DNA of 64,000 bases from Intestinibaculum porci (GTDB taxonomy: Bacteria > Bacillota_I > Bacilli_A > Erysipelotrichales > Coprobacillaceae). The translations under genes and the position numbers were made by a program. Below, piece after piece: positions 1 to 64,000 of the stretch; within the stretch, counting starts at the first letter, position 1, and each line of letters begins with the position of its first letter. Location: the NCBI RefSeq assembly GCF_003925875.1, contig NZ_AP019309.1, positions 558,001 through 622,000 on the forward strand, written 5' to 3'. A model generated the notes under the pieces. The model was not told the origin of the DNA, searched no databases, and saw nothing but the letters and a program-made list of their open reading frames with translations.

Positions 1-60
1 TTTTACTCCAACAGTTCCTTTCTCCGTATAACATATTGTTATACTGTCCTTCTTCTTTTT

Positions 61-83
61 GAGTACGATAACCAGTCGTACTC
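61..83. repeat. Short perfect inverted repeat near the left edge
   Basis: Two perfect 8-bp arms (GAGTACGA at 61-68, TCGTACTC at 76-83) enclose a 7-nt loop. Neither strand has a clear T-run after it, so it is not an obvious terminator. On the minus strand it lies in what could be the leader of a gene starting beyond the left edge. Function unknown. Confidence 0.4.
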
Positions 84-140
84 AACCACCTTTTCCATTG
101 CCCTCTCTCGAGGACAACATCATTATAATATAAAATCGAG

Positions 141-195
141 AAAAATCAATTGAAACACCCGAATTCCCAGGGAAAAAAAGGTGTTTCTGATTTTT
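141..195. terminator. Large hairpin, possible bidirectional terminator
   Basis: Arms AAAAATCA plus GAAACACC (141-159, with a 3-nt bulge) pair with GGTGTTTC plus TGATTTTT (180-195). The stem is rich in A/T at its base and could terminate in either direction. Apart from this, the short repeat at 61-83 and the promoter below, I see nothing in positions 1-309. Confidence 0.4.
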
Positions 196-260
196 ATGCA
201 AAAAGACAATTTGTTCGTGCAAATGAGATAAAAATAGCTTTTTCACTAGAAATAATATAG

Positions 261-289
261 TTGTTTTTTAGGTCTGTTTGGATTATAGT
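261..289 (+). promoter_or_regulatory. Predicted sigma-A promoter
   Basis: TTGTTT (261-266), a 17-nt spacer and TATAGT (284-289), about 20 nt upstream of the gene at 310. Confidence 0.5.
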
Positions 290-309
290 AACCCATAGGA
301 TGTGATGAT

Positions 310-858
310 ATGTTTGGCAAAAAAGACATGCCTAGTTACGCTAAAGAGCGTGTAAAGTATAAAAGTGCACCAAAACGTTATAAAACGCGGACATCGCGAA
401 AGCTGAAAAACTTTTATACGAATGGCTATAAACAGCCGAAGGAAAAACATGTGGATACGATTAACTTTAAAATCCCGCATGAAAAAATGAAAGAAAAAGC
501 ACCACAAAAACAATATACGATAAATGATATGAGCCGGCAGGCCCGTAAAAGTCTTTATACGCATAAAGAAAAGAAACCGCAAACCGACAGTGCCAAAGGC
601 ATTCGTTTCAAAGCAACACGTTCAATGGGTTCACTTTATAAAGGTAATGCCGTTAATGATCGCGTTGGCAATCATACTGATCCGGCCAGTAAGACAAAGC
701 GTCGCTTAGCCTTTTATCGCAACTTCTATTTAGTTGTTTTAGCGATTGGCGTGATCGGCGAAGCGTTAGCGATCGCTTATCATAATACGGTGCCTATGAT
801 TCTTTTTATCGTTTTAATTGTGATGGCAATCTATGGCAATTATACGTCTCATGAATGA
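310..858 (+). CDS. Hypothetical basic protein with a C-terminal membrane hairpin
   Basis: I do not recognise the family. The 182-residue protein has a very basic, low-hydrophobicity N-terminal two thirds (many Lys/Arg and Tyr, about residues 1-132). Two hydrophobic stretches follow (about 138-157 and 160-177), so it is probably anchored in the membrane by its C-terminus with the basic part in the cytoplasm. ATG follows an AGGATGTGA-type ribosome binding site. It is monocistronic: a promoter lies just upstream and a terminator overlaps the stop codon. A role in binding nucleic acid or anionic lipid is possible from charge alone, but this is inference. Confidence 0.75.
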   Translation: MFGKKDMPSYAKERVKYKSAPKRYKTRTSRKLKNFYTNGYKQPKEKHVDTINFKIPHEKMKEKAPQKQYTINDMSRQARKSLYTHKEKKPQTDSAKGIRFKATRSMGSLYKGNAVNDRVGNHTDPASKTKRRLAFYRNFYLVVLAIGVIGEALAIAYHNTVPMILFIVLIVMAIYGNYTSHE

Positions 859-879
859 TACCTCGGTATCATTTTTTAT
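854..879 (+). terminator. Intrinsic terminator
   Basis: AATGATACC (854-862), a 2-nt loop, GGTATCATT (865-873) and a T-run. The stop codon of the upstream gene lies inside the 5' arm. Confidence 0.8.
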
Positions 880-974
880 TTGGTCAATTATACCTTACAG
901 GCATAAAGCATATCCATCTTAAGTATTATTCAAATGGATGAATTCTTCCTATAATGAAAGGGAGGAGGATGGTT

Positions 975-1541
975 ATGGAACTGAAAGAATACTTAGACAT
1001 TTTTAATAAAGGTGAGCCTGTTAAAGCTGGTTCAGAGGCGATGGCGATGAGTGATGTTTATACGCAGGAAGCGTTAAAGATCACGATGCAGATGAATAAT
1101 ACCTATCAGCCCCCGAGGGCATTACAAAAACTATTTGCTCAGCTCACAAATACCCCAGTCAATAAAACCCTGCGGCTCATTCCGCCGTTTTACACCGATT
1201 GCGGAAAGAATATTCATATTGGTAAAAATGTATTTATCAATACCGGCTGCACCATGCAGGATCAGGGTGGTATTGAGATCGGGGATGATGTGCTGATCGG
1301 CCATCATGCGACATTTGCGACGCTGAATCATGATCCGTCTCCAGAAAAGAGAGCGGATTTGATCCCGGCGCCGATTCATATCGGAAATAAAGTCTGGATA
1401 GGGGCCAATGTGACGATTACGCCAGGGGTCACGATTGGGGAAGGGGCGATTATCGCCGCCGGCGCTGTCGTGACGAAAGATGTACCGGCGCAAGCGCTAT
1501 TTGGCGGAGTGCCCGCAAAAATGATTAAGATGTTAGATTAA
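975..1541 (+). CDS. Maltose/galactoside-type O-acetyltransferase (left-handed beta-helix)
   Basis: Acetyl-CoA dependent O-acetyltransferase of the LacA/Maa/NodL group, which acetylates sugars in the cytoplasm. The N-terminal 'maltose acetyltransferase' segment ([11 protein letters not shown]) is followed by hexapeptide repeats of the left-handed beta-helix ([41 protein letters not shown]). The typical NHDPSPEKR segment carries the catalytic-type His, and the C-terminal cap is [18 protein letters not shown]. Start chosen at 975 because GGAGGAGG (961-968) sits about 6 nt upstream; an ATG at 954 would place the ribosome binding site inside the gene. The length (188 aa) is normal. The exact sugar cannot be told. 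Confidence 0.9.
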
Positions 1542-1564
1542 GGAAGGCCTTCTTCCTTTTTTTG
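1540..1564 (+). terminator. Intrinsic terminator
   Basis: AAGGAAG and CTTCCTT arms around a short loop, followed by seven T, directly after the acetyltransferase stop. Confidence 0.8.
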
Positions 1565-1570
1565 CATGAT

Positions 1571-1598
1571 AAAAATCCATCACCAAAAGGTGATGGAT
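1571..1598 (-). terminator. Intrinsic terminator of the P-type ATPase
   Basis: Perfect 10-bp arms (1575-1584 and 1589-1598) with an AAAA/TTTT loop. Reading the minus strand, a T5 run follows. It lies just beyond the ATPase stop codon. Confidence 0.85.
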
Positions 1599-1602
1599 GC
1601 TT

Positions 1603-4206
1603 TTAACGATGTTCACGGACAACTTTAATAATCTGAATGATAATGGTTGGAACCAGGGCTAAACTAATGACGCAGCCAACCTGGGTAGTGCTCATGGAAG
1701 CGACGCCAAACATATGCATAACAGCTGGGACAAACATCACTAACGCTAATAAGACAATCCCTGTTAAGAAGGCATATAAGCTCCACATATTACGCTTAAA
1801 GCCTAAAGTGAAGAGGGATTCTTCGGAGCGGCAGTTAAAGCCGTGTAATAAACGGGCTAACGTTAAAGTGGTGAAAGCCATTGAAGACGCCATCGTCGCA
1901 CTTTGTTTTAAGCCAAGATAGAAAGCGGTAATAACACAGATCGCAATAAGTAAACCTTGAGACATCATCAAAGTAATAAACTTTCGATCCATAATCCCCT
2001 GATGCGGATCTCTTGGTTTTTGTTTTAAGACAGAATCATCACCGGGTTCCATACCGATCGCTAAAGCTGGAAGGGAGTCGGTCACTAAGTTGATAAAGAG
2101 TAACTGGACGGCTTTAAACGGAATTGGCAGAGCCAGTAATGAAGTATAGAGCACGGCAATAATGGCTGACATATTGCCGGATAATAAGTAAAGCACGGCA
2201 TTTTTGATGTTGTTAAAAATGACACGGCCGTTCGCTACGGCTTTGATAATCGTCGCAAAGTTATCATCAGCGAGGATCATGCTCGCTGCATCTTTGGATA
2301 CTTCCGTTCCGGTAATACCCATCGCAACCCCGATATCAGCTTTCTTTAATGCTGGGGCATCATTGACGCCATCACCGGTCATCGAAACGATCTTGCCGGC
2401 TTTCTGCCAGGCATTGACGATGCGGATCTTATTTTCTGGCGATACACGGGCATAGACAGAAATACGTTTCACGCGCTGATCGAGTTCTTCTTCACTCATC
2501 GCATCTAATTCCATCCCGGTGACGGCTTCATCACCTTCATTGAAGATACCAATCTGTTTCGCAATTGCCGTCGCGGTGACTTTATGGTCACCGGTAATCA
2601 TCACGGTACGAATGCCGGCTTCTTTGGCATCTGCGACAGCTTTCATGGATTCTTCACGAGGCGGATCGATCATTGAAATTAAACCGATAAACGTATAATC
2701 ATTTTCTGTTTCTAAGGTTAAAGGATCACGGCTTTCTTTATAGGCAAAGGTTAAGACACGTAAGCCATTGCGGGAGAAGTGGTCATTGACCGCCATAATT
2801 TCTTTTTTATCTTCGTCAGTAATTGGACGAATTTCATCACCTAAACGGATCTTAGTGCAGCGTTCTAATAAGACATCGATCGCCCCTTTAGTAAAGATTG
2901 TCATTTCCCCATGAATGATATGTTTGGTACTCATTAACTTACGATCGCTGTCAAATGGTAATTCTTCCACTCTTGGCAGGACATCTCTTAATAAGTCATT
3001 TGACATATCATGAATGCCTTTGACCTTATTATACATCTCTAATAAAGCGTATTCGGTTGGATCACCGATTCCGACACCATCGACGATGCTGGAATCATTG
3101 GCTAAAACGCAATCATAAAGTAAATAACGATGAGACTGTCTGGAGATATCGAGATCTTCAATATTAATAAGTTCACCATCAATATAGATTTGCTGGACGG
3201 TCATTTTATTCTGCGTTAAGGTGCCGGTTTTATCCGAACAGATGACGCTGACACAGCCTAAGGATTCCACGGCTGATAAGTTTTTGATAATCGCATTTTC
3301 TTTGGCCATTTTTTGAGTACCCATCGCCTGGACAATGGTGACGATAGAACTTAAGGCTTCAGGAATCGCCGCAACGGCTAAGGCGACGGCAAATAATAAG
3401 GCATCCATTAACGCCATATGGCGCCACATTTCTAAGGCGAAGACAATCGCTGAAATAATCATAATGCCAGTGGCTAAACGAGCACTGAACTGATCTAAGG
3501 ATTTTTGTAAAGGCGTTTTGCGATCTTTGGTCTGATTCATTAAAGTCGCGATTTTTCCTAATTCGGTATTCATGCCGGTTTCCGTAATGACAATTAACGC
3601 GCGGCCGTTAGTCACTAAAGAACCAGAGAAAACCATGTTATGACGATCACCTAAAGCGACATCACCGGCAATTACATCGGTGTTTTTCTCCACGTTGGTT
3701 GATTCCCCAGTGAGTGAAGATTCGTTGATCTGCAGTGAATAGCTTTCTAAGACGCGGCCATCTCCGCAGACGACATCGCCGGCATCTAAGTTCACAATAT
3801 CGCCAGGAACGACATCGACACTATCAATTTCCATCTTGGTATTGTCACGAATAACTTTGACATGAGGAGATGATAATGATTTTAAGGATTCCAGTGATTT
3901 TTCCGCTTTGACATGCTGGATCGTTCCTAAGATCGCATTCATCACTAAGACGAAGATGATGACGAAGAAACTTTCCATATCACCGGTGAAGAGAGACACG
4001 CTCGCCGCCACGATTAAAATAATGACTAATAAATCGGCGAACTGTTTGAGAAAGACCTGTAAGACAGATTCCTTCTTCGTTTCCTGGAGCTTGTTTTCCC
4101 CATAGCGGGCACGTTTGTCTGTCACTTCCTGGCTAGTCAAGCCAGTTACGCGTGAATCAAGCTCTTTTAGGACGGTTTCAGAGTCCTGCTGATACCACTT
4201 ACTCAT
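1603..4206 (-). CDS. P-type cation-transporting ATPase (Ca2+/Mn2+ type, P2A-like)
   Basis: Membrane ATPase of 867 residues that expels or sequesters a divalent cation. Visible motifs: TGES (167-170, actuator domain), the phosphorylation site CSDKTGT with Asp325, the TM4 ion-site motif VAAIPEAL (278-285), the hinge TGDGVNDAP, and C-terminal membrane helices of the cation-ATPase C domain. I chose the ATG at 4206 because GGAGG lies 10 nt before it; a longer reading from 4251 starts inside the riboswitch terminator. The gene is preceded by a yybP-ykoY riboswitch. In Lactococcus the same arrangement controls YoaB, a Mn2+-linked P-type ATPase, so Mn2+ efflux is the best guess. Ca2+ transport remains possible. 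Confidence 0.92.
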   Translation of the reverse strand: MSKWYQQDSETVLKELDSRVTGLTSQEVTDKRARYGENKLQETKKESVLQVFLKQFADLLVIILIVAASVSLFTGDMESFFVIIFVLVMNAILGTIQHVKAEKSLESLKSLSSPHVKVIRDNTKMEIDSVDVVPGDIVNLDAGDVVCGDGRVLESYSLQINESSLTGESTNVEKNTDVIAGDVALGDRHNMVFSGSLVTNGRALIVITETGMNTELGKIATLMNQTKDRKTPLQKSLDQFSARLATGIMIISAIVFALEMWRHMALMDALLFAVALAVAAIPEALSSIVTIVQAMGTQKMAKENAIIKNLSAVESLGCVSVICSDKTGTLTQNKMTVQQIYIDGELINIEDLDISRQSHRYLLYDCVLANDSSIVDGVGIGDPTEYALLEMYNKVKGIHDMSNDLLRDVLPRVEELPFDSDRKLMSTKHIIHGEMTIFTKGAIDVLLERCTKIRLGDEIRPITDEDKKEIMAVNDHFSRNGLRVLTFAYKESRDPLTLETENDYTFIGLISMIDPPREESMKAVADAKEAGIRTVMITGDHKVTATAIAKQIGIFNEGDEAVTGMELDAMSEEELDQRVKRISVYARVSPENKIRIVNAWQKAGKIVSMTGDGVNDAPALKKADIGVAMGITGTEVSKDAASMILADDNFATIIKAVANGRVIFNNIKNAVLYLLSGNMSAIIAVLYTSLLALPIPFKAVQLLFINLVTDSLPALAIGMEPGDDSVLKQKPRDPHQGIMDRKFITLMMSQGLLIAICVITAFYLGLKQSATMASSMAFTTLTLARLLHGFNCRSEESLFTLGFKRNMWSLYAFLTGIVLLALVMFVPAVMHMFGVASMSTTQVGCVISLALVPTIIIQIIKVVREHR

Positions 4207-4232
4207 AGATATTTTTCCTCCAATTCTGGGAG

Positions 4233-4271
4233 TAAAAAAAGACTTTCGCATTCACATGAATGCAAAAGTCT
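4233..4271 (-). terminator. Terminator forming the riboswitch expression platform
   Basis: On the minus strand a 14-bp stem (4271-4258 with 4253-4240, 4-nt loop, one mismatch) is followed by seven or more T (4239-4233). Its 5' arm, GACTTTTGC, is also the 3' strand of the riboswitch P1 helix. Aptamer and terminator folding are therefore mutually exclusive. Confidence 0.85.
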
Positions 4272-4352
4272 CACCATTTAAACCTCAAACGGGGATTGCT
4301 CCCGGGTCTGTCGCTGAAGGTGCAGTCGCCTGCCAGTTACTCCCTTTTGACA
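4258..4352 (-). promoter_or_regulatory. yybP-ykoY manganese riboswitch
   Basis: Read on the minus strand, the leader starts with CAAAAGGGAGTA (the conserved GGGGAGUA-like 5' box). It carries an internal GGCGACTGCACC arm and a CCGGGAGCAATCCCCG hairpin, and closes with GGTGAGACTTTTGC, the 3' box that pairs with the 5' end. This matches the known yybP-ykoY layout, and the downstream gene is the expected cation ATPase. Mn2+ binding should stabilise P1, withhold the terminator's 5' arm and switch the ATPase on. Confidence 0.85.
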
Positions 4353-4374
4353 AGCTTTAGTATAATGCTAGAAT
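4347..4374 (+). promoter_or_regulatory. Divergent promoter for the YjbR-like gene
   Basis: TTGACA (4347-4352), 16-nt spacer, TAGAAT (4369-4374). It overlaps the minus-strand promoter, so the two divergent units may compete for polymerase. Confidence 0.45.
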
Positions 4375-4387
4375 AAAAGAAAGACAA
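4359..4387 (-). promoter_or_regulatory. Promoter of the riboswitch-ATPase transcript
   Basis: Minus strand: TTGTCT (4387-4382), 17-nt spacer, TATACT (4364-4359). Transcription would start a few bases before the riboswitch 5' box. Confidence 0.6.
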
Positions 4388-4414
4388 GCAAAAAAAGGGG
4401 AGGGGCAGGAAAAA

Positions 4415-5353
4415 ATGACGATCGAAGAAGAAGTCTTTGCCTATAAGGTAAAAAATGAAGACAAATTAAAGCAGGCCGGCTTTCTCAAAACAGCGCGCGG
4501 CTATGAAAAGACTTATGATTTAACGAATGATTTTTATGCCGTGATCACAATTGATGAGCAGGTGCACGGTCATGTTTATGATCGTGATACGAAGGAAGAA
4601 TACGCCTTGGTCCATGTGGCGCATACAAGCGGCTTTAGCGCGGTGATTCGTGAGGATTATCGGCAGCTGTTAGAAACGATCGCGAAGACATGCTTTGAGG
4701 AGGCGATGTTTGATAGCCCTCAGGCCAATCGTCTCGCTAAGTGGACTTTCGATACTTATGGCATCAAACCGGATGAACCATTTCAAAAAGTTTCTGGTCA
4801 TGTTTTTCGTAACGAAGACGGCAAATGGTTTGGCCTCATCATGCGCATGAATACCAAAGTCTTAGATGGACAGGATCGTTTATGTGAAGTGCTCAATGTG
4901 AAAAAGACCCAGGAAGGGATTGGCTATCCGGCATACCATATGAATAAGAAAACCTGGATCAGCATAATCTTGGATGATTCTTATAGTGATGAAGTGATTG
5001 CAGCTTTGATGCAAAAAAGCTATGAAACCCTTTCGCCGCGCAAAGCCTGGCTATTACCAGCCAATAGCACGTATTTCGATGTCGAAGCCTACTTTGATCA
5101 CGCTACGCGTGTCGCTTGGCATGCCCGCAATAAGATGAAAAAAGGGGATCAGGTGTTTGTTTATTTAAGCGCCCCTTATTCCTGCCTGCTTTATCACTGC
5201 CAGGTCGTATCAATTGGAGAAGAGATGATCTTAGAGAAAGTAGAGAAATACAAACGGGGAGAATGGTCACTAGAGGTGTTAAAAAGCTATGGCGTGAAAG
5301 CTGTTCGCAGTGCCCGCAGCGTGCCAGATGCATTATTAAAAGTGTTGATATAA
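4415..5353 (+). CDS. MmcQ/YjbR-family protein with a C-terminal EVE/PUA-like domain
   Basis: Three parts are visible in 312 residues. The first 95 or so are unassigned. A YjbR/MmcQ 'CyaY-like fold' domain lies at about 110-210; it contains the WISIILDD and RKAWLLPA segments typical of that family. A C-terminal segment (about 217-312) with VAWHARNKMKKGDQVFVYLS resembles EVE/PUA-like domains that bind modified bases in nucleic acid. YjbR proteins are often called DNA-binding from structure, but a precise function is not established. It sits alone after its own promoter and GGGGAGGGG-type ribosome binding site. The C-terminal domain call is inference. Confidence 0.7.
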   Translation: MTIEEEVFAYKVKNEDKLKQAGFLKTARGYEKTYDLTNDFYAVITIDEQVHGHVYDRDTKEEYALVHVAHTSGFSAVIREDYRQLLETIAKTCFEEAMFDSPQANRLAKWTFDTYGIKPDEPFQKVSGHVFRNEDGKWFGLIMRMNTKVLDGQDRLCEVLNVKKTQEGIGYPAYHMNKKTWISIILDDSYSDEVIAALMQKSYETLSPRKAWLLPANSTYFDVEAYFDHATRVAWHARNKMKKGDQVFVYLSAPYSCLLYHCQVVSIGEEMILEKVEKYKRGEWSLEVLKSYGVKAVRSARSVPDALLKVLI

Positions 5354-5366
5354 TCATGCATAATTG

Positions 5367-5395
5367 TTTACTTTTTCAACCCATTGAACTACTAT
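5367..5395 (+). promoter_or_regulatory. Promoter of the Cys-rich protein pair
   Basis: TTTACT (5367-5372), 17-nt spacer, TACTAT (5390-5395). It rules out an upstream ATG at 5384, which would lie within the promoter. Confidence 0.55.
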
Positions 5396-5416
5396 GTAAG
5401 TAGAGAGGTGAGGCGT

Positions 5417-5656
5417 ATGCAAAGTATTTTAATTAAAGATACCACTCGTGAAGAACGCTTGAAAATTATTCAGGATAGCTTGAACTGTGATGATTCTGCT
5501 GGCTGTGAAAACTGCAGCGGCTGCGGCGTCTTTGGCGCTGGTGATCCGTTTGAAATGTATCGTGATTACATCGAAGGCAAACGTGAAATTAAAGACATCA
5601 ATATGTCTTTTATGGCGCGTATGTTTATCCGTGGACGTAATGAAAATCCTGATTAG
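5417..5656 (+). CDS. Small Cys-rich protein, first of a tandem pair
   Basis: The 79-residue protein has a C-x2-C-x2-C cluster (CENCSGC) plus an upstream Cys, in the frame TTREER...DYIEGKREIKDIN. The start at 5417 follows AGAGGTGAGG. It is clearly paralogous to the next gene: both share the TTREER start, a Cys cluster in the middle and (M)Y-x-DYIEG(K/R)-(K/R)E near the end. I recall that related short proteins in Firmicutes databases are often mislabelled as purine biosynthesis proteins; nothing here supports that. A metal or Fe-S site is plausible from the Cys spacing. Function unknown. Confidence 0.7.
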   Translation: MQSILIKDTTREERLKIIQDSLNCDDSAGCENCSGCGVFGAGDPFEMYRDYIEGKREIKDINMSFMARMFIRGRNENPD

Positions 5657-5828
5657 CGAAACAACGCGTGAAGAACGCGAAAAAATCGTCAGTGATGCCC
5701 TTGGCAATACGGATGGCCTCTGCGATGGCTGCGCCTGTGGGATTACAAAGATGTATGACGATTACATTGAAGGACGTAAAGAATTATCAGAAATTCATCA
5801 GGCATTTGAAAAGGAGAGAAACCGCTAG
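5640..5828 (+). CDS. Small Cys-rich protein, second of a tandem pair
   Basis: The 62-residue paralogue of the previous gene overlaps it by 17 nt in another frame, so it is probably translationally coupled. It keeps ETTREEREKI at the start, a CDGCAC cluster and KMYDDYIEGRKELSEI at the end. It is shorter because it lacks the Gly-rich insert and the C-terminal tail of its partner. The stop codon lies in the terminator hairpin. Function unknown; the pair may form a metal-binding complex (inference). Confidence 0.7.
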   Translation: MKILISETTREEREKIVSDALGNTDGLCDGCACGITKMYDDYIEGRKELSEIHQAFEKERNR

Positions 5829-5870
5829 GTTCCTCTCCTTTTTCTCTAAAGAGCGGTAGGCGCTCTTTTC
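5811..5870 (+). terminator. Two consecutive intrinsic terminators
   Basis: First stem AAGGAGAG/CTCTCCTT (5811-5818, 5833-5840) with inner AACC/GGTT pairs and a T-run. Second stem AAAGAGCG/CGCTCTTT (5848-5855, 5861-5868) with a short T-run. Confidence 0.75.
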
Positions 5871-5879
5871 GATGATTGA

Positions 5880-6082
5880 GGTCATTGTAGGGATTTAATT
5901 GAGTTACCAGTGGGCTGGACAATGACCGTATACATGTGAGCGGGAAACTTCACATATAAGTTATGTTGTAAGAAATTGGGATATGGGAGTTATTTCTAAT
6001 TAGAAACATAACAAGAAGAAATGACTGCTTGAACAGTCAGCAACGTTTATTTGGGAGATAAACGTTATTATTAGCTTTTTTC
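5880..6082. ncRNA. Candidate structured RNA, five successive hairpins
   Basis: Successive inverted repeats: GGTCATTGT 5880-5888 with ACAATGACC 5919-5927, enclosing CCAG/CTGG; ATGTGA/TCACAT at about 5934-5955; GTTATGTT (5961-5968) with AACATAAC (6005-6012), enclosing AGAAAT/ATTTCT; TGACTG/CAGTCA at 6023-6040; AACGTTTAT 6042-6050 with ATAAACGTT 6058-6066, then a six-T run near 6076. No reading frame fits. It does not match a class I can name. Positions 6083-6362 are AT-rich with nothing clear except a TATAAT at 6303-6308 that may serve the lipoprotein gene. Confidence 0.4.
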
Positions 6083-6362
6083 CCCTAACTCGAACAACAT
6101 TATGCCATAAGCTAGTAGGTTAGTAAATGAAATTTTCATAAATTGATGGATTTTTGCATGAAAAAGAATTATTTTGCATAAAATATATCTTGGAATAGCT
6201 CATGGTTATATATTTAAAGAAGTATGTCTTTTTATGTAAACGCTTTGATTGTGGGAAATGGAAAGATTGGCGAGATGGGTGGATTTCTAATGATGAAAAC
6301 ATTATAATATGCATGGTCACATGTTTGGCTAAATGGAAGGAATTATGAAGAGGAAGACATAA

Positions 6363-7235
6363 ATGAAGAAGTTGATGATCAGTGTGCTGATGGTTGGTAT
6401 CATGCTTTCTGGATGCCAGCAGAAATGCGCCACGACAAAGAAGAAAGCAATTACCAGTGAAGCAACTGTGACGAATGATTTTCATTTAGCAGACAATTAT
6501 CATGAAGATCTGCTGGGTAAATATGTACAAATGCATATCACTTCGTGTGACTATGATCAAACGCAACAAGCTTTTGTGATTTATGCCCAGTTACAAAATC
6601 GTACCAAAGAAACTGTGCAGGTACTATCCTCTTATGCCCTGGTGCACGGCTATCAGATTCCCGTTAAAGCGGATCATAATCAGGTTAAAGCGGGAAAAAA
6701 GGAGGCGGCTTCGTTCCTGATTTATGAAAAAGCTCTGAAAAAAGCGAATGTGACCTTTGGCGGAGCCAGTATGACTTTCAGGGCGATAAAGGGCGCGCAG
6801 GTTTTAGAAAAAGAGACTGTAGGCTTGCCGCTGCCGAAGTTTCATCATGCCGATCAGTCATCCTGCACATATGTTGGCAATAATCAGTCAGAGAAACGAA
6901 TCAATCGCTTATTTGTGAATAAAAAGGGGCTTAAAGCGTCGTTAGATTACTGCTGTCAAAATGATGCGGTTGATCGCATTTATTTACGTGTCATGAATAC
7001 GACATCGCATAACTTACAAGTTGTCATGACATCATTAAAGGCCGCTAATGGGGCCGTTTCTGTCAAAGCGCCGGTGCAGATCGTTATGGCGGGAAACAGT
7101 ATGATTTGCGAATATCACGCGCCAGCGACGGTTGGTGACTTAAAAGCCGGCATCACTTTTTATGACAATAGTCATCATCGCGTCTTTATGAAGACGACTT
7201 TAACCATAAAACAAAGCGATTTTAAGAGCATCTAG
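6363..7235 (+). CDS. Putative lipoprotein of unknown function
   Basis: The 290-residue protein has a lipoprotein signal peptide: MKKL, a hydrophobic core, then the lipobox LSGC with Cys18 to be lipidated. The mature part appears to hold two beta-rich modules (about 40-150 and 185-285). Segments such as YAQLQNRTKETVQVLSSYAL and YLRVMNTTSHNLQV resemble extracellular Ig-like DUF lipoproteins of Firmicutes. It should be anchored on the outer face of the membrane. GAGGAAG precedes the ATG and a strong terminator follows. No neighbour suggests a specific role. Confidence 0.75.
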   Translation: MKKLMISVLMVGIMLSGCQQKCATTKKKAITSEATVTNDFHLADNYHEDLLGKYVQMHITSCDYDQTQQAFVIYAQLQNRTKETVQVLSSYALVHGYQIPVKADHNQVKAGKKEAASFLIYEKALKKANVTFGGASMTFRAIKGAQVLEKETVGLPLPKFHHADQSSCTYVGNNQSEKRINRLFVNKKGLKASLDYCCQNDAVDRIYLRVMNTTSHNLQVVMTSLKAANGAVSVKAPVQIVMAGNSMICEYHAPATVGDLKAGITFYDNSHHRVFMKTTLTIKQSDFKSI

Positions 7236-7250
7236 CGAGATGCTCTTTTT
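7225..7250 (+). terminator. Intrinsic terminator
   Basis: Perfect arms AGAGCATCT (7225-7233) and AGATGCTCT (7238-7246), AGCG loop, T-run. The stop codon of the lipoprotein gene is within the hairpin. Confidence 0.85.
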
Positions 7251-7277
7251 GAATATTCAGTGCAGTTGTGGTAAAGT
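7249..7277 (+). promoter_or_regulatory. Predicted promoter
   Basis: TTGAAT (7249-7254), 17-nt spacer, TAAAGT (7272-7277), starting within the tail of the preceding terminator. Confidence 0.5.
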
Positions 7278-7300
7278 GGAGAGGAAAAAGAGGTGATTTC

Positions 7301-7966
7301 ATGATTCAAGCTGCCATATTTGATGTTGACGGCACGCTGTTAGATTCCCTTTCAATGTGGGAAAAGATCGATCAGCAGTATCTTTCTTCCTTGGGATGCC
7401 AGGCGAGTGAAGAGATCAGCCGTCAGTTATTTACCTATTCATTAGAAGAAGGAGCGCGTTTTATTAAGGAGACGTTTCATTTGTCTAAGTCCGTTGAGAC
7501 AATTGTGGCGGAGCTCGTCGCTTTGGCGAATGACTATTACTTACATGATGTGCCGGTGAAAAAAGGTGTGAAAAAAGTGCTCAATACATTTTATCAACAG
7601 GGCTTACCGATGGCGATTTGTACTTCTAATCATAAGGATGTCATCGATCAGATCCTCAAGGCCCATCAGATGGAACGTTATTTTCGTTATGTGACAACTG
7701 TTGATGAAGTTGGTCAAGGCAAAGAATCACCGCAGATTTATTTAACGGCATGTGATCATTTGCATGCCACGCCAAGTCATACCCTCGTCTTTGAGGACGC
7801 TTTGCATGCGATTGAAACCTTATCTAAGACGGATTTTATTACGGTTGGCTGCTATGATGATTACAGTAGAAAAGATCAGCCGGAAATCAAGCAGTTAAGC
7901 ACATATTATGTGCATGAAATCGATGAAATTCTTCCTTGTCTAGAAACCAGCGCAGTTGTAGACTAG
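7301..7966 (+). CDS. HAD-superfamily hydrolase (beta-phosphoglucomutase/CbbY-like)
   Basis: Phosphatase or phosphomutase of HAD subfamily IA with a helical cap (221 aa). Motif I is FDVDGTLLDS with nucleophile Asp8 and acid/base Asp10; motif II is ICTSNHK; a Lys lies in GQGKESP; motif IV is VFEDALHA. Start set at 7301 because AGAGGTG lies 8 nt upstream; an in-frame GTG at 7268 lies before the ribosome binding site. It begins a tightly packed run with the hydrolase-fold, AroD and HD genes. The substrate cannot be deduced; small sugar phosphates are typical for the group. Confidence 0.85.
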   Translation: MIQAAIFDVDGTLLDSLSMWEKIDQQYLSSLGCQASEEISRQLFTYSLEEGARFIKETFHLSKSVETIVAELVALANDYYLHDVPVKKGVKKVLNTFYQQGLPMAICTSNHKDVIDQILKAHQMERYFRYVTTVDEVGQGKESPQIYLTACDHLHATPSHTLVFEDALHAIETLSKTDFITVGCYDDYSRKDQPEIKQLSTYYVHEIDEILPCLETSAVVD

Positions 7967-7980
7967 AGGGGGGATGCCTG

Positions 7981-8673
7981 ATGGATATTTATTATGAAAC
8001 ATGGGGCCAGGGCCCCGCAGTGATCTGCCTGCATGATGTCTTTGAAAACCGAAAAGTATTTGCAGCACTTGCCAAGGATTTACAAAAACATTATCAGCTG
8101 ATTCTCATCGATGCCCGTTACCACGGCAAATCAGTGAAAAGCGGTCCTTTGTCTATCGCACAAAACGTTTTAGATGTGCAAAGCGTCATCGCTGACTTAG
8201 GTTTAGAAAGTTATGATGTGATCGGCGTGGGGATGGGGGCCAATACCGCTTTAGCCCTCGCTGTGCGGGATCAGCGTTTAAAAAGCGCCGTTCTCATCTC
8301 GCCTTATAGTTCACCGCAGAGCTTCAAAGGTTTTTACTATTTTCAGATTGTGATGACGCTGATTTTTATGGTGCCGTTTTGTTTATACAACAAGCTGGCG
8401 AGAAGACGTTTTCAGCTTACAAAGTGGCTGCTTCGGGAGCCTCACTTTTCCTCAGAAATGTTTGCCAGCATCAAGCAGCCAATATTAGTATTAGCGGGGG
8501 ATCGTGATAAGATCAAACCGGCGGCGACCGAGAAAATCGCCAAATGCTTACCGCATTGTGTGCAGGAAGAGCTTTATGATTCACATGATGCGCTGCATGA
8601 CGCGTATCGTCAGGTTCTCAAAAAGATAAGGGGGTATCTATATGCCAGTAACCAGACCAACACTAACGATTAA
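7981..8673 (+). CDS. Alpha/beta-hydrolase fold protein with a missing nucleophile Ser
   Basis: A 230-residue protein with the alpha/beta hydrolase layout: GPAVICLHDVFEN oxyanion region, DARYHGKS, a nucleophile elbow at 82-86, LAGDRDKI (acid Asp) and YDSHDALHD (His). The elbow reads G-V-G-M-G where the family has G-x-S-x-G, so residue 84 is Gly instead of the catalytic Ser. The rest of the catalytic frame survives. It may be a non-enzymatic relative, or use another residue. Start at 7981 follows AGAGGGGGG. It overlaps aroD by 32 nt. Confidence 0.75.
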   Translation: MDIYYETWGQGPAVICLHDVFENRKVFAALAKDLQKHYQLILIDARYHGKSVKSGPLSIAQNVLDVQSVIADLGLESYDVIGVGMGANTALALAVRDQRLKSAVLISPYSSPQSFKGFYYFQIVMTLIFMVPFCLYNKLARRRFQLTKWLLREPHFSSEMFASIKQPILVLAGDRDKIKPAATEKIAKCLPHCVQEELYDSHDALHDAYRQVLKKIRGYLYASNQTNTND

Positions 8674-9427
8674 GGATGTCACTTTTGGGACAGGTATGCC
8701 AAAAATCTGTCTGCCGGAAGTAGAAAGAAGTTATGAAGATATCGTCGGGACCGTAGCCGCTTATGAGCAGCTGCGCGACTGGCAGGTCTTAGAAGTACGT
8801 TTAGACTTCTATGAAGATTTAAAAGATGACACTAAAGTAAAAGAATTATTAAAAGCGATTCGCGCTGCCACGACGCGGCTTGTCTTAGTGACGATTCGCA
8901 CCAGTGAAGAAGGCGGCACGTTATATGTTGAACCAAAAGACTATTTAAAGGCGATTACAGCGATTTGTGACAGTGGCGGCTGTGATCTGATTGATATTGA
9001 ATTAAGTAAGGGTGATGAACTTGTCACTCAATGTGTGAACTTAGCGCACATTCATGGCTTAAAAGTGATCCTTTCTAAACATGATTTTGAAAAGACGCCA
9101 TCCGTTGAAGAGATGGAAGATATTTTAAAACATATGGATCGTTTAGATGGCGACATCTATAAATTGGCGGTTATGCCGCAGGATAAATTTGATGTCATGA
9201 ACTTATTAAAAGTGACCGATGAGATGTCTACGCAATTGCCTAAACCGCTCATTACAATGGCGATGAGTGAATTAGGGGAAATCACGAGGGTCAGCGGCGA
9301 AGCGTATGGCTCCGTAATGACCTTCGCTAATGCTGGAAAAGTCTCTGCCCCAGGGCAGATTCCACTTACCCGCATGATTAAATCACTGAAAGATTTACAT
9401 GAATCACAAGGAGAAGATCATGATTGA
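8642..9427 (+). CDS. aroD: Type I 3-dehydroquinate dehydratase
   Basis: Dehydrates 3-dehydroquinate to 3-dehydroshikimate in the shikimate pathway. Signature residues of the class I (Schiff-base) enzyme are present: EVRLDFYE at 51-58, His147 in LSKHDFEKTP and the Schiff-base Lys174 in DIYKLAVMP; length 261 aa is normal. The start overlaps the 3' end of the previous gene but has its own AGGGGG ribosome binding site. No other shikimate gene is in the window, so it may act for catabolism or be a dispersed pathway gene. Confidence 0.93.
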   Translation: MPVTRPTLTIKDVTFGTGMPKICLPEVERSYEDIVGTVAAYEQLRDWQVLEVRLDFYEDLKDDTKVKELLKAIRAATTRLVLVTIRTSEEGGTLYVEPKDYLKAITAICDSGGCDLIDIELSKGDELVTQCVNLAHIHGLKVILSKHDFEKTPSVEEMEDILKHMDRLDGDIYKLAVMPQDKFDVMNLLKVTDEMSTQLPKPLITMAMSELGEITRVSGEAYGSVMTFANAGKVSAPGQIPLTRMIKSLKDLHESQGEDHD

Positions 9428-10184
9428 TTTCAATAAGGCGCGCATCGCTTTCAAAAACTATGTCGCTCATTATGATCCTTCTCAGGATCTGATTCGTTTA
9501 AAGATCGTGCATACGTATGCCGTAATGGATTTAACAAAACGTTTATGCGACGCTTTACATGTTACGGAAAAACAAACATCTTTAGCGATGCTGATTGGCT
9601 TATTACATGATATCGGCCGCTTTGAACAGTATGTTCGTTATGGCACTTTTGTCGATTACGAAAGCATCGATCATGCGAAGCTTGGCTGTGACATTCTTTT
9701 TCAGGAAGGTCTGATTCGCCAGTTCGTCCAGGAGGATGACTATGATCAAATCATCTATGATGCGATTTATGAACATAACAAGTTTAAAGTCAAAGAAGGC
9801 TATGATGAAGAGACGCTCTTTTATATCAATATGATTCGTGATACCGATAAGTTAGACAACTTCCGGGTAAAAGAAACGGAAAAAGTCGAAACGTTATTAC
9901 GCTGTGAGATGAAAGATCTCGTCTTAGAAGATATTACGCCGAAAGTCTATGATGACTTTATGGCTCATAAACTCATTTATGGGCCTGATCGTCAGAGTCA
10001 TTTGGATATGTGGATTTCTTTAGCGGCCTTTATTTATGATTTTAATTTTCCTGAATCACGTGACTATATCCGCAAGCAGGATTATATCAATCGTTCTTTT
10101 GATCGCATTCACCCACAGCGGGAAGAGGTCAAAAAACGTTATGAAACGCTGCGTCAGGAGGCTAATCGTTTTTTAGCCTCTTGA
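9420..10184 (+). CDS. HD-domain phosphohydrolase
   Basis: Metal-dependent phosphohydrolase of 254 residues with the HD core LLHDIGRFEQ preceded by an upstream metal His (IVHTYAV) and followed by YEHNK and RDTDKLDN segments. These four form the usual H...HD...D set. Start at 9420 follows AAGGAG and overlaps the aroD end by 8 nt, so the two are coupled. Members of this group act on nucleotides or nucleotide-like substrates. The substrate here is unknown. A GAGGCTAA/TTAGCCTC hairpin lies in its last codons without a good T-run. Confidence 0.85.
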   Translation: MIDFNKARIAFKNYVAHYDPSQDLIRLKIVHTYAVMDLTKRLCDALHVTEKQTSLAMLIGLLHDIGRFEQYVRYGTFVDYESIDHAKLGCDILFQEGLIRQFVQEDDYDQIIYDAIYEHNKFKVKEGYDEETLFYINMIRDTDKLDNFRVKETEKVETLLRCEMKDLVLEDITPKVYDDFMAHKLIYGPDRQSHLDMWISLAAFIYDFNFPESRDYIRKQDYINRSFDRIHPQREEVKKRYETLRQEANRFLAS

Positions 10185-10209
10185 GGCCATGTACAGCCTA
10201 TGATATAAT
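10181..10209 (+). promoter_or_regulatory. Promoter of the preQ1 operon
   Basis: TTGAGG (10181-10186), 17-nt spacer, TATAAT (10204-10209) with an upstream TATGA giving an extended -10. It overlaps the end of the HD gene. Confidence 0.7.
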
Positions 10210-10230
10210 CACATCGATTTTTCGTAATCA

Positions 10231-10273
10231 AGACAGTTCGTTTGCACCATCCTGTCTCTAAACAAAACTAGGA
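10231..10273 (+). promoter_or_regulatory. preQ1-I riboswitch
   Basis: GACAG (10232-10236) pairs with CTGTC (10251-10255) around a C/U-rich loop ending in GCACCATC. Then comes the A-rich tail TAAACAAAACTAGGA that forms the H-type pseudoknot of preQ1-I aptamers. It precedes the complete preQ1 synthesis operon and a terminator, so preQ1 should end transcription early. Confidence 0.88.
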
Positions 10274-10293
10274 CTAAGACAATTTTTTTAAGT

Positions 10294-10330
10294 TGGAAGA
10301 GTATCGCGGTGCAATGCTCTTCTTTTTTTT
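10294..10330 (+). terminator. Riboswitch-controlled terminator
   Basis: GAAGAGTAT arm with ATGCTCTTC arm (with a central mismatch and further C-G pairs), followed by nine T. It lies between the preQ1 aptamer and queD. Confidence 0.85.
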
Positions 10331-10343
10331 TGGAGGATAAACA

Positions 10344-10745
10344 ATGTATGTCATTACAACCGAGGCCTCATTTGATGCGGCCCACTTTTTAAAAGACTAT
10401 CCCGGGAAATGCCATAATATCCATGGGCACCGCTGGAAAGTGCAAGTCAGCCTGCAGGCGGAAACACTTGGCGCTGAGGGGATGGTCATCGATTTTGGAA
10501 TTATTAAAAAAGATCTGAAAGCATTATGCGAGACCTTCGATCATACCCTGATCATTGAAGAAGGCAGCTTAAAGCCGCAAACTGTAGCGGCGTTACAGGA
10601 AGAAGACTTCGCCTTAAGCTTTGTTCCTTTCCGTCCCACTGCAGAACATCTTTCCCGCTATTTCTTTGAAGCTTTACAAAAGTATCCGGTGTTAAGCGTG
10701 GATGTTTACGAAACGCCCGGCAATAAGGCGCATTATGAATTATAA
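10344..10745 (+). CDS. queD: 6-carboxy-5,6,7,8-tetrahydropterin synthase
   Basis: Converts 7,8-dihydroneopterin triphosphate to 6-carboxytetrahydropterin, the second step of preQ1/queuosine synthesis. Zinc ligands His14, His27 and His29 are seen in FDAAHFL and CHNIHGHRW; catalytic Cys23 precedes them; TPGNK is near the C-terminus. Length 133 aa is usual. GGAGGA precedes the ATG. First gene of the riboswitch-controlled operon; its 3' end overlaps queE by 11 nt. Confidence 0.95.
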   Translation: MYVITTEASFDAAHFLKDYPGKCHNIHGHRWKVQVSLQAETLGAEGMVIDFGIIKKDLKALCETFDHTLIIEEGSLKPQTVAALQEEDFALSFVPFRPTAEHLSRYFFEALQKYPVLSVDVYETPGNKAHYEL

Positions 10746-11388
10746 AGTCGTCGAAATCTTCGATTCAATCAACGGTGAAGGTCCGTTAGCGGGAAGACTT
10801 TCAACCTTTGTGCGTTTCGCGTCCTGTAATTTACGCTGTCATTACTGTGATACACGTTATGCTTATGACCACCCTCAATATACGCTGATGTCATTAGCTG
10901 AGATTCTTACGCGTATTGAAGAGGCGTCACTTGACTTAGTGACTTTAACCGGCGGGGAACCGTTAGCTACGCCGCATGTTGATGTGCTGATTGAAAAACT
11001 TGGCGAGATGGGCAAACATGTCGAAATAGAAACCAATGGTTCCATTGACATTGCCCCTTTTCATAGGCTAGCGCATCGGCCATCTTTTACCTTAGATTAT
11101 AAATTGCCCGGCAGCGGCATGAGCGCTTTTATGAAAACGGAGAACTATCAGTATTTAAAGGATGGCGATATTGTGAAATTTGTCTGCGGCGCAAAGGATG
11201 ATCTCGAGGAAGCTCTGCGCATTATTCGCATCTATCATCTTAACGAAGAAGACTGTTATTTTTCTGCCGTCTTCAATCAGTTAGCACCAAGGGATATTGT
11301 GGACTTCTTATTAGCACATAAGTTAAAAGCCAAAGTCCAGCTGCAGCTGCATAAATATATCTGGGATCCAATGAAACGAGGTGTGTAA
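10735..11388 (+). CDS. queE: 7-carboxy-7-deazaguanine synthase (radical SAM)
   Basis: Radical SAM enzyme that converts 6-carboxytetrahydropterin to 7-carboxy-7-deazaguanine. The 4Fe-4S motif C-x3-C-x2-C is Cys31, Cys35 and Cys38 (CNLRCHYC). The substrate-entry segment GEGPLAGR and the SAM-binding LTGGEPL follow. Length 217 aa fits. Start at 10735 is inside the queD end with only a weak ribosome binding site, so translation is probably coupled. Confidence 0.95.
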
Positions 11389-11389
11389 G

Positions 11390-11950
11390 ATGATTGATAC
11401 CAAAGCGATTGAAGAGCATGTTTTAGGCATTTTGGAAGCGTTAGGGGAAGATGTGACGAGAGAAGGCTTAGTGGAAACCCCCAAGCGCGTCGCAAAAATG
11501 TATGCGGAAGTTTTTGCAGGAATACATTACAGTAATGAAGAGGTCGCACAAATGTTTGATAAGACCTTTACCCAGCGGGGACGGGATCTGGTTTTTGTGA
11601 AAGACATTGAAACCTTCTCTTTCTGCGAACATCATATGGCCTTGATGTATGATATGAAAATTTCTGTCGCCTATTATCCGCAAGGGAAAGTCATTGGGCT
11701 CTCAAAGATTGCCCGGATCTGTGATCTGGTCTGTCGGCGTCTCCAAATCCAGGAACGCATCGGCAGTGATATCGCCGAGATCATGACGATGATTACCGGC
11801 AGTGAAGATGTGGCGGTGTTGATCGAAGCGCATCATAGCTGCATGAGTGCCCGGGGCATCAAAAAGACCCAGGCCAAAACCTATACCCAGACATTACGCG
11901 GGGTTTTTGCGAAACATCCCGAACAATTAGGAGGATTTTACCATGGATAA
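11390..11950 (+). CDS. folE: GTP cyclohydrolase I
   Basis: Opens GTP to 7,8-dihydroneopterin triphosphate, the entry step for preQ1 (and folate) synthesis. Zinc ligands Cys79, His82 and Cys151 are recognisable in FCEHHMALM and [15 protein letters not shown] lies 6 nt before ATG 11390; an in-frame GTG at 11381 overlaps that site and is rejected. Its place in the preQ1 operon suggests it feeds this pathway. Confidence 0.95.
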
Positions 11951-12629
11951 TGCATTAGTATTAGTGAGCGGGGGCGTTGATTCTTCGACTTGCCTCGCTT
12001 TAGCGGTGGAAAAGTATGGTCATGACCATGTCAAAGGCTTATGCCTGTATTATGGTCAGCGCCATGTGAAAGAGATGGAAAGCGCGCATAAGATTTGCGA
12101 TTATTATCAGGTTCCTTTATATGAATGTGATCTTTCTAGGATCTTTACATATTCCAGCTGTAATTTACTAGCACACAATGAAGATACCATTCCTCATCGT
12201 GCCTACAGTGAGCAGGTGGCGGAAAGCGAAGGGCCGGTTTCGACTTATGTGCCTTTCCGTAACGGCCTCTTTTTATCAACGGCTGCCAGTTTTGCCTTAT
12301 CACTGAACTGTCAGGTGATCTATTATGGCGCCCACGCTGATGATGCGGCCGGCAATGCCTATCCCGACTGTTCATCGGTGTTCAATGATGCCATGAATCA
12401 AGCGATCGTGGAAGGCAGCGGGCATCAGGTGCGCATTGAAGCACCTTTTGTTGGCGTCAATAAAGCCGAAGTCGTGCGCCAGGTATTAGCCTTAAAAGTC
12501 CCTTATGAACTCACTTGGAGCTGTTATGAAGGCGGCGATACGCCTTGCGGCGTCTGCGGCACCTGCCGGGATCGCGCTTTAGCGTTTGAAAAAAATGGGG
12601 TTACTGATCCCCTGTTAGTAAAGGAGTAA
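11943..12629 (+). CDS. queC: 7-cyano-7-deazaguanine synthase
   Basis: ATP-dependent conversion of 7-carboxy-7-deazaguanine to preQ0. The PP-loop SGGVDSS is at 9-15. A C-terminal zinc site is formed by the Cys cluster [15 protein letters not shown]. Length 228 aa is usual. It overlaps folE by 8 nt with AGGAGG inside folE, typical of a coupled operon. Confidence 0.95.
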
Positions 12630-12632
12630 ACT

Positions 12633-13106
12633 ATGAGTACACAGTTAAAAGCCTTAGGAGCGAAAACGCAGTATCCCACTGATTATGATCCCCATGTTTT
12701 AGAAACCTTTGATAATAAACATCCGGAACATGATTATTTTGTGAAATTCAACTGTCCGGAGTTTACTTCTCTTTGTCCAATTACCGGCCAGCCCGATTTT
12801 GCGACGATTTATATTTCGTATGTGCCAAGCCAAAAAATGGTCGAAAGCAAATCCTTAAAACTGTATCTTTTTAGCTTTCGCAATCATGGCGCCTTCCATG
12901 AAGACTGCACCAATATCATCATGAATGATCTGATTGCCTTAATGGATCCCAAGTATATTGAAGTTTGGGCAAAGTTTACCCCTCGCGGCGGCTTATCGAT
13001 TGATCCTTACTGCAATTATGGCAAGCCGGGGACCAGATGGCAGGAAGCGGCCTGGGAGCGTCTCAAAAATCATGACCTCTATCCGGAAAAAATCGATAAT
13101 CGTTAA
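12633..13106 (+). CDS. queF: NADPH-dependent preQ0 reductase
   Basis: Reduces the nitrile of preQ0 to preQ1. The short, YkvM-type QueF (157 aa) shows catalytic Cys48 in [10 protein letters not shown] with Asp55, the NADPH-binding ESKSLKLY and the FHED segment. It ends the five-gene operon, which therefore makes preQ1 from GTP without outside help. Confidence 0.95.
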
Positions 13107-13110
13107 TTTG

Positions 13111-13139
13111 TTTACAAATAGCGTTTCATGGCTTATCAT
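13111..13139 (+). promoter_or_regulatory. Predicted promoter
   Basis: TTTACA (13111-13116), 17-nt spacer, TATCAT (13134-13139), directly before the gene at 13154. Confidence 0.6.
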
Positions 13140-13153
13140 TTAAAGGGAGGTTT

Positions 13154-13507
13154 ATGATGAAAGCAATCATTGCGGGAAAAGAAATTTCTATTTCGTTATA
13201 TCAGACGGCCACAGCAGAGAATCTGATGCGCGTCCTGCCAACCGGACTTGACTTTCATGCCTTTGCTCATGAATATCGGGCGATGGGGCGTCATGCCTTA
13301 AACGTAGCGCATGTGCCAATGACATCCAAACTGGCGAAAAATAGTCTCTATTATGATGATCGTTTAGAAGCGCTGTGCCTGATGAAAGATGATGTCGACA
13401 TTACCCCGGAGAAACGCACCTGTCTGGCGCGTTTGTCGGCGGAAGATGTCGCTTCATTAGACGGATTAGAACAATTTTATGTCTATTTAGACAATGATGA
13501 AGAGTGA
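13154..13507 (+). CDS. Hypothetical protein, possibly cyclophilin-like fold
   Basis: A 117-residue soluble protein I cannot name with certainty. The opening (KAIIAGKEISISLYQTATAE, then NLMRVLPTGLDF) looks like the short cyclophilin-like domain proteins that begin with a beta-hairpin and a TA..LL..LP segment. This is a weak resemblance. AGGGAGG precedes two adjacent ATG codons (13154, 13157). It has its own promoter and terminator. Confidence 0.6.
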   Translation: MMKAIIAGKEISISLYQTATAENLMRVLPTGLDFHAFAHEYRAMGRHALNVAHVPMTSKLAKNSLYYDDRLEALCLMKDDVDITPEKRTCLARLSAEDVASLDGLEQFYVYLDNDEE

Positions 13508-13532
13508 TATGAAAAAAATATCACTTTTTTTC
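13503..13532 (+). terminator. Intrinsic terminator
   Basis: AGTGATAT (13503-13510) and ATATCACT (13518-13525) arms followed by T7. Confidence 0.85.
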
Positions 13533-13600
13533 ATTTTTTTGTGAGAAAACCACCTTTTAAAGTCTTTAATTATAATAGAGGGGGCCAGGAGGTGAGATGA

Positions 13601-13733
13601 ATGATTTGTCCCTCGCTGTGGTAATACCACCGACTTTGCGAAAGTTGGTGAGCGCTATTACTGTCGCCGCTGCATTGCCTTTGGGCGGATCTTTTGCGAT
13701 GATGTTTTAACAAAAAGAGTCGTTAAGACATCT
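13601..13733 (+). pseudogene. comFA: Frameshifted 5' end of comFA (zinc-finger segment)
   Basis: A good ribosome binding site (AGGAGGTGAG, 13587-13596) precedes ATG 13601, which opens MICP and then hits a stop in its own frame. One base further along, the frame of the downstream helicase encodes RCGNTDFAKVGERYYCRRC, the four-Cys zinc finger expected at the ComFA N-terminus. Removing one C of the CCC at 13610-13612 would join the two. There is no in-frame start for the helicase upstream of GTG 13734. So this is either a real frameshift mutation or a sequencing error. Confidence 0.65.
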
Positions 13734-14735
13734 GTGCAAAAGGTCTCTTATCACTTAGACTTTACGCTTTCTCCCGCCCAGCAGGCGATCAGTGACAAAC
13801 TCATTACCAATTATCAAAATCATCAGAGCACCCTGATTATGGCAGTCTGCGGCAGCGGTAAAACAGAAATTACGTTTGCGGTTATTGCCTATGTGTTAAA
13901 TCATGGCGGCCGGGTCTGTTTTACCATTCCGCGGAAAGCTTTATGTCAGGAACTCTATACCCGCTTTCAGGAAGCTTTTTCCCATCTGACTATTGGTCTT
14001 TTTTATGGCGGTATGCAAAAGCATCCCGAAGCATCCTTCATCATCTGCACGACCCATCAGCTGTATCGCTTCACGTCGACCCCTTTTGATCTGATCCTGA
14101 TGGATGAAGCAGATGCCTTTCCTTACTATGGGGATCCCGTTTTAGAACATATGTTCGATTTATGCGTCGGTCATGTCTTTATTAAGATGAGTGCCACCTT
14201 AACGAGCGCTGATATTCATGATGAACAAGTGCTGATCATGAACCGCCGTTATCATGGCCATGACCTGCCCGTCCCGCACATTCGCTTACTTATCAAACCG
14301 CTCGCCATGCTTTATCTCTATGCGCGCTTAAGACACTATAAAAAGCTTGGCGCGAAGGTTTTGATCTATGTCCCCACGATTAATCGTTTACCTTACTATC
14401 TGAAATACCTCAAACCATTCTTTTGCGTGGCGGCCGTTTCTTCGCATAGCGATGATATCACCAGGCAGTTAACAGCCCTGAAAGAGGGGCAGTTAGATGC
14501 TTTAATCACCACGACCATTTTAGAGCGCGGCGTCACCGTCACCAATGCCCAGGCGATTGTCATGGAAGCCTCACATCCGATTTTTGATGAGCGTACGCTG
14601 ATGCAGATTTCCGGCCGGGTAGGACGAAAGATTGGCTATGAAGAAGGGGATGTGATCTTTTGTGATTCTTATGTATCAAAGGCGATGATTTTATGTATTT
14701 CCACAATCAAAAAATTAAATCGGATGGATGTCTGA
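13734..14735 (+). CDS. comFA: ComFA-like DNA uptake helicase (reading frame lacking a proper start)
   Basis: Superfamily 2 ATPase that drives single-stranded DNA import during competence. Walker A is AVCGSGKTE, Walker B/DEAD box LMDEADAF, motif III MSATLT, and motif VI QISGRVGRK. The frame opens at a GTG without a ribosome binding site; the true N-terminus is upstream but shifted (see 13601-13733). Corrected length would be about 377 aa, a little short for ComFA. It overlaps comFC by 43 nt. Confidence 0.85.
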   Translation: MQKVSYHLDFTLSPAQQAISDKLITNYQNHQSTLIMAVCGSGKTEITFAVIAYVLNHGGRVCFTIPRKALCQELYTRFQEAFSHLTIGLFYGGMQKHPEASFIICTTHQLYRFTSTPFDLILMDEADAFPYYGDPVLEHMFDLCVGHVFIKMSATLTSADIHDEQVLIMNRRYHGHDLPVPHIRLLIKPLAMLYLYARLRHYKKLGAKVLIYVPTINRLPYYLKYLKPFFCVAAVSSHSDDITRQLTALKEGQLDALITTTILERGVTVTNAQAIVMEASHPIFDERTLMQISGRVGRKIGYEEGDVIFCDSYVSKAMILCISTIKKLNRMDV

Positions 14736-15337
14736 TCTGTCACCAAAACTTAGGCCTTGAAACAACGTTGAGTTATTTCCTGCAAAAGCGTAAAATCTGC
14801 AGTGACTGTTTTCATAGTTTTGCCCGCTTAGATCTTCACACCCATTTAGATGCGTACCCATTAACCATTCTCTATTATTACAATGACTTTTTTAAAACTT
14901 TGCTCTTTCGTTATAAAGGGCAATATGACTATGCCCTTAAAGATGCCTTTTTAGAAGGCTATCAAAGCGCGCTGCAGGCGCGTTATCGCGATTATCTGGT
15001 CGTCATTGTCCCCAGTGATCAAGGCAGTAATGAAAAACGAAAGTTCATTCCCAACTTAGCGATTGCCCAAAGCTTTTCTGCCCAGGTGATCATGCCGATT
15101 ATGAAAACGAAACCTTATAAACAAAGCGATCAGCCTTTTGCGGCGCGAGATCAGGTGGCGTCGGTGCTCGCCTTAAAAGAGGCGCTGCCCGCGCATCAGA
15201 AACTGCTCCTTTTTGATGATGTCATCACTTCGGGAGCCACGCTTCGCGCCTGCACTAAGCTGCTTTGTGATAGTCATCCGCAATGTTTAGAATTGCTTGT
15301 TTTAGCCTCTCATTCGCCGGATAACTTTCAACCTTAA
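14693..15337 (+). CDS. comFC: ComFC-like phosphoribosyltransferase-fold competence protein
   Basis: ComF/GntX-type protein of 214 residues: an N-terminal zinc finger (CLICHQ...CSDC) and a C-terminal PRTase domain with the PRPP-binding motif LLLFDDVITSGATL. ComFC works with ComFA and is needed for transformation; its biochemical role is not fully settled. The start lies inside comFA, with a poor ribosome binding site, so coupling is likely. Confidence 0.88.
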   Translation: MYFHNQKIKSDGCLICHQNLGLETTLSYFLQKRKICSDCFHSFARLDLHTHLDAYPLTILYYYNDFFKTLLFRYKGQYDYALKDAFLEGYQSALQARYRDYLVVIVPSDQGSNEKRKFIPNLAIAQSFSAQVIMPIMKTKPYKQSDQPFAARDQVASVLALKEALPAHQKLLLFDDVITSGATLRACTKLLCDSHPQCLELLVLASHSPDNFQP

Positions 15338-15383
15338 GCAGGGCAAAAAGCCGGCATTATTTGCATTTGTTTTTCTTAATGGT

Positions 15384-15394
15384 TATGCTATAAT
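15384..15394 (+). promoter_or_regulatory. Extended -10 promoter of secA
   Basis: TATGCTATAAT, an extended -10 (TGN before TATAAT), without a good -35 hexamer. The same element is seen before queD, ftsE and rapZ. Confidence 0.6.
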
Positions 15395-15426
15395 GTCCTT
15401 GCGTATGTTTTGAAAGGAGACTATTC

Positions 15427-18069
15427 ATGCCTAAGAAGAAACAGGAAATTAAAAAGAAAGTTAGAAAAAGAATACAAAAAGAAGGCGTTGAGCATCAGGA
15501 ATTAAACCAGGATGCAGAAATCGTCGATTTAGGAGATCATAAAGGCGAAGATATCATTGTCGATACATTTGACGATGTCAAATATGACGCCAAACCTCTT
15601 CCTTTCTCGACAACACCTCAAAAAGATAAACAGGGCTTTGCCTCAAAACTGAAGGGACTTTTCTCCCAGGATAATGCTATTGTACGTAAGTTAGGGAAAC
15701 AGGCTGATGAAATCTTAGCCTTAGAACCACAGGTCAGCTCGTACAGTGATGAAGAATTAGCTGCCCAGACAGTGTTCTTCAAAGAACGTTTAGCAAAAGG
15801 TGAAACCTTAGATGATATTTTACCAGAAGCTTTTGCGGTAGCGCGTGAAGCGGCTTGGCGTGTATTAGGTTTAAAAGCCTTCAAAGTTCAGTTAATGGGG
15901 GGTATTGCTTTACATAATGGTGATATCGCCGAAATGAAAACCGGTGAAGGGAAAACCTTAACATCTGTTTTCCCAGTCTATTTAAATGCCCTCGAAGGCA
16001 AGGGTGTCCATGTCGTTACTGTCAACGAATACTTAGCGCGTCGTGACTGTGAAGAAAATGGTAAAGTCTTTAAGTTTTTAGGCTTAACTGTCGGCTTAAA
16101 CGAAAGAGAATTAGATGCGGATGATAAACGCCGGATGCATGCCTGCGATGTCACTTATACAACCAACTCTGAATTAGGGTTCGATTACTTACGTGACAAC
16201 ATGGTGACCGAATACTCAGAAAAGGTATTACGTCCATTACACTATGCTTTAGTCGATGAGGTCGATTCCATCTTAATCGATGAATCACGTACTCCATTGA
16301 TCATTTCTGGCGGAAAGAAACATACCGCTGCGATGTATGTCTCAGCGGATAAATTCGCCAAGAGTTTAACGAAAGAAAAAGATTATGAAGTGGATATTGA
16401 ATCCAAGAGTGTCACTTTAACACCTGAAGGCATTAATAAAGCCGAAAAGACGTTCAAAGTCGATAACTTATTTGATCCTTCTAATACTGCTTTAGTGCAT
16501 TATATTAACCAGGCTTTAAAAGCTAACTATACGATGACCAAAGATGTTGAATACATGATTGCGACCGATGATGGTTCTCATGATATTCGTAATGCCCAGA
16601 TCATGATCATTGATCAGTTCACGGGTCGTGTTATGCCAGGACGTGCTTACTCAGATGGGTTACATCAGGCGATCGAAGCTAAGGAAGGTGTGCCAATTAA
16701 AGAAGAAACCGTCACTTTAGCGACGATTACTTACCAGAACTTCTTCCGTTTATTCGATAAGTTAGCCGGGATGACCGGGACCGCTAAAACGGAAGAAGAA
16801 GAATTCCGTCTGATCTATAATATGCGTGTTGTGGTCATTCCAACCAACAAACCAGTTATTCGTGATGACAAACCAGATTTAGTCTTCTCGACAAAGAAAG
16901 CAAAATATAAAGCAATCTGCGATGAAGTGGTGAAACGTCATGCTTATGGTCAGCCAATCTTGCTGGGGACCGTGGCCGTTGAAACATCAGAAATCTTATC
17001 ACAGATGTTAATGAAACGCGGGATCCGTCACAACGTCCTCAATGCGAAAAACCATGCAAAAGAAGCAGCCATTATCGCTAATGCCGGCGTTAAAGGGGCG
17101 GTAACGATCGCCACTAACATGGCTGGTCGTGGGACCGATATCAAGTTAGGCCCAGGCGTAGCCGAAATCGGCGGTTTAATGGTCATCGGTTCAGAACGTC
17201 ATGAATCACGCCGTATCGATAACCAGTTACGAGGCCGAAGCGGTCGTCAGGGTGACCCTGGCTGCTCACAGTTCTTCGTTTCTTTCGAAGATGAATTAAT
17301 GCAGCGTTTCGCCAATGAACGAGTAAAAGCTTTCACTGAATCATTCTTAGAAGATGAAGCGATTGAATCAAAGATGGTTACACGTTCGATCGAATCAGCT
17401 CAGAAACGTGTAGAAGGGCAGAACTTCGATATTCGTAAACAGCTTCTCGAATATGATGATATCATGAGACAGCAGCGTGAAATCATGTATAAAGAACGTG
17501 ATGATATTATGCTTTCTGATGATTTAAGCGATGTTGTCAAAGGCATGTTCAAGACAGCGATTGAATTAGATACCAAACGTTATACGAAAAACGATGGCAA
17601 GAAAGCCGTTGTCGATGTCGATAAGTTAACCCAGTATGTGGCTAAGAACTATATGCTTTTAACAACTTTAGAACCACATAACGAAGAAGCGGTTGCACAT
17701 GATCCAGAAAAAGTGGCTGATGCCTTAACCGAAATCGTCGCTCTTCAGTATAACAACCGTTTCAATAAAGACTTACCACAGTCTGTCCGGACAGACTATG
17801 AACGCCGTGTTCTTTTAGGGGTCATCGATCATTCATGGATCAACCATATCGATGCCATGAGCAAGTTACGTAATGGGATCTATTTAAGAGCCTATGCGCA
17901 GCGTGATCCGCTTCAGGAATACACCGAAGAAGGCTTCTATATGTTTGAAGAGATGACTAAGTCAATCAGTCAGGATATTTCTCGTACTATCGTTCATATG
18001 GGTATTCGTCCAGGTGATGAAACCGCAATGAACATCCCAGAAATTAAAGTTGAGTTAGACTTTAAATAA
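15427..18069 (+). CDS. secA: Preprotein translocase ATPase SecA with an N-terminal extension
   Basis: Motor ATPase that pushes preproteins through SecYEG. Walker A is MKTGEGKT (170-177), then the VVTVNEYLARRD and DYLRDNM segments, DEVDSILIDE Walker B, preprotein cross-linking domain, and TNMAGRGTDI in NBD2. The conserved SecA start (LFSQDNAIVRKLGK) only begins near residue 78. About 70 extra residues precede it, starting with a Lys-rich stretch. The start is well supported by GAAAGGAG. The C-terminal zinc-binding Cys motif is absent: the protein ends in IPEIKVELDFK. It overlaps prfB (TAATG). Confidence 0.95.
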   Translation: MPKKKQEIKKKVRKRIQKEGVEHQELNQDAEIVDLGDHKGEDIIVDTFDDVKYDAKPLPFSTTPQKDKQGFASKLKGLFSQDNAIVRKLGKQADEILALEPQVSSYSDEELAAQTVFFKERLAKGETLDDILPEAFAVAREAAWRVLGLKAFKVQLMGGIALHNGDIAEMKTGEGKTLTSVFPVYLNALEGKGVHVVTVNEYLARRDCEENGKVFKFLGLTVGLNERELDADDKRRMHACDVTYTTNSELGFDYLRDNMVTEYSEKVLRPLHYALVDEVDSILIDESRTPLIISGGKKHTAAMYVSADKFAKSLTKEKDYEVDIESKSVTLTPEGINKAEKTFKVDNLFDPSNTALVHYINQALKANYTMTKDVEYMIATDDGSHDIRNAQIMIIDQFTGRVMPGRAYSDGLHQAIEAKEGVPIKEETVTLATITYQNFFRLFDKLAGMTGTAKTEEEEFRLIYNMRVVVIPTNKPVIRDDKPDLVFSTKKAKYKAICDEVVKRHAYGQPILLGTVAVETSEILSQMLMKRGIRHNVLNAKNHAKEAAIIANAGVKGAVTIATNMAGRGTDIKLGPGVAEIGGLMVIGSERHESRRIDNQLRGRSGRQGDPGCSQFFVSFEDELMQRFANERVKAFTESFLEDEAIESKMVTRSIESAQKRVEGQNFDIRKQLLEYDDIMRQQREIMYKERDDIMLSDDLSDVVKGMFKTAIELDTKRYTKNDGKKAVVDVDKLTQYVAKNYMLLTTLEPHNEEAVAHDPEKVADALTEIVALQYNNRFNKDLPQSVRTDYERRVLLGVIDHSWINHIDAMSKLRNGIYLRAYAQRDPLQEYTEEGFYMFEEMTKSISQDISRTIVHMGIRPGDETAMNIPEIKVELDFK

Positions 18070-19184
18070 TGGAATTATATGAAATTAACAGCGGGCTTGA
18101 AAAAGCTCGCTCTTTGCTAGAAGAATTACATCAGAGTGCCAACATTGATGTAAAAAAACGAGAAATTGAAGGATTGACAGTTAAAACAATGGATGAGCAC
18201 TTCTGGGATGACCAGAAGAAAGCCACCAAAATTTATAATCAGCTCGGCGAGATGAAGAAAGTCGTGGAAAACTATGAAGCGTTAACCGCGGCATTAGAAG
18301 AATTAACGGAAATCTACAACTATGTCAAAGACAATGAAGAAGATGAAGAATTCCGGACCACTTTAGAAGAAGATTACGAGCAGTTTGAAAAAGACTTAGC
18401 GGCGTTTGAAAGAACGTTACTCTTTACTGATGAATATGACAATTCTCCGGCGATCTTAGAGATCCATCCCGGCGCCGGCGGCACCGAGTCGCAGGACTGG
18501 GCGGAAATGTTAATGAGGATGTATATGCGCTATGGCGAAAAGAAAGGCTGGAAAGTCTCCGTAGAAGATTATCAGGCAGGGGATGAAGCGGGCGTGAAAT
18601 CGGTGACTTTACGCTTTGAGGGCAGTCATGCCTATGGTCTTTTGAAAAGTGAAAAAGGCGTCCACCGGTTAGTGCGTATTTCGCCTTTTGATGCCAATAA
18701 ACGCCGTCATACGTCCTTTGCGTCAGTGGAAGTTTTACCCGAAATTGATGATGATATCGAAGTCAACATCGATCCGAAAGATTTACGTATCGATACGTAT
18801 CGTTCTTCCGGTGCGGGCGGTCAGCATATTAATAAAACCGATTCAGCAGTGCGTATTACCCATATTCCCACAGGCACCGTGGTGACTTGTCAGTCACAGC
18901 GTTCCCAGCTGCAAAATAGGGAAGCGGCGATGACGATGTTAAAAAGTAAACTGTATGCCTTAATGGTAGCGGCGCATGCGCAGCAGTTATCCGATATCGC
19001 CGGCGAAAAGAAAGCCATTGAATGGGGCTCACAGATTCGCTCTTACGTGCTGCATCCTTATGCGATGGTCAAAGATAATCGCAGCGGCTATGAATCACAT
19101 GATCCACAGCGCATTTTAGATGGCGATCTTGATGATATGATTTACGCGTATTTAAAAACGAAAGCCCAAGGTGATGAGGCGTGA
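18069..19184 (+). CDS. prfB: Peptide chain release factor 2
   Basis: RF2, which recognises UAA and UGA stop codons. The codon-recognition tripeptide SPF is at 205-207 and the catalytic GGQ at 250-252. The 371-residue protein is encoded in one continuous frame: the programmed +1 frameshift site that autoregulates most prfB genes is absent. ATG shares its A with the secA stop (TAATG) and has no clear ribosome binding site, so translation is coupled to secA. Confidence 0.95.
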   Translation: MELYEINSGLEKARSLLEELHQSANIDVKKREIEGLTVKTMDEHFWDDQKKATKIYNQLGEMKKVVENYEALTAALEELTEIYNYVKDNEEDEEFRTTLEEDYEQFEKDLAAFERTLLFTDEYDNSPAILEIHPGAGGTESQDWAEMLMRMYMRYGEKKGWKVSVEDYQAGDEAGVKSVTLRFEGSHAYGLLKSEKGVHRLVRISPFDANKRRHTSFASVEVLPEIDDDIEVNIDPKDLRIDTYRSSGAGGQHINKTDSAVRITHIPTGTVVTCQSQRSQLQNREAAMTMLKSKLYALMVAAHAQQLSDIAGEKKAIEWGSQIRSYVLHPYAMVKDNRSGYESHDPQRILDGDLDDMIYAYLKTKAQGDEA

Positions 19185-20047
19185 TCAAACGCAAGTATGG
19201 TGCTTATTTAGTAGACATGCTGCTGGTATTAGTCGGCAATGCGATTATGGCCTGGGGTATTGATGCCTTCATCGTCGGTCATCATATTATTACCGGCGGG
19301 GTTTCCGGAATCGGCTTAATTGTCCAGAACTTTGCCCCGATTCCGGTTTCCGTCACGGTCTTAGTGATCAACGTGGCCGCCTTAATCGTCGGCTTATTCT
19401 TTTTAGGCAAACAGTTTATTATCGGGACCTTAGTGTCGACCTTTGCCTATCCGTTTTTCATTGCGATTTTTGATAAGCTGCCGCAGTATACCCATTTGAC
19501 TAATGATCCGATGTTATGTACGATCTTTGCCGGTGTCAGCATGGGCATTGGTTTAGGGATTGTCTTCCGCTTAGGTTACAGTACTGGCGGGATGGATATT
19601 CCCCCGATTATTATCAATAAGAAAACTGGGATTGAACTTGGCACCCTGATCAATATTATTGATATTGCCACGCTGATTGGCCAGATGCCTTTTAGCTCCC
19701 CATCGGGAATTCTTTATGGCTTAATCAACGTCATTTTGACAACCCAGATTATCGATCGGATGATGTTATTGGGTAAAAGTAATGTCCAGCTCATTATCAT
19801 TTCAAAGAAATATGAAGAAATTGCCCATATGATCAGTGAAAAACTCGATCGCGGCTTTACTTTTTTAAATATTACCACCGGTTATCTGCGTGATAATACC
19901 AAAGCCATTATGGTCGTCGTGTCGAAAAGACAGTACATTTCTTTAAATGAGGCCGTCACCCAGATTGATCCATACGCTTTCACAATCGTCAGTGATGTGC
20001 ATAGTGTGCGGGGCCGTGGCTTCACGCTGCCAGATGAATATTTATGA
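19181..20047 (+). CDS. YitT-family membrane protein (DUF2179)
   Basis: A 288-residue protein with five to six membrane helices in the first 200 residues (motifs GHHIITGGVSGIG and YSTGGMDIPP of the YitT/DUF161 domain) and a soluble C-terminal DUF2179 domain (about 205-288). Function of the family is unknown; a transport role is usually guessed. GTG start overlaps the prfB stop by 4 nt after AAGGTGATGAGG, so secA-prfB-yitT form an operon. Confidence 0.88.
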   Translation: MIKRKYGAYLVDMLLVLVGNAIMAWGIDAFIVGHHIITGGVSGIGLIVQNFAPIPVSVTVLVINVAALIVGLFFLGKQFIIGTLVSTFAYPFFIAIFDKLPQYTHLTNDPMLCTIFAGVSMGIGLGIVFRLGYSTGGMDIPPIIINKKTGIELGTLINIIDIATLIGQMPFSSPSGILYGLINVILTTQIIDRMMLLGKSNVQLIIISKKYEEIAHMISEKLDRGFTFLNITTGYLRDNTKAIMVVVSKRQYISLNEAVTQIDPYAFTIVSDVHSVRGRGFTLPDEYL

Positions 20048-20048
20048 G

Positions 20049-20077
20049 AAAAGACGAGAAACTATTTCTCGTCTTTT
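20049..20077. terminator. Bidirectional terminator between convergent genes
   Basis: Thirteen-bp perfect arms (20049-20061, 20065-20077) around a 3-nt loop, with A-run and T-run at the two sides. It serves yitT (+) and the zinc-ribbon gene (-), whose stop codon is the loop itself. Confidence 0.85.
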
Positions 20078-20259
20078 AGATCTACAAAAAATTCAATGTG
20101 CCCGCATTTTGGGCACAGGGCCGCCAAAAGCGGGTAATCCGTTTTAGTATAATCTTTATTTTTACGAATAATGTGTAAATCACTGATCTGCAGCGCCTGA
20201 TCAACCAGATAGGTCTGCGTTTCCATTTCACATTGACAGCGGGGACAAAGTCGCATCAT
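20062..20259 (-). CDS. Small zinc-ribbon protein
   Basis: A 65-residue protein with two CxxC knuckles (CPRC near the start, CPKC near the end) and little else, typical of small nucleic-acid-binding or zinc-chaperone zinc ribbons in Firmicutes. GAGGTG lies just before ATG 20259; ATG 20256 is equally possible. It stands alone on the minus strand. Function unknown. Confidence 0.7.
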   Translation of the reverse strand: MMRLCPRCQCEMETQTYLVDQALQISDLHIIRKNKDYTKTDYPLLAALCPKCGHIEFFVDLKDEK

Positions 20260-20342
20260 TTTCACCTCGGTGCTTATTTTATCATAGTTCTCATAAGCTG
20301 TAACGCAATCCCGCTAAAAAAGCAGTATCATTCTAAAGGGAT

Positions 20343-20353
20343 TATGATATAAT
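20343..20353 (+). promoter_or_regulatory. Extended -10 promoter of ftsEX
   Basis: TATGATATAAT without a recognisable -35, 21 nt before the ftsE start. Confidence 0.6.
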
Positions 20354-20373
20354 TCGGATAGGAGCGTGATTCT

Positions 20374-21057
20374 ATGATTAAACTAGAAGGTGTGACCAAA
20401 GTCTATAAAACAGGCGTACGCGCGGTCAATGATATGAACCTCAACATTGATGCCGGCGAGTTTGTTTACGTTATTGGTCCAACCGGGGCGGGAAAATCAA
20501 CCTTTATTAAATTATTATATCGCGAAGAGAAACCAACGACCGGCAAAGTGATTGTCGATGGCATTAATGTGGCGAAGATTAAAGATCGCAAGGTGCCTTA
20601 TTTCCGTCGTAAGATTGGCGTTGTCTTCCAAAACTATCGTTTATTACCACGAAAAACCGTGTTTGAAAATGTGGCCTTTGCCCTGCAGGTCACCGATACC
20701 CCGAGACGGAAGATTCGTAATCGTGTTCGTAAGGTGTTGGAACTCGTTGGCTTAGAAGATAAAGCCAATGCCTTTCCGCATGAACTTTCCGGCGGGCAGC
20801 AGCAGCGCGTGGCCATTGCGAGAGCGATTGTCAATTCGCCCAAAGTACTCATTGCGGATGAACCAACGGGAAACCTAGACCCGGATACCTCAGAAGGTAT
20901 TATTGAATTATTAGAGCGCATTAATGAGATTAATGGCACGACAGTGATTGTCGTGACCCATGATAAAATTATCGTGCAGTCGCATAAGAAACGTACCATC
21001 CTGATCGAAGATGGCTGTATCCGCAGCGATTCAAGTTTAGGAGGGTATGAAGAATAA
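20374..21057 (+). CDS. ftsE: Cell division ATP-binding protein FtsE
   Basis: ATPase of the FtsEX complex, which transmits division signals to peptidoglycan hydrolases. Walker A GPTGAGKST, Q-loop VVFQNYRLLP, signature LSGGQQQR, Walker B VLIADEPTGNLD and H-loop VTHD are all intact; length 227 aa is typical. AGGAG precedes the ATG. It is followed with TAATG overlap by ftsX. Confidence 0.95.
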   Translation: MIKLEGVTKVYKTGVRAVNDMNLNIDAGEFVYVIGPTGAGKSTFIKLLYREEKPTTGKVIVDGINVAKIKDRKVPYFRRKIGVVFQNYRLLPRKTVFENVAFALQVTDTPRRKIRNRVRKVLELVGLEDKANAFPHELSGGQQQRVAIARAIVNSPKVLIADEPTGNLDPDTSEGIIELLERINEINGTTVIVVTHDKIIVQSHKKRTILIEDGCIRSDSSLGGYEE

Positions 21058-21965
21058 TGGAATTTTTGAGTTCAATTCGTAATTTACCAAACCATTGTAA
21101 AAGTGCGCTGCAGAATATCTGGCGTAACGGCGTTATGTCGATTTCTTCGATCTTTGCGGTGACGATTACCCTATTGCTCATTGCGATCTTAGGGATTATT
21201 GCCATTAACGTCAATAAGATCACTTTAAGTATTGAAAACTCGTTAACGATCTATGTCAAAGTGGATCGTGAAGCGACAAACAAACAAGCCAAAAAAATTG
21301 GCGAAGAGCTGAATATGATCGAAGGTGTCAAGAAAGTGACTTATTCGAGCAAGGAGCAGGAGTTAAACAAACTGATTAACTCGCAGTCTTCAGAAAATAA
21401 GAAGCTTTTTGCGACATATAAGAAAGACAATCCTTTAGGGGATGCCTATCAGGTCGAAGTCAAAAATGCGAAAAACATTGCGACGATCGCCAAGCAAATT
21501 GAAGATATCCCCAATGTCAATGAAGTGACCTACGGCGGCTCTTCGACAAGTGATATGGTCAATCTGTTAGAGCATATTCGTAATGGCGGCGCGATCTTTG
21601 CGTTCGCTTTAACAGTGGTTGTTCTCTTTATGATCGCCAATACGATTAAAATGGCCATTACCTCACGCTCAACCGAAATTGCGATCATGCGCATGGTCGG
21701 CGCGAGCAACTGGTATATCCGTTTGCCATTCATGTTAGAAGGGGTCTTTATCGGCTTATTTGGATCGATTATTCCCATTATTGTTCTCTACTATGGTTAC
21801 TCTTTTGCCTATGATCAGTTTACCAAAGTGCTGAGCTCTTCGGTGATGGTCCTAGAAGCCCCATTCCCATTTATCTGGCATATGAGCGGCGTCCTGGTAT
21901 TATTAGGCTGCGGGGTCGGTCTGATCGGTTCCTTCTTCTCAGTGCGTAAATTCTTGGAATTTTAA
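21057..21965 (+). CDS. ftsX: Cell division protein FtsX
   Basis: Membrane partner of FtsE (302 aa). An N-terminal helix at about 25-50, an extracellular domain (about 55-170), and three C-terminal helices with the conserved ITSRSTEIAIMRMVGAS loop. Typical four-helix FtsX layout. AGGAGG lies 20 nt upstream inside ftsE. A terminator follows immediately, making ftsEX a two-gene operon. Confidence 0.95.
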   Translation: MEFLSSIRNLPNHCKSALQNIWRNGVMSISSIFAVTITLLLIAILGIIAINVNKITLSIENSLTIYVKVDREATNKQAKKIGEELNMIEGVKKVTYSSKEQELNKLINSQSSENKKLFATYKKDNPLGDAYQVEVKNAKNIATIAKQIEDIPNVNEVTYGGSSTSDMVNLLEHIRNGGAIFAFALTVVVLFMIANTIKMAITSRSTEIAIMRMVGASNWYIRLPFMLEGVFIGLFGSIIPIIVLYYGYSFAYDQFTKVLSSSVMVLEAPFPFIWHMSGVLVLLGCGVGLIGSFFSVRKFLEF

Positions 21966-21997
21966 GTCAGGTCTTTTTTTAAGACTTGGCTTTTTTC
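21965..21997 (+). terminator. Intrinsic terminator of ftsEX
   Basis: AGTCAGGTCTT (21965-21975) pairs fully, with three G-U pairs, with AAGACTTGGCT (21981-21991), then T6. Confidence 0.8.
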
Positions 21998-22046
21998 ATA
22001 CAACTTGGCAGGCGATATATTATAATTAAAGAGAGGGGGAATCATC

Positions 22047-22490
22047 ATGCCAAGTCGTGAATTAAAAGAATCCTGTTATTTAGAAATGCTGGAAGATAGC
22101 TTAACGAATGTCCAAATGATCCGCAACCGTCTCAGTCAGCTAGATAAGCAGGAACAGATTATCCCGGCGCATATTTTAAGACGTGACCGGATTAAAACGA
22201 TCCTGCGTTTAGAGCTCGCGTTAGCGACGTATTGCGTATTACTGCGGAAGATGCATGAAAATAATCTGATTGACTATGACGAAGAGCTTCATCATGATAT
22301 CAATAGCATTATTCATTCCAATCGCTTTGAATACTTTGAGCAGCATATCGTCGTCTATTCGGCGCGCGGAAAGGAGAATGTCAACCTCCGTAAACTGTTA
22401 GATTTCGGCACGGCCATCTTAGATGAAAATGCCCAGGAAGAGGCAGTTTATCAAGGAAAGCGCTTTAAAAAGCAGAGAAAAGGAAAGTGA
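22047..22490 (+). CDS. Hypothetical helical protein
   Basis: I do not recognise this 147-residue protein. It is soluble, strongly charged and probably mostly helical, with a basic C-terminal tail (GKRFKKQRKGK) that may touch nucleic acid. GAGAGGGGG precedes the ATG and a TATAAT lies at 22021-22026. It sits between ftsEX and gpmI with no clear operon partner. Confidence 0.65.
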   Translation: MPSRELKESCYLEMLEDSLTNVQMIRNRLSQLDKQEQIIPAHILRRDRIKTILRLELALATYCVLLRKMHENNLIDYDEELHHDINSIIHSNRFEYFEQHIVVYSARGKENVNLRKLLDFGTAILDENAQEEAVYQGKRFKKQRKGK

Positions 22491-22501
22491 GGTTCTTTTC
22501 A

Positions 22502-22530
22502 TTGAATTTGTAAAAAGATAATGCTATGAT
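22502..22530 (+). promoter_or_regulatory. Promoter of gpmI
   Basis: TTGAAT (22502-22507), 17-nt spacer, TATGAT (22525-22530) with an upstream TGC extended -10. Confidence 0.65.
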
Positions 22531-22556
22531 TTTGATGTCAAATGGAGGATTAAAAA

Positions 22557-24104
22557 ATGAAAAAGAGACCTATAGTATTATGTATTATGGATGGTTATGG
22601 ATTGACTGATCGCGTTGATGGCAACGCTGTTAAATTAGCCAATACACCTAACCTTGATGATTTAATGGCAATGTACCCAACGACAACAATTCATGCTTCT
22701 GGTAAAGCTGTTGGTTTACCTGAAGGACAGATGGGGAACTCAGAAGTTGGTCATATGAACATTGGTGCAGGCCGTGTTGTATACCAGTCTTTAACTTTAA
22801 TCAATAAAGCTGTTGAAGATGGTGAATTCGATGAAAACCCAGAATTCTTAGCAGCTATCAAACATGCGAAAGACAATGGCAGCAAGCTGCATATCTTCGG
22901 CTTATTATCAAGCGGCGGGGTGCATTCATCAGATGAACACATCTACGCATTATTAAGATTAGCACGTCGTGAAAGAGTTGAAAAAGTATATGTTCATGCA
23001 TTCTTAGATGGTCGTGACGTCGCTCCTGATTCAGGTAAAGGCTTCGTTGAAGAATTACAGAAACAGATGAAAGAAATCGGTGTGGGCGAAATCGCTTCAA
23101 TCTCTGGCCGTTACTATGCAATGGACCGTGATAAGAGATTCGAACGTATGGATTTAGCATACAATGCGATCGTCGCAAAAGAAGGCAAGAGCTTCACTGA
23201 TCCAGTAAAATTCGTTGCTGATTCTTACAATGATGATGTTTATGATGAATTCGTTGTGCCAGGCTATAATAGTGCCATCGATGGTAATGTCGAAGATAAT
23301 GATGCGGTCATCTTCGCTAACTTCAGACCTGACCGTGCGATCCAGCTCGCTACTTTAGTGACAAACCCTGAATTCTATAAAGATAAAGGTTATGAACCAA
23401 AAGTAAAATTAAACAACATCTACTTCGTATGTATGATGCACTATGCAGACAGCGTTAAAGGTCATGTCGCATTCAAACCACTTGAATTAACTAACGTTTT
23501 AGGTGATTACTTAGCAGAACGTGGTTTAACACAGTTAAGAATTGCGGAAACTGAAAAATATGCTCATGTTACATTCTTCATGGATGGCGGTGTTGATAAA
23601 GATATCGAAGGCGCAACACGTGATTTAATCAATTCTCCAAAAGTTGCCACTTACGATTTACAGCCAGAAATGTCAGCATACTTAGTACGTGACAAATTAA
23701 TTGAAGAATTAGACTCTGGTAAATTCGATGTTGTCATCGTGAACTTCGCAAACTGCGATATGGTTGGTCATACTGGTATTATCCCAGCAGCCATCTCTGC
23801 TGTTGAAACCGTTGATGAATGTGTCGGCGATGTTTATGACAAAGTCTTAGAATTAGGCGGAACAATGTTAATTACTGCTGACCATGGTAACGCAGAACGT
23901 GAATTAGACGAAGAAGGCAATCCATTTACTGCACATACGACAAATGATGTCCCATTAATCGTCACAAATTCACATATCAAGTTAAAAGAAGGCGGCAAGT
24001 TAGGTGACTTAGCGCCAACCATCTTAACATTATTAGGACAGCCAGTACCTGCCGAAATGACTGGTGATGTCTTAATCGAAAATGATCCTGATTCTTTCCA
24101 GTAA
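22557..24104 (+). CDS. gpmI: 2,3-bisphosphoglycerate-independent phosphoglycerate mutase
   Basis: Interconverts 3- and 2-phosphoglycerate in glycolysis, using Mn2+. Asp12 in MDGYG, phosphoserine Ser62 in GNSEVGHMNIG, DGRDVAP and the C-terminal metal motif ADHGNAE are in place; 515 aa is the normal length. TGGAGG precedes the ATG. Codon use is the most biased towards TTA/GAA-type codons in the region, as expected of a highly expressed gene. Confidence 0.96.
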   Translation: MKKRPIVLCIMDGYGLTDRVDGNAVKLANTPNLDDLMAMYPTTTIHASGKAVGLPEGQMGNSEVGHMNIGAGRVVYQSLTLINKAVEDGEFDENPEFLAAIKHAKDNGSKLHIFGLLSSGGVHSSDEHIYALLRLARRERVEKVYVHAFLDGRDVAPDSGKGFVEELQKQMKEIGVGEIASISGRYYAMDRDKRFERMDLAYNAIVAKEGKSFTDPVKFVADSYNDDVYDEFVVPGYNSAIDGNVEDNDAVIFANFRPDRAIQLATLVTNPEFYKDKGYEPKVKLNNIYFVCMMHYADSVKGHVAFKPLELTNVLGDYLAERGLTQLRIAETEKYAHVTFFMDGGVDKDIEGATRDLINSPKVATYDLQPEMSAYLVRDKLIEELDSGKFDVVIVNFANCDMVGHTGIIPAAISAVETVDECVGDVYDKVLELGGTMLITADHGNAERELDEEGNPFTAHTTNDVPLIVTNSHIKLKEGGKLGDLAPTILTLLGQPVPAEMTGDVLIENDPDSFQ

Positions 24105-24130
24105 TCAGAAAATAAAACCCAACTGGAACA

Positions 24131-24157
24131 AGTCTATGCTATGCATAGGCTTTTTTT
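24131..24157 (+). terminator. Intrinsic terminator of gpmI
   Basis: AGTCTATGC (24131-24139) and GCATAGGCT (24143-24151) arms, then T7. Confidence 0.8.
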
Positions 24158-24173
24158 AAGGAGGAAAAGACGT

Positions 24174-24680
24174 ATGAAAAAATTACTCATGATTTGTTTA
24201 TGTTTATTTTTAACCGCCTGCAGCGCGCATCAAATCGCCAAGCGGGTCAATGTGACAGGCGTCCAGGAAGTCAGCTATACCCAATTGAATAGTCTGATGA
24301 AAAAGAATGTCTCTTTTTTACTTTATATCGGTCGTCCGGATTGCGGGGACTGCATGGCTTTTGAACCGATTCTCACTGCTTATCTCAAAAAGCATCCTAA
24401 ACAGGGGGTTTATTACCTCAATATCAAGACTTATCGTGATGCCGCTAAAAAGAAAGGCGCCAGTCAAAAAGAAAAAGATTTCTATCAGAATTTAGGGAAG
24501 CGTTTTGCCTTTGACTGGACCCCAACCATTGATACGATTACAAATGGCAAGGTGGGCAAACAGTATCAGTATTTAGATGAAGCCTATTATGAAATTGAAG
24601 ATCGCGCGAAACAAATTAAGCAACAAAAAGAGTTTGTAAAGAAGTTTGAACGTTTTATGAAAAACTATTATCTGTCATAA
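24174..24680 (+). CDS. Thioredoxin-like lipoprotein
   Basis: The 168-residue protein has a lipobox (LTAC, Cys16) after a short hydrophobic signal. Its thioredoxin-like domain carries the redox motif C-G-D-C (Cys57, Cys60) in YIGRPDCGDC, similar to bacteriocin-accessory (PedC-type) thioredoxins. It should act as a disulfide enzyme on the outer membrane face. Start chosen at 24174 after AAGGAGG; an upstream in-frame ATG at 24141 lies inside the gpmI terminator. Confidence 0.8.
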   Translation: MKKLLMICLCLFLTACSAHQIAKRVNVTGVQEVSYTQLNSLMKKNVSFLLYIGRPDCGDCMAFEPILTAYLKKHPKQGVYYLNIKTYRDAAKKKGASQKEKDFYQNLGKRFAFDWTPTIDTITNGKVGKQYQYLDEAYYEIEDRAKQIKQQKEFVKKFERFMKNYYLS

Positions 24681-24768
24681 AAGCGTTTTCTGTGACTTTT
24701 AATATTAAAAAAAGTCGCATTATAAGACAGCTTTTGTATCTTATGTCAAAATTTTTTGTGATAGATGC

Positions 24769-24797
24769 TTGTTATTCATTAAAAATATAGATAAAAT
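24769..24797 (+). promoter_or_regulatory. Predicted promoter
   Basis: TTGTTA (24769-24774), 17-nt spacer, TAAAAT (24792-24797), before the LytTR regulator gene. Confidence 0.55.
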
Positions 24798-24827
24798 AAT
24801 CCTATAGAGTAAGATAGGGTGGGAAAA

Positions 24828-25616
24828 ATGAAGAAGGAATACTTAAGCAGAGCGATGATGCTATCGCGAGAAATTATTGACAATTTATGGAATAAAGATA
24901 CGACGCTGGCGAATCAGTATTTCACTGATGATATTGTCGGCATTGGGCCTTATCAGGGAGAGTTTTATCATACGAAAGAACAATTGATGGACACACTTGA
25001 GACCTTATGCGATATGATCTTCATCAGCGAAGTTCTGAACGAAGAGATCTATCCGGTAGCGAATGAATTGCATACTTGTGTTATTGTTGGTCATTTTGTC
25101 GTAAAAACGATTCAAAAAGATAAAGACATTAATTACATGGAACAGGCTGTGACCTTGGTCTGGAATTTAGATAAGCGGGGAGAACTGTCAATCTCTCATA
25201 TCCATTACTCTTCGCCAGCTGTTCAGTCGCGCTTTTTTGAAGTTTTTTCGAGTGCCAAAAAAGCCAATGATATTGACTATGTCAAAGTGCAGAATGCGGA
25301 TGATTTGATTTCTATTAAGGATGCCAATAAACATATTCGTATTATTTCGCTTTCAGCCGTTGAATATGCAAAAGCTTTAGGACATGATACGATGATTTAC
25401 ATGCATGATGAAGCGATTCAGGCAAAAATCAGCTGGAAAACGTTTCTGGCGCTGTTAGATAACCGTTTTATCAAAGTGCATCGCAGTTATGTCGTACAGC
25501 GGGAATGCGTCAAACTGATTGGGAAAAACTATTTAGAAATGCATTCGGGTGATCAGGTGCCGGTACCAGTTAAAAATATGCGCACCGTCATCAATGCGTT
25601 AACCCATAAGAAATAA
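24828..25616 (+). CDS. SnoaL-like/LytTR DNA-binding transcriptional regulator
   Basis: The 262-residue protein joins an N-terminal NTF2/SnoaL-like domain (about 1-140: WNKDTTLANQYFTDDIVGIGP) to a C-terminal LytTR DNA-binding domain (about 160-262: ISWKTFLALLDNRFIKVHRSYVV). This is not a response regulator: no receiver domain precedes LytTR. The SnoaL-like pocket may sense a small molecule (inference). Start at 24828 follows GGGTGGG. It has its own promoter and terminator. Confidence 0.8.
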   Translation: MKKEYLSRAMMLSREIIDNLWNKDTTLANQYFTDDIVGIGPYQGEFYHTKEQLMDTLETLCDMIFISEVLNEEIYPVANELHTCVIVGHFVVKTIQKDKDINYMEQAVTLVWNLDKRGELSISHIHYSSPAVQSRFFEVFSSAKKANDIDYVKVQNADDLISIKDANKHIRIISLSAVEYAKALGHDTMIYMHDEAIQAKISWKTFLALLDNRFIKVHRSYVVQRECVKLIGKNYLEMHSGDQVPVPVKNMRTVINALTHKK

Positions 25617-25636
25617 GTCTCTTGGAGACTTTTTTC
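25615..25636 (+). terminator. Intrinsic terminator
   Basis: AGTCTC (25616-25621) and GAGACT (25625-25630) arms with TTG loop and T6. Confidence 0.75.
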
Positions 25637-25666
25637 TTTACAATAAACCCTTGGCGCTCCTATAAT
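25637..25666 (+). promoter_or_regulatory. Promoter of hisC
   Basis: TTTACA (25637-25642), 18-nt spacer, TATAAT (25661-25666). It leaves a leader of about 70 nt before the hisC start. Confidence 0.55.
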
Positions 25667-25743
25667 GGAGACATCCTAATGAAATTTGTGAAAAATTCAT
25701 AATAGGAAATAATATTTGTATAAAAGCGAAATGGAGGAAGACA

Positions 25744-26811
25744 ATGAGCTGGAGAGATCATTTACGACAGGTAGAACCTTATGTGGCTGGAGAACAGCCA
25801 AAGATGCGCAATCTGGTCAAACTCAATACCAATGAAAACCCTTATGGTCCAGGGGAGAAAGTTAAAGCTGCGATTCGTGACTTCGATAGCGAGGTCTTAA
25901 ATTTGTATCCGAATCCTGATGCGGAAACCTTACGTCATCAGTTAGCGATGTATCATGGTTTAGCGGATGATCAGGTGTACTTAGGCAATGGCTCAGACGC
26001 CGTTTTAGCGATTATTTTCTTGACTTGCTTTAACAGTTCGAAGAAACTCCTGTTCCCGGATATTACATATTCTTTCTATCCGGTTTATTGTGAGCTTTAT
26101 GGCATTGATTATGAAACGATCCCATTAAAAGATGATTTCACTATTGATATCAAGGATTATATGAAAGATAACGGCGGGATTATTTTCCCTAATCCCAATG
26201 CCCCAACCGGCGCTGCCTTAAGCAAAGCGCAAATTGAGGAAATTCTCAAACACAATCAAAATAGTGTTGTCGTGATCGATGAAGCGTATGTCGATTTCGG
26301 CGCTGAAAGTGTGATGCGTCTCATTGATACGTATGAAAACTTACTTGTTGTCCATACCTTCTCAAAATTCCGCTCATTAGCGGGAATCCGTTTAGGCGCG
26401 GCCTTTGGACAAAAAGAACTGATTTCTCATCTTTATGATGTGAAGAACTCTTTTAACTCATATCCGATTGATGCTTTAGCCCAAAAGATCGGAGAAGCGA
26501 GTATTCAGGATAGTGCGCATATTAAAGCGAATGCTCAGAAGGTTATCGCAACGCGTGAAAAGACCTGTGAAGCGCTCAAAGCCTTAGGCTTTACTATGCC
26601 AGAAAGCAGCGCGAACTTTATTTTTGTTACTCATGAATCGGTAAGAGCTGACGTGCTTTTTAAAGCCTTACGTGAGCGCCATATTATTGTCCGTTATTTC
26701 AATAAACCGCGCATTGATAACTATTTACGTATTACCATCGGAACCCCTGAGCAGATGGAAGTCCTCATTGAGGCCTTAAAAGAGATTTTAAGTAAGCAAG
26801 CTGAAGGATAA
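25744..26811 (+). CDS. hisC: Histidinol-phosphate aminotransferase
   Basis: PLP enzyme that makes histidinol phosphate in histidine synthesis. Family features: LNTNENPYGP at 28-37, GNGSDAVL, NPNAPTG, IDEAYVDF and the PLP lysine Lys208 in HTFSKFRSLAGIRLG. Length 355 aa. ATGGAGGAAG precedes the start. It is alone; no other his gene is in the window, so it could also serve as an aromatic aminotransferase. Confidence 0.92.
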   Translation: MSWRDHLRQVEPYVAGEQPKMRNLVKLNTNENPYGPGEKVKAAIRDFDSEVLNLYPNPDAETLRHQLAMYHGLADDQVYLGNGSDAVLAIIFLTCFNSSKKLLFPDITYSFYPVYCELYGIDYETIPLKDDFTIDIKDYMKDNGGIIFPNPNAPTGAALSKAQIEEILKHNQNSVVVIDEAYVDFGAESVMRLIDTYENLLVVHTFSKFRSLAGIRLGAAFGQKELISHLYDVKNSFNSYPIDALAQKIGEASIQDSAHIKANAQKVIATREKTCEALKALGFTMPESSANFIFVTHESVRADVLFKALRERHIIVRYFNKPRIDNYLRITIGTPEQMEVLIEALKEILSKQAEG

Positions 26812-26827
26812 TTTCCTCAGCTTTTTT
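26799..26827 (+). terminator. Intrinsic terminator of hisC
   Basis: AGCTGA and TCAGCT outer arms with inner AGGA/TCC pairing, then T6. The stem includes the stop codon. Confidence 0.7.
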
Positions 26828-26883
26828 ATGTGAAAACACATAATTTCACATTTCGATTTGTAGAGGATGACTTTAAGAGAGTT

Positions 26884-26894
26884 TATGCTATAAT
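26884..26894 (+). promoter_or_regulatory. Extended -10 promoter of rapZ-whiA
   Basis: TATGCTATAAT without a clear -35 hexamer, identical to the secA promoter core. Confidence 0.6.
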
Positions 26895-26923
26895 ACACGT
26901 ATAGTGGGAGGAGGCACGTTTTT

Positions 26924-27775
26924 ATGATCAATTATGAAGTGATTCTAGTAACCGGTATGTCAGGAGCTGGTAAGACCACAGCGATGGCTGTCTTTGAAAA
27001 TATGGGCTATTACTGTATTGATAATTATCCTGTCGCAATCCTGGATGCATTCTCAGATATGTTAAGAGAAGCATCATTTGACTATACGAAAATTGCCATG
27101 GCCGTGCGTCTCAATGACGCCATGGAAGCTATTCGCATTCTCTCAAACTTAGACTGTGCGAAACTGACAGTCGTTTTCCTTGACTGTGATAATGAAAAGA
27201 TTTTAAAACGTTATAAACAGACCAGACGTTCCCATCCGATGATGATCGCTCATCAGGCGTCAACTTTGACCGAATCGATCCAGTTAGAGCGCCGGGATTT
27301 TGACAGTGTCAAATCGCAGGCGCATCGGATTATCGATACGACATTATTAAAAGCTAAAGGCTTGCAGGATGTTTTGGAATCCGCTTTTAATAAAGGCGAT
27401 AAAGAAGTTTTCCGCGTCAGCTTTGTCTCTTTTGGATACAAATATGGCGTCCCTAAAGATGCGGATCTGATTTTGGATGTGCGTTTCCTTCCTAATCCGT
27501 TTTACGTTGAAGAGCTGCGGCCATTAACCGGGAACGATCCAGAAGTTTATAACTATGTGATGGATAAACCTGCGACCAAGATCTTTGTGGAGAAGACGAC
27601 CAAATATTTTGAATATTTACTTAAAGAATATGAAAATGAAGGTAAGATGCAGGTCATTGTCGGCATCGGCTGTACTGGCGGGCAGCACCGCTCAGTCACT
27701 TTAACGAATTACTTTGCATCTTACTTCAGTCAGTATTATCAGGTGTACAAGTGGCATCGTGATGCTGACCATTAA
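26924..27775 (+). CDS. rapZ: RapZ/YvcJ nucleotide-binding protein
   Basis: P-loop protein that binds ATP/GTP (283 aa). In E. coli RapZ is the adaptor that controls GlmZ/GlmY small RNAs; in Bacillus YvcJ affects competence. Walker A GMSGAGKTT is near the N-terminus, and the C-terminal GIGCTGGQHRSV motif is present. GGGAGGAGG precedes the ATG. It is followed 11 nt later by whiA; the yvcK gene normally found between them is absent. Confidence 0.93.
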   Translation: MINYEVILVTGMSGAGKTTAMAVFENMGYYCIDNYPVAILDAFSDMLREASFDYTKIAMAVRLNDAMEAIRILSNLDCAKLTVVFLDCDNEKILKRYKQTRRSHPMMIAHQASTLTESIQLERRDFDSVKSQAHRIIDTTLLKAKGLQDVLESAFNKGDKEVFRVSFVSFGYKYGVPKDADLILDVRFLPNPFYVEELRPLTGNDPEVYNYVMDKPATKIFVEKTTKYFEYLLKEYENEGKMQVIVGIGCTGGQHRSVTLTNYFASYFSQYYQVYKWHRDADH

Positions 27776-27786
27776 GGGGGTTCACT

Positions 27787-28731
27787 ATGCTTTCTTTTGC
27801 CCGAAAAGTTAAAGAAGAAATTGTTTTCAATGACTTTGATGTCGCCAGCTCCAAAGCGCTGCTTTGTGCGCTCATCAAAGTCAGCGGGACGCTGCATTTA
27901 GGCGGCGGCATGTCCTTAACGATTCGCTCAGAAAATGCGAAGATTGCCAGCAAGATGCATAAAATGTTAAAGGAAATCTATCAGCCGCAGTTAGAGTTTC
28001 GCGTTTCGAAAAAGATGAAGCTCAATAAAAACAATATCTATATTCTCAAAGTCTCAAAAGCGAAAGAGATCTTAGATGACTTAGAGCTGATGGATGGCTT
28101 TGGCTTTCATGTTATTCCCAGCAGCCGCATCATCTATGATGATGAAACCAGGCGTGCTTATTTAGCCGGCATCTTTCTCGCGAGCGGTTCGGTGAATAAT
28201 CCGGATACTTCGAATTATCATTTAGAGATGAGTGTCATCGATGAAGACCACGCCAATTATATTGCCAGTTTGATGAATGGCTTTCATCTCAATGCGAAAG
28301 TGATTCAGCGCCGTAATAAATATGTGATTTATTTGAAGTCGGCGGAAAAGATTGGCGATTTCTTACGAGCTATTGGGGCGAGTGCTTCGGTAATGGACTT
28401 TGAAATGACAAGAATTGATCGCTCGATGGCCAATACCGTGAATCGCTGGAATAACTGTGATATTGCCAATGAAATGAAAGCGATGAGCGCGGCTGAAAAA
28501 CAAATTGAGGATATCGCTTATGTCATCGATAAAGCAGGTTTAGAAGTCCTAGATGAAAAGACCGCCCAGGTGGCAGAAATCCGGTTAGAAAATCCCGAGC
28601 TTTCCTTAAGTGAACTCGCCGAGGTCTATCTCGTCAAAACCGGGAAAACCATTTCTAAATCCGGACTCCATCATCGCTTTAAAAAGATCAAAGAGGAAGC
28701 GCAGCGCTTAAGGCAGATGGAAGAATCATGA
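27787..28731 (+). CDS. whiA: WhiA DNA-binding regulator
   Basis: Sporulation/cell-division regulator with a degenerate LAGLIDADG homing-endonuclease-like N-terminal half (YLAGIFLASGSVNNP) and a C-terminal helix-turn-helix (LSLSELAEVYLVKTGKTISKSG). Length 314 aa is typical. In Firmicutes it influences division and chromosome segregation. AAGGGGG precedes the ATG. It overlaps the next gene by 4 nt. Confidence 0.95.
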   Translation: MLSFARKVKEEIVFNDFDVASSKALLCALIKVSGTLHLGGGMSLTIRSENAKIASKMHKMLKEIYQPQLEFRVSKKMKLNKNNIYILKVSKAKEILDDLELMDGFGFHVIPSSRIIYDDETRRAYLAGIFLASGSVNNPDTSNYHLEMSVIDEDHANYIASLMNGFHLNAKVIQRRNKYVIYLKSAEKIGDFLRAIGASASVMDFEMTRIDRSMANTVNRWNNCDIANEMKAMSAAEKQIEDIAYVIDKAGLEVLDEKTAQVAEIRLENPELSLSELAEVYLVKTGKTISKSGLHHRFKKIKEEAQRLRQMEES

Positions 28732-28940
28732 ATATCGAAAAACGCTTTGGCCTGCGCATTCGTGAGCTGCGGATGATGCAGGAGATCTCGCAGGAAGAAT
28801 TAGCCTGGCGCTGCCAGTTATCGAAAAATTATGTTTCTGATGTGGAACGGGGAACCCGGAATGTCTCCCTGAAAGCCATTGAAAAATTTGCAAAGGGATT
28901 AGATGTCAGAATTGAAGATCTCTTCCACTTTGAAAGATAG
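28728..28940 (+). CDS. Small XRE-family transcriptional regulator
   Basis: A 70-residue Cro/CI-type helix-turn-helix protein with nothing else: SQEELAWRCQLSKNYVSDVERG is the HTH. ATGA overlap with whiA shows translational coupling, a fixed genetic link with rapZ-whiA in this genome. Target unknown. Confidence 0.85.
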   Translation: MNIEKRFGLRIRELRMMQEISQEELAWRCQLSKNYVSDVERGTRNVSLKAIEKFAKGLDVRIEDLFHFER

Positions 28941-28951
28941 GAGCAGTTTTG

Positions 28952-29209
28952 ATGGAATTATTAGTAGTTGTGGCATTGATCATTTTAGTCATTGCCATTC
29001 TGGCCTTTATCTTTAAAACCATTTTGTTTTTCTGGCCAGTCGTATTGGTGTTATTAATCGCTTACGCGGTGAAAAGAGCGATCGATTCACATAAGAAAGT
29101 GAATGATCATGATTTTAAGGATCAGGGGAATTATGATAGGGATGATAATCCCGATGTCATCGATGTGGAGTATAAAGTCATTGATGATGAAGATCATAAG
29201 AAGGAGTGA
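28952..29209 (+). CDS. Small membrane protein with acidic tail
   Basis: An 85-residue protein: a long hydrophobic region (about 1-45, one or two helices with FWP in between) and a very acidic cytoplasmic-type tail (VIDVEYKVIDDEDHKKE). Start chosen at 28952 with GGAG 8 nt upstream. It precedes the zinc-ribbon membrane protein with AAGGAG straddling its stop, so the two probably act together. Function unknown. Confidence 0.65.
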   Translation: MELLVVVALIILVIAILAFIFKTILFFWPVVLVLLIAYAVKRAIDSHKKVNDHDFKDQGNYDRDDNPDVIDVEYKVIDDEDHKKE

Positions 29210-29214
29210 TTGGT

Positions 29215-30528
29215 TTGATTTGTCCAAAATGTCATAAAGAAATTAGTGATGATGCATTATACTGTCAGTACTGCGGCACCCCATTAGGGAAAAAGATCTG
29301 TCCATCCTGTCGCGCCGAAAACGATATGGATGCACTCTTTTGTGCCCATTGCGGCCGCCCTTTTGAAAGAGATATGAGCGATCGCGTCGAGCGCACGGCC
29401 AAATATGATCATTATGTGCCCATTGAGAGTGATATCCCCAAACAAAATACGGATGTCTTCTCAAGCTTAGATCGTGATCAGGTCGCTTTTGAAAAAGTTG
29501 ATAAGAAAGTGCACTGGAAAAGCGTTCTTTCCGGGGTTCTTGCACTGCTTGTCGTGACGGGCGGCAGTTATTATTACTTGCGCCACTCGCAAGCATTAAA
29601 GGTCACCAATCGTCCGGCGGTTAATGGCGAAATGGCCAATGGGGCAACGTTTAAAGCGGCCAAGACGACGGCGATGGAAAACTATTCCAACTTAGCGAAT
29701 AATGGAACGCTAGCGAGTGATGGTAAGAATGTGTTTTTAACCAATGATAATGGTTATCTGGTTAAGACCGATATGAACTTTAAAAATGCGACCGTCTTAG
29801 TCAAAGAAGCAGTACAGTATATTAATGTTTATAAAAAGAGTCTTTACTTTACTGATGCCAACCATTACTTGTGTATGACAACGAGTGATGGCGGTGCTAA
29901 GATCACCATTATTAAAAAGGCAGTTTACTATCTCACCTTGCATGGTGATCATCTCTATTATCAGTTAGATGGGGATAATGAAAGTCTTTATGACTATAAC
30001 ATTAAAACCAAGAAATCAACGCGTCTGGTAGATTTACATGTCTATAACATGTCTTTTAATGGCAACGATCTTTATTATAATGCGAAAGATGGGATTTATG
30101 TCTATCATCTTGATAGCCAAAAGAATGAACTGATTTTAAAGACCAGCAATAGTTTTGTGCAGTATTATAAGGGTTATGTTTATTACATTAACAATGCCTC
30201 TTTAATGCGGGTGAATGTGTCAACCAAGACACCAGAAACGATCGTTTCTTCAACGACCCAGAATGTGATGAATCAGGTGATCAATGTAGGCACTTATGTC
30301 ATGAATGATCAAGCCATTTATTTCTATAATGTTTCGCAGTATTCAGGCGGATCTATTTACCGCGTGGATTTAAAAACCAAACAGGTAAAAACAATTTATG
30401 ATGGCTTGACCTTAACAAGTACAGATATTCAGCTTATTAACGACAACCTTGTCGTGAAATCAAATAAAAAATGGATTGGGATCAACACTTCTAATAAGAA
30501 GGCAGCCGCAATCTTTAGTCAGGAGTAA
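29215..30528 (+). CDS. Double zinc-ribbon membrane protein with beta-propeller-like domain
   Basis: A 437-residue protein: two zinc ribbons (CPKC...CQYC and CPSC...CAHC, residues 3-50), a linker, one membrane helix (about 103-122), and a long extracellular region of repeated short strands (YLVKTDMNF, SLYFTDANHYL, HLYYQLDGDNES). The latter resembles DUF5050-type beta-propellers. The start is a TTG at 29215, supported by AAGGAG 8 nt upstream and the MICPKC opening; a GTG at 29206 overlaps that site. Likely links a cytoplasmic sensor to the envelope (inference). Confidence 0.75.
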   Translation: MICPKCHKEISDDALYCQYCGTPLGKKICPSCRAENDMDALFCAHCGRPFERDMSDRVERTAKYDHYVPIESDIPKQNTDVFSSLDRDQVAFEKVDKKVHWKSVLSGVLALLVVTGGSYYYLRHSQALKVTNRPAVNGEMANGATFKAAKTTAMENYSNLANNGTLASDGKNVFLTNDNGYLVKTDMNFKNATVLVKEAVQYINVYKKSLYFTDANHYLCMTTSDGGAKITIIKKAVYYLTLHGDHLYYQLDGDNESLYDYNIKTKKSTRLVDLHVYNMSFNGNDLYYNAKDGIYVYHLDSQKNELILKTSNSFVQYYKGYVYYINNASLMRVNVSTKTPETIVSSTTQNVMNQVINVGTYVMNDQAIYFYNVSQYSGGSIYRVDLKTKQVKTIYDGLTLTSTDIQLINDNLVVKSNKKWIGINTSNKKAAAIFSQE

Positions 30529-30530
30529 AT

Positions 30531-31883
30531 ATGTTAGTAAAAGAAATTATGGAGGCAACTTCCGGGAAGCTGCTTTCGGGATCAGTCAATGATGAAATTA
30601 CCCATTTCACCCAGGACTCCAGAGCCTGTGTGAAAGGCAGTATGTATATTCCTTTAATCGGGGCTAACCATGATGGACATGATTTTATTCAGTCAGCGTT
30701 TGATCATGGCGCACAGGCGATTATCACGTCCAAAGTGATTGAAGCGCCCGATAAAGATGTCATCTTAGTTGAGGATACTTTAAAAGCTTTAGGCGATATG
30801 GCTCGTTATGTGCGCAAAAAGAGTCAGGCGATTGTTGTCGGTATTACTGGCTCAGTTGGTAAAACGAGTACCAAAGATATGATCTATTCGGTCGTGAGTC
30901 AGAAATACAAAGCCTTAAAAACCTTAGGTAACTATAACAATAACATTGGTTTGCCATTAACGATTTTACGTTATCAGGATGAAGAAGCGATGGTGATCGA
31001 AATGGGGATGAACCATTTGGGTGAAATTGATTATTTAACCAATATCGCTAAACCTGATGTCGCTGCGATTACTAATGTCGGAACTGCACATATTGGCGAA
31101 GTAGGATCACGCGAAAACATCCTCAAAGCCAAAATGGAAATTACTCATGGTTTAAAAGACAATGGCATCTTAGTAATCAATCATGATAATGATATGTTAG
31201 CGACAGTTAAAGAAGGAAATTTCAGATTAAAGACTATCGGGATTGATGATCCAGCTGATTTACAGGCTGAGAATGTCATCTTAAAAGAAGACGGTTCTGA
31301 TTTTACGGTCACCGTTGATGGAGAGACTTATGATGTTCATGTACCGGTGGCGGGAAAGCACTTCGTGTATAATGCTTTAGTCGCAATGGCAGTTGGTTTA
31401 TCCATTGATATTCCAATAAAGCAGTGCATTGCCGGCGTAGAAAACTTTGAATTAACGAAGAATCGTGCCGATCGTCTTTTATTACGTGATGGCATTATTC
31501 TATTTGATGGCACTTATAATGCCAACTTAGATTCCATGAAAGCTTCGATCGCTGTCTTATCACAGTACGAAGGACGGAAGATCGCCGTTTTAGGCGATAT
31601 GCTGGAACTGGGCAGTTATGAAGAAGCGCTGCACCGGGAAGTTGGTAAAGCATTATGTGAAAAGAATATTGATTTAACTCTTGCGGTAGGAAAAGCTTCG
31701 GAGTATATTATCGATGAAGTGGTCAAAACAGGCCGAGAAGGACACCACTTTGAAAATAATGAAGAACTTGAAAACGCCCTGAAAGATACTATTCAGCCAG
31801 GTGATGTGATCTTAGTGAAAGCGTCTAATGGCATGCATCTGAAGGAAGTTGTCGAAGAGTTAAAGGAGATTTATAAATCATGA
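30531..31883 (+). CDS. murF: UDP-MurNAc-tripeptide--D-Ala-D-Ala ligase
   Basis: Adds D-Ala-D-Ala to the cytoplasmic peptidoglycan precursor. Mur-ligase layout: N-terminal substrate domain (TQDSRACVKGSMYIPL), ATP loop GITGSVGKTS (104-113), central EMGMNHLGEID and ITNVGTAHI, C-terminal FDGTYNANLDSM. Length 450 aa is normal. It overlaps ddl by 4 nt (ATGA), so precursor D-Ala-D-Ala and its ligase are made together. Confidence 0.95.
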   Translation: MLVKEIMEATSGKLLSGSVNDEITHFTQDSRACVKGSMYIPLIGANHDGHDFIQSAFDHGAQAIITSKVIEAPDKDVILVEDTLKALGDMARYVRKKSQAIVVGITGSVGKTSTKDMIYSVVSQKYKALKTLGNYNNNIGLPLTILRYQDEEAMVIEMGMNHLGEIDYLTNIAKPDVAAITNVGTAHIGEVGSRENILKAKMEITHGLKDNGILVINHDNDMLATVKEGNFRLKTIGIDDPADLQAENVILKEDGSDFTVTVDGETYDVHVPVAGKHFVYNALVAMAVGLSIDIPIKQCIAGVENFELTKNRADRLLLRDGIILFDGTYNANLDSMKASIAVLSQYEGRKIAVLGDMLELGSYEEALHREVGKALCEKNIDLTLAVGKASEYIIDEVVKTGREGHHFENNEELENALKDTIQPGDVILVKASNGMHLKEVVEELKEIYKS

Positions 31884-32914
31884 AGTTACTATTAATATGC
31901 GGCGGGATGTCTACTGAACATAGTATTTCTCGTATGTCTTGTACAAATATCCGTAAACAGGTGAATCCTGAACATTACGATGTGACCGTCTTAGGAATTA
32001 CAAAAGAAGGAGACTGGTATATCTTAGATCAGAACGTTACTGATTATTCATCAGAAAACTGGTTAGATCATGCGCAGGTCGTTACCGAAACATTTGCTTT
32101 CTTAAAATCATTTGATTGTGTATTCCCAGTTTTACATGGTATGTACGGGGAAGACGGGACGATTCAGGGCTTATTAGAAATGGCGAATGTGCCTTATGTC
32201 GGCTGTCGTGTATTTGATAGTGCGGCTGCCATGGATAAAGTCATGGCAAAGAAGTTATTCAATGCGGCGGGCATTAAACAAACCCCAAGTGTTTATGTGA
32301 AAAAGCAATTTGATGGTAAGTTTGTCGTTGTGAATGATGATACAACAGAAGATGAAAACGTGAAAGATGTCATCTTAAAAACAATTGGTTTACCATGTTT
32401 CATCAAAGCTTCTCGTTCTGGTTCAAGTGTCGGCTGTTATAAAGTTTCCGAAGTATCTGAGTTAATGCCTCGCTTACAAGAAGCTGGTCAGTATGATTCT
32501 AAGATTCTTTGTGAAAAAGCCATTAACGCAACTGAATTAGAATGTGCGGTTTTAGGCAATGATGATGTCATCGCCTCACGCGTTGGTCAGATTTTACCAC
32601 ATGGTGAATTCTATACCTTCGAATCAAAATATGAAGATGAGCAGAGTGCGACCTGCATTCCTGCCCGCGTTGCTCAAAGCGTTCAGGATTATATCCGTGA
32701 AAATGCGGTCAAAGCATTCAAAGCTTTAGATGGACATGGCTTAGCCCGTTGTGACTTCTTCTTAGATCAGGATACTAATGAAGTTTACCTGAATGAAATT
32801 AATACTTTACCAGGTTTCACTAATATCTCTATGTATCCTCAGTTAATGAAGGACTTAGGTATTGATACACCTGAATTAATTGATCGTTTAGTAGCGCTAG
32901 CTTTTGAAAGATAA
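31880..32914 (+). CDS. ddl: D-alanine--D-alanine ligase
   Basis: ATP-grasp ligase that makes D-Ala-D-Ala (344 aa). GGMSTEHSIS at the start, VFPVLHGMYGEDGTIQG, the ATP-grasp lysine in PCFIKASRSGSSVG, and the metal-binding LNEINTLPGFT are visible. Partner of murF in a two-gene unit ended by two terminators. Confidence 0.95.
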   Translation: MKLLLICGGMSTEHSISRMSCTNIRKQVNPEHYDVTVLGITKEGDWYILDQNVTDYSSENWLDHAQVVTETFAFLKSFDCVFPVLHGMYGEDGTIQGLLEMANVPYVGCRVFDSAAAMDKVMAKKLFNAAGIKQTPSVYVKKQFDGKFVVVNDDTTEDENVKDVILKTIGLPCFIKASRSGSSVGCYKVSEVSELMPRLQEAGQYDSKILCEKAINATELECAVLGNDDVIASRVGQILPHGEFYTFESKYEDEQSATCIPARVAQSVQDYIRENAVKAFKALDGHGLARCDFFLDQDTNEVYLNEINTLPGFTNISMYPQLMKDLGIDTPELIDRLVALAFER

Positions 32915-32923
32915 AACGGCACT

Positions 32924-32949
32924 AGTGGTGAATCAATCGCCACTTTTCT
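32924..32949 (+). terminator. Intrinsic terminator of murF-ddl (first)
   Basis: AGTGGTGA (32924-32931) with TCGCCACT (32937-32944), one G-U pair, then TTTTCTTT. Confidence 0.7.
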
Positions 32950-32960
32950 TTACCCTTAAG

Positions 32961-32986
32961 GACTACGATTTTCGTGGTCTTTTTCT
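32961..32986 (+). terminator. Intrinsic terminator of murF-ddl (second)
   Basis: GACTACGA (32961-32968) with TCGTGGTC (32972-32979), TTT loop, then T5. Confidence 0.75.
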
Positions 32987-33030
32987 TTACCTTTTTTGAT
33001 CTCATTAATGTGTTTGTGAAAGGAGCGTTT

Positions 33031-33560
33031 ATGATTGATCAAAAGAAACACTTATTAACGATTGAAAAGCAGATTGAACACTTAAAAAGCAAAGGCATTA
33101 CTTTTGACTGAGTCAGTGAAAAGGATGCCTTTTCCTATCTCCAAAATGAGAGTTATTTCTTTAAACTCATCGCTTATCGTAAAAATTATCAGAAATATGA
33201 ATATGGGGATCATGTCGGTCAGTACATTCATTTAGAATTTGGTGACTTGGAAGATTTAACAGAAATTGATCGTTTCTTAAGAAGTGTCTTATTCCAGTTA
33301 TCTTTAGATGTTGAATACTACGCTAAGATGAAGATCCTCAAAGTCATTGAAGTACATCACGAAGATGGCTATAAAATTGTAGTAGATTTCTTGGATGATC
33401 TTCAAAAAAAATAACTTAAAACAGTATGATCGATGTAAAGGAGAGTTAGAACGTAATCGTACATCTTATTATTGTGGTGATTTGGTACGTAAGTATTCTC
33501 CAAATTATCCTGTATGGGTCTTTTTGGAAATCGTTCCCTTTGGTAGAACATGGTAGAACA
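33031..33560 (+). pseudogene. Degraded Abi (AbiD/AbiF, Abi_2-like) family gene
   Basis: A good ribosome binding site (AAAGGAG) and ATG 33031 open MIDQKKHLLTIEKQIEHL, the typical Abi_2 start. Three lesions follow. An in-frame TGA lies at 33109-33111. One extra A in the A8 run at 33404-33411 shifts the frame; it resumes as NLKQYDRCKGELERNRTSYY and YPVWVFLEIVPFG. A tandem 10-bp duplication (TGGTAGAACA, near 33541-33560) then introduces a TAG. The family is known for abortive phage infection. No other defence gene is beside it. Confidence 0.75.
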
Positions 33561-33578
33561 TGGCTCTCATTTTTTTGG

Positions 33579-33606
33579 AGGCTGTGCTGATGTGCAGTCT
33601 TTTTTG
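33579..33606 (+). terminator. Intrinsic terminator after the Abi pseudogene
   Basis: AGGCTGTGC (33579-33587) with GTGCAGTCT (33592-33600), several G-U pairs, then T6. Confidence 0.6.
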
Positions 33607-33654
33607 TGTATTTGGTGCTAGTGATGGATTGTCCACCGCTATTTTATTTTTTTA

Positions 33655-33790
33655 AAGGTGTGTTAGATGATGAAATAGATGACATTAAGTTCTATAATAA
33701 AGGTATATGGTAAGAGCCTAAAAAGAAAGCGTTAGTCAGATCGGATAATACGACAGAAAGTATACAATGTTTAGAAAAGTATAAAAAATG
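33655..33790 (+). pseudogene. Short coding remnant
   Basis: One frame reads GVLDDEIDDIKFYNKGIW, a TAA, and then EPKKKALVRSDNTTESIQCL before a stop. The composition looks coding but there is no start or family match. Probably the tail of a lost accessory gene. Confidence is low. Confidence 0.3.
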
Positions 33791-33801
33791 ACTTGGATTT
33801 A

Positions 33802-33830
33802 TTGACAGCTTTAAAGTAAAAGTATATAGT
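33802..33830 (+). promoter_or_regulatory. Promoter of the branched-chain amino acid operon
   Basis: Consensus TTGACA (33802-33807), exact 17-nt spacer, TATAGT (33825-33830). The transcript begins with the T-box leader. Confidence 0.75.
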
Positions 33831-33836
33831 AATGTC

Positions 33837-34137
33837 AACAACCGATGAAACAAATACATTGAAGGGAAGTAGTAAAAGCGAAGGACAGGTAAAGAGAAGT
33901 TCTGGATGGTGCGAAGAACATGCTGACGACGTTTTGAACTCATCCTGGAGTGGAGCACTGAAATTGCAGTAGGTAGCTACGGAACTTGCGACCGTTATCA
34001 CGCTAGAGTATAACTTTTTCGAAAGCGTACTCGATAAGGTTGGCATCGTGAGGTGTCAATAAACTGAGGTGGAACCACGAAGCATATCTCTCTCGTCCTC
34101 TTGCTATAGTATATGTAGTAGAGACGAGAGTTTTTTT
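33837..34137 (+). promoter_or_regulatory. Leucine T-box riboswitch with terminator
   Basis: The leader shows AGTAGT and GAGAAG...GGATGGTGCGA stem I elements, a specifier segment GAACTCATCC with Leu codon CTC at 33940-33942, and the T-box AGGTGGAACCACG at 34067-34079. It ends in a terminator (CTCTCGTC 34090-34097 with GACGAGAG 34123-34130, then T7). Uncharged tRNA-Leu should favour the antiterminator and switch on leuA and the genes after it. The variable base of the TGGN bulge is A. Confidence 0.88.
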
Positions 34138-34165
34138 ATAAGGTTGGAAAGGAGAACAAAGAGAA

Positions 34166-35854
34166 ATGATGAATTATCAGAAGTACAAGAGATTTGAAAC
34201 CATCAGCCTGCCAGACCGTACCTGGCCAGACAAACATATCGAGAAAGCGCCAATCTGGTGCTCAGTCGATTTACGTGATGGGAACCAGGCTCTTGTCACA
34301 CCAATGAAGATCGAAGAAAAGGTAGAGATGTTTCAGACCTTGGTAGACTTAGGCTTCAAAGAAATTGAAGTTGGTTTCCCAAGTGCCAGTCAGATTGAAT
34401 ATGATTTCTTACGATTATTAATTGAGGAACATCTGATTCCTGATGATGTCACAGTTCAGGTATTAACGCAGTGTCGTGAACACCTGATTCGGAGAACCTT
34501 CGAGGCCTTAAAAGGATTGGATAAAGCGATTGTCCATATTTATAATTCAACATCAATTTTACAGCGAGATGTCGTCTTCAATAAGTCTAAAGAGGAAATT
34601 AAAAAGATTGCGACCGATGGCTGTCAGCTCGTTAAAGATTTATGTGGTGAATTTGATGGCAAAGTGATCCTGGAATATTCGCCAGAATCATTTACCGGCA
34701 CCGAAATGGACTACGCTGTGGAAGTCTGTGATGCCGTGATGGATGTCTGGGGCGCCACTCCTGATAATAAAGTGATCATCAACCTGCCCGCTACGGTTGA
34801 AATGGATACGCCAAATGTGTATGCCGATCAGATTGAATATGTCGGTCGTCACTTCAAAGATCGTAACCGCATGATTCTTTCGATTCATCCACATAATGAC
34901 CGTGGTACTGGCGTAGCCGCAACGGAATTGGCATTATTAGCTGGCGCGGATCGTGTAGAAGGCACATTATTTGGTAATGGTGAAAGAACTGGTAACGTGG
35001 ATATCGTTACCGTAGCGATGAACATGTTTGTTCAGGGCGTTGATCCAAAGCTTGACTTCTCACATATTAATGATGTGAAACATGTTTATGAAAAATGTAC
35101 AAAGATGGAAGTGGGACCAAGACAGCCATACGCTGGGCAGTTAGTCTTCACCGCTTTCTCTGGATCTCATCAGGATGCCATCAATAAAGGTATTCACAAA
35201 TATCGTGAAAGAGGATCAAAATACTGGGAAGTACCATACTTACCAATTGATCCGGCTGATGTCAATCGTCAGTATGAACCGATCGTTCGTATTAACTCCC
35301 AGTCTGGTAAAGGCGGCGTGGCTTACGTCATGGATACAATCTTCGGCTATCATCTTCCAAAAGCAATGCAGGCAGACTTTGCCAGTGATGTGCAGAAGAT
35401 TTCTGAAGCAGAAGGGGAAGTTTCACCAGAACGAATCTTCGATACCTTTAATAAGGATTACATCGAAAATGAACAGCCACTCAAGTTTGTCTCTCAGAAA
35501 CTGATTGATATTTCTGAAGATTCTTCAAATGACTTTGAACGTGAAGCCATCATTAAATTAAATGATCATGGCAATATTAGAATTATTGAAGGTTATGGCA
35601 ATGGTCCAATCGATGCCGCTAAGGATGCTTTCAACCGCAATGGTTATCCTTACATGCACTTATTAGACTATAGTGAACATGCTTTGACTTCTGGTTCTTC
35701 TTCTAAAGCAGCCGCATATGTCTGCTTAAGAGCGAAGGGGACATCAATTACCGAATGGGGTGTTGGGGTTCATGCCAATATCACCACTGCGACAATCAAA
35801 GCAATGATCTCTGCTATGAACCGTATCTATAAACGATTAGATGATAGTAAATAG
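34166..35854 (+). CDS. leuA: 2-isopropylmalate synthase (type 2, long form)
   Basis: First committed step of leucine synthesis: condenses acetyl-CoA with 2-oxoisovalerate. The long (562 aa) LeuA type 2 form with PIWCSVDLRDGNQAL in the TIM barrel, metal-binding HPHNDRG, NGERTGNVD, and a C-terminal regulatory domain (about 430-562) that normally binds leucine. AAAGGAG precedes the first ATG; a second ATG follows at once. Opens the T-box controlled operon. Confidence 0.95.
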   Translation: MMNYQKYKRFETISLPDRTWPDKHIEKAPIWCSVDLRDGNQALVTPMKIEEKVEMFQTLVDLGFKEIEVGFPSASQIEYDFLRLLIEEHLIPDDVTVQVLTQCREHLIRRTFEALKGLDKAIVHIYNSTSILQRDVVFNKSKEEIKKIATDGCQLVKDLCGEFDGKVILEYSPESFTGTEMDYAVEVCDAVMDVWGATPDNKVIINLPATVEMDTPNVYADQIEYVGRHFKDRNRMILSIHPHNDRGTGVAATELALLAGADRVEGTLFGNGERTGNVDIVTVAMNMFVQGVDPKLDFSHINDVKHVYEKCTKMEVGPRQPYAGQLVFTAFSGSHQDAINKGIHKYRERGSKYWEVPYLPIDPADVNRQYEPIVRINSQSGKGGVAYVMDTIFGYHLPKAMQADFASDVQKISEAEGEVSPERIFDTFNKDYIENEQPLKFVSQKLIDISEDSSNDFEREAIIKLNDHGNIRIIEGYGNGPIDAAKDAFNRNGYPYMHLLDYSEHALTSGSSSKAAAYVCLRAKGTSITEWGVGVHANITTATIKAMISAMNRIYKRLDDSK

Positions 35855-35863
35855 GAGGAGCCT

Positions 35864-37409
<1,546 letters not shown>

Positions 37410-37430
37410 TCACGTCATTTCATATACAAA

Positions 37431-37483
37431 CAACACACAATTTTGTGTGTTGTCATCAGGGAGTAAGGATTCCTTACTCCTTT
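37431..37483 (+). repeat. Two adjacent hairpins between ilvC and leuC
   Basis: Perfect CAACACACAA/TTGTGTGTTG (37431-37440, 37443-37452) is followed by GGAGTAAGGA/TCCTTACTCC (37460-37469, 37471-37480) and TTT. The T-run is too short for an efficient terminator. It may be an attenuator or a processing/stability element separating the ilvC message from leuCDB. Confidence 0.55.
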
Positions 37484-37532
37484 ATGACAACATATAAATG
37501 TTTGTAGTCATATGTAAAGGGGGACACAATTT

Positions 37533-38810
37533 ATGGCAATGACAATGACACAAAAAATTCTGGCAGCGCATGCCGGATTAGATCACGTTGTGCCTGGTCA
37601 GCTTATTGAAGCGAAACTTGACTTGGTGATGGCCAACGATGTAACGGGTCCAATGGCCTTACCAATTATTAAAAAGATGGGGACAAATGTATTCGACAAA
37701 GACAAAGTTGTTTTTGTGCCAGATCATTTCACGCCTAATAAAGATATAAAATCCGCTGAAAATGCGAAAGCCATTTTAGATTATTCAAACGAGCAGGGGC
37801 TTACCAATATTATGGTACAAGGCAAATGCGGGGTTGAACATGCGATTTTACCTGAACGCGGTCTTGTTTACAGCGGCATGTGTGTCATCGGCGCGGATTC
37901 ACATACCTGTACATATGGTGCGTTAGGTGCTTTCTCAACGGGGGTTGGGACAACCGATATCGCCGCGGGGATGGTCAGCGGCCAGGCTTGGTTCAAGATT
38001 CCGGAAGCCATTCAGGTGCGTTTAACCGGGAAACTGCCACGCTATGTAACTGGTAAAGATGTTATTTTACATATTATCGGTGAAATCGGCGTTGATGGCG
38101 CCCTTTATAAATCCTTAGAATTCACTGGTGATGGCTGTGGCGAATTGTCCATGGATGATCGTTTTACGATCTGTAATATGGCTATTGAAGCCGGTGCGAA
38201 AAATGGTATTTTCCCAGTTGATGATCAGGCGCGTAAATATATGAAAAATGCCGGTGTAGAAAGCTGGGAAGAATATACCGCTGATGATGATGCAAAGTAT
38301 ATCAGAGTGGTTAACGTGAACTTAAGTGCATTACGTCCAACAGTCGCTTTCCCACACTTACCTGGTAATGCGAAAACGATTGATGAAGTCGAACAGATGG
38401 ATAAGATTTATATCGATCAGGTGGTCATCGGTTCATGTACGAATGGTCGTTTATCAGACTTAGAAAAAGCAGCGGCTGTTTTAAAAGGCCATAAAGTCGC
38501 ACCAAATGTGCGTGTTATGGTCGTACCAGCAACCCAGAAGATTTTCTTACAGGCGGTGCATGAAGGCTTAGTAGATATCTTCATTGAAGCGGGCTGTGCT
38601 TTCAATACCGCTTCCTGTGGTCCATGTATGGGCGGACATATGGGTGTCTTAGCGAAAGGAGAAAAATGTGTTTCTACCACTAACCGTAACTTCGTCGGTC
38701 GTATGGGTGACACTGAATCTCTCATCTATTTAGCATCCCCAGAAACCGCTGCAGCGAGTGCGATTGCAGGTTATATTGCCAATCCTGAAAAAGTAGGAGG
38801 AGAACATTAA
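37533..38810 (+). CDS. leuC: 3-isopropylmalate dehydratase large subunit
   Basis: Aconitase-family enzyme that isomerises 2- to 3-isopropylmalate with LeuD. The 4Fe-4S cysteines are in VIGSCTNGR and in [25 protein letters not shown] is the family signature. Length 425 aa is the shorter archaeal/Firmicutes type. AAAGGGGG precedes the ATG. It shares TAATG with leuD. Confidence 0.95.
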
Positions 38811-39307
38811 TGAACGGTGCACATGGTACAGTATTCAAATACGGCGATAACGTCGATACCGACGTTATCATTCCGGCAAGATATTTAAACTCTTTCGATG
38901 CCAAAGAATTGGCATCACATGCAATGGTGGACATTGATCCTACTTTCACCTCACGCGTGAAAGACGGGGACATTATTGTGGCACGCCGTAACTTTGGCTG
39001 CGGCAGTTCCCGTGAACATGCGCCCTTAGCTTTAAAAACAGCAGGGGTAGCCTGCGTTATTGCGGACTCTTTTGCTCGTATCTTCTATCGTAACTCTATT
39101 AATATCGGTTTTGCGATTCTGGAATGTCCAGAAGCGGCCGCCGCAATTAATGATGGCGATGAAGTGAAAGTTGATTATGACACGGGTGTGATTACGGATG
39201 TCACTACCAATCAGACCTTTAAAGCGCAGCCTTTCCCTGAATTTATGCAGAAGATTATTGCGGCTGGCGGCCTGGTCAACTATGTCAATGAGAAAAAAGA
39301 AGGTTAA
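38810..39307 (+). CDS. leuD: 3-isopropylmalate dehydratase small subunit
   Basis: Swivelling-domain subunit (165 aa) with [16 protein letters not shown] and [11 protein letters not shown], the two signature segments. AGGAGG lies just upstream, in the leuC end. It forms the dehydratase with LeuC. Confidence 0.95.
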
Positions 39308-39309
39308 GC

Positions 39310-40392
39310 ATGGAAAAGAATATTACGGTTATTAAAGGCGATGGGATCGGTCCTGAAGTCGTTAATGAAGCGATCAAGGTCTTAGATGCCGTAGCCAAAA
39401 AATATCATCATACATTTCATTATACCGATATCTTAATGGGCGGTTGCTCGATTGATGCTTATGGCGTCCCACTCACGGATGAAGCGATTGCGACTGCCCA
39501 AAGCGGTGATGCGGTTTTATTAGGATCGATCGGTGGTAATACGACAACCAGTCCCTGGTATAAGCTGCCGCCTGATCATCGACCAGAAGCGGGCTTATTA
39601 AAAATTCGTAAAGCCTTAGGCTTATTTGCGAACTTACGTCCAGCTTATCTCTATCCAGAATTAGCTGAGGCATGTCCATTAAAAGAATCAACGAGTGCCA
39701 AAGGCTTTGATATGGTCATTGTCCGTGAATTAACGGGTGGGCTTTATTTTGGTGAACATACAACCAAGGAAATCAATGGCGAATTAGTCGCTCATGATAA
39801 CCTTGTTTATAGTGAAAGTGAAATTCGTCGCATTGCGAAACGCGGTTTTGAAATTGCGATGAAACGTCGTAAAAAAGTCACTTCAGTTGATAAAGCAAAT
39901 GTTTTGGATTCTTCACGCTTATGGCGTAAAGTAGTATCAGAAGTTGCACAGGATTATCCAGAAGTAGAAGTTGAAAACATGTTAGTTGATAATGCGGCGA
40001 TGCAGCTCGTAAAAGATCCTGCACAGTTTGATGTTGTCCTGACGGAAAACATGTTTGGCGACATCTTAAGTGATGAAGCGTCAATGGTGACCGGATCGAT
40101 CGGGATGTTAGCGAGTGCCAGCTTACGCGCCGATAGTTTTGGTATGTACGAACCATCAGGCGGCAGTGCACCAGATATTGCCGGAAAGAATATTGCTAAT
40201 CCAATTGCCCAGATTTTATCAGCGGCGATGATGTTAAGATACTCTTTCAATATGGATGAAGAAGCGGATGCGATCGAAGCTGCCATTAAGCAGGTGATCG
40301 CTGAAGGCTATCGCACTTTTGATATTTATAAAGAGGGTAATCATAAGGTATCAACAAGTGAAATGGGCGACTTAATTGTGAATAGATTATAG
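39310..40392 (+). CDS. leuB: 3-isopropylmalate dehydrogenase
   Basis: NAD-dependent oxidative decarboxylation to 2-oxoisocaproate. GDGIGPEVV at the N-terminus, [24 protein letters not shown] with metal Asp residues, and [14 protein letters not shown]. Length 360 aa. Only a modest AAGAAGG ribosome binding site. Confidence 0.95.
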
Positions 40393-40407
40393 GAGGTCAT
40401 TTAATTT

Positions 40408-42084
40408 ATGAGAAGTGATAACGTAAAAAAGGGTGTTGAAAGAGCACCGCACAGATCATTATTCAATGCACTCGGTTTTACCGAAGAAGAACTGGAAAGA
40501 CCATTGATCGGCGTGGTCTCTTCCTATAACGAAATCGTTCCTGGTCATATGAACCTGGATAAAATTTCTGAAGCCGTGAAAAAAGGTGTTTATTTAGCTG
40601 GTGGGGTGCCTGTTGAAGTCCCAGCCATCGCTGTCTGCGATGGGATCGCTATGAACCATACCGGCATGAAATATTCCTTAGTAACCCGTGAGCTGATCGC
40701 TGATTCTACTGAATGTTTAGCGACCGCGCATCAGTTCGATGGTTTGGTCATGATTCCAAACTGTGATAAGAACGTGCCAGGCTTATTAATGGCCGCTGCT
40801 CGTTTGAATATTCCGACGATCTTTGTCTCTGGCGGACCAATGTTAGCGGGGGCTGAAATCAATGGCAAACGCTCATGCTTATCAACGTTATTCGAACAGG
40901 TTGGTCAGTATAATGCCGGAAAGATTTCTGCAGAAGAATTGGAATACGCGGAAAAAGTTTCTTGTCCAACTTGCGGCTCATGTTCTGGTATGTATACCGC
41001 TAACTCTATGAACTGCTTAACTGAAGCATTAGGGATGGGTTTAAAAGGTAATGGGACAATCCCAGCTGTTTACTCAGCACGTATCCGCTTAGCGAAAAAA
41101 GCGGGGATGCAGATCATGAAATTGATCGAAAAGGATATCCGTCCAAGAGATATCATGACTGAAGCTGCTTTCCGCAATGCGATGGCCGTTGATATGGCTT
41201 TGGGCTGTTCAACTAACTCAATGTTACACTTACCAGCGATTGCTCATGAAGCAGGCGTTGAATTAAACTTAGATATCGCTAATGAAATTTCTAAGAAAAC
41301 ACCAAACTTATGTCATTTAGCACCAGCTGGTTCAACATTTATTCAGGACTTAGACTTAGCCGGCGGCGTTTATGCGGTCATGAATGAACTGGATTCCATC
41401 GGTGTCTTAGATACCTCAGGTATTACCTGTACAACCAAGACGATTAAGGAAAACATTGAAGGATGCAAGAACTTAAATCCAGAAATCATTCGTCCAATCG
41501 ATCATCCTTATTCAAAAACTGGCGGTATCGCAGTCTTAAGAGGAAACTTAGCGCCGGATAGCTGTGTCGTAAAACAGTCAGCGGTGGCGCCAGAAATGAT
41601 GAAACACCGTGGCCCAGCCCGTGTCTTCGACTGTGAAGAAGATGCTATTGCGGCCATTCGTGCAGGCAAGATCGTGAAAGGTGATGTGGTTATCATTCGG
41701 TACGAAGGTCCAAAAGGCGGTCCTGGGATGCGTGAAATGTTGTCACCAACAAGTGAAATTGCCGGAATGGGCTTAGATAAAGATGTCGCATTAATTACTG
41801 ATGGTCGTTTCTCAGGAGCAACACGTGGCGCTTCCATTGGTCACGTTTCGCCAGAAGCAGCTGTTGGCGGTCCTATCGCTTTAGTTGAAGAAGGCGATAT
41901 GATCTCAATTGATATTCCAAATAATGAAATTACCTTAGAAGTTGATGACGAAACATTAGCTGCCCGTAAAGCAAAATGGCAGCCAAGAGAACCACGCATC
42001 AACACGGGGTACTTAAAGAAATATGCATCAATGGTTACCAGTGCCAATACTGGGGCTATATTAAAAGTCAATAAAGAAAAATAA
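40408..42084 (+). CDS. ilvD: Dihydroxyacid dehydratase
   Basis: Third common step of valine/isoleucine synthesis; Fe-S enzyme of 558 aa. Signature [16 protein letters not shown] and the cysteines of [17 protein letters not shown], plus [14 protein letters not shown] near the C-terminus. AGGAGG precedes the ATG. Confidence 0.95.
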
Positions 42085-42105
42085 AAGAAAAAAAGGAGGG
42101 CAAAC

Positions 42106-43794
42106 ATGAAGTTAAAAGGATCAGATATTGTTGTTGAATGCTTGCTCGAACAAGGTGTTGATACGGTGTTCGGGTACCCTGGAGGGACGATCCTCGAAGT
42201 CTATGATAGTTTGTATAAATATCAGGACAAAATCAATCATGTCTTAACTTCACACGAACAGGGGGCGGCACATGCAGCCGATGGCTATGCCAGAGCAACT
42301 GGTAAAGTCGGTGTCTGTATGGCTACATCAGGACCAGGGGCAACTAACTTAGTCACTGGGATTGCGACTGCTTATATGGATTCGATTCCTTTAGTCGCGA
42401 TCACGGCGAACGTCGCAGCGGGCGCTTTAGGGAAAGATTCTTTCCAGGAAATTGATATCAAAGGCGTGACGATTCCCGTTACTAAGCATAACTTCATCGT
42501 CAAAAAGGCCGATGATTTAGCACCAACTATTCGCCGTGCTTTTAAGATTGCGTCGAGCGGTCGACCAGGTCCAGTCTTAGTCGATATCACCAAAAATGCG
42601 ACGGTAGAAGAAGGCGAATATACGCCAGAAAAGATCGAAAAAGAAGTCGATGAACAGAAAGTCGGCTCTTATAAAAAAGCAGATATTGAAAAAGCGATTG
42701 CGATGATTGAAAAAAGCGAACGGCCTTTTATCTTCGTCGGCGGCGGAGCAATTGCCTCTGGCGCTAGTGAAGCGTTAAAGACCTTCGTTGAAAGAATCGA
42801 TGCTCCAGTTTGTGATTCCTTGATGGGGAAAGGGGCTTTTGACAACCTCAATCCACGTTATACGGGAATGCTTGGTATGCATGGGACGAAGACAAGTAAC
42901 TTAGGCGTTTCTCGCTGTGATTTATTAATCACGATTGGGGCGCGTTTTAGTGACCGTGTCACCGGCAATGCAAAGAAGTTTGCCAGCAATGCGAAAAAGA
43001 TTCACATCGATATCGATGAAGCAGAAATCAATAAGAATATCCGCGTGGATTTAGGCTTAATTGGTGATGCTAAAGCGATCCTTGAAGCCCTCAATCTTTT
43101 CTTAAAACAGCAGAACCATCCAGCCTGGATGAAACAGATTCGCGAATTAAAGGAACGTTATCCTTTGAAATATGATACGGATCGTTTAACGGGTCCTTAT
43201 ATTATTGAACAGTTAGATTTACAGACAGATTCTGAAGCGATCATTTCGACAGATGTTGGTCAGCATCAGATGTGGGCGGCGCAGTACTATCATTTCCGTC
43301 ACCCAAGACAGTTATTAACATCTGGCGGTTTGGGCACGATGGGTTATGGCTTAGGCGCCTGCATCGGTGCAAAATATGGCGTGCCTGATAAACCGGTCAT
43401 TAATATCGCCGGTGATGGCTGTTTTAGAATGAACATGAATGAATTAGCCACTGCTTCTCGTTATGGTGTGCCAATCATTCAGATCGTTTTTAACAACCAT
43501 GTATTAGGGATGGTCCGTCAGTGGCAGACCTTATTCTATGGCAAACGTTATTCCAATACCGTTTTACATGATAAGGTAGACTTCGTTAAAGTCGCTGAAG
43601 GCTTAGGCTGTGAAGCAGTGCGGGTCACGACCAAAGAAGAAGCCAAAGAAGCGATTGCGCGCGCTTTAGAGAGCGATCGGCCATTTGTCATCGATGCAAT
43701 CATCGATGATGATGATAAGGTTTATCCAATGGTTGCACCAGGTGCGCCAATTGCCAGCGCTTTTGATGCCGATGATGTCAAAAATAATGAATAA
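42106..43794 (+). CDS. ilvB: Acetolactate synthase large subunit
   Basis: TPP-dependent catalytic subunit (562 aa). FGYPGGTILEVYD with the N-terminal catalytic Glu in TSHEQGAAHAADGYAR, central FAD-type domain, and the TPP motif GDGCFRMNMNELATASRY. AAAGGAGGG precedes the ATG. It closes the operon; its regulatory subunit is ilvN. Confidence 0.96.
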   Translation: MKLKGSDIVVECLLEQGVDTVFGYPGGTILEVYDSLYKYQDKINHVLTSHEQGAAHAADGYARATGKVGVCMATSGPGATNLVTGIATAYMDSIPLVAITANVAAGALGKDSFQEIDIKGVTIPVTKHNFIVKKADDLAPTIRRAFKIASSGRPGPVLVDITKNATVEEGEYTPEKIEKEVDEQKVGSYKKADIEKAIAMIEKSERPFIFVGGGAIASGASEALKTFVERIDAPVCDSLMGKGAFDNLNPRYTGMLGMHGTKTSNLGVSRCDLLITIGARFSDRVTGNAKKFASNAKKIHIDIDEAEINKNIRVDLGLIGDAKAILEALNLFLKQQNHPAWMKQIRELKERYPLKYDTDRLTGPYIIEQLDLQTDSEAIISTDVGQHQMWAAQYYHFRHPRQLLTSGGLGTMGYGLGACIGAKYGVPDKPVINIAGDGCFRMNMNELATASRYGVPIIQIVFNNHVLGMVRQWQTLFYGKRYSNTVLHDKVDFVKVAEGLGCEAVRVTTKEEAKEAIARALESDRPFVIDAIIDDDDKVYPMVAPGAPIASAFDADDVKNNE

Positions 43795-43796
43795 GA

Positions 43797-43823
43797 AAGA
43801 ATCCCTTTTTAGGGATTCTTTTC
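43797..43823 (+). terminator. Terminator of the leu-ilv operon
   Basis: AAGAATCCCT (43797-43806) with AGGGATTCTT (43811-43820), TTTT loop and a T-run. Confidence 0.85.
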
Positions 43824-43837
43824 AATAGGAGGAAAAA

Positions 43838-44308
43838 ATGTCATTACAGAAAGTTCAAAACTATTTTAAACAGTATCATATGGAAGATCGCATTATCGTT
43901 TTAGAAGATTCGAGTGCGACTGTTGAAGAAGCCGCTTCAGCGCTGCATACGAGAAAGGCGCGGATTGCGAAAACCATGTCCTTTTTAGTCGATGATCAGG
44001 TCAATCTGATTGTCATGGCTGGTGATGTCAAGATTGATAACCACAAATATAAAGAAGTGTTCCATAAAAAGTGTAAGATGGTTCCTTACGATCAGGTTGA
44101 AGAAAAGACTGGTCATCAGGTTGGCGGTGTTTGTCCGTTTGCCTTAAGCGATGATATTCATGTTTATCTGGATGATTCCTTAAAACGTTTTTCAACCGTT
44201 TTTCCGGCGGCCGGCAATAGTCATTCCGCTATTGAATTAACCCTTGATGAACTCGCTGCTTATGGTCATAACACCAAGTGGATTGATGTCACGAAAGCTA
44301 TTTCTTAA
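43838..44308 (+). CDS. YbaK/EbsC-family aminoacyl-tRNA deacylase
   Basis: A 156-residue protein of the YbaK/ProX editing family, which hydrolyses mischarged tRNAs. The family pattern is visible: IAKTMSFLVDDQVNLIVMAGDVKID, the VGGVCPFAL loop and AAGNSHSAIELT near the end. The amino acid edited cannot be told. AGGAGG precedes the ATG; it follows the operon terminator closely, so may depend on read-through. Confidence 0.88.
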   Translation: MSLQKVQNYFKQYHMEDRIIVLEDSSATVEEAASALHTRKARIAKTMSFLVDDQVNLIVMAGDVKIDNHKYKEVFHKKCKMVPYDQVEEKTGHQVGGVCPFALSDDIHVYLDDSLKRFSTVFPAAGNSHSAIELTLDELAAYGHNTKWIDVTKAIS

Positions 44309-44320
44309 TGATTAATTCAC

Positions 44321-44349
44321 TTGCATTTTTCTTCAAAAACCCCTAAACT
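44321..44349 (+). promoter_or_regulatory. Predicted promoter
   Basis: TTGCAT (44321-44326), 17-nt spacer, TAAACT (44344-44349), before the deoxynucleoside kinase gene. Confidence 0.55.
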
Positions 44350-44379
44350 AGTGAAGTTACTAAAGGGGGAATCTCAGTG

Positions 44380-45072
44380 ATGATTATCATGTCAGGAGCT
44401 ATTGGCGCTGGAAAGTCCAATTTAACACAAATTTTATCTGATCATTTAGGTACACAGCCTTTTTATGAACCCGTTGAAGACAATCCGATCTTACCGCTCT
44501 TTTATGCGGATCCTGATCGTTATGCCTTCTTATTACAGATTTACTTTTTAAATAAACGTTTCAAAACGATTAAAGAAGCGATGGTGCATGACAACAACGT
44601 CTTAGACCGTTCCATTTATGAAGATTCATTATTCTTCCATATGAACGCGGAAATGGGACGATGCGGTGATAAAGAAGTCGGCGTCTATGACGAATTATTA
44701 GCGAATATGATGGAAGAGCTGCCTTATTGTGCTTATAAGAAAGCCCCAGATTTACTCGTTCATATCGACGTTAATTTATCAACGATGTTAGATCATATTA
44801 AGATGCGCGGCCGCGATTATGAACAGGTGGAAAATGATGCCTCTTTAATGGACTATTATAAGAATTTATTAGACCACTATAAACCTTGGTATCAGGAATA
44901 TGATGCTTCACCAAAGATGGTTATTGATGGTAATCGCTATGATTTTGTGAATAACTTAGAAGATCGTAAAGATGTCTTAAAGCAGATTGATGATCAGCTT
45001 CTGGCTTTAGGCAAGTTATCTAAAGAAGAATATGACCATTTAATGGAGAAAATTAGAGACATGAGCTTGTAG
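44380..45072 (+). CDS. Deoxynucleoside kinase (dGK/dAK type)
   Basis: Salvage kinase (230 aa) that phosphorylates deoxynucleosides. P-loop GAIGAGKSN, substrate-binding YEPVEDNP, the DRS motif (VLDRSIYEDS) and the lid RGRDYEQ are typical of the dNK family in Firmicutes. ATG 44380 chosen, 9 nt after AAAGGGGGA; a GTG one codon earlier is possible. Which base is preferred cannot be read from sequence. Confidence 0.9.
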   Translation: MIIMSGAIGAGKSNLTQILSDHLGTQPFYEPVEDNPILPLFYADPDRYAFLLQIYFLNKRFKTIKEAMVHDNNVLDRSIYEDSLFFHMNAEMGRCGDKEVGVYDELLANMMEELPYCAYKKAPDLLVHIDVNLSTMLDHIKMRGRDYEQVENDASLMDYYKNLLDHYKPWYQEYDASPKMVIDGNRYDFVNNLEDRKDVLKQIDDQLLALGKLSKEEYDHLMEKIRDMSL

Positions 45073-45085
45073 CCCATGTCTTTTT
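45057..45085 (+). terminator. Intrinsic terminator
   Basis: AGACATG (45057-45063) and CATGTCT (45075-45081) arms, then T5. It overlaps the stop codon of the convergent PfkB gene. Confidence 0.65.
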
Positions 45086-46004
45086 ACACGTCTAATTCGA
45101 ATTCTTCAGGCAGAAATCTCGGACAGACATTTTCCTTCGTCGCAATGACGGAAGCTGCTAAACGGGTCCCGATTTCACAAGCCTGGGCAATTGTTTTGCC
45201 ATAAGTTAAACCAATGACCACGCCGGCGAAGAAGGAATCGCCGCAGCCGGTGGTATCAATGACATTGACTTTCGTGGCCGGGATGATTCCTGATTCCCCT
45301 TTATTGTTGGCATAGACAGCACCTTCGCCACCCATCGTAATAATCATCTGATTGATTTGTGCTAAAGCCACTTTCTTTTGTAAGATATCATCCATTTCAG
45401 CGGGTGTTTTCCCTTCGTAGTCTTCGGAGAAGAAGATCCCTGCTTCCTGCTGGTTGCAGACAAAGCAAGCAGTTTTCTTGATCAGATCACGACGTTCTAC
45501 GGCAATACTCATATTAGAAACGATGGCATAAACATTCTTATGATACTTTTCCGCAAAGTAAAAGACTTTGTTTAGGATCTTTGGATCCATGTCAATTTCG
45601 ACCACAATACTGTCACAGTCACTAAAGATTTCATCACCTTGTTCATCTAAGATATCCCCAATGACATCTAAGACAGGACGCTTAGAAATGGAAGCGACAA
45701 CGTCGCCTTCATTATCAAAGATCGCTAACCAGGTGCCTAGTCCATCTTCGGTGCGACGAATATACTGGGTATTGACTTTATGACGATCTAATTTATGAAT
45801 GACATCATCTGAAATACCTGTCTGATCGACAATACTAATGAATGTTGGTCGTAATTCGACATTCGCAATGTCTTCGACGACATTACGTGACACGCCGCCA
45901 TGTACCTGAGTGACGCGTCCGGCATTACGACCGGCTGGTATATACTGCGCTGTTGGGTAACCTTTAATATCCACAAAAACAGCGCCAATGACTACTATTC
46001 CCAT
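45084..46004 (-). CDS. PfkB-family carbohydrate/nucleoside kinase
   Basis: Ribokinase-fold kinase of 306 residues. N-terminal GGVSRNVVEDIA and the C-terminal catalytic signature DTTGCGDSFFAGVVIGL (Asp of TGCGD acts as base). Substrate unknown: sugars or nucleosides such as pseudouridine are typical. AGGAGG lies 6 nt before the ATG. It is 9 nt downstream of the RlmI-like gene, so the two are co-transcribed; a link with modified nucleosides is tempting but unproven. Confidence 0.88.
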   Translation of the reverse strand: MGIVVIGAVFVDIKGYPTAQYIPAGRNAGRVTQVHGGVSRNVVEDIANVELRPTFISIVDQTGISDDVIHKLDRHKVNTQYIRRTEDGLGTWLAIFDNEGDVVASISKRPVLDVIGDILDEQGDEIFSDCDSIVVEIDMDPKILNKVFYFAEKYHKNVYAIVSNMSIAVERRDLIKKTACFVCNQQEAGIFFSEDYEGKTPAEMDDILQKKVALAQINQMIITMGGEGAVYANNKGESGIIPATKVNVIDTTGCGDSFFAGVVIGLTYGKTIAQACEIGTRLAASVIATKENVCPRFLPEEFELDV

Positions 46005-46013
46005 GAGAACCTC

Positions 46014-47213
46014 CTAAATGACTTGGAAAATATAAAACTTAAGATAAGATGTATCCTGATTATGACTCCATAAAATCGGATGATCATGATTCTGCTGGGT
46101 CACGGAGACCTGCTTGAGCGTTACGTCCGCTTCCTGAGCCGCTTCTCTTAACATCTTTTCATAGCTGTCACGATCCATAAAATGCGAACATGAGCAGGAA
46201 ATCAAGTAACCGCCGCCGCGTAAGACCTTCATCGCTACCGTATTAATACGTTTATAGCCATTATAAGCTTTATAAAACGTTGCCCGGGATTTAGTGAAAG
46301 CTGGCGGATCTAAGACGATTATATCAAACTGATGCAATGTAAGTGTATCTAAGTAATCAAAGACATCAGCCTGGACAAAATCAATCTTGTCTTCTAAATG
46401 ATTGAGCTTCGCATTTTCTAAGGCTTCATCTAGCGCAGTCTGCGAAACATCCACAGCCGTGACATGTTTCGCATTGCCTTTCGCCGCATTGAGGGCGAAA
46501 CCGCCGGTATGGGTAAAACAGTCTAAGACGGTTTTGCCATGGGCCATTTCTCTAAGTAATACACGGTTACTTTTCTGGTCTAAGAAATAGCCGGTTTTCT
46601 GCCCATTTTCAATATCTACATTTAAGAGAATACCATTTTCTTTAATTGTAATAATCGTATCATGGCTGCCGCGATAGAAGCCTTTATATAAAGGCAAACC
46701 TTCTTTTTCGCGAGCTTTGACATCATTACGTTCATAGATCGCCGTAATCTCCTGGCGGTCTTTTTTCATCATCTCTAATAAACTGTCATAGATTAAATCT
46801 TTATGCATTTCCATGCCATAAGAGGTGATCTGGGAAACTAAGACATCATTATAACGATCAATCGTTAAACCTGGCAGGCCATCGGCTTCACCAAAGATTA
46901 AACGACAATTGCTTAAGTTACGTGATTCAACCGTACGTCTAAAATCATAAGCGAACTGAATGCGTTTTTTGAAAAAATCAGCATCGATCGCTTCCTTTTG
47001 GTCATGCGTTAAAATACGCACCGCGACATGCGACGTAGCATGATAGAAACCCGTCGCTAAATACTGATGATTCGTCGTGACAATATCAACGAGATCACCG
47101 GTCCTGGTATTTTGATCAACACTGACGACATTATTGGCGAACATCATTGCCTGGCCGCTGCGGATGTAAGGTTCACCGTCGCTGCTAATGATCACTTGAT
47201 GGTGTTGGTTCAT
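46014..47213 (-). CDS. RlmI-like class I SAM-dependent 23S rRNA methyltransferase
   Basis: A 399-residue protein with an N-terminal PUA domain (about 1-75), a central linker domain (RLIFGEADGLPGLTIDRY) and a Rossmann methyltransferase domain: SAM motif VLDCFTHTGGFALNA, acidic AVDVSQTALDEA, catalytic region VLDPPAFTKS, and SCSCSHFM near the end. It fits the RlmI/YccW m5C group. ATG 47213 is chosen because GGAGGAAG precedes it; a longer frame to 47282 lies across the promoter. Confidence 0.9.
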   Translation of the reverse strand: MNQHHQVIISSDGEPYIRSGQAMMFANNVVSVDQNTRTGDLVDIVTTNHQYLATGFYHATSHVAVRILTHDQKEAIDADFFKKRIQFAYDFRRTVESRNLSNCRLIFGEADGLPGLTIDRYNDVLVSQITSYGMEMHKDLIYDSLLEMMKKDRQEITAIYERNDVKAREKEGLPLYKGFYRGSHDTIITIKENGILLNVDIENGQKTGYFLDQKSNRVLLREMAHGKTVLDCFTHTGGFALNAAKGNAKHVTAVDVSQTALDEALENAKLNHLEDKIDFVQADVFDYLDTLTLHQFDIIVLDPPAFTKSRATFYKAYNGYKRINTVAMKVLRGGGYLISCSCSHFMDRDSYEKMLREAAQEADVTLKQVSVTQQNHDHPILWSHNQDTSYLKFYIFQVI

Positions 47214-47240
47214 TTTCTTCCTCCATTCATTAATAAAGGC

Positions 47241-47269
47241 ATTATAGGGGAAAAAGAAGATAGAATCAA
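47241..47269 (-). promoter_or_regulatory. Promoter of the methyltransferase-PfkB operon
   Basis: Minus strand TTGATT (47269-47264), 17-nt spacer, TATAAT (47246-47241). Confidence 0.65.
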
Positions 47270-47365
47270 TGAAATTTCCCATATTTATAAAACTATACTT
47301 TGAACAAAAAAGTCATGCTTATAGAGATCATATAGGATACAATATTTGAAAATTGGAGGCCTATT

Positions 47366-48260
47366 ATGAAACGTTTACTAAATTGCAGCGCGAGTGAAAA
47401 ACTTGCGATGAACGGAGAAGAATGAAAAGCTTCAATCAAAGCCTGTGAAGGGCGTGTCATCATGAGTGAAAATGTCATTGCCGTTACGCCATTATGAGAT
47501 GATATTTCCAACCCGGAGCTTTCCGCTGCTTTTGGCAGTGATCTTTGTCTGCTTAATCTTTTTGATGTCCTGCATCCCCATATTGCCGGCATCAAAGATG
47601 AAGGAAATCCCGTTGCCACATTAAAGAAAATGATTGGTCGACCAGTCGGCTGTAACTTAGAACCGATTGATGAAGAGGCGATGATGATGGAAACGCGTCT
47701 GGATATTCCCAAAGGCCGTCGCGCGATCCCCGCAACCTTCGCCAAGGCTGAAGCCTTAGGCTTATCTTTTATTGCCTTAACTGGGAATCCTCGCAGCGGT
47801 GTTACCAATAAAGCTATTTTAAAAGCGATTAAAGAAGCCAAACAGTTATTTGGCGGGCTGATTATCGCCGGTAAAATGCATAGTGCGGGGGTTGATGAAC
47901 CCTTAGTGTCACTTTCAGCGATCAGTGATTTTATCGATGCTGGCGCGGATATTATTTTGATGCCGGCGGTAAACACGGTCCCTGGTTTATCTGAAAGAGA
48001 AGTCCGCGAGGCCTGTGATCTGATCCACCGGAAAGGGGCTTTAGCGATGACGACAATCGGCACTTCGCAGGAAGGCGCCGATAGTCAGACTATTCGTGAA
48101 ATTGGTCTGATCAATAAAAGATGTGGTGCCGACATCAAGCATATTGGTGATGCCGGCTGGCAGGGTATTGCTTTACCAGAAAATATCATGACATTAAGTA
48201 TTGCCATCCGCGATAAAGCGCTGGACCTATCATACGATGGCCGCTTCAGCTCTTCGTTAA
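47366..48260 (+). pseudogene. Decayed DUF7916-like / PEP-mutase-fold gene
   Basis: From ATG 47366 (good TTGGAGG site) the frame reads MKRLLNCSASEKLAMNGEE and is stopped by TGA at 47423-47425 and again at 47495-47497. It then stays open and clearly conserved (NPELSAAFGSDLCLLNLFD, IGRPVGCNLEP, AGKMHSAGVDEPLVS, MPAVNTVPGLSE). Near the end, one extra base around 48218 shifts the frame; corrected, it ends in RWTYHTMAASALR and TAA 48258, like the intact family. Resembles TIM-barrel proteins of the PEP-mutase/isocitrate-lyase type; function unknown. Two stops and a frameshift argue for a pseudogene. Confidence 0.75.
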
Positions 48261-48273
48261 TCATTTTCAAAAT

Positions 48274-48299
48274 ACTGCGTCGTTTGAGGCAGTTTTTTC
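48274..48299 (+). terminator. Intrinsic terminator of the pseudogene
   Basis: ACTGCGTC (48274-48281) with GAGGCAGT (48286-48293), one mismatch, T6. Confidence 0.7.
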
Positions 48300-48345
48300 T
48301 TTCCTTATCTATTGATGATTTTCATTGTATAATAGGGCGGTTAAT

Positions 48346-48597
48346 TTGAAAAACGATGTTAAAAGAGCGCAAGATATTATAAAGAAATACGTCTCATTAA
48401 GTGATATTTATGATATTATAGATGTGGTGTTAGGGCATTCTTCACATTTTATGCCGTTCTCTTTAGAAGATTATGGCAAGGTTCTTAGGTGAAGAAGTGT
48501 GAAAAGTCATTCGCATGATTTGATATGCCGTGACTAACGACACCCTGATGATGGAATGTTTACAGATGATTTTTCATTGTGGTGAAAGTTTATCAGT
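48346..48597 (+). pseudogene. Probable degraded small gene
   Basis: A frame from TTG near 48347 reads KNDVKRAQDIIKKYVSL and then IYDIIDVVLGHSSHF up to a TGA at 48493. Another frame from 48473 reads MARFLGEEV, TGA, KVIRMI, TGA, YAVTNDTLMMECLQMIF. A frameshift would join them. No family recognised. The region has no other gene. Confidence 0.3.
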
Positions 48598-48636
48598 GAT
48601 TGTCTTTATCCCATGTTTATTTTTATAAAGACAATC
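48598..48636. repeat. Perfect 12-bp inverted repeat
   Basis: GATTGTCTTTAT (48598-48609) and ATAAAGACAATC (48625-48636). No T-run follows on either strand, so it is more likely an operator or mRNA structure than a terminator. A TATAAT at 48654-48659 follows and may serve the Cof-type gene. Confidence 0.45.
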
Positions 48637-48682
48637 TGTGAGGGCACTAGCCATATAATGAAAAAACAGAAAAGGAATGAGA

Positions 48683-49513
48683 ATGATGAATGAAAATATA
48701 AAAGTAATCGTACTTGATATCGATGGGACTTTATTTGATGATGAAAAGAAGATTACACCAAAAACCAAAGCGGTGTTACAAAAAGCCCAGGAAAATGGCT
48801 TAACAGTTGTCTTGGCGAGCGGTCGTCCCGCTTCCGGCTTATGGTATATTGCGGATGAATTAGAAATGGAAAAACATCACGGATTACTTTGCTGCTTCAA
48901 TGGGTCTCAGGTTGTTGACTGTACGACAACAGAAGAGTTATTCAATTCGCCAATGAGTATTGATATGGGCAAACGTGTCCTTAATCATATGAAATCATTT
49001 GATGTCAATCCGATGGTGTATAAAGATGCTTATTTGTATGTCAATGATGCTTATGCTTATAAAGTGAAATATGAATCGCGTTTAGGTCGTTTAAAAGTCT
49101 GTGAAGTGGATGACTTAGAAAGCTATTTAACGTGGCGCCCTAATAAAATCTTAACCTCTGGGGATCCGGCTTATCTGCAGGAAAACTATCAGCTGATGAT
49201 GGCGCCATTCAAAGATGAACTTAACTGTATGTTTACAGCCGATTTCTATTTTGAATTCACCGCTAAAGGGATTGATAAAGCCCGCGCTTTATCGATTGCC
49301 TTAGAAAAATTAGGTTACAGCGGCGACAACTGCATCGCCTTTGGGGATGCTCAGAATGACTTATCCATGATTCGCTTTGCGAAGATTGGTGTGGCGATGG
49401 GCAATGCTACTGATGAAGTGAAGGAAGCTGCCGATGAAATCACTCTTGACAACAATCATGACGGTATTGCGGAAGCTTTAATCAAACATATCCCAGAACT
49501 GGAGGTCGCTTAA
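48683..49513 (+). CDS. Cof-type HAD phosphatase
   Basis: HAD subfamily IIB (Cof/YidA) hydrolase of 276 residues: motif I VLDIDGTLFDD, motif II VLASGRP, the C2 cap, Lys in AKGIDKARAL, and motif IV FGDAQNDLSMI. These enzymes dephosphorylate sugar phosphates, FMN or PLP; the substrate is unknown. Start at 48683 has AAAGGA about 7 nt upstream. The next gene begins 1 nt after its stop. Confidence 0.88.
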   Translation: MMNENIKVIVLDIDGTLFDDEKKITPKTKAVLQKAQENGLTVVLASGRPASGLWYIADELEMEKHHGLLCCFNGSQVVDCTTTEELFNSPMSIDMGKRVLNHMKSFDVNPMVYKDAYLYVNDAYAYKVKYESRLGRLKVCEVDDLESYLTWRPNKILTSGDPAYLQENYQLMMAPFKDELNCMFTADFYFEFTAKGIDKARALSIALEKLGYSGDNCIAFGDAQNDLSMIRFAKIGVAMGNATDEVKEAADEITLDNNHDGIAEALIKHIPELEVA

Positions 49514-50011
49514 ATGGATGCTATTATGAACCGCGTGAGTGTGCGTGCTTTTACGAATCAGGAAGTTGAAGAAGAAAAGATTGAAACACTCTTAAGAGCT
49601 GCCATGCAGGCGCCAAGTGCCGGCAATCAGCAGCCATGGGAATTTTTCGTCGTCAAAGATCGTGATGTCATTACGTCGTTAGCGGCCTGTTCGCCTTATG
49701 CTAAAGCTGCCCAGAGTGCGCCTTTAGTCATCGTGCCAGTGATGCGCGCGAAAGATAATATGCGTTTTCCTGAGTGTGCACCGTTAGATATGTCAGCAGC
49801 GGTCGAAAATATTTTATTAGCCGCCCAGGACTTAGGCTTAGGAGCGGTCTGGATGGGCATTGCCCCAGTGCGTGAACGTATTGAAGCCGTCAGTGATGTC
49901 TTACATTTAGCTGAAGGCGTCACCGCTTTCGCCTTAATTCCCGTTGGTTATCCCAATAAAAAAAGCGAAGCGAAAGATCGCTTCGATGATACGCGTATTC
50001 ATCGCATTTAA
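49514..50011 (+). CDS. Nitroreductase-family FMN protein
   Basis: FMN-dependent NAD(P)H oxidoreductase (165 aa): N-terminal NRVSVRAFTNQEV with the FMN-binding RxSxR motif, MQAPSAGNQQPWEF, and LGLGAVWMGIAP. Physiological substrate unknown. GGAGG lies in the end of the preceding Cof gene, so the two are translated together. Its stop overlaps the convergent ECF gene by 4 nt. Confidence 0.9.
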   Translation: MDAIMNRVSVRAFTNQEVEEEKIETLLRAAMQAPSAGNQQPWEFFVVKDRDVITSLAACSPYAKAAQSAPLVIVPVMRAKDNMRFPECAPLDMSAAVENILLAAQDLGLGAVWMGIAPVRERIEAVSDVLHLAEGVTAFALIPVGYPNKKSEAKDRFDDTRIHRI

Positions 50012-50595
50012 GCACGCGCTAACTTTTTTAATGTTCCCGATTTCTTCAGACTTGGCACTAATGCTAAATAGAGAAGGCTGGCAATAACAACCGCTAAGAT
50101 CGCATTGACACTGGTGGTAATAAAGTTCCATGACGCCAGGGCCTTCGCGGCCTGAGCGCTGGCGCCAAAGAAGATTGTCGTATAAAGATAACCTACTAAA
50201 GGTTCGGCGATGACATTAAAGAGCATGCCGCCAGCAGTGCTGAGAACGACGCCCCAAACCAAAGCCTTGCCACTCTTTTCTTCAATATGGAAGACTTTAT
50301 GCGCTAATAAACCAGCGATTAAGCCAATCATAAATTTTAAGAAGAATGTTTTTGGGGCATAGAGGACATAGGTTGGATCAAGCAAATCACCAATCCCCAT
50401 GCCAATCGCCCCGGCGATGCCGCCCGGCACGCCGCCTAAAAGTAAAGCCGCTAAGACGCAGAAGGTGTTTCCTAAATGGAAGGATGTCACTCCGCCCGGT
50501 GTAGGAATCTTAATCTGTAAGAATGTGAATGAAATATACGCTAAGGCAGCCATTAAAGCGGTTAAGGCTAAGCGTAATGTTTTTGAATTTGACAT
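50008..50595 (-). CDS. ECF transporter S component
   Basis: Substrate-binding membrane subunit (195 aa) of an energy-coupling-factor vitamin importer. Six hydrophobic segments; the N-terminal helix carries the S-component AxxxAxxY-like pattern (LTALMAALAYISFTF), and LGNTFCVLAALLLGGVPGGIAGAIGMGIGDLLDP is typical. It needs the shared EcfAA'T module, which is elsewhere. Substrate unclear (folate/riboflavin/hydroxymethylpyrimidine type are options). AAGGGGG precedes the ATG. Confidence 0.85.
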   Translation of the reverse strand: MSNSKTLRLALTALMAALAYISFTFLQIKIPTPGGVTSFHLGNTFCVLAALLLGGVPGGIAGAIGMGIGDLLDPTYVLYAPKTFFLKFMIGLIAGLLAHKVFHIEEKSGKALVWGVVLSTAGGMLFNVIAEPLVGYLYTTIFFGASAQAAKALASWNFITTSVNAILAVVIASLLYLALVPSLKKSGTLKKLARA

Positions 50596-50645
50596 ATTTC
50601 TTTTCCCCCTTTAAGTGATTCCTATTGTAGTCTTAAACTGACTAT

Positions 50646-50667
50646 AGTGTAATATCCAGTTTACACT
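50646..50667. promoter_or_regulatory. Possible operator upstream of the ECF S component
   Basis: Inverted repeat AGTGTAA (50646-50652) and TTACACT (50661-50667) with an 8-nt centre, 51 nt upstream of the minus-strand start. The spacing and position fit a repressor site. The regulator is unknown. Confidence 0.4.
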
Positions 50668-50700
50668 TATTTTATAAGGTCAGATTATAAAAGAATCCTG

Positions 50701-50729
50701 TTGGAAAAAGAAAGACTTTCCGCTATACT
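50701..50729 (+). promoter_or_regulatory. Host promoter cut off from its gene by the IscB element
   Basis: TTGGAA (50701-50706), exact 17-nt spacer, TATACT (50724-50729), then AGGAG at 50737-50741. It matches the missing promoter and ribosome binding site of the DUF1292 gene at 52555. It now points into the IscB element. Confidence 0.65.
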
Positions 50730-50736
50730 TGAAGCG

Positions 50737-51134
50737 AGGAGTATTGCATGTCAACTACCCGCGACTAAAGTCGCAGGCTTGTCTCGCGCAAGTCTAAGAC
50801 TGGCGTCGGTACATATGTACTAGCTGATTAGCCTAATGTGTTTCGGGCACTACGTTATCCGCAAAAATACAGGCACCTGGGGATTCTTCCCACGTCCCTC
50901 GCTCTGCGGGCATGCATTAAACATCTCTGACGGGCAGGAGAAGTGTGCATGTCATACACAACTGCGGATAACCTTGGCGATGGGAACTACCCCGAAAGGG
51001 AGAAACTGCATATATACTGCCTCTGGCAAGCGTATGCAGGCGTGCGTAAGCGCACACTTATTCATCAATCTTAGCTCAGCTGATTAAGTTTATATATTCA
51101 AACGTTATTATTTTACAGGAAAGGAGGAATTTCC
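50737..51134 (+). ncRNA. Predicted omegaRNA of IscB
   Basis: IscB guide RNAs are encoded directly upstream of iscB, with the guide taken from the flank at the left end. Here about 390 nt without a reading frame are full of hairpins: GCGACT/AGTCGC (50761-50774), AGGCTTG/CAAGTCT (50775-50795), the 12-bp palindrome GTACATATGTAC (50809-50820) and CCCCGAAAGGG (about 50992). The predicted guide would be the host bases just before about 50747 (GAAGCGAGGAGTATTG). RNA ends are inferred. Confidence 0.65.
50758..50777 (+). repeat. Left-end hairpin of the IscB element
   Basis: CCC then GCGACT-AA-AGTCGC then AGG. It shares its outer bases with the right-end hairpin at 52514. Confidence 0.65.
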
Positions 51135-52490
51135 ATGAGCGTATGCGTTGTAGCGCCGGATAAAAAGCCGCTGATGCCGACAAGCGAGTACCGTGCAAGA
51201 AAGCTGCTGAAAAGCGGCAAGGCTGTTATCTTTAAGTATAAGCCGTTCACGATCATGCTTACAAGAATCGTAAGCGAGAATATGCAGCCGATCGAGTACT
51301 GCTGCGATACGGGATACAAACATATTGGTGTATCCATCAAATCAGAAAAACACGAGTATTTTGACTGCCAATTTGACATGCTTCAGGATGAGAAGAAGCG
51401 GCACGATGACCGCCGGAAAATGCGCCGCACAAGAAGAAACAGGCTTCGCTACAGAAAGCCCCGTTTTGATAATCGGACAGCTTCCAAAAAGGAAGGATGG
51501 CTGGCGCCGTCGCTGAGAAACATCCGTGATCAGCATATCCGTATTTTTGAGCGGTTCCTTGAGGTCATGCCGATAGTCTCAGCCACGTTTGAAATGGGCT
51601 CGTTTGACGTCCACGCCATGCATGAGTTTGAGGCAACAGGCACCGTGCTTAAAGGCGATGATTATCAGAAGGGGCCGCGATACGGCATGAACACGCTGAG
51701 AAAAGCCGTTTTCTATCGTGACAATTACACATGCCAGGTGTGCGGGGAAACCGCGGATGAAGGCGCTATTCTGAGAGTGCATCATATCGGCTTCGAAACA
51801 GGCGATCATACGAACCGCATGAGCAATCTGCTGACCGTCTGCACAAAATGCCATACTTCGGCAAACCACAAGCCGGGCGGAAAGCTGTACGACCTGAAGC
51901 CTAGGACGAAGCCGTTTAACGGCGCAGCCTTCATGAACGCTGTCAGATGGCAGATGTTCAGAACGCTGAAAAGCACCCACCCTGATTTAGAATGGCACAT
52001 GACATATGGCGCTGCTACGCAGGAGGCAAGAAGAGTCCTACACCTTGAAAAGTCGCATGCCAATGACGCCTACGCCATGGGAGAATTCCATCCAAGACGC
52101 AGGACGCCTTTTATGCATTTTCAGAAGCTGAGACGGAATAACCGCATCCTTGAAAAATTCTTTGATGCAAAATACGTTGATGCGCGAGACGGCAAGACGA
52201 AGAAAGGTGCAGAGCTGTCATGCGGACGCACAGCCAGAAGCGAGTCAAGACACTCCGAGAAGAACCTTCGCGTATTCAGAGAGCGGAAAGTTTCGAAAGG
52301 CAGACGCGTGATCAGAAGAAGCCACTATACACTGCGTCCTGGCGATACTGTTGTTATTGGCGGAGAGAAGCATAGGGCAAAGGGCGTTCATAACAAAGGC
52401 ACATATGTTGTGACAGACGCCAAGAAGTCAGTGCCTGTTAAGAAAGTAGAGAAGATTATTCATGCGGGTGGGTATATGCCTGTTAAATAG
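51135..52490 (+). CDS. iscB: IscB RNA-guided nuclease (RuvC + HNH)
   Basis: Cas9-ancestor nuclease (451 aa). Domain order: PLMP domain (KPLMPTSEYRARKLLKSGKA, 11-30, with P12-L13-M14-P15), RuvC-I with Asp58 in CCDTGYKHIGV, Arg-rich bridge helix (about 88-114), RuvC-II with Glu153 in ATFEMGSFD, HNH domain (about 190-245: CQVC, HHIGFETGDHTNRMSNLL, CTKCH), RuvC-III HANDAYA with His308 and Asp311, and a C-terminal PAM/TAM-interacting-like beta region. All catalytic residues are present. AAAGGAGG precedes the ATG. It should cut DNA matched by the omegaRNA guide and help keep the element in the genome. Confidence 0.93.
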   Translation: MSVCVVAPDKKPLMPTSEYRARKLLKSGKAVIFKYKPFTIMLTRIVSENMQPIEYCCDTGYKHIGVSIKSEKHEYFDCQFDMLQDEKKRHDDRRKMRRTRRNRLRYRKPRFDNRTASKKEGWLAPSLRNIRDQHIRIFERFLEVMPIVSATFEMGSFDVHAMHEFEATGTVLKGDDYQKGPRYGMNTLRKAVFYRDNYTCQVCGETADEGAILRVHHIGFETGDHTNRMSNLLTVCTKCHTSANHKPGGKLYDLKPRTKPFNGAAFMNAVRWQMFRTLKSTHPDLEWHMTYGAATQEARRVLHLEKSHANDAYAMGEFHPRRRTPFMHFQKLRRNNRILEKFFDAKYVDARDGKTKKGAELSCGRTARSESRHSEKNLRVFRERKVSKGRRVIRRSHYTLRPGDTVVIGGEKHRAKGVHNKGTYVVTDAKKSVPVKKVEKIIHAGGYMPVK

Positions 52491-52501
52491 AGAAGGAGGA
52501 T

Positions 52502-52545
52502 GGCACAATTCCTCCCGCGAATGAATTCGCAGGTATCCTTGTGCC
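52502..52545 (+). repeat. Right-end hairpin of the IscB element
   Basis: Outer arms GGCACAA (52502-52508) and TTGTGCC (52539-52545) enclose the CCCGCGA...TCGCAGG hairpin. It lies 10 nt before the DUF1292 start codon. Confidence 0.65.
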
Positions 52546-52554
52546 TATATATCA

Positions 52555-52791
52555 ATGAAAAAATTACAATCGATTACCATGGATGGTGAAGAATTCTTAG
52601 TGATTGGAATTTTCACTGTTGAAGAGAAAGACTATATTGCCCTGGTCAAAGATAAAAATATTTATCTCTATCAGTATCAGGGACATAAAGATGGCACTTT
52701 TGAAGCTTTTGATATCGAAGATGATGATGAATTCGCTGCTGTTGTGCAGGAATTCGAATATATTGAAAGCAATCAGTTATGGGATGAATAG
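52555..52791 (+). CDS. DUF1292-family protein
   Basis: The 78-residue protein has the DUF1292 pattern: TMDGEEFLVIGIFTVEEKDYIALV and a strongly acidic C-terminal half (DIEDDDEFAAVV). Such proteins are common in Firmicutes, often beside yqgF/ruvX; function unknown. There is no ribosome binding site before ATG 52555: the upstream bases belong to the IscB element end, and a fitting AGGAG lies 1.8 kb away at 50737. Expression is probably reduced. Confidence 0.85.
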   Translation: MKKLQSITMDGEEFLVIGIFTVEEKDYIALVKDKNIYLYQYQGHKDGTFEAFDIEDDDEFAAVVQEFEYIESNQLWDE

Positions 52792-52813
52792 CTCTGCTCT
52801 GGCAGAGTTTTTT
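52791..52813 (+). terminator. Intrinsic terminator
   Basis: CTCTGC (52792-52797), TCTG loop, GCAGAG (52802-52807), T6. Confidence 0.8.
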
Positions 52814-52829
52814 CTTTAAGGAGAAAAAT

Positions 52830-53303
52830 ATGAAATTTAGTGAACAGTTAAAAACTTTACGCCAGCAGCATCATTTAACCCAGCAGGCTTTAGCGGATGA
52901 CTTGCATGTAAGCAGGCAGGCGATCTCCAACTGGGAGAATGATAAAAATATGCCCGACATCGAAGTACTCATCGCTTTAGCCCAGCTTTTTGACATATCC
53001 TTAGATGAACTCATCTTAGGAGAGAAAGATTTAACGAAAAAGCTGATTCATGATGGCTCAGTGACGCGGCAAGCGCACCTGGCCATGGTGTCCAACGTCG
53101 CGGGCGCCCTCGTGATTCTTATGGGAATGCTCTGTTTTATGATTAAATCACAAAGTATTGAATATGTGGATGCGCAAGGGGTGCTCCATGAGAATTTCTT
53201 TCTGATCCCGGTTGGCTATGGTCTTATTTTCATAGGAATACTGATTATCCTATCTCAATTTCTATTTATCAGAAATAATAAGCATACATTTCCCAGGAAA
53301 TAA
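52830..53303 (+). CDS. XRE regulator fused to a DUF3955-like membrane domain
   Basis: A 157-residue protein: N-terminal helix-turn-helix (LTQQALADDLHVSRQAISNWEN, residues 18-39) and two C-terminal membrane helices (about 87-107 and 127-148). The loop between them carries YVDAQGVLHENFFLIPVG. It is a membrane-tethered transcription regulator. AAGGAG precedes the ATG. The membrane part recurs as a separate gene just downstream. Confidence 0.8.
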   Translation: MKFSEQLKTLRQQHHLTQQALADDLHVSRQAISNWENDKNMPDIEVLIALAQLFDISLDELILGEKDLTKKLIHDGSVTRQAHLAMVSNVAGALVILMGMLCFMIKSQSIEYVDAQGVLHENFFLIPVGYGLIFIGILIILSQFLFIRNNKHTFPRK

Positions 53304-53400
53304 TAGCTCGTTTCACTGGCAAAACGTGATGTCATGGCTGCTTTCTTTCTTTTGCAGGAAACCTGATTATACTAGGCGGTGTCAAAAGGAGGACATAACT

Positions 53401-53610
53401 ATGACAAATAAAATTTCAAATTTGATCACGATCGTATGCATTGGATCAGGCTTAGCTTGCCTGATCGCCAAAACGATGAGTAAATCTTACGTGGATGCGC
53501 AGGGGATTCTGCACGAACCATTCTTCTTATTACCTGTCGGTTTTGGTTTGATAACCGTTGGCCTTATTGTATTAGTCATCAGTACTATTATGAAAAGCAT
53601 GCAGGCTTAA
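53401..53610 (+). CDS. DUF3955-like small membrane protein
   Basis: The 69-residue protein has two membrane helices around YVDAQGILHEPFFLLPVG. This loop is nearly the same as in the membrane half of the preceding XRE protein, so one copy arose from the other. Start at 53401 follows AAAAGGAGG. It may pair with the membrane-tethered regulator and act as its sensor or antagonist (inference). Confidence 0.75.
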   Translation: MTNKISNLITIVCIGSGLACLIAKTMSKSYVDAQGILHEPFFLLPVGFGLITVGLIVLVISTIMKSMQA

Positions 53611-53615
53611 CGTGT

Positions 53616-53661
53616 TGTGAGAGCTTTTGCGAGTTTGCTTTTGCGAGTTCTCACATTTTTT
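53616..53661 (+). terminator. Terminator with a duplicated loop
   Basis: Arms TGTGAGA (53616-53622) and TCTCACA (53649-53655) with T6 after. The loop holds two copies of GCTTTTGCGAGTT (53623-53635 and 53637-53649). Confidence 0.65.
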
Positions 53662-53662
53662 A

Positions 53663-53722
53663 TTGCATTTAGGAAAAAAGTGTCTATAATATCGCTAGGT
53701 ACCTAATAGTTAGGTCCCTAGC
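53663..53722 (+). promoter_or_regulatory. marR promoter with operator
   Basis: TTGCAT (53663-53668), 16-nt spacer, TATAAT (53685-53690). Immediately downstream lies a near-perfect inverted repeat: GCTAGGTACCTAA (53694-53706), TAG, TTAGGTCCCTAGC (53710-53722), one mismatch in 13. This is where a MarR dimer would block its own promoter. Confidence 0.75.
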
Positions 53723-53744
53723 AATTAAAAAGGCAGGTGATAGA

Positions 53745-54203
53745 ATGATTTCTGAAAGAGAGCGAGATATTTACGTCAATGCACGTAAGATGGGGCGCTT
53801 TCTCTATTTTTACACAGGTGACCGCTCTGGTCAGCGACGGGTTCTTCACAAGCTGCAGAAACATGGGGAAATGACGCAGCGGGAGCTGCAGGAGCGTCTT
53901 GAGATCAAATCCGGCTCATTATCTGAGCTGCTTAAGAAAATGGAGCGCGAGGAATTGATCGAAAAACGCCGCAGTGACAGTGATGGCCGTGTCATTTATG
54001 TGCGGTTAACTCAGAAGGGGTCAACATATGCTTTGCAGGCTATTCAGGAAATGGATCAATTCACTGAACGCCTTTTTGAAGTTCTCGATGATCAGGAACG
54101 TAATGAGTTCTTACGGATCCTGGAAAAATTAAATGTGCACTTCGATGAACTGAAAGATGATGAAATATTTAAAAACATTGAAAGGGGAAAAATACATGAA
54201 TAG
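53745..54203 (+). CDS. MarR-family transcriptional regulator
   Basis: Winged-helix repressor of 152 residues: recognition region MTQRELQERLEIKSGSLSELLKKME and wing EKRRSDSDGRVIYVRLT. AGGTGAT precedes the ATG. It overlaps the first ABC exporter gene by 8 nt and has a strong palindrome at its promoter, so it should autorepress the whole operon until a ligand (drug) binds. Confidence 0.9.
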   Translation: MISERERDIYVNARKMGRFLYFYTGDRSGQRRVLHKLQKHGEMTQRELQERLEIKSGSLSELLKKMEREELIEKRRSDSDGRVIYVRLTQKGSTYALQAIQEMDQFTERLFEVLDDQERNEFLRILEKLNVHFDELKDDEIFKNIERGKIHE

Positions 54204-55947
54204 TGTCATTAAGACATTAACAGGCAGTTTACGCGAATTTAAAAAAGATGCCATTAAGACACCAATTATTGTGGCTGGGGAATCTCTTATGGAATGTATT
54301 ATTCCATTTGTCATTGCCCGCTTTATCAATAAGATCCAGCAGGGGACAATTACCCATCAGGATCTCTGGTTCTACGGCCTTTTATTATTTGCTTTAGCTT
54401 GTTTATCTTTATTTTTTGGGACTTGGGCAGGTATTACCTGTTCACGCGCTTCAGTTGGTTTAGCGAAAAACTTACGCCATGATTTATTCGCCCGCGTACA
54501 AACGTTCTCATTCGCTAATATCGATAAATTCTCAGCGTCATCACTCGTAACCCGTATGACAACGGATATTACCAACGTCCAGATGGCGTTTATGATGATC
54601 ATTCGTATTGCCGTCCGCGCTCCATTAATGATTATCTTCTCATTTACGATGGCCATTCTCATGGGCGGTCGCTTAGCCTTGATTTTCGTATTTACCATTC
54701 CATTTTTAGGTATTGGTTTATCTCTTATTATTCGTAAGGTCAATCCTTTATTCAAAGCCGTCTTCAAAAAGTATGACCGCTTAAACGAATCGGTCCAGGA
54801 AAATATTACCGGGATCCGCGTTGTGAAATCCTTTGTCCGTGAAGACTTTGAAAACAAGAAGTTCTACAATGCGGCGGAAGATGTGCGTCAGGACTTTACT
54901 AAAGCAGAAAAACTGTTGGCCTTCAATATGCCAATGATGCAGTTCTGCCTGTATGTGGTGATGATCTTTACCTTGTTATTTGGTTCTTATCTGATCATCT
55001 CCACCCATGCCGTTTCATTAAATGTTGGACAGTTATCTTCATTACTGACATACTCTTTCCAGATTCTGATTTCCTTAATGATGTTATCGATGATCTTCGT
55101 GATGGTCACCATGGCTACCGAATCAGCACATCGTATCAGCGAAGTATTACAGGAAAAGACGACATTATCAAATCCTGCTCATCCGCTTTATGATGTGCCT
55201 AATGGGGATATTGAATTCAGAAATGTATCTTTCAAATATTCAGAAAAAGCCAAACGTTACGCATTATCCAATATTAATCTGAAGATTAAGAGCGGTCAGA
55301 CGATTGGGATCTTAGGGGGCACTGGTTCTTCTAAATCATCGCTGATTCAGTTGATCTCCCGTCTTTATGATACAACCGAAGGCGAAGTGCTCGTTGGTGA
55401 TCATAATGTCAAAGATTATGATTTAGTCACTTTGCGTGATCAGGTCGCTGTGGTATTACAGAAAAACGAATTATTCTCAGGTACAATTAAAGAGAACTTA
55501 CGCTGGGGGAATAAAAATGCCACCGATGAAGAAATCAAACAGGCAGCCCATTTAGCCTGCGCAGATGAATTCGTCGAATTAATGCCCAACAAATACGATA
55601 CTTATATCGAACAGGGCGGGACAAACGTTTCCGGTGGTCAGAAACAGCGTTTATGTATTGCCCGTGCTTTATTAAAGAAACCAAAAGTACTCATTCTTGA
55701 CGATTCAACAAGTGCTGTCGATACCAAAACGGATGCTAAAATCCGTGAAGGCTTCAAGGAATTTATTCCGGAAACGACAAAAATTATTATTGCGCAGCGT
55801 GTTGCATCTGTGCAGGATGCGGATCTCATTCTCGTTATGAGTAAAGGGACGATCAGCGCGATGGGCACCCATGATGAATTAATGAAGACAAGTGAAATCT
55901 ATCAGGAAGTCTTCAACTCACAAAATAAGAAAGGAGGCGACGAATAA
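54196..55947 (+). CDS. ABC exporter subunit with degenerate catalytic site
   Basis: A half-transporter (583 aa): six membrane helices (about 20-310) and an ATPase domain (about 338-583). Walker A is GGTGSSKS (374-381), signature VSGGQKQR, and Walker B VLILDDSTSAVD. The residue after the Walker B Asp is Asp instead of catalytic Glu, as in the degenerate site of heterodimeric exporters (TM287/288, BmrCD types). Start at 54196 follows AAAGGGG. Partner is the next gene (TAATG overlap). Likely multidrug export. Confidence 0.9.
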   Translation: MNSVIKTLTGSLREFKKDAIKTPIIVAGESLMECIIPFVIARFINKIQQGTITHQDLWFYGLLLFALACLSLFFGTWAGITCSRASVGLAKNLRHDLFARVQTFSFANIDKFSASSLVTRMTTDITNVQMAFMMIIRIAVRAPLMIIFSFTMAILMGGRLALIFVFTIPFLGIGLSLIIRKVNPLFKAVFKKYDRLNESVQENITGIRVVKSFVREDFENKKFYNAAEDVRQDFTKAEKLLAFNMPMMQFCLYVVMIFTLLFGSYLIISTHAVSLNVGQLSSLLTYSFQILISLMMLSMIFVMVTMATESAHRISEVLQEKTTLSNPAHPLYDVPNGDIEFRNVSFKYSEKAKRYALSNINLKIKSGQTIGILGGTGSSKSSLIQLISRLYDTTEGEVLVGDHNVKDYDLVTLRDQVAVVLQKNELFSGTIKENLRWGNKNATDEEIKQAAHLACADEFVELMPNKYDTYIEQGGTNVSGGQKQRLCIARALLKKPKVLILDDSTSAVDTKTDAKIREGFKEFIPETTKIIIAQRVASVQDADLILVMSKGTISAMGTHDELMKTSEIYQEVFNSQNKKGGDE

Positions 55948-57851
55948 TGGCTGAACATAAACCAAATCGTGTTAAAAAAGGCACCGTTTCAAGACTCCTT
56001 AAAACCTTAATGGGATTCTTCCCGGTATTATTACCAGTAACCTTCTTACTGATCTTACTTAATGCGATCTTCGGAGCGATTCCAGCGATCTTTATGCAGA
56101 AAGTTATTGCCATTATCGAAGTCGCTCTTAAGAAACACTGGACTGCTGCTCAGGCTTCCAGTGAAGTCTTCAAGACAATCAGTCTTCTCATTATCTTATA
56201 TATCATTGCTTTAGCCGCTTCATTAACTTACAACCGTATGATGGCTGTTATTACGCAGGGGTCTCTGGCTAAATTCCGTGAAAAATGTTTTGCGAAGATG
56301 GAAACTTTACCAATCCGTTTCTTCGATACCCACGCTCATGGGGATATCATGTCTGTTTATACCAACGATATCGATGCCCTGCGTCAGATGATTTCTCAGT
56401 CATTCCCACAGTTATTCTCAACCTTTATCACGTTAGTCACTTTATTCTGCGTAATGATGTGGTATTCCGTAGGATTATGCTTGGTCGTTATTGCCGGAAT
56501 GATTGTGATGCTAGTAGTGACCAAAGTTTTAGGCGGCCGCAGTGCCCGTTACTTCATCAAGCAGCAGCAGACCTTAGGAACAACCGAAGGTTATATTGAA
56601 GAAATGATGAATGGTCAGAAAGTCATCAAAGTCTTCAACCACGAAGAAGAAGCCTTAGAAGGCTTCGACAAAGTCAATGATAACTGGGCGAAAGCCGCCA
56701 CCAGCGCGAATATTTATTCAAATATCTTAGGACCAATCTTACATAACATGAGTAACCTGCTTTATGTTATTGTCGGCATTGTCGGCGGCGCTCTCTTATT
56801 AGCGAAAGCGCCAAACTTATCCATTTCCGGGATGCCGTTATCCATTGCCATTATCGTGCCATTCCTCAACATGACCAAGCAGTTTACCGGCTCAATCGGC
56901 CAGGTTTCCCAGCAGATCAATGCCGTAGTCATGGGGTTAGGCGGCGCTTCTCGTATCTTCGCATTATTAGATGAAGAAAGTGAAACGGATGATGGTTATG
57001 TCACTCTTGTCCATGCCAAAGAAGAAAACGGTCAGATGGTGGAAACCAATGATAAAAACGATCCTTGGATGTGGCGTCATCAGCATCAGGATACTGGTAA
57101 GGTTGACTACAAGCCATTACGCGGGACCGTCTTATTCGACGACGTCGACTTTGCTTACAATCCTGATAAGATGATTCTTCACAATATCGAAATGTATGCC
57201 CATGCCGGTCAAAAAGTGGCCTTAGTCGGTTCAACCGGAGCCGGGAAAACAACCATTACCAACTTAATTAACCGTTTCTATGATATCGCTGATGGCAAGA
57301 TCCGTTATGACGGCATCAACATCAACAAAATCAAAAAAGCCGATTTAAGACGTTCGTTAGGGATCGTTTTACAGGATACCAACCTCTTTACCGGCACAGT
57401 TATGGATAACATTCGTTACGGCCGCTTAGATGCAACCGATGAAGAATGCTTTGCGGCCGCTAAATTAGTCGGCGCCGATGACTTCATCAACCGTTTACCA
57501 GCTGGTTATGATACGCCATTATACAATAATGGTGCCAACTTATCACAAGGTCAGCGTCAGCTGATTGCGATTGCCCGCGCAGCGGTCGCTGATCCACCAG
57601 TCATGATCTTAGATGAAGCCACTTCATCGATCGATACGCGTACCGAAGCCATCGTCCAGCGCGGAATGGATGCCCTCATGAATGGTCGTACCGTCTTTGT
57701 CATCGCCCATCGTTTATCGACGGTCCAGAACTCTGATGTCATCTTAGTGATGGAACATGGCCGTATTATTGAACGCGGGACACATGAACAGCTGATTGCC
57801 CAGAAGGGTGAATACTATCAGCTTTATACTGGTGCTTTTGAACTCGAATAA
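55947..57851 (+). CDS. ABC exporter subunit with canonical catalytic site
   Basis: Partner half-transporter (634 aa). Membrane domain at about 20-330, an acidic inter-domain linker (EESETDDGY...KNDPWMW) longer than in its partner, then ATPase with Walker A GSTGAGKTT, signature LSQGQRQ, Walker B VMILDEATSSID with the catalytic Glu, and H-loop IAHRLST. It supplies the active ATPase site of the heterodimer. AAAGGAGGCG precedes the ATG. Confidence 0.92.
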   Translation: MAEHKPNRVKKGTVSRLLKTLMGFFPVLLPVTFLLILLNAIFGAIPAIFMQKVIAIIEVALKKHWTAAQASSEVFKTISLLIILYIIALAASLTYNRMMAVITQGSLAKFREKCFAKMETLPIRFFDTHAHGDIMSVYTNDIDALRQMISQSFPQLFSTFITLVTLFCVMMWYSVGLCLVVIAGMIVMLVVTKVLGGRSARYFIKQQQTLGTTEGYIEEMMNGQKVIKVFNHEEEALEGFDKVNDNWAKAATSANIYSNILGPILHNMSNLLYVIVGIVGGALLLAKAPNLSISGMPLSIAIIVPFLNMTKQFTGSIGQVSQQINAVVMGLGGASRIFALLDEESETDDGYVTLVHAKEENGQMVETNDKNDPWMWRHQHQDTGKVDYKPLRGTVLFDDVDFAYNPDKMILHNIEMYAHAGQKVALVGSTGAGKTTITNLINRFYDIADGKIRYDGININKIKKADLRRSLGIVLQDTNLFTGTVMDNIRYGRLDATDEECFAAAKLVGADDFINRLPAGYDTPLYNNGANLSQGQRQLIAIARAAVADPPVMILDEATSSIDTRTEAIVQRGMDALMNGRTVFVIAHRLSTVQNSDVILVMEHGRIIERGTHEQLIAQKGEYYQLYTGAFELE

Positions 57852-57852
57852 T

Positions 57853-57880
57853 AAAAATGGTGTGTTTCGCACCATTTTTA
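57853..57880 (+). terminator. Terminator of the MarR-ABC operon
   Basis: AAAAATGGTG (57853-57862) with CACCATTTTT (57870-57879), 7-nt loop. Confidence 0.85.
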
Positions 57881-57929
57881 TTTACAATGATTTTTACACA
57901 TGTTATCGTGAAGGCGCGAGGTGAAACAT

Positions 57930-58547
57930 ATGACGATTGAATATCTCTTACGGGGCTTGCTCATTGGTGTTATCTTTGGTGTTCCTGCCGGCGCATTAGG
58001 GGCGTTAGTCATTCAGCGCACGCTGGAACACGGGCCCATCGCTGGCTTGTTAACGGGGTTAGGTTCCTCGATTGCAGATACTATTTATGCATCTTTATGC
58101 GTCTTAGGCTCGCGTCTGGTAAGCGGCGTTTTAAAAATATATAATGCCCCGATCACAATTGCTGGCGGGATTGTCATTTTGACCTTAGGGATCTTTACCG
58201 TGCGTAAGCAGGGGATGCGCGTTAATGATGGCAATAAGAATTATCTATCTGATTTGGGCAGCGGCTTTGGCATCGCCATTATGAATCCAGGGATGATTCT
58301 CTTATTTCTCTTTGCCTGTAATCTGACCCATACGCATTCTCCTTATCCGCTCGCGAGCGCGATTCCTTTACTGATCGGCGCTTTTGTCGGTACCTTTATC
58401 TGGTGGATCATCTTAAGCGGCCTAATGAGTTTATTACGTAAGCGGATCACCGATCGTGTCTATACCACTTTAAATAAAGTCTTAGGGACCATTCTCATCA
58501 TCTTTGGGATCTTTGTCATCTTCGATGCATTGCGCACGCTTTTTTAA
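57930..58547 (+). CDS. LysE/RhtB-family exporter
   Basis: Amino acid (or related) exporter of 205 residues with about six membrane helices. N-terminal VPAGALGALVIQRTLEHGPIAG and IADTIYASLCVLG follow the LysE layout, as does FGIAIMNPGMILLFLFA. ATG 57930 has GAGGTGA just upstream; a GTG at 57921 overlaps that site. A TTTACA-N17-TATCGT promoter lies just after the ABC terminator. Substrate unknown. Confidence 0.85.
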   Translation: MTIEYLLRGLLIGVIFGVPAGALGALVIQRTLEHGPIAGLLTGLGSSIADTIYASLCVLGSRLVSGVLKIYNAPITIAGGIVILTLGIFTVRKQGMRVNDGNKNYLSDLGSGFGIAIMNPGMILLFLFACNLTHTHSPYPLASAIPLLIGAFVGTFIWWIILSGLMSLLRKRITDRVYTTLNKVLGTILIIFGIFVIFDALRTLF

Positions 58548-58572
58548 CGAGAGCTTCTCTCGTTATCTTTTT
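58546..58572 (+). terminator. Intrinsic terminator
   Basis: AACGAGAG (58546-58553) with CTCTCGTT (58557-58564), then ATCTTTTTT. Confidence 0.8.
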
Positions 58573-58578
58573 TACATA

Positions 58579-58602
58579 ACATATAGACTAATATCTATAT
58601 GT
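58579..58602 (+). promoter_or_regulatory. Probable ArsR/SmtB-type operator
   Basis: Perfect ACATATAGA (58579-58587) and TCTATATGT (58594-58602) with a 6-nt centre, overlapping a weak promoter (TTTACA 58571-58576). It precedes the permease-thioredoxin-ArsC genes. A metal-sensing ArsR-type repressor is the natural candidate, but its gene is not in the window. Confidence 0.5.
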
Positions 58603-58631
58603 ATGATACGATGAAGTCAGGAGGGGATATT

Positions 58632-59624
58632 ATGGATGTCTTCATGAATCAGGTTCTTAAAATGCAATGGCTCGCTCATTTGATCAATACTTTACTCACG
58701 CATCTTGGTCTTAATGTCAGCACCCGCCTTGGCGGCAGTGTTTCATTCTTTCTCTTTGATGTCATTAAAATTACCATTCTTTTATGTGTTTTAATCTTTA
58801 TTGTCAGTTATATTCAAAGCTTTTTTCCGCCCGAACGCTCACGCGAAATCTTAAGTCGTTTTCATGGCTTATGGGCCAATCTGATTGGCGCCCTGATCGG
58901 GACGGTCACGCCGTTTTGTTCATGTTCATCAATACCTTTATTTATTGGTTTCACCAGTGCCGGGATTCCTTTAGGGGTGACCTTTTCATTCCTGATTTCA
59001 TCTCCTATGGTGGATTTAGGATCACTCGTCTTATTAATGAGTATCTTTGGCTTGAAGATCGCGGTGATCTATGTCATCTTTGGCTTGATCGTCGCCGTGA
59101 TTGGCGGTCTGATCATTGAAAACCTGCACTTAGAAGGAGAAGTCGAAGACTTCATCTATAACCATGTCGGTAAGCTCACTCAGGCCGCGTCCCTGACGAT
59201 TAAAGATCGGATAGCTTATGCCGGGCAGCAGGTGGTTTCCACTTTTACCAAAGTCTTCCCCTATATTTTAGTCGGGGTAGGCATTGGTGCTTTTATTCAT
59301 AACTGGATCCCTGAACATTTCATTGTCACGCTGCTGGGCTCGCATAATCCTTTTGGCGTCATTCTCGCAACAATTGTCGGCGTGCCGATGTATGCGGATA
59401 TCTTTGGCACCATTCCGATCGCTGAGGCGCTTCTTAGTAAAGGTGCTTTACTTGGCGTCGTGCTCTCATTGATGATGGCTGTGACCACTTTATCACTGCC
59501 TTCACTGGTGATGTTAAGAAAAGCGATCAAACCAAAACTGTTAGGCATTTTTGTAGGTATCTGCAGCGTTGGTATTATTGCTGTAGGTTATGTATTTAAT
59601 ATCTTAGCGCCGCTTATTTTATAG
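58632..59624 (+). CDS. DUF318/ArsP-like permease
   Basis: A 330-residue protein with about eight membrane helices and the family signature TVTPFCSCSSIPLFIGFTSAG, carrying the two conserved Cys of the UPF0718/DUF318 permeases, and ISSPMVD. Relatives export organoarsenicals or metalloids, or work with a thioredoxin-like partner. Such a partner and an arsenate reductase lie downstream, beyond an inserted IS110-type element. Start at 58632 follows AGGAGGGG. Confidence 0.88.
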   Translation: MDVFMNQVLKMQWLAHLINTLLTHLGLNVSTRLGGSVSFFLFDVIKITILLCVLIFIVSYIQSFFPPERSREILSRFHGLWANLIGALIGTVTPFCSCSSIPLFIGFTSAGIPLGVTFSFLISSPMVDLGSLVLLMSIFGLKIAVIYVIFGLIVAVIGGLIIENLHLEGEVEDFIYNHVGKLTQAASLTIKDRIAYAGQQVVSTFTKVFPYILVGVGIGAFIHNWIPEHFIVTLLGSHNPFGVILATIVGVPMYADIFGTIPIAEALLSKGALLGVVLSLMMAVTTLSLPSLVMLRKAIKPKLLGIFVGICSVGIIAVGYVFNILAPLIL

Positions 59625-59728
59625 AAAGACATACTATTAAATGTCAATAGAAAATATGAAAGGAGTTGATTTTGTTAATTGTATAAATTAATTGAATCTT
59701 TGTTTACTCTGATTCTAAAGCCAAGTGA

Positions 59729-59749
59729 GTTTGTCTCGGATTAGAGGTG
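59729..59749. repeat. Left inverted repeat of the IS110-type element
   Basis: Matches the reverse complement of 61339-61359 at 19 of 21 positions. A TACTACA/TGTAGTA hairpin (59752-59769) follows directly. The only DNA between the permease stop and this repeat is AT-rich with nothing recognisable. Confidence 0.65.
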
Positions 59750-59870
59750 AGTACTACAAATATGTAGTATTAAAAATTGCAAAAAGAAAACGTCTTAGTG
59801 TGTATAAATGTGAAAGTTGTCACAAGTTATTGAAACATATGTGTTTTATATCAAAAATCTACATACAGTA

Positions 59871-61292
59871 TCACTCTTCTGAGTCATTTCCAGTAAAGGT
59901 AAAATCATGTACTACACCATTCTCATCAGAATATTTGTAAATACATCTTCTTGTCTTTTCTGGAATGTCAGTAGTAATACTTTGGAAGAACGTGGCTCGG
60001 GTATCTTCCGGAAGCTTCATGAGATCCTCATAAAGCAGTACGAAATCACTATCATGCTTAAGAATAGCGTAAATATAACGTGCCATCTTATTGGCAACAG
60101 CTACTATTGCAAGCTTATGGCGCTTCTTATTGCCGTTTTTAACCCTTGCAAACAGGTTGGCAAGGTATGGATTATGCCGTCTGGCATACTCTGATGCCAG
60201 GTATATAGCGTGTCTGAGGATAGGCGATCCCATTTTGGAAATCTTCCCATGGGTATCAACTGATGAACCTGATTTCTTATTTCTTGGCGTTAATCCACAG
60301 TATGATGCAAAGTTTTCCGCTTTCTTGGAAAGAGCTATGTCATATACCTCACCAAGAATCATAGCTGCGGATTCTTCACCAACGCCGATTAATGTCTGAA
60401 GACGCTTAAATGCAGGCTGTTCTGAAGCAAGATTAACCATCATTTTCTTGTAGTTTCTCCTTGTCTGAAGCAGATTTCTGATACTGCTGACCATTTCAGC
60501 GGTGACCAGTTCAGCTTCCTCAGGAACATTAAGAGTAACTATGGTATTTTCACAAAGATCGAACAAATCGTCTATTTTAGCTTCCTTACAGCGATGCTTA
60601 GAGGCCTCGTAAGCCACATTAAAGACTTCATTTTTAGAAGATTTAATGATATGATGTGCAGTAGGATATGCCTCTAAGATTGCAAGCGCAGTCGCAGAAC
60701 GTATTGAGAAAACAGCGGTAAGCTCGGGGAAGAACTTTTCACACTGTGCACTCAGTCGATTATATTCAGCATTTAGCTGTTTATTCAGCTGCTGATAGCG
60801 ATGCGTCAGAAGTTTTAGATTCGCATGTCCTTTTTTGTTGTTTTCTTCGTTGTAATTAGGAGCTTTTTCAACATAACGTGCATCATCATCAGTTGCGCAC
60901 ATCTGTGCAATAGTCTTAGCGTCAAGTGGATCGGATTTGGCATATCCGTGTGCATCGCGCCACCTGTCAACGAATTTAGTATCCAGAAACTTAACTGATT
61001 CACTTTCCTGGAGATGATCGCGTATATACATGTAGACATTGTCAGAGTACACGCCTGTTACTTCCATTGCGAAAAGAACGCTCAGGCAGTCTTCATCTTT
61101 GTAATGTCTAACGGTATCGAGGAACTCATCGACACCTGGCTTGGTGAATTTAAACTTTATCGCCTTTCGAACAAATTTGGATTTAACATTTCTATCTCTG
61201 TTACGTTTATAAATGGCAGCGTCTGCTTTGCCTTTAGAAACGTCTAAACCGAGAAATAAATCATATTGTTTTGAAAAGATATTGTTTTTCAC
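59871..61292 (-). CDS. IS110-family transposase (DEDD recombinase)
   Basis: RNA-guided recombinase of 473 residues. N-terminal RuvC-like DEDD domain: Asp17 in GLDVSKGKADA, Glu in AMEVTGVYSD, and SDPLDAKTIA. A long helical middle is followed by the Tnp_20 domain: TLIGVGEESAAMILGEV, ASYCGLTPRNKKSGS and KMGSPILRHAIYLAS with the catalytic Ser. It starts with GTG after GAGGT. It is longer than many IS110 transposases. Codon use differs from the host genes. Intact. Confidence 0.92.
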   Translation of the reverse strand: MKNNIFSKQYDLFLGLDVSKGKADAAIYKRNRDRNVKSKFVRKAIKFKFTKPGVDEFLDTVRHYKDEDCLSVLFAMEVTGVYSDNVYMYIRDHLQESESVKFLDTKFVDRWRDAHGYAKSDPLDAKTIAQMCATDDDARYVEKAPNYNEENNKKGHANLKLLTHRYQQLNKQLNAEYNRLSAQCEKFFPELTAVFSIRSATALAILEAYPTAHHIIKSSKNEVFNVAYEASKHRCKEAKIDDLFDLCENTIVTLNVPEEAELVTAEMVSSIRNLLQTRRNYKKMMVNLASEQPAFKRLQTLIGVGEESAAMILGEVYDIALSKKAENFASYCGLTPRNKKSGSSVDTHGKISKMGSPILRHAIYLASEYARRHNPYLANLFARVKNGNKKRHKLAIVAVANKMARYIYAILKHDSDFVLLYEDLMKLPEDTRATFFQSITTDIPEKTRRCIYKYSDENGVVHDFTFTGNDSEE

Positions 61293-61338
61293 GATAAGTA
61301 CCTCATTTCATAAATTGATAGTAATTTGTTTTGAACTG

Positions 61339-61359
61339 CACCTCTAAGCCAAGACAAAC
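61339..61359. repeat. Right inverted repeat of the IS110-type element
   Basis: Partner of 59729-59749. It lies 46 nt upstream of the transposase start codon. Confidence 0.65.
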
Positions 61360-61423
61360 GCGACCTCGAAAATAAGAAGACAATGCAAACAAAGCTTCAA
61401 CAAACTCATTAGGGTATAAAGAA

Positions 61424-61510
61424 CTGTTTTGGCTGAGGAATAAGTCTTTCTGAAGCGGACATCCCATAGGGGCCGCAGGAGGAAAGAATACAACCTTAGG
61501 TTCAAAACAG
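61424..61510 (-). ncRNA. Candidate bridge RNA hairpin
   Basis: On the transposase strand a long irregular stem (CTGTTTTG and CCTAAGG with CCTCAG and CAAAACAG; 61510-61494 with 61438-61424) encloses internal loops and an inner GCGG/CCGC hairpin (61476-61473 with 61458-61455). IS110-group elements encode their bridge RNA upstream of the transposase, as a hairpin with large internal guide loops, and this fits. It lies outside the inverted repeat, so belonging to the element is uncertain. From 61511 to 61600 there is a GAATCATC/GATGATTC hairpin (61551-61577). Confidence 0.4.
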
Positions 61511-61619
61511 AATCTATTATCCTGGATTTGAAGTGTATATTCAAATCTAAAGAATCATCAATTACTAGCGATGATTCATTAATCAAATTACAAACATATT
61601 ATACGAGGAAGGAAAAGAA

Positions 61620-61862
61620 ATGTTAAAAATTGAAGTATTAGGAACTGGCTGTCGTAACTGTAAAGCACTTTTAACGCATACTAAGGAAGCGGTAGAAAGC
61701 TTAGGCTGCGACGCAGAAGTGAGTTATGTGGATGATTTAGAAAAGATTATGAGTTATGGGGTAATGAGTACGCCGGCCTTAGTTATTAATGGGCAAGTCG
61801 CTGCGAGCGGCCACGTACTTAAACGCAAAGATGTGGAAAAGCTGATTAAGGAGTCCATATAG
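61620..61862 (+). CDS. Thioredoxin-like redox-active disulfide protein
   Basis: An 80-residue TM0996/MTH895-type small thioredoxin fold protein: VLGTGCRNC with the redox pair Cys11/Cys14, and the cis-Pro loop VMSTPALVINGQV. These are usually encoded next to DUF318 permeases and arsenic genes. AGGAAGG precedes the ATG. Its original partner permease is 2 kb upstream, across the IS110 insertion. Confidence 0.9.
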   Translation: MLKIEVLGTGCRNCKALLTHTKEAVESLGCDAEVSYVDDLEKIMSYGVMSTPALVINGQVAASGHVLKRKDVEKLIKESI

Positions 61863-61863
61863 A

Positions 61864-62265
61864 ATGAATATTGCCTTTATCTGCACGCATAATGCCTGTC
61901 GCTCGCAGATTGCGGAAGCTTTAGCTCATTATTATCATCCTATCGGCATGCATTTTTATTCTGCCGGCTCACAGCCGCAAAGGCAGATCAATCAGGACGC
62001 TGTGCGCTTAATGAAAGAGCTCTATGGGATCGATATGGAAAAGACGCAGTATTCAAAAACGATTGCCGAGCTGCCGACGATCGATGTAGCGATTGCGATG
62101 GGATGCGGTGTGATCTGCCCGTTTATTGGTCGTGATTTCGATGAGGACTGGGGCTTAGAAGATCCCAGCGGTCATGATGATGAGACCTTTAAACGTATTA
62201 TTGCCTCTATTGACGCTCATGTCCAAACACTTATTCGAACTTACCAAAAGAAAAACGCCAAATAG
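61864..62265 (+). CDS. arsC: Arsenate reductase (low-molecular-weight phosphatase fold, thioredoxin-coupled)
   Basis: A 133-residue LMW-PTP-fold protein: P-loop C-x5-R is CTHNACR (Cys7, Arg13), followed by the resolving cysteines of MGCGVICPF (Cys81, Cys85) and the catalytic Asp in EDPSGHDDE. This Cys pattern is that of thioredoxin-dependent ArsC. It starts 1 nt after the thioredoxin-like gene, which may reduce it. Function: arsenate to arsenite. Confidence 0.88.
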   Translation: MNIAFICTHNACRSQIAEALAHYYHPIGMHFYSAGSQPQRQINQDAVRLMKELYGIDMEKTQYSKTIAELPTIDVAIAMGCGVICPFIGRDFDEDWGLEDPSGHDDETFKRIIASIDAHVQTLIRTYQKKNAK

Positions 62266-62275
62266 GCGTTTTTTA
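62252..62275. terminator. Terminator between convergent genes
   Basis: AACGCC (62254-62259), 5-nt loop, GGCGTT (62265-62270) with T-run after and A-run before; probably bidirectional. Confidence 0.8.
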
Positions 62276-63073
62276 TTTGGAATAATTGGTTTTTAATGGG
62301 AAGAGGGTGCTATAGCCATATTTCTTGTCATAAGCCTTGATGACTGCCTGCCAGTCTGATTTTTTAGTAAAATCAATGACATAGACATGTTTATGCATGG
62401 CGGCCATCTTTTTGAGGTAGTTTTTCTTTTTCAAACTTTCTTTTTCTGGCACATCTTCACGCTTGTTTGTCTGATGATTCCAGTAGGTAAAGACATCTTC
62501 CTGACTGATCATGGCAATGCCCTTTAAAATCTTAGGATCTTTTTCAACAAGCGCTTGGGCATTATTGAGAATGAGGGGACTCTTGGTCTTTTTTAAAGAC
62601 GATAAAATGGTCTTTAAGCCCGTATAAATGGTATTATTTTGACGCTTTTCATAGAGATCGCTATGATCGATGAAATACCCATCAATCCCTTTTTCTTCAT
62701 AGCTTTTAACCGTTTTAGTAAGATAGTTTTGCCACTTCTTATCCGCGACATTCATATAATACTTTTTCCCGGATACGGTTGGCATCAGTTTTAAGCTTTT
62801 CAGCTTTTTAAAAGCGGGACTTTTTGGATTTAAGGCTGCAATATCAAGGTAACTATAAATATATTTGGCTTTTTTATGAAGCTGCGTGAGATCCTGACGT
62901 GAGACTTTCGCAGCGTTGATGACCATCACATCATAATGTTTTTTAATAGATAATAACTGTTTGGTTTTCATGCCATAGACAATGCGTAATGTTGGATTGT
63001 GCACTTTTTTGGCGGAGCAGCCAAAAAGCATAAAGACTAAGCACAGGATGAGGATGTACTTTTTTGTTTTCAT
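62273..63073 (-). CDS. GH114-like (endo-alpha-1,4-polygalactosaminidase type) lipoprotein
   Basis: A 266-residue lipoprotein with signal peptide and lipobox (LFGC, Cys19). The mature part is a TIM-barrel of the GH114/TM1410 type: IYSYLDIAAL, GIDGYFIDHSDLYE (with likely catalytic Asp/Glu residues) and PLILNNAQ. Such enzymes are thought to cleave galactosamine-containing polysaccharides at the cell surface. AGGAAGGAA precedes the ATG. It stands alone. Confidence 0.8.
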   Translation of the reverse strand: MKTKKYILILCLVFMLFGCSAKKVHNPTLRIVYGMKTKQLLSIKKHYDVMVINAAKVSRQDLTQLHKKAKYIYSYLDIAALNPKSPAFKKLKSLKLMPTVSGKKYYMNVADKKWQNYLTKTVKSYEEKGIDGYFIDHSDLYEKRQNNTIYTGLKTILSSLKKTKSPLILNNAQALVEKDPKILKGIAMISQEDVFTYWNHQTNKREDVPEKESLKKKNYLKKMAAMHKHVYVIDFTKKSDWQAVIKAYDKKYGYSTLFPLKTNYSK

Positions 63074-63174
63074 AAGATCTTCCTTTCCTTCCTAGGATAG
63101 CACAAATCATATGTTTTTTAAATATTAGGTGTTATTGTGGAAAATTTGTATTATAATGGCAATAGGTGAAAAAT

Positions 63175-63684
63175 ATGGAAAATAATGAAAAACAAGCGTC
63201 AATGAAAAATACAATTATCGAATATATTAAAGTCATTTTAGTGACCGTTGTACTAACCTATGCAGTGCTCTATTTCGTTCAGATCTCTAGAGTCGTGGGG
63301 GATTCGATGAATCCGACTTATAAAAATGGCAATATCGTCTTAGTTGATAAACGTTTCTATAACTACAAAGATGTCAAGTATGGTGATGTAGTCGTAGCCA
63401 AAGCAGACTTTGGTGATGGGGAAGAACAGATCATCAAACGTGTTATTGGCAAAGGCGGCGATGTCATTGCCTGTAAGAATGGTGCCCTCTATCGCAACAA
63501 CAAAAAACTCGATGAACCTTATATTAAAGAAGAGATGTATGATGATGACTGGAAAGTAACGGTCAAACAGGACTGCCTCTTCTGTATGGGTGATAATCGC
63601 AACAACTCCGCCGATTCCCGTGAGATTGGGGCGATCGATTTTAAAACCGGGATTGTCGGGAAAGTCTTTTTCAAGGTCTTCTAA
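63175..63684 (+). CDS. lepB: Signal peptidase I
   Basis: Membrane serine protease that removes signal peptides (169 aa). One N-terminal membrane helix (about 15-35), nucleophile Ser44 in VVGDSMNPT, general base Lys88 in IIKRVIGKGGD, and MGDNRNNSADSR. Start chosen at 63175 after AGGTG; a GTG at 63166 overlaps that site. A TATAAT lies at 63152-63157 without a clear -35. Confidence 0.93.
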   Translation: MENNEKQASMKNTIIEYIKVILVTVVLTYAVLYFVQISRVVGDSMNPTYKNGNIVLVDKRFYNYKDVKYGDVVVAKADFGDGEEQIIKRVIGKGGDVIACKNGALYRNNKKLDEPYIKEEMYDDDWKVTVKQDCLFCMGDNRNNSADSREIGAIDFKTGIVGKVFFKVF

Positions 63685-63801
63685 AAAAAGAAGATCTTTT
63701 CTTTTTGATAAAAATCGTGTCATTATCATAAATTGATCTTTCTTATTTTCAAAAATACTAAAAAGAATTATCATTACAAGCGCTATCACGAAAAAATGTT
63801 T

Positions 63802-63830
63802 TTGCATTACATGAAAACACGTGCTACTAT
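63802..63830 (+). promoter_or_regulatory. Predicted promoter
   Basis: TTGCAT (63802-63807), 17-nt spacer, TACTAT (63825-63830), before the last gene. Confidence 0.6.
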
Positions 63831-63860
63831 AGTGTCACAGGTAGGAGAGGAGAGGAAAAA

Positions 63861-64000
63861 ATGGCCTATAAATTTAAAATTACACGCGGTAATGCGATTA
63901 TGAATTTCTCTGAAGAATACTGTCAGAGCAGATGCGAACTGATTGAAAGTGATTCTTTCGGTAAAGTGTTAGCGAAGTTTGTGAAAGACAATGCCCGTCG
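63861..64000 (+). CDS. Hypothetical protein, cut by the window edge
   Basis: ATG 63861 follows AGGAGAGGAGAGG and a good promoter. The first 46 residues (MAYKFKITRGNAIMNFSEEY and on) are hydrophilic with two Cys in CQSRC. The frame is open to the edge. Not recognised. Confidence 0.6.
   Translation, partial: MAYKFKITRGNAIMNFSEEYCQSRCELIESDSFGKVLAKFVKDNAR

Follow-up and report, generated by a model that had tools for sequence, protein, structure and literature searches.

A row of hairpins at a place without a gene raises the question of whether an RNA is made there, from which strand, and of what kind. Such a place lies in the window analysed here, a stretch of 64,000 nucleotides from the genome of Intestinibaculum porci, in which a sequence-only reading had noticed five consecutive inverted repeats at 5880-6082.

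The hairpin cluster and its conservation

The five inverted repeats are present, and no gene covers them. Their arms lie at 5880-5888/5919-5927 (9 bp), 5931-5939/5950-5958 (9 bp, with one position that forms a standard pair, G-U, on the minus strand alone), 5960-5967/6005-6012 (8 bp), 6022-6028/6033-6039 (7 bp, including one G-U on the minus strand) and 6042-6050/6058-6066 (9 bp). The cluster is beyond chance. The minus-strand fold of the region has a z-score of -6.42, with none of 200 dinucleotide shuffles as stable, and the plus-strand fold one of -2.38, with 3 of 200 shuffles as stable.

The cluster was described as lying between a double terminator and a lipoprotein gene. On the downstream side this agrees with a lipoprotein-like ORF at 6363-7235 (+), whose LSGC lipobox was read by eye. 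On the upstream side two hairpins are found at 5809-5842 and 5848-5868, but a consensus scan called neither as a terminator on either strand, probably because their U-tracts sit inside the stems. The T-run noted near the end of the cluster exists at 6076-6081, but on the strand likely to be transcribed it is read as a run of A close to the 5′ end and is not a terminator. Still further upstream, the plus strand carries two adjacent, related small Cys-rich ORFs (5417-5656 and 5640-5828, of 79 and 62 aa). Neither has a Pfam or NCBIfam match, and the first has homologues in 12 of the 43 family genomes.

Comparison within the genus was made between the window's own genome (G000) and G001, the sole other genome and species of the genus compared, which is 82% complete. 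A blastn search over 60 relatives gave matches in three of them, namely G000, G001 and G037. The 29-base match in G037 lies inside a 483-aa ORF, presumably ATP synthase beta-like, and was rejected, leaving G001 as the one true homologue beyond the window. In G001 the region has the same neighbours, orthologues of the Cys-rich ORF and of the HAD hydrolase gene; the lipoprotein-like gene, which in the window separates the RNA from the HAD gene, is absent from that place. Within the RNA region, 156 of 208 aligned bases are identical between the two species (75%), compared with 118 of 239 in the adjoining spacer, which is the level of shuffled controls (48%, sd 4%), and 408 of 664 in the HAD gene (61%). 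The Cys-rich gene has 202 identical bases out of 240, and the stretch with the upstream hairpins 17 out of 36. Blocks of identity run uninterrupted through the loops and the promoter position, and the part from P3 to P5 is conserved as well as the 5′ part. The better preservation of the RNA region relative to the flanking spacer and the HAD gene indicates that selection acts on this stretch, with sharp borders.

Wider searches returned the same two sequences. A pattern search over the order found 2 of 315 genomes, and the pattern scan of the whole contig collection found a single stretch, ONFH01000015.1, which is the G001 contig. The covariance model R1, applied to the family, matched 7 of 43 genomes at E <= 1, two of them real, with 248 and 203 bits; the other five (16.8-20.9 bits, E 0.12-0.72) were set aside as chance after their DNA had been read. 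In the order, the model found 4 of 315 genomes at E <= 0.05 among the matches listed. These are the same two together with L068 (25.6 bits, E 0.005), which falls within a long open frame, and L069 (24.7 bits, E 0.010), which overlaps the end of one, both at about the level of chance for 315 genomes. Among 395 genomes drawn from the class, only the window was found at E <= 0.002, and G001 was not among the matches listed. These order and class searches scored 7 and 5 candidates per genome, among the matches listed, and distant relatives may escape them. A second copy in G000 or G001 was not found at E <= 10, the other matches having E-values of 3.5 and 4.8. As for mobile elements, the phage search with the region and the pattern scan of viral contigs gave no match, and the only plasmid match (35 bases, a Staphylococcus condimenti plasmid, E 0.6) was attributed to chance, so that no relation of the region to such elements was found in these searches. 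Outside the genus, the Cys-rich gene has its nearest homologues at L016, L017 and L018 (from G026, G018 and G016), and as judged by eye a different sequence follows each of them. The best reading of these searches is that the RNA gene would be single-copy and restricted to the genus. Conservation in relatives had been proposed as the check on the locus: the region and its hairpins are kept in the other species of the genus and are limited to the genus in every search.

Strand and architecture of the predicted RNA

The locus shows that reading a hairpin cluster on a single strand can put the RNA on the wrong strand. The most likely strand of the RNA is the minus strand, an assignment that is supported by the fold z-scores, a promoter site, the lack of a promoter on the plus side and in-stem G-U pairs. 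In G001 the z-scores are -5.28 for the minus strand (none of 200 shuffles as stable) and -1.33 for the plus strand (20 of 200). A predicted sigma-A-type promoter is located on the minus strand at 6099-6127 (TTTACT, 17 nt, CATAAT, the second hexamer being preceded by TG; 9 of 12 matches), and its minus-strand counterpart in G001 lies at the same place (L002:1683-1655; TTGTCA, 17 nt, TAAATT, again with TG). In both species 5-6 bases separate the end of this site from the first conserved base, and no other site in the promoter list has the TG. Promoter-like sites in general are not enriched (4 found, compared with 2.4 and 2.8 in shuffles). Their frequency in shuffles is about 0.2% per position and strand, so one would fall within three bases of a given place in about 1% of cases per species. 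No plus-strand promoter-like site was found within or before the cluster in the window and G001 stretches; in G001 only about 40 bases, taken up by a terminator-like hairpin, separate the upstream stop codon from the cluster. Finally, three in-stem G-U pairs (two in h1 of G001 and one in h4 of the window) become A-C mismatches on the plus strand; the helices were chosen on the minus strand, and two stem-end G-U pairs were consequently left uncounted.

Two observations count against the minus strand. The pair alignment has a lower consensus energy and a higher SCI on the plus strand (-28.95, SCI 0.53) than on the minus strand (-24.76, SCI 0.44), and the outer end of the proposed pseudoknot pairs better on the plus strand (U-G) than on the minus strand (C-A). 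The z-scores of the same consensus are -5.69 for the minus and -4.56 for the plus strand, with none of 200 column shuffles reaching either.

The predicted gene occupies 5806-6092 on the minus strand (about 290 nt), with a conserved core at 5878-6093. The 5′ end (CGAGUUAGGGGAA) would lie near 6092, placed 7-8 nt after the -10 hexamer, and the 3′ end near 5806, placed at the hairpin 5809-5842. The earlier suggestion of an orphan non-coding RNA is the best reading, with no sensible Rfam match, but the evidence favours the opposite strand, on which the RNA would start near 6092 and stop below 5880.

Close to the 5′ end of the predicted RNA lies GAGUUA (6086-6091), which may form a pseudoknot of 6 bp with UAACUC (5901-5906) in the loop of the last hairpin; both strands of this modelled helix are identical in the two species, so that it lacks support from covariation. 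The adjacent GGGGA (6081-6085) could instead form a long-range closing helix with UCCCU (5889-5893), of 5 bp in the window and 8 bp in G001, where it appears in the predicted fold. Hairpin h1 (6041-6067, 10 bp) carries the loop CUCCCAA with UCCC at 6053-6056, and in G001 it has 11 bp with mostly different stem letters. Hairpin h2 (6022-6039) is followed by a U-rich tail and is terminator-like in both species. Hairpin P3 (5960-6012) consists of an 8-bp stem, identical in both species, and a large loop with UCCCAUAUCCCAAU and UCCC at 5985-5988 and 5978-5981; G001 has an additional GCCC-UAGC-GGGC hairpin after it. Hairpin h4 (5931-5958, with UCCC at 5942-5945 in its loop) is unalignable in G001, which has a different hairpin of 7-8 bp. 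The last hairpin, P5 (5881-5926), has stems identical in both species and comprises an inner hairpin P5a (5907-5918), the pseudoknot strand and UCCC at 5890-5893.

Beyond the core, the hairpin 5809-5842 (15 bp) is a possible terminator on both strands, with four U on the minus and five on the plus strand, the U-tracts being judged by eye; its G001 counterpart has a weaker stem and five U. The hairpin 5848-5868 is terminator-like on the plus strand only, with a UUUU tail. The possible ends of a transcription unit of its own are the promoter-like site, which both species have in this position, and the 3′ hairpins, which suit a two-way terminator but were uncalled by the scan. G is scarce in the RNA, with 29 of 215 bases in the window and 34 of 253 in G001. 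Small ORFs were considered on both strands in frames of at least 9 residues. A minus-strand frame in each species shares the residues SHIPI, encoded by a conserved loop, and these frames were rejected as coding because no Shine-Dalgarno-like sequence precedes either start.

Covariation support from the two sequences is thin. Hairpin h2 has one both-sided change, from G-C to C-G. In h1 the CUCCCAA loop is the same in the two species and the letters of the stem differ, with all pairs standard, and a hand alignment gives one change from A-U to U-G. Hairpin h4 exists in both species without a possible alignment, and no variation is seen in P3, P5 or the pseudoknot. The automatic alignment (R1) preserves five of the nine h1 pairs of the window and one of its nine h4 pairs. 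Overall, the gene, its strand and its fold have fairly good support, and its targets do not.

Relation to known RNAs

At gathering threshold, the only Rfam matches in the whole window are HEARO and T-box, both elsewhere. The HEARO RNA (50750-50992, +, 121.8 bits) lies directly 5′ of a 451-aa ORF (51135-52490, +) with HNH-like and RRXRR-like features, which we take to be IscB-like, and the T-box leader is located at 33850-34103 (+, 101.8 bits, cut-off 93). The sequence-only reading had recognised no riboswitch or housekeeping RNA in the cluster, and Rfam likewise gives the region no match at gathering and no sensible one at E <= 10. At that limit, the region and its G001 homologue obtained weak matches with E-values of 0.15 or more, mostly to eukaryotic snoRNA and miRNA models, which were regarded as chance, as were matches to MicC, SorY and SpF25 far under their cut-offs. 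Rfam contains an LhrC model, and no LhrC match was found among its families at E <= 10. The raiA/ModT model (RF03072) has no match in the region at this limit and none in G000, the control genomes being silent too. The 6S RNA model (RF00013), a long hairpin with a bubble at its centre, has no match in the region. Elsewhere in G000 there are two 6S candidates, at C1:2887681-2887789 and 1584143-1584304, one with 47.0 bits (just over the cut-off) and one with 36.2 (under it).

The closest likeness is to the LhrC family of Listeria monocytogenes (LhrC1-5, Rli22 and Rli33-1), with which the RNA shares redundant (C)UCCC motifs in loops or single strands, a low G content and, as predicted here, an intergenic gene of its own. 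As reported, three CUCCC-type sites of LhrC bind the ribosome-binding site of lapB, and a change in the GGGAG of that site abolishes binding (PMC4132741); target pairing is reported to be Hfq-independent (PMC4132741, PMC8079631). The LhrCs are 105-121 nt long, occur in seven copies and consist of two stem-loops joined by a single strand, whereas the RNA predicted here has about 290 nt, a single copy and a proposed pseudoknot, with five hairpins over about 215 nt. A UCCC contact motif directed at Shine-Dalgarno sites is also named for RNAIII, RsaE and SprD of Staphylococcus aureus and FsrA of Bacillus subtilis (PMC4132741); these RNAs are similar in this C-rich motif, but no sequence or covariance-model relation to them was found. 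The raiA motif (ModT) is described as a stand-alone pseudoknotted Firmicutes RNA of similar size with a SigA promoter (PMC11706538), the pseudoknot of the present RNA being a proposed one. It is reported from more than 2,500 species, in contrast to one genus, in the searches made, for the RNA considered here. By its sequence, the RNA would be a new family of a kind already known, and it could figure among the candidates of two large structured-RNA screens (PMC8632094, PMC8040213).

UCCC motifs, proposed function and alternatives

Each of the two RNAs contains five UCCC motifs, compared with 1.3 (window) and 1.8 (G001) expected, a count reached by 0.06% and 0.56%, respectively, of 5000 dinucleotide shuffles. 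Four of the five are at homologous sites, while the fifth is in the h4 loop in the window and in the h2 loop in G001. The mean probability of being unpaired is 0.78-1.00 for nine of the ten motifs; in G001 the P5 motif takes part in the alternative closing helix, which lowers its value to 0.02. Conserved, unpaired UCCC motifs, the mark of the UCCC-motif (C-rich) sRNAs of low-GC Gram-positive bacteria, are thus present. No Hfq match was found in G000 or in the 82% complete G001 (controls positive in 5 of 14 genomes), and none for CsrA in the same two genomes (control positive in 3 of 14). The similarity of the UCCC loops to those of LhrC-type sRNAs, together with the lack of Hfq and CsrA matches, leads to an antisense reading.

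Candidate targets were sought at two levels. Against 58 translation starts in the window, four loops give a mean best duplex of -8.71 kcal/mol, compared with -6.24 inside genes. Shuffled loops bind these starts equally well (-9.03, sd 0.76; 127 of 200 at least as good), so base composition alone accounts for the affinity of the loops. The complement of the P3 loop, with at most two mismatches, occurs 61 times in G000 (control 32) and 42 times in G001 (control 9). Thirty of these 103 matches were inspected: some, including L040, L059 and L062, are placed immediately ahead of a possible start or across it, none is exact, and no orthologue pair and no target with strong complementarity common to both species was recognised.

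The preferred reading, to which we assign about even chances, is that of an antisense regulator of mRNAs, present in one copy, restricted to the genus and independent of Hfq, in the form of a minus-strand RNA with five hairpins and UCCC loops. Transcription would start from its own promoter near 6092 and end near 5806 in a terminator common with the upstream plus-strand gene, giving an RNA of about 290 nt. The five hairpins would be held together by pairing of the 5′ end with the last hairpin, leaving about five UCCC motifs exposed in loops. A C-rich loop would then start pairing with a G-rich ribosome-binding site (GGGAG or GGGAU) and block translation without Hfq, and the several loops may provide one RNA with several targets. 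The homologous structured region, its placement and the conserved exposed motifs are observed in both species, and the minus strand has support; the transcript ends, the pseudoknot, the pairing with targets and its effect on translation are what we infer.

Among the alternatives, the least improbable is a structured RNA of the minus strand that binds a protein, the ribosome or a ligand, like the large ornate raiA/ModT with its unknown partners, its UCCC loops having no antisense role. This is possible but unlikely. A compact design with a proposed 5′-3′ pseudoknot, large loops that are exactly conserved and the negative target test all point towards it, while the UCCC excess and the fact that the two species carry the fifth UCCC in different hairpins, which points to selection on the motif itself and not on a single site, speak against it; raiA itself has no match in the region or the genome, although the genome control was positive nowhere. 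Considerably more doubtful is a new RNA class, a two-state riboregulator in which one conserved anti-Shine-Dalgarno loop among several would be switched on and off. In the modelled first state the GAGUUA-UAACUC pseudoknot would leave the P5 UCCC free, and in the second, GGGGA(AUU)-(AAU)UCCCU pairing would mask it.

An RNA of the plus strand, either a 3′ UTR element or read-through of the Cys-rich gene whose GGGA-rich loops bind a protein (as a CsrB-like sponge) or a ligand, is improbable, if slightly less so than the two-state switch. Hairpins form on both strands, GGGA does occur in the plus-strand loops, and the consensus energy, the SCI and the U-G pair gained by the pseudoknot favour this strand. 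It is opposed by the weak plus-strand z-scores, the lack of a plus promoter-like site within or before the cluster, the terminator-like hairpins between gene and cluster (two in the window, one in G001) and the missing partner of a CsrB-type sponge, a CsrA gene having been found in neither of the two genomes (G001 82% complete), with the control positive in 3 of 14. There is little to recommend an LhrC-like short form of about 75 nt that stops at h2, the downstream hairpins belonging only to a long form. In the window stretch h2 with its tail is the sole terminator-like site, the G001 stretch has it and one more, and in both it lies on the minus strand, but the tails are interrupted U-tracts (UUUCUUCUUG, UUCUUCAUGU) and P3 to P5 equal the 5′ part in conservation. 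It is very improbable that the cluster is a functionless remnant or chance assembly common to two close species by descent. Its restriction to the genus in the searches made would fit such an origin; its preservation above that of the spacer and the HAD gene, with identity blocks unbroken at the loops and the promoter position, would not.

In the literature searched, no paper on small RNAs and transcription start sites in Erysipelotrichaceae was found. The Erysipelotrichia are common gut bacteria whose small-RNA regulation is nearly uncharted, and an RNA with several UCCC loops, in two genomes without an Hfq match, may offer a simple system for work on regulation by base pairing that does not need this chaperone.
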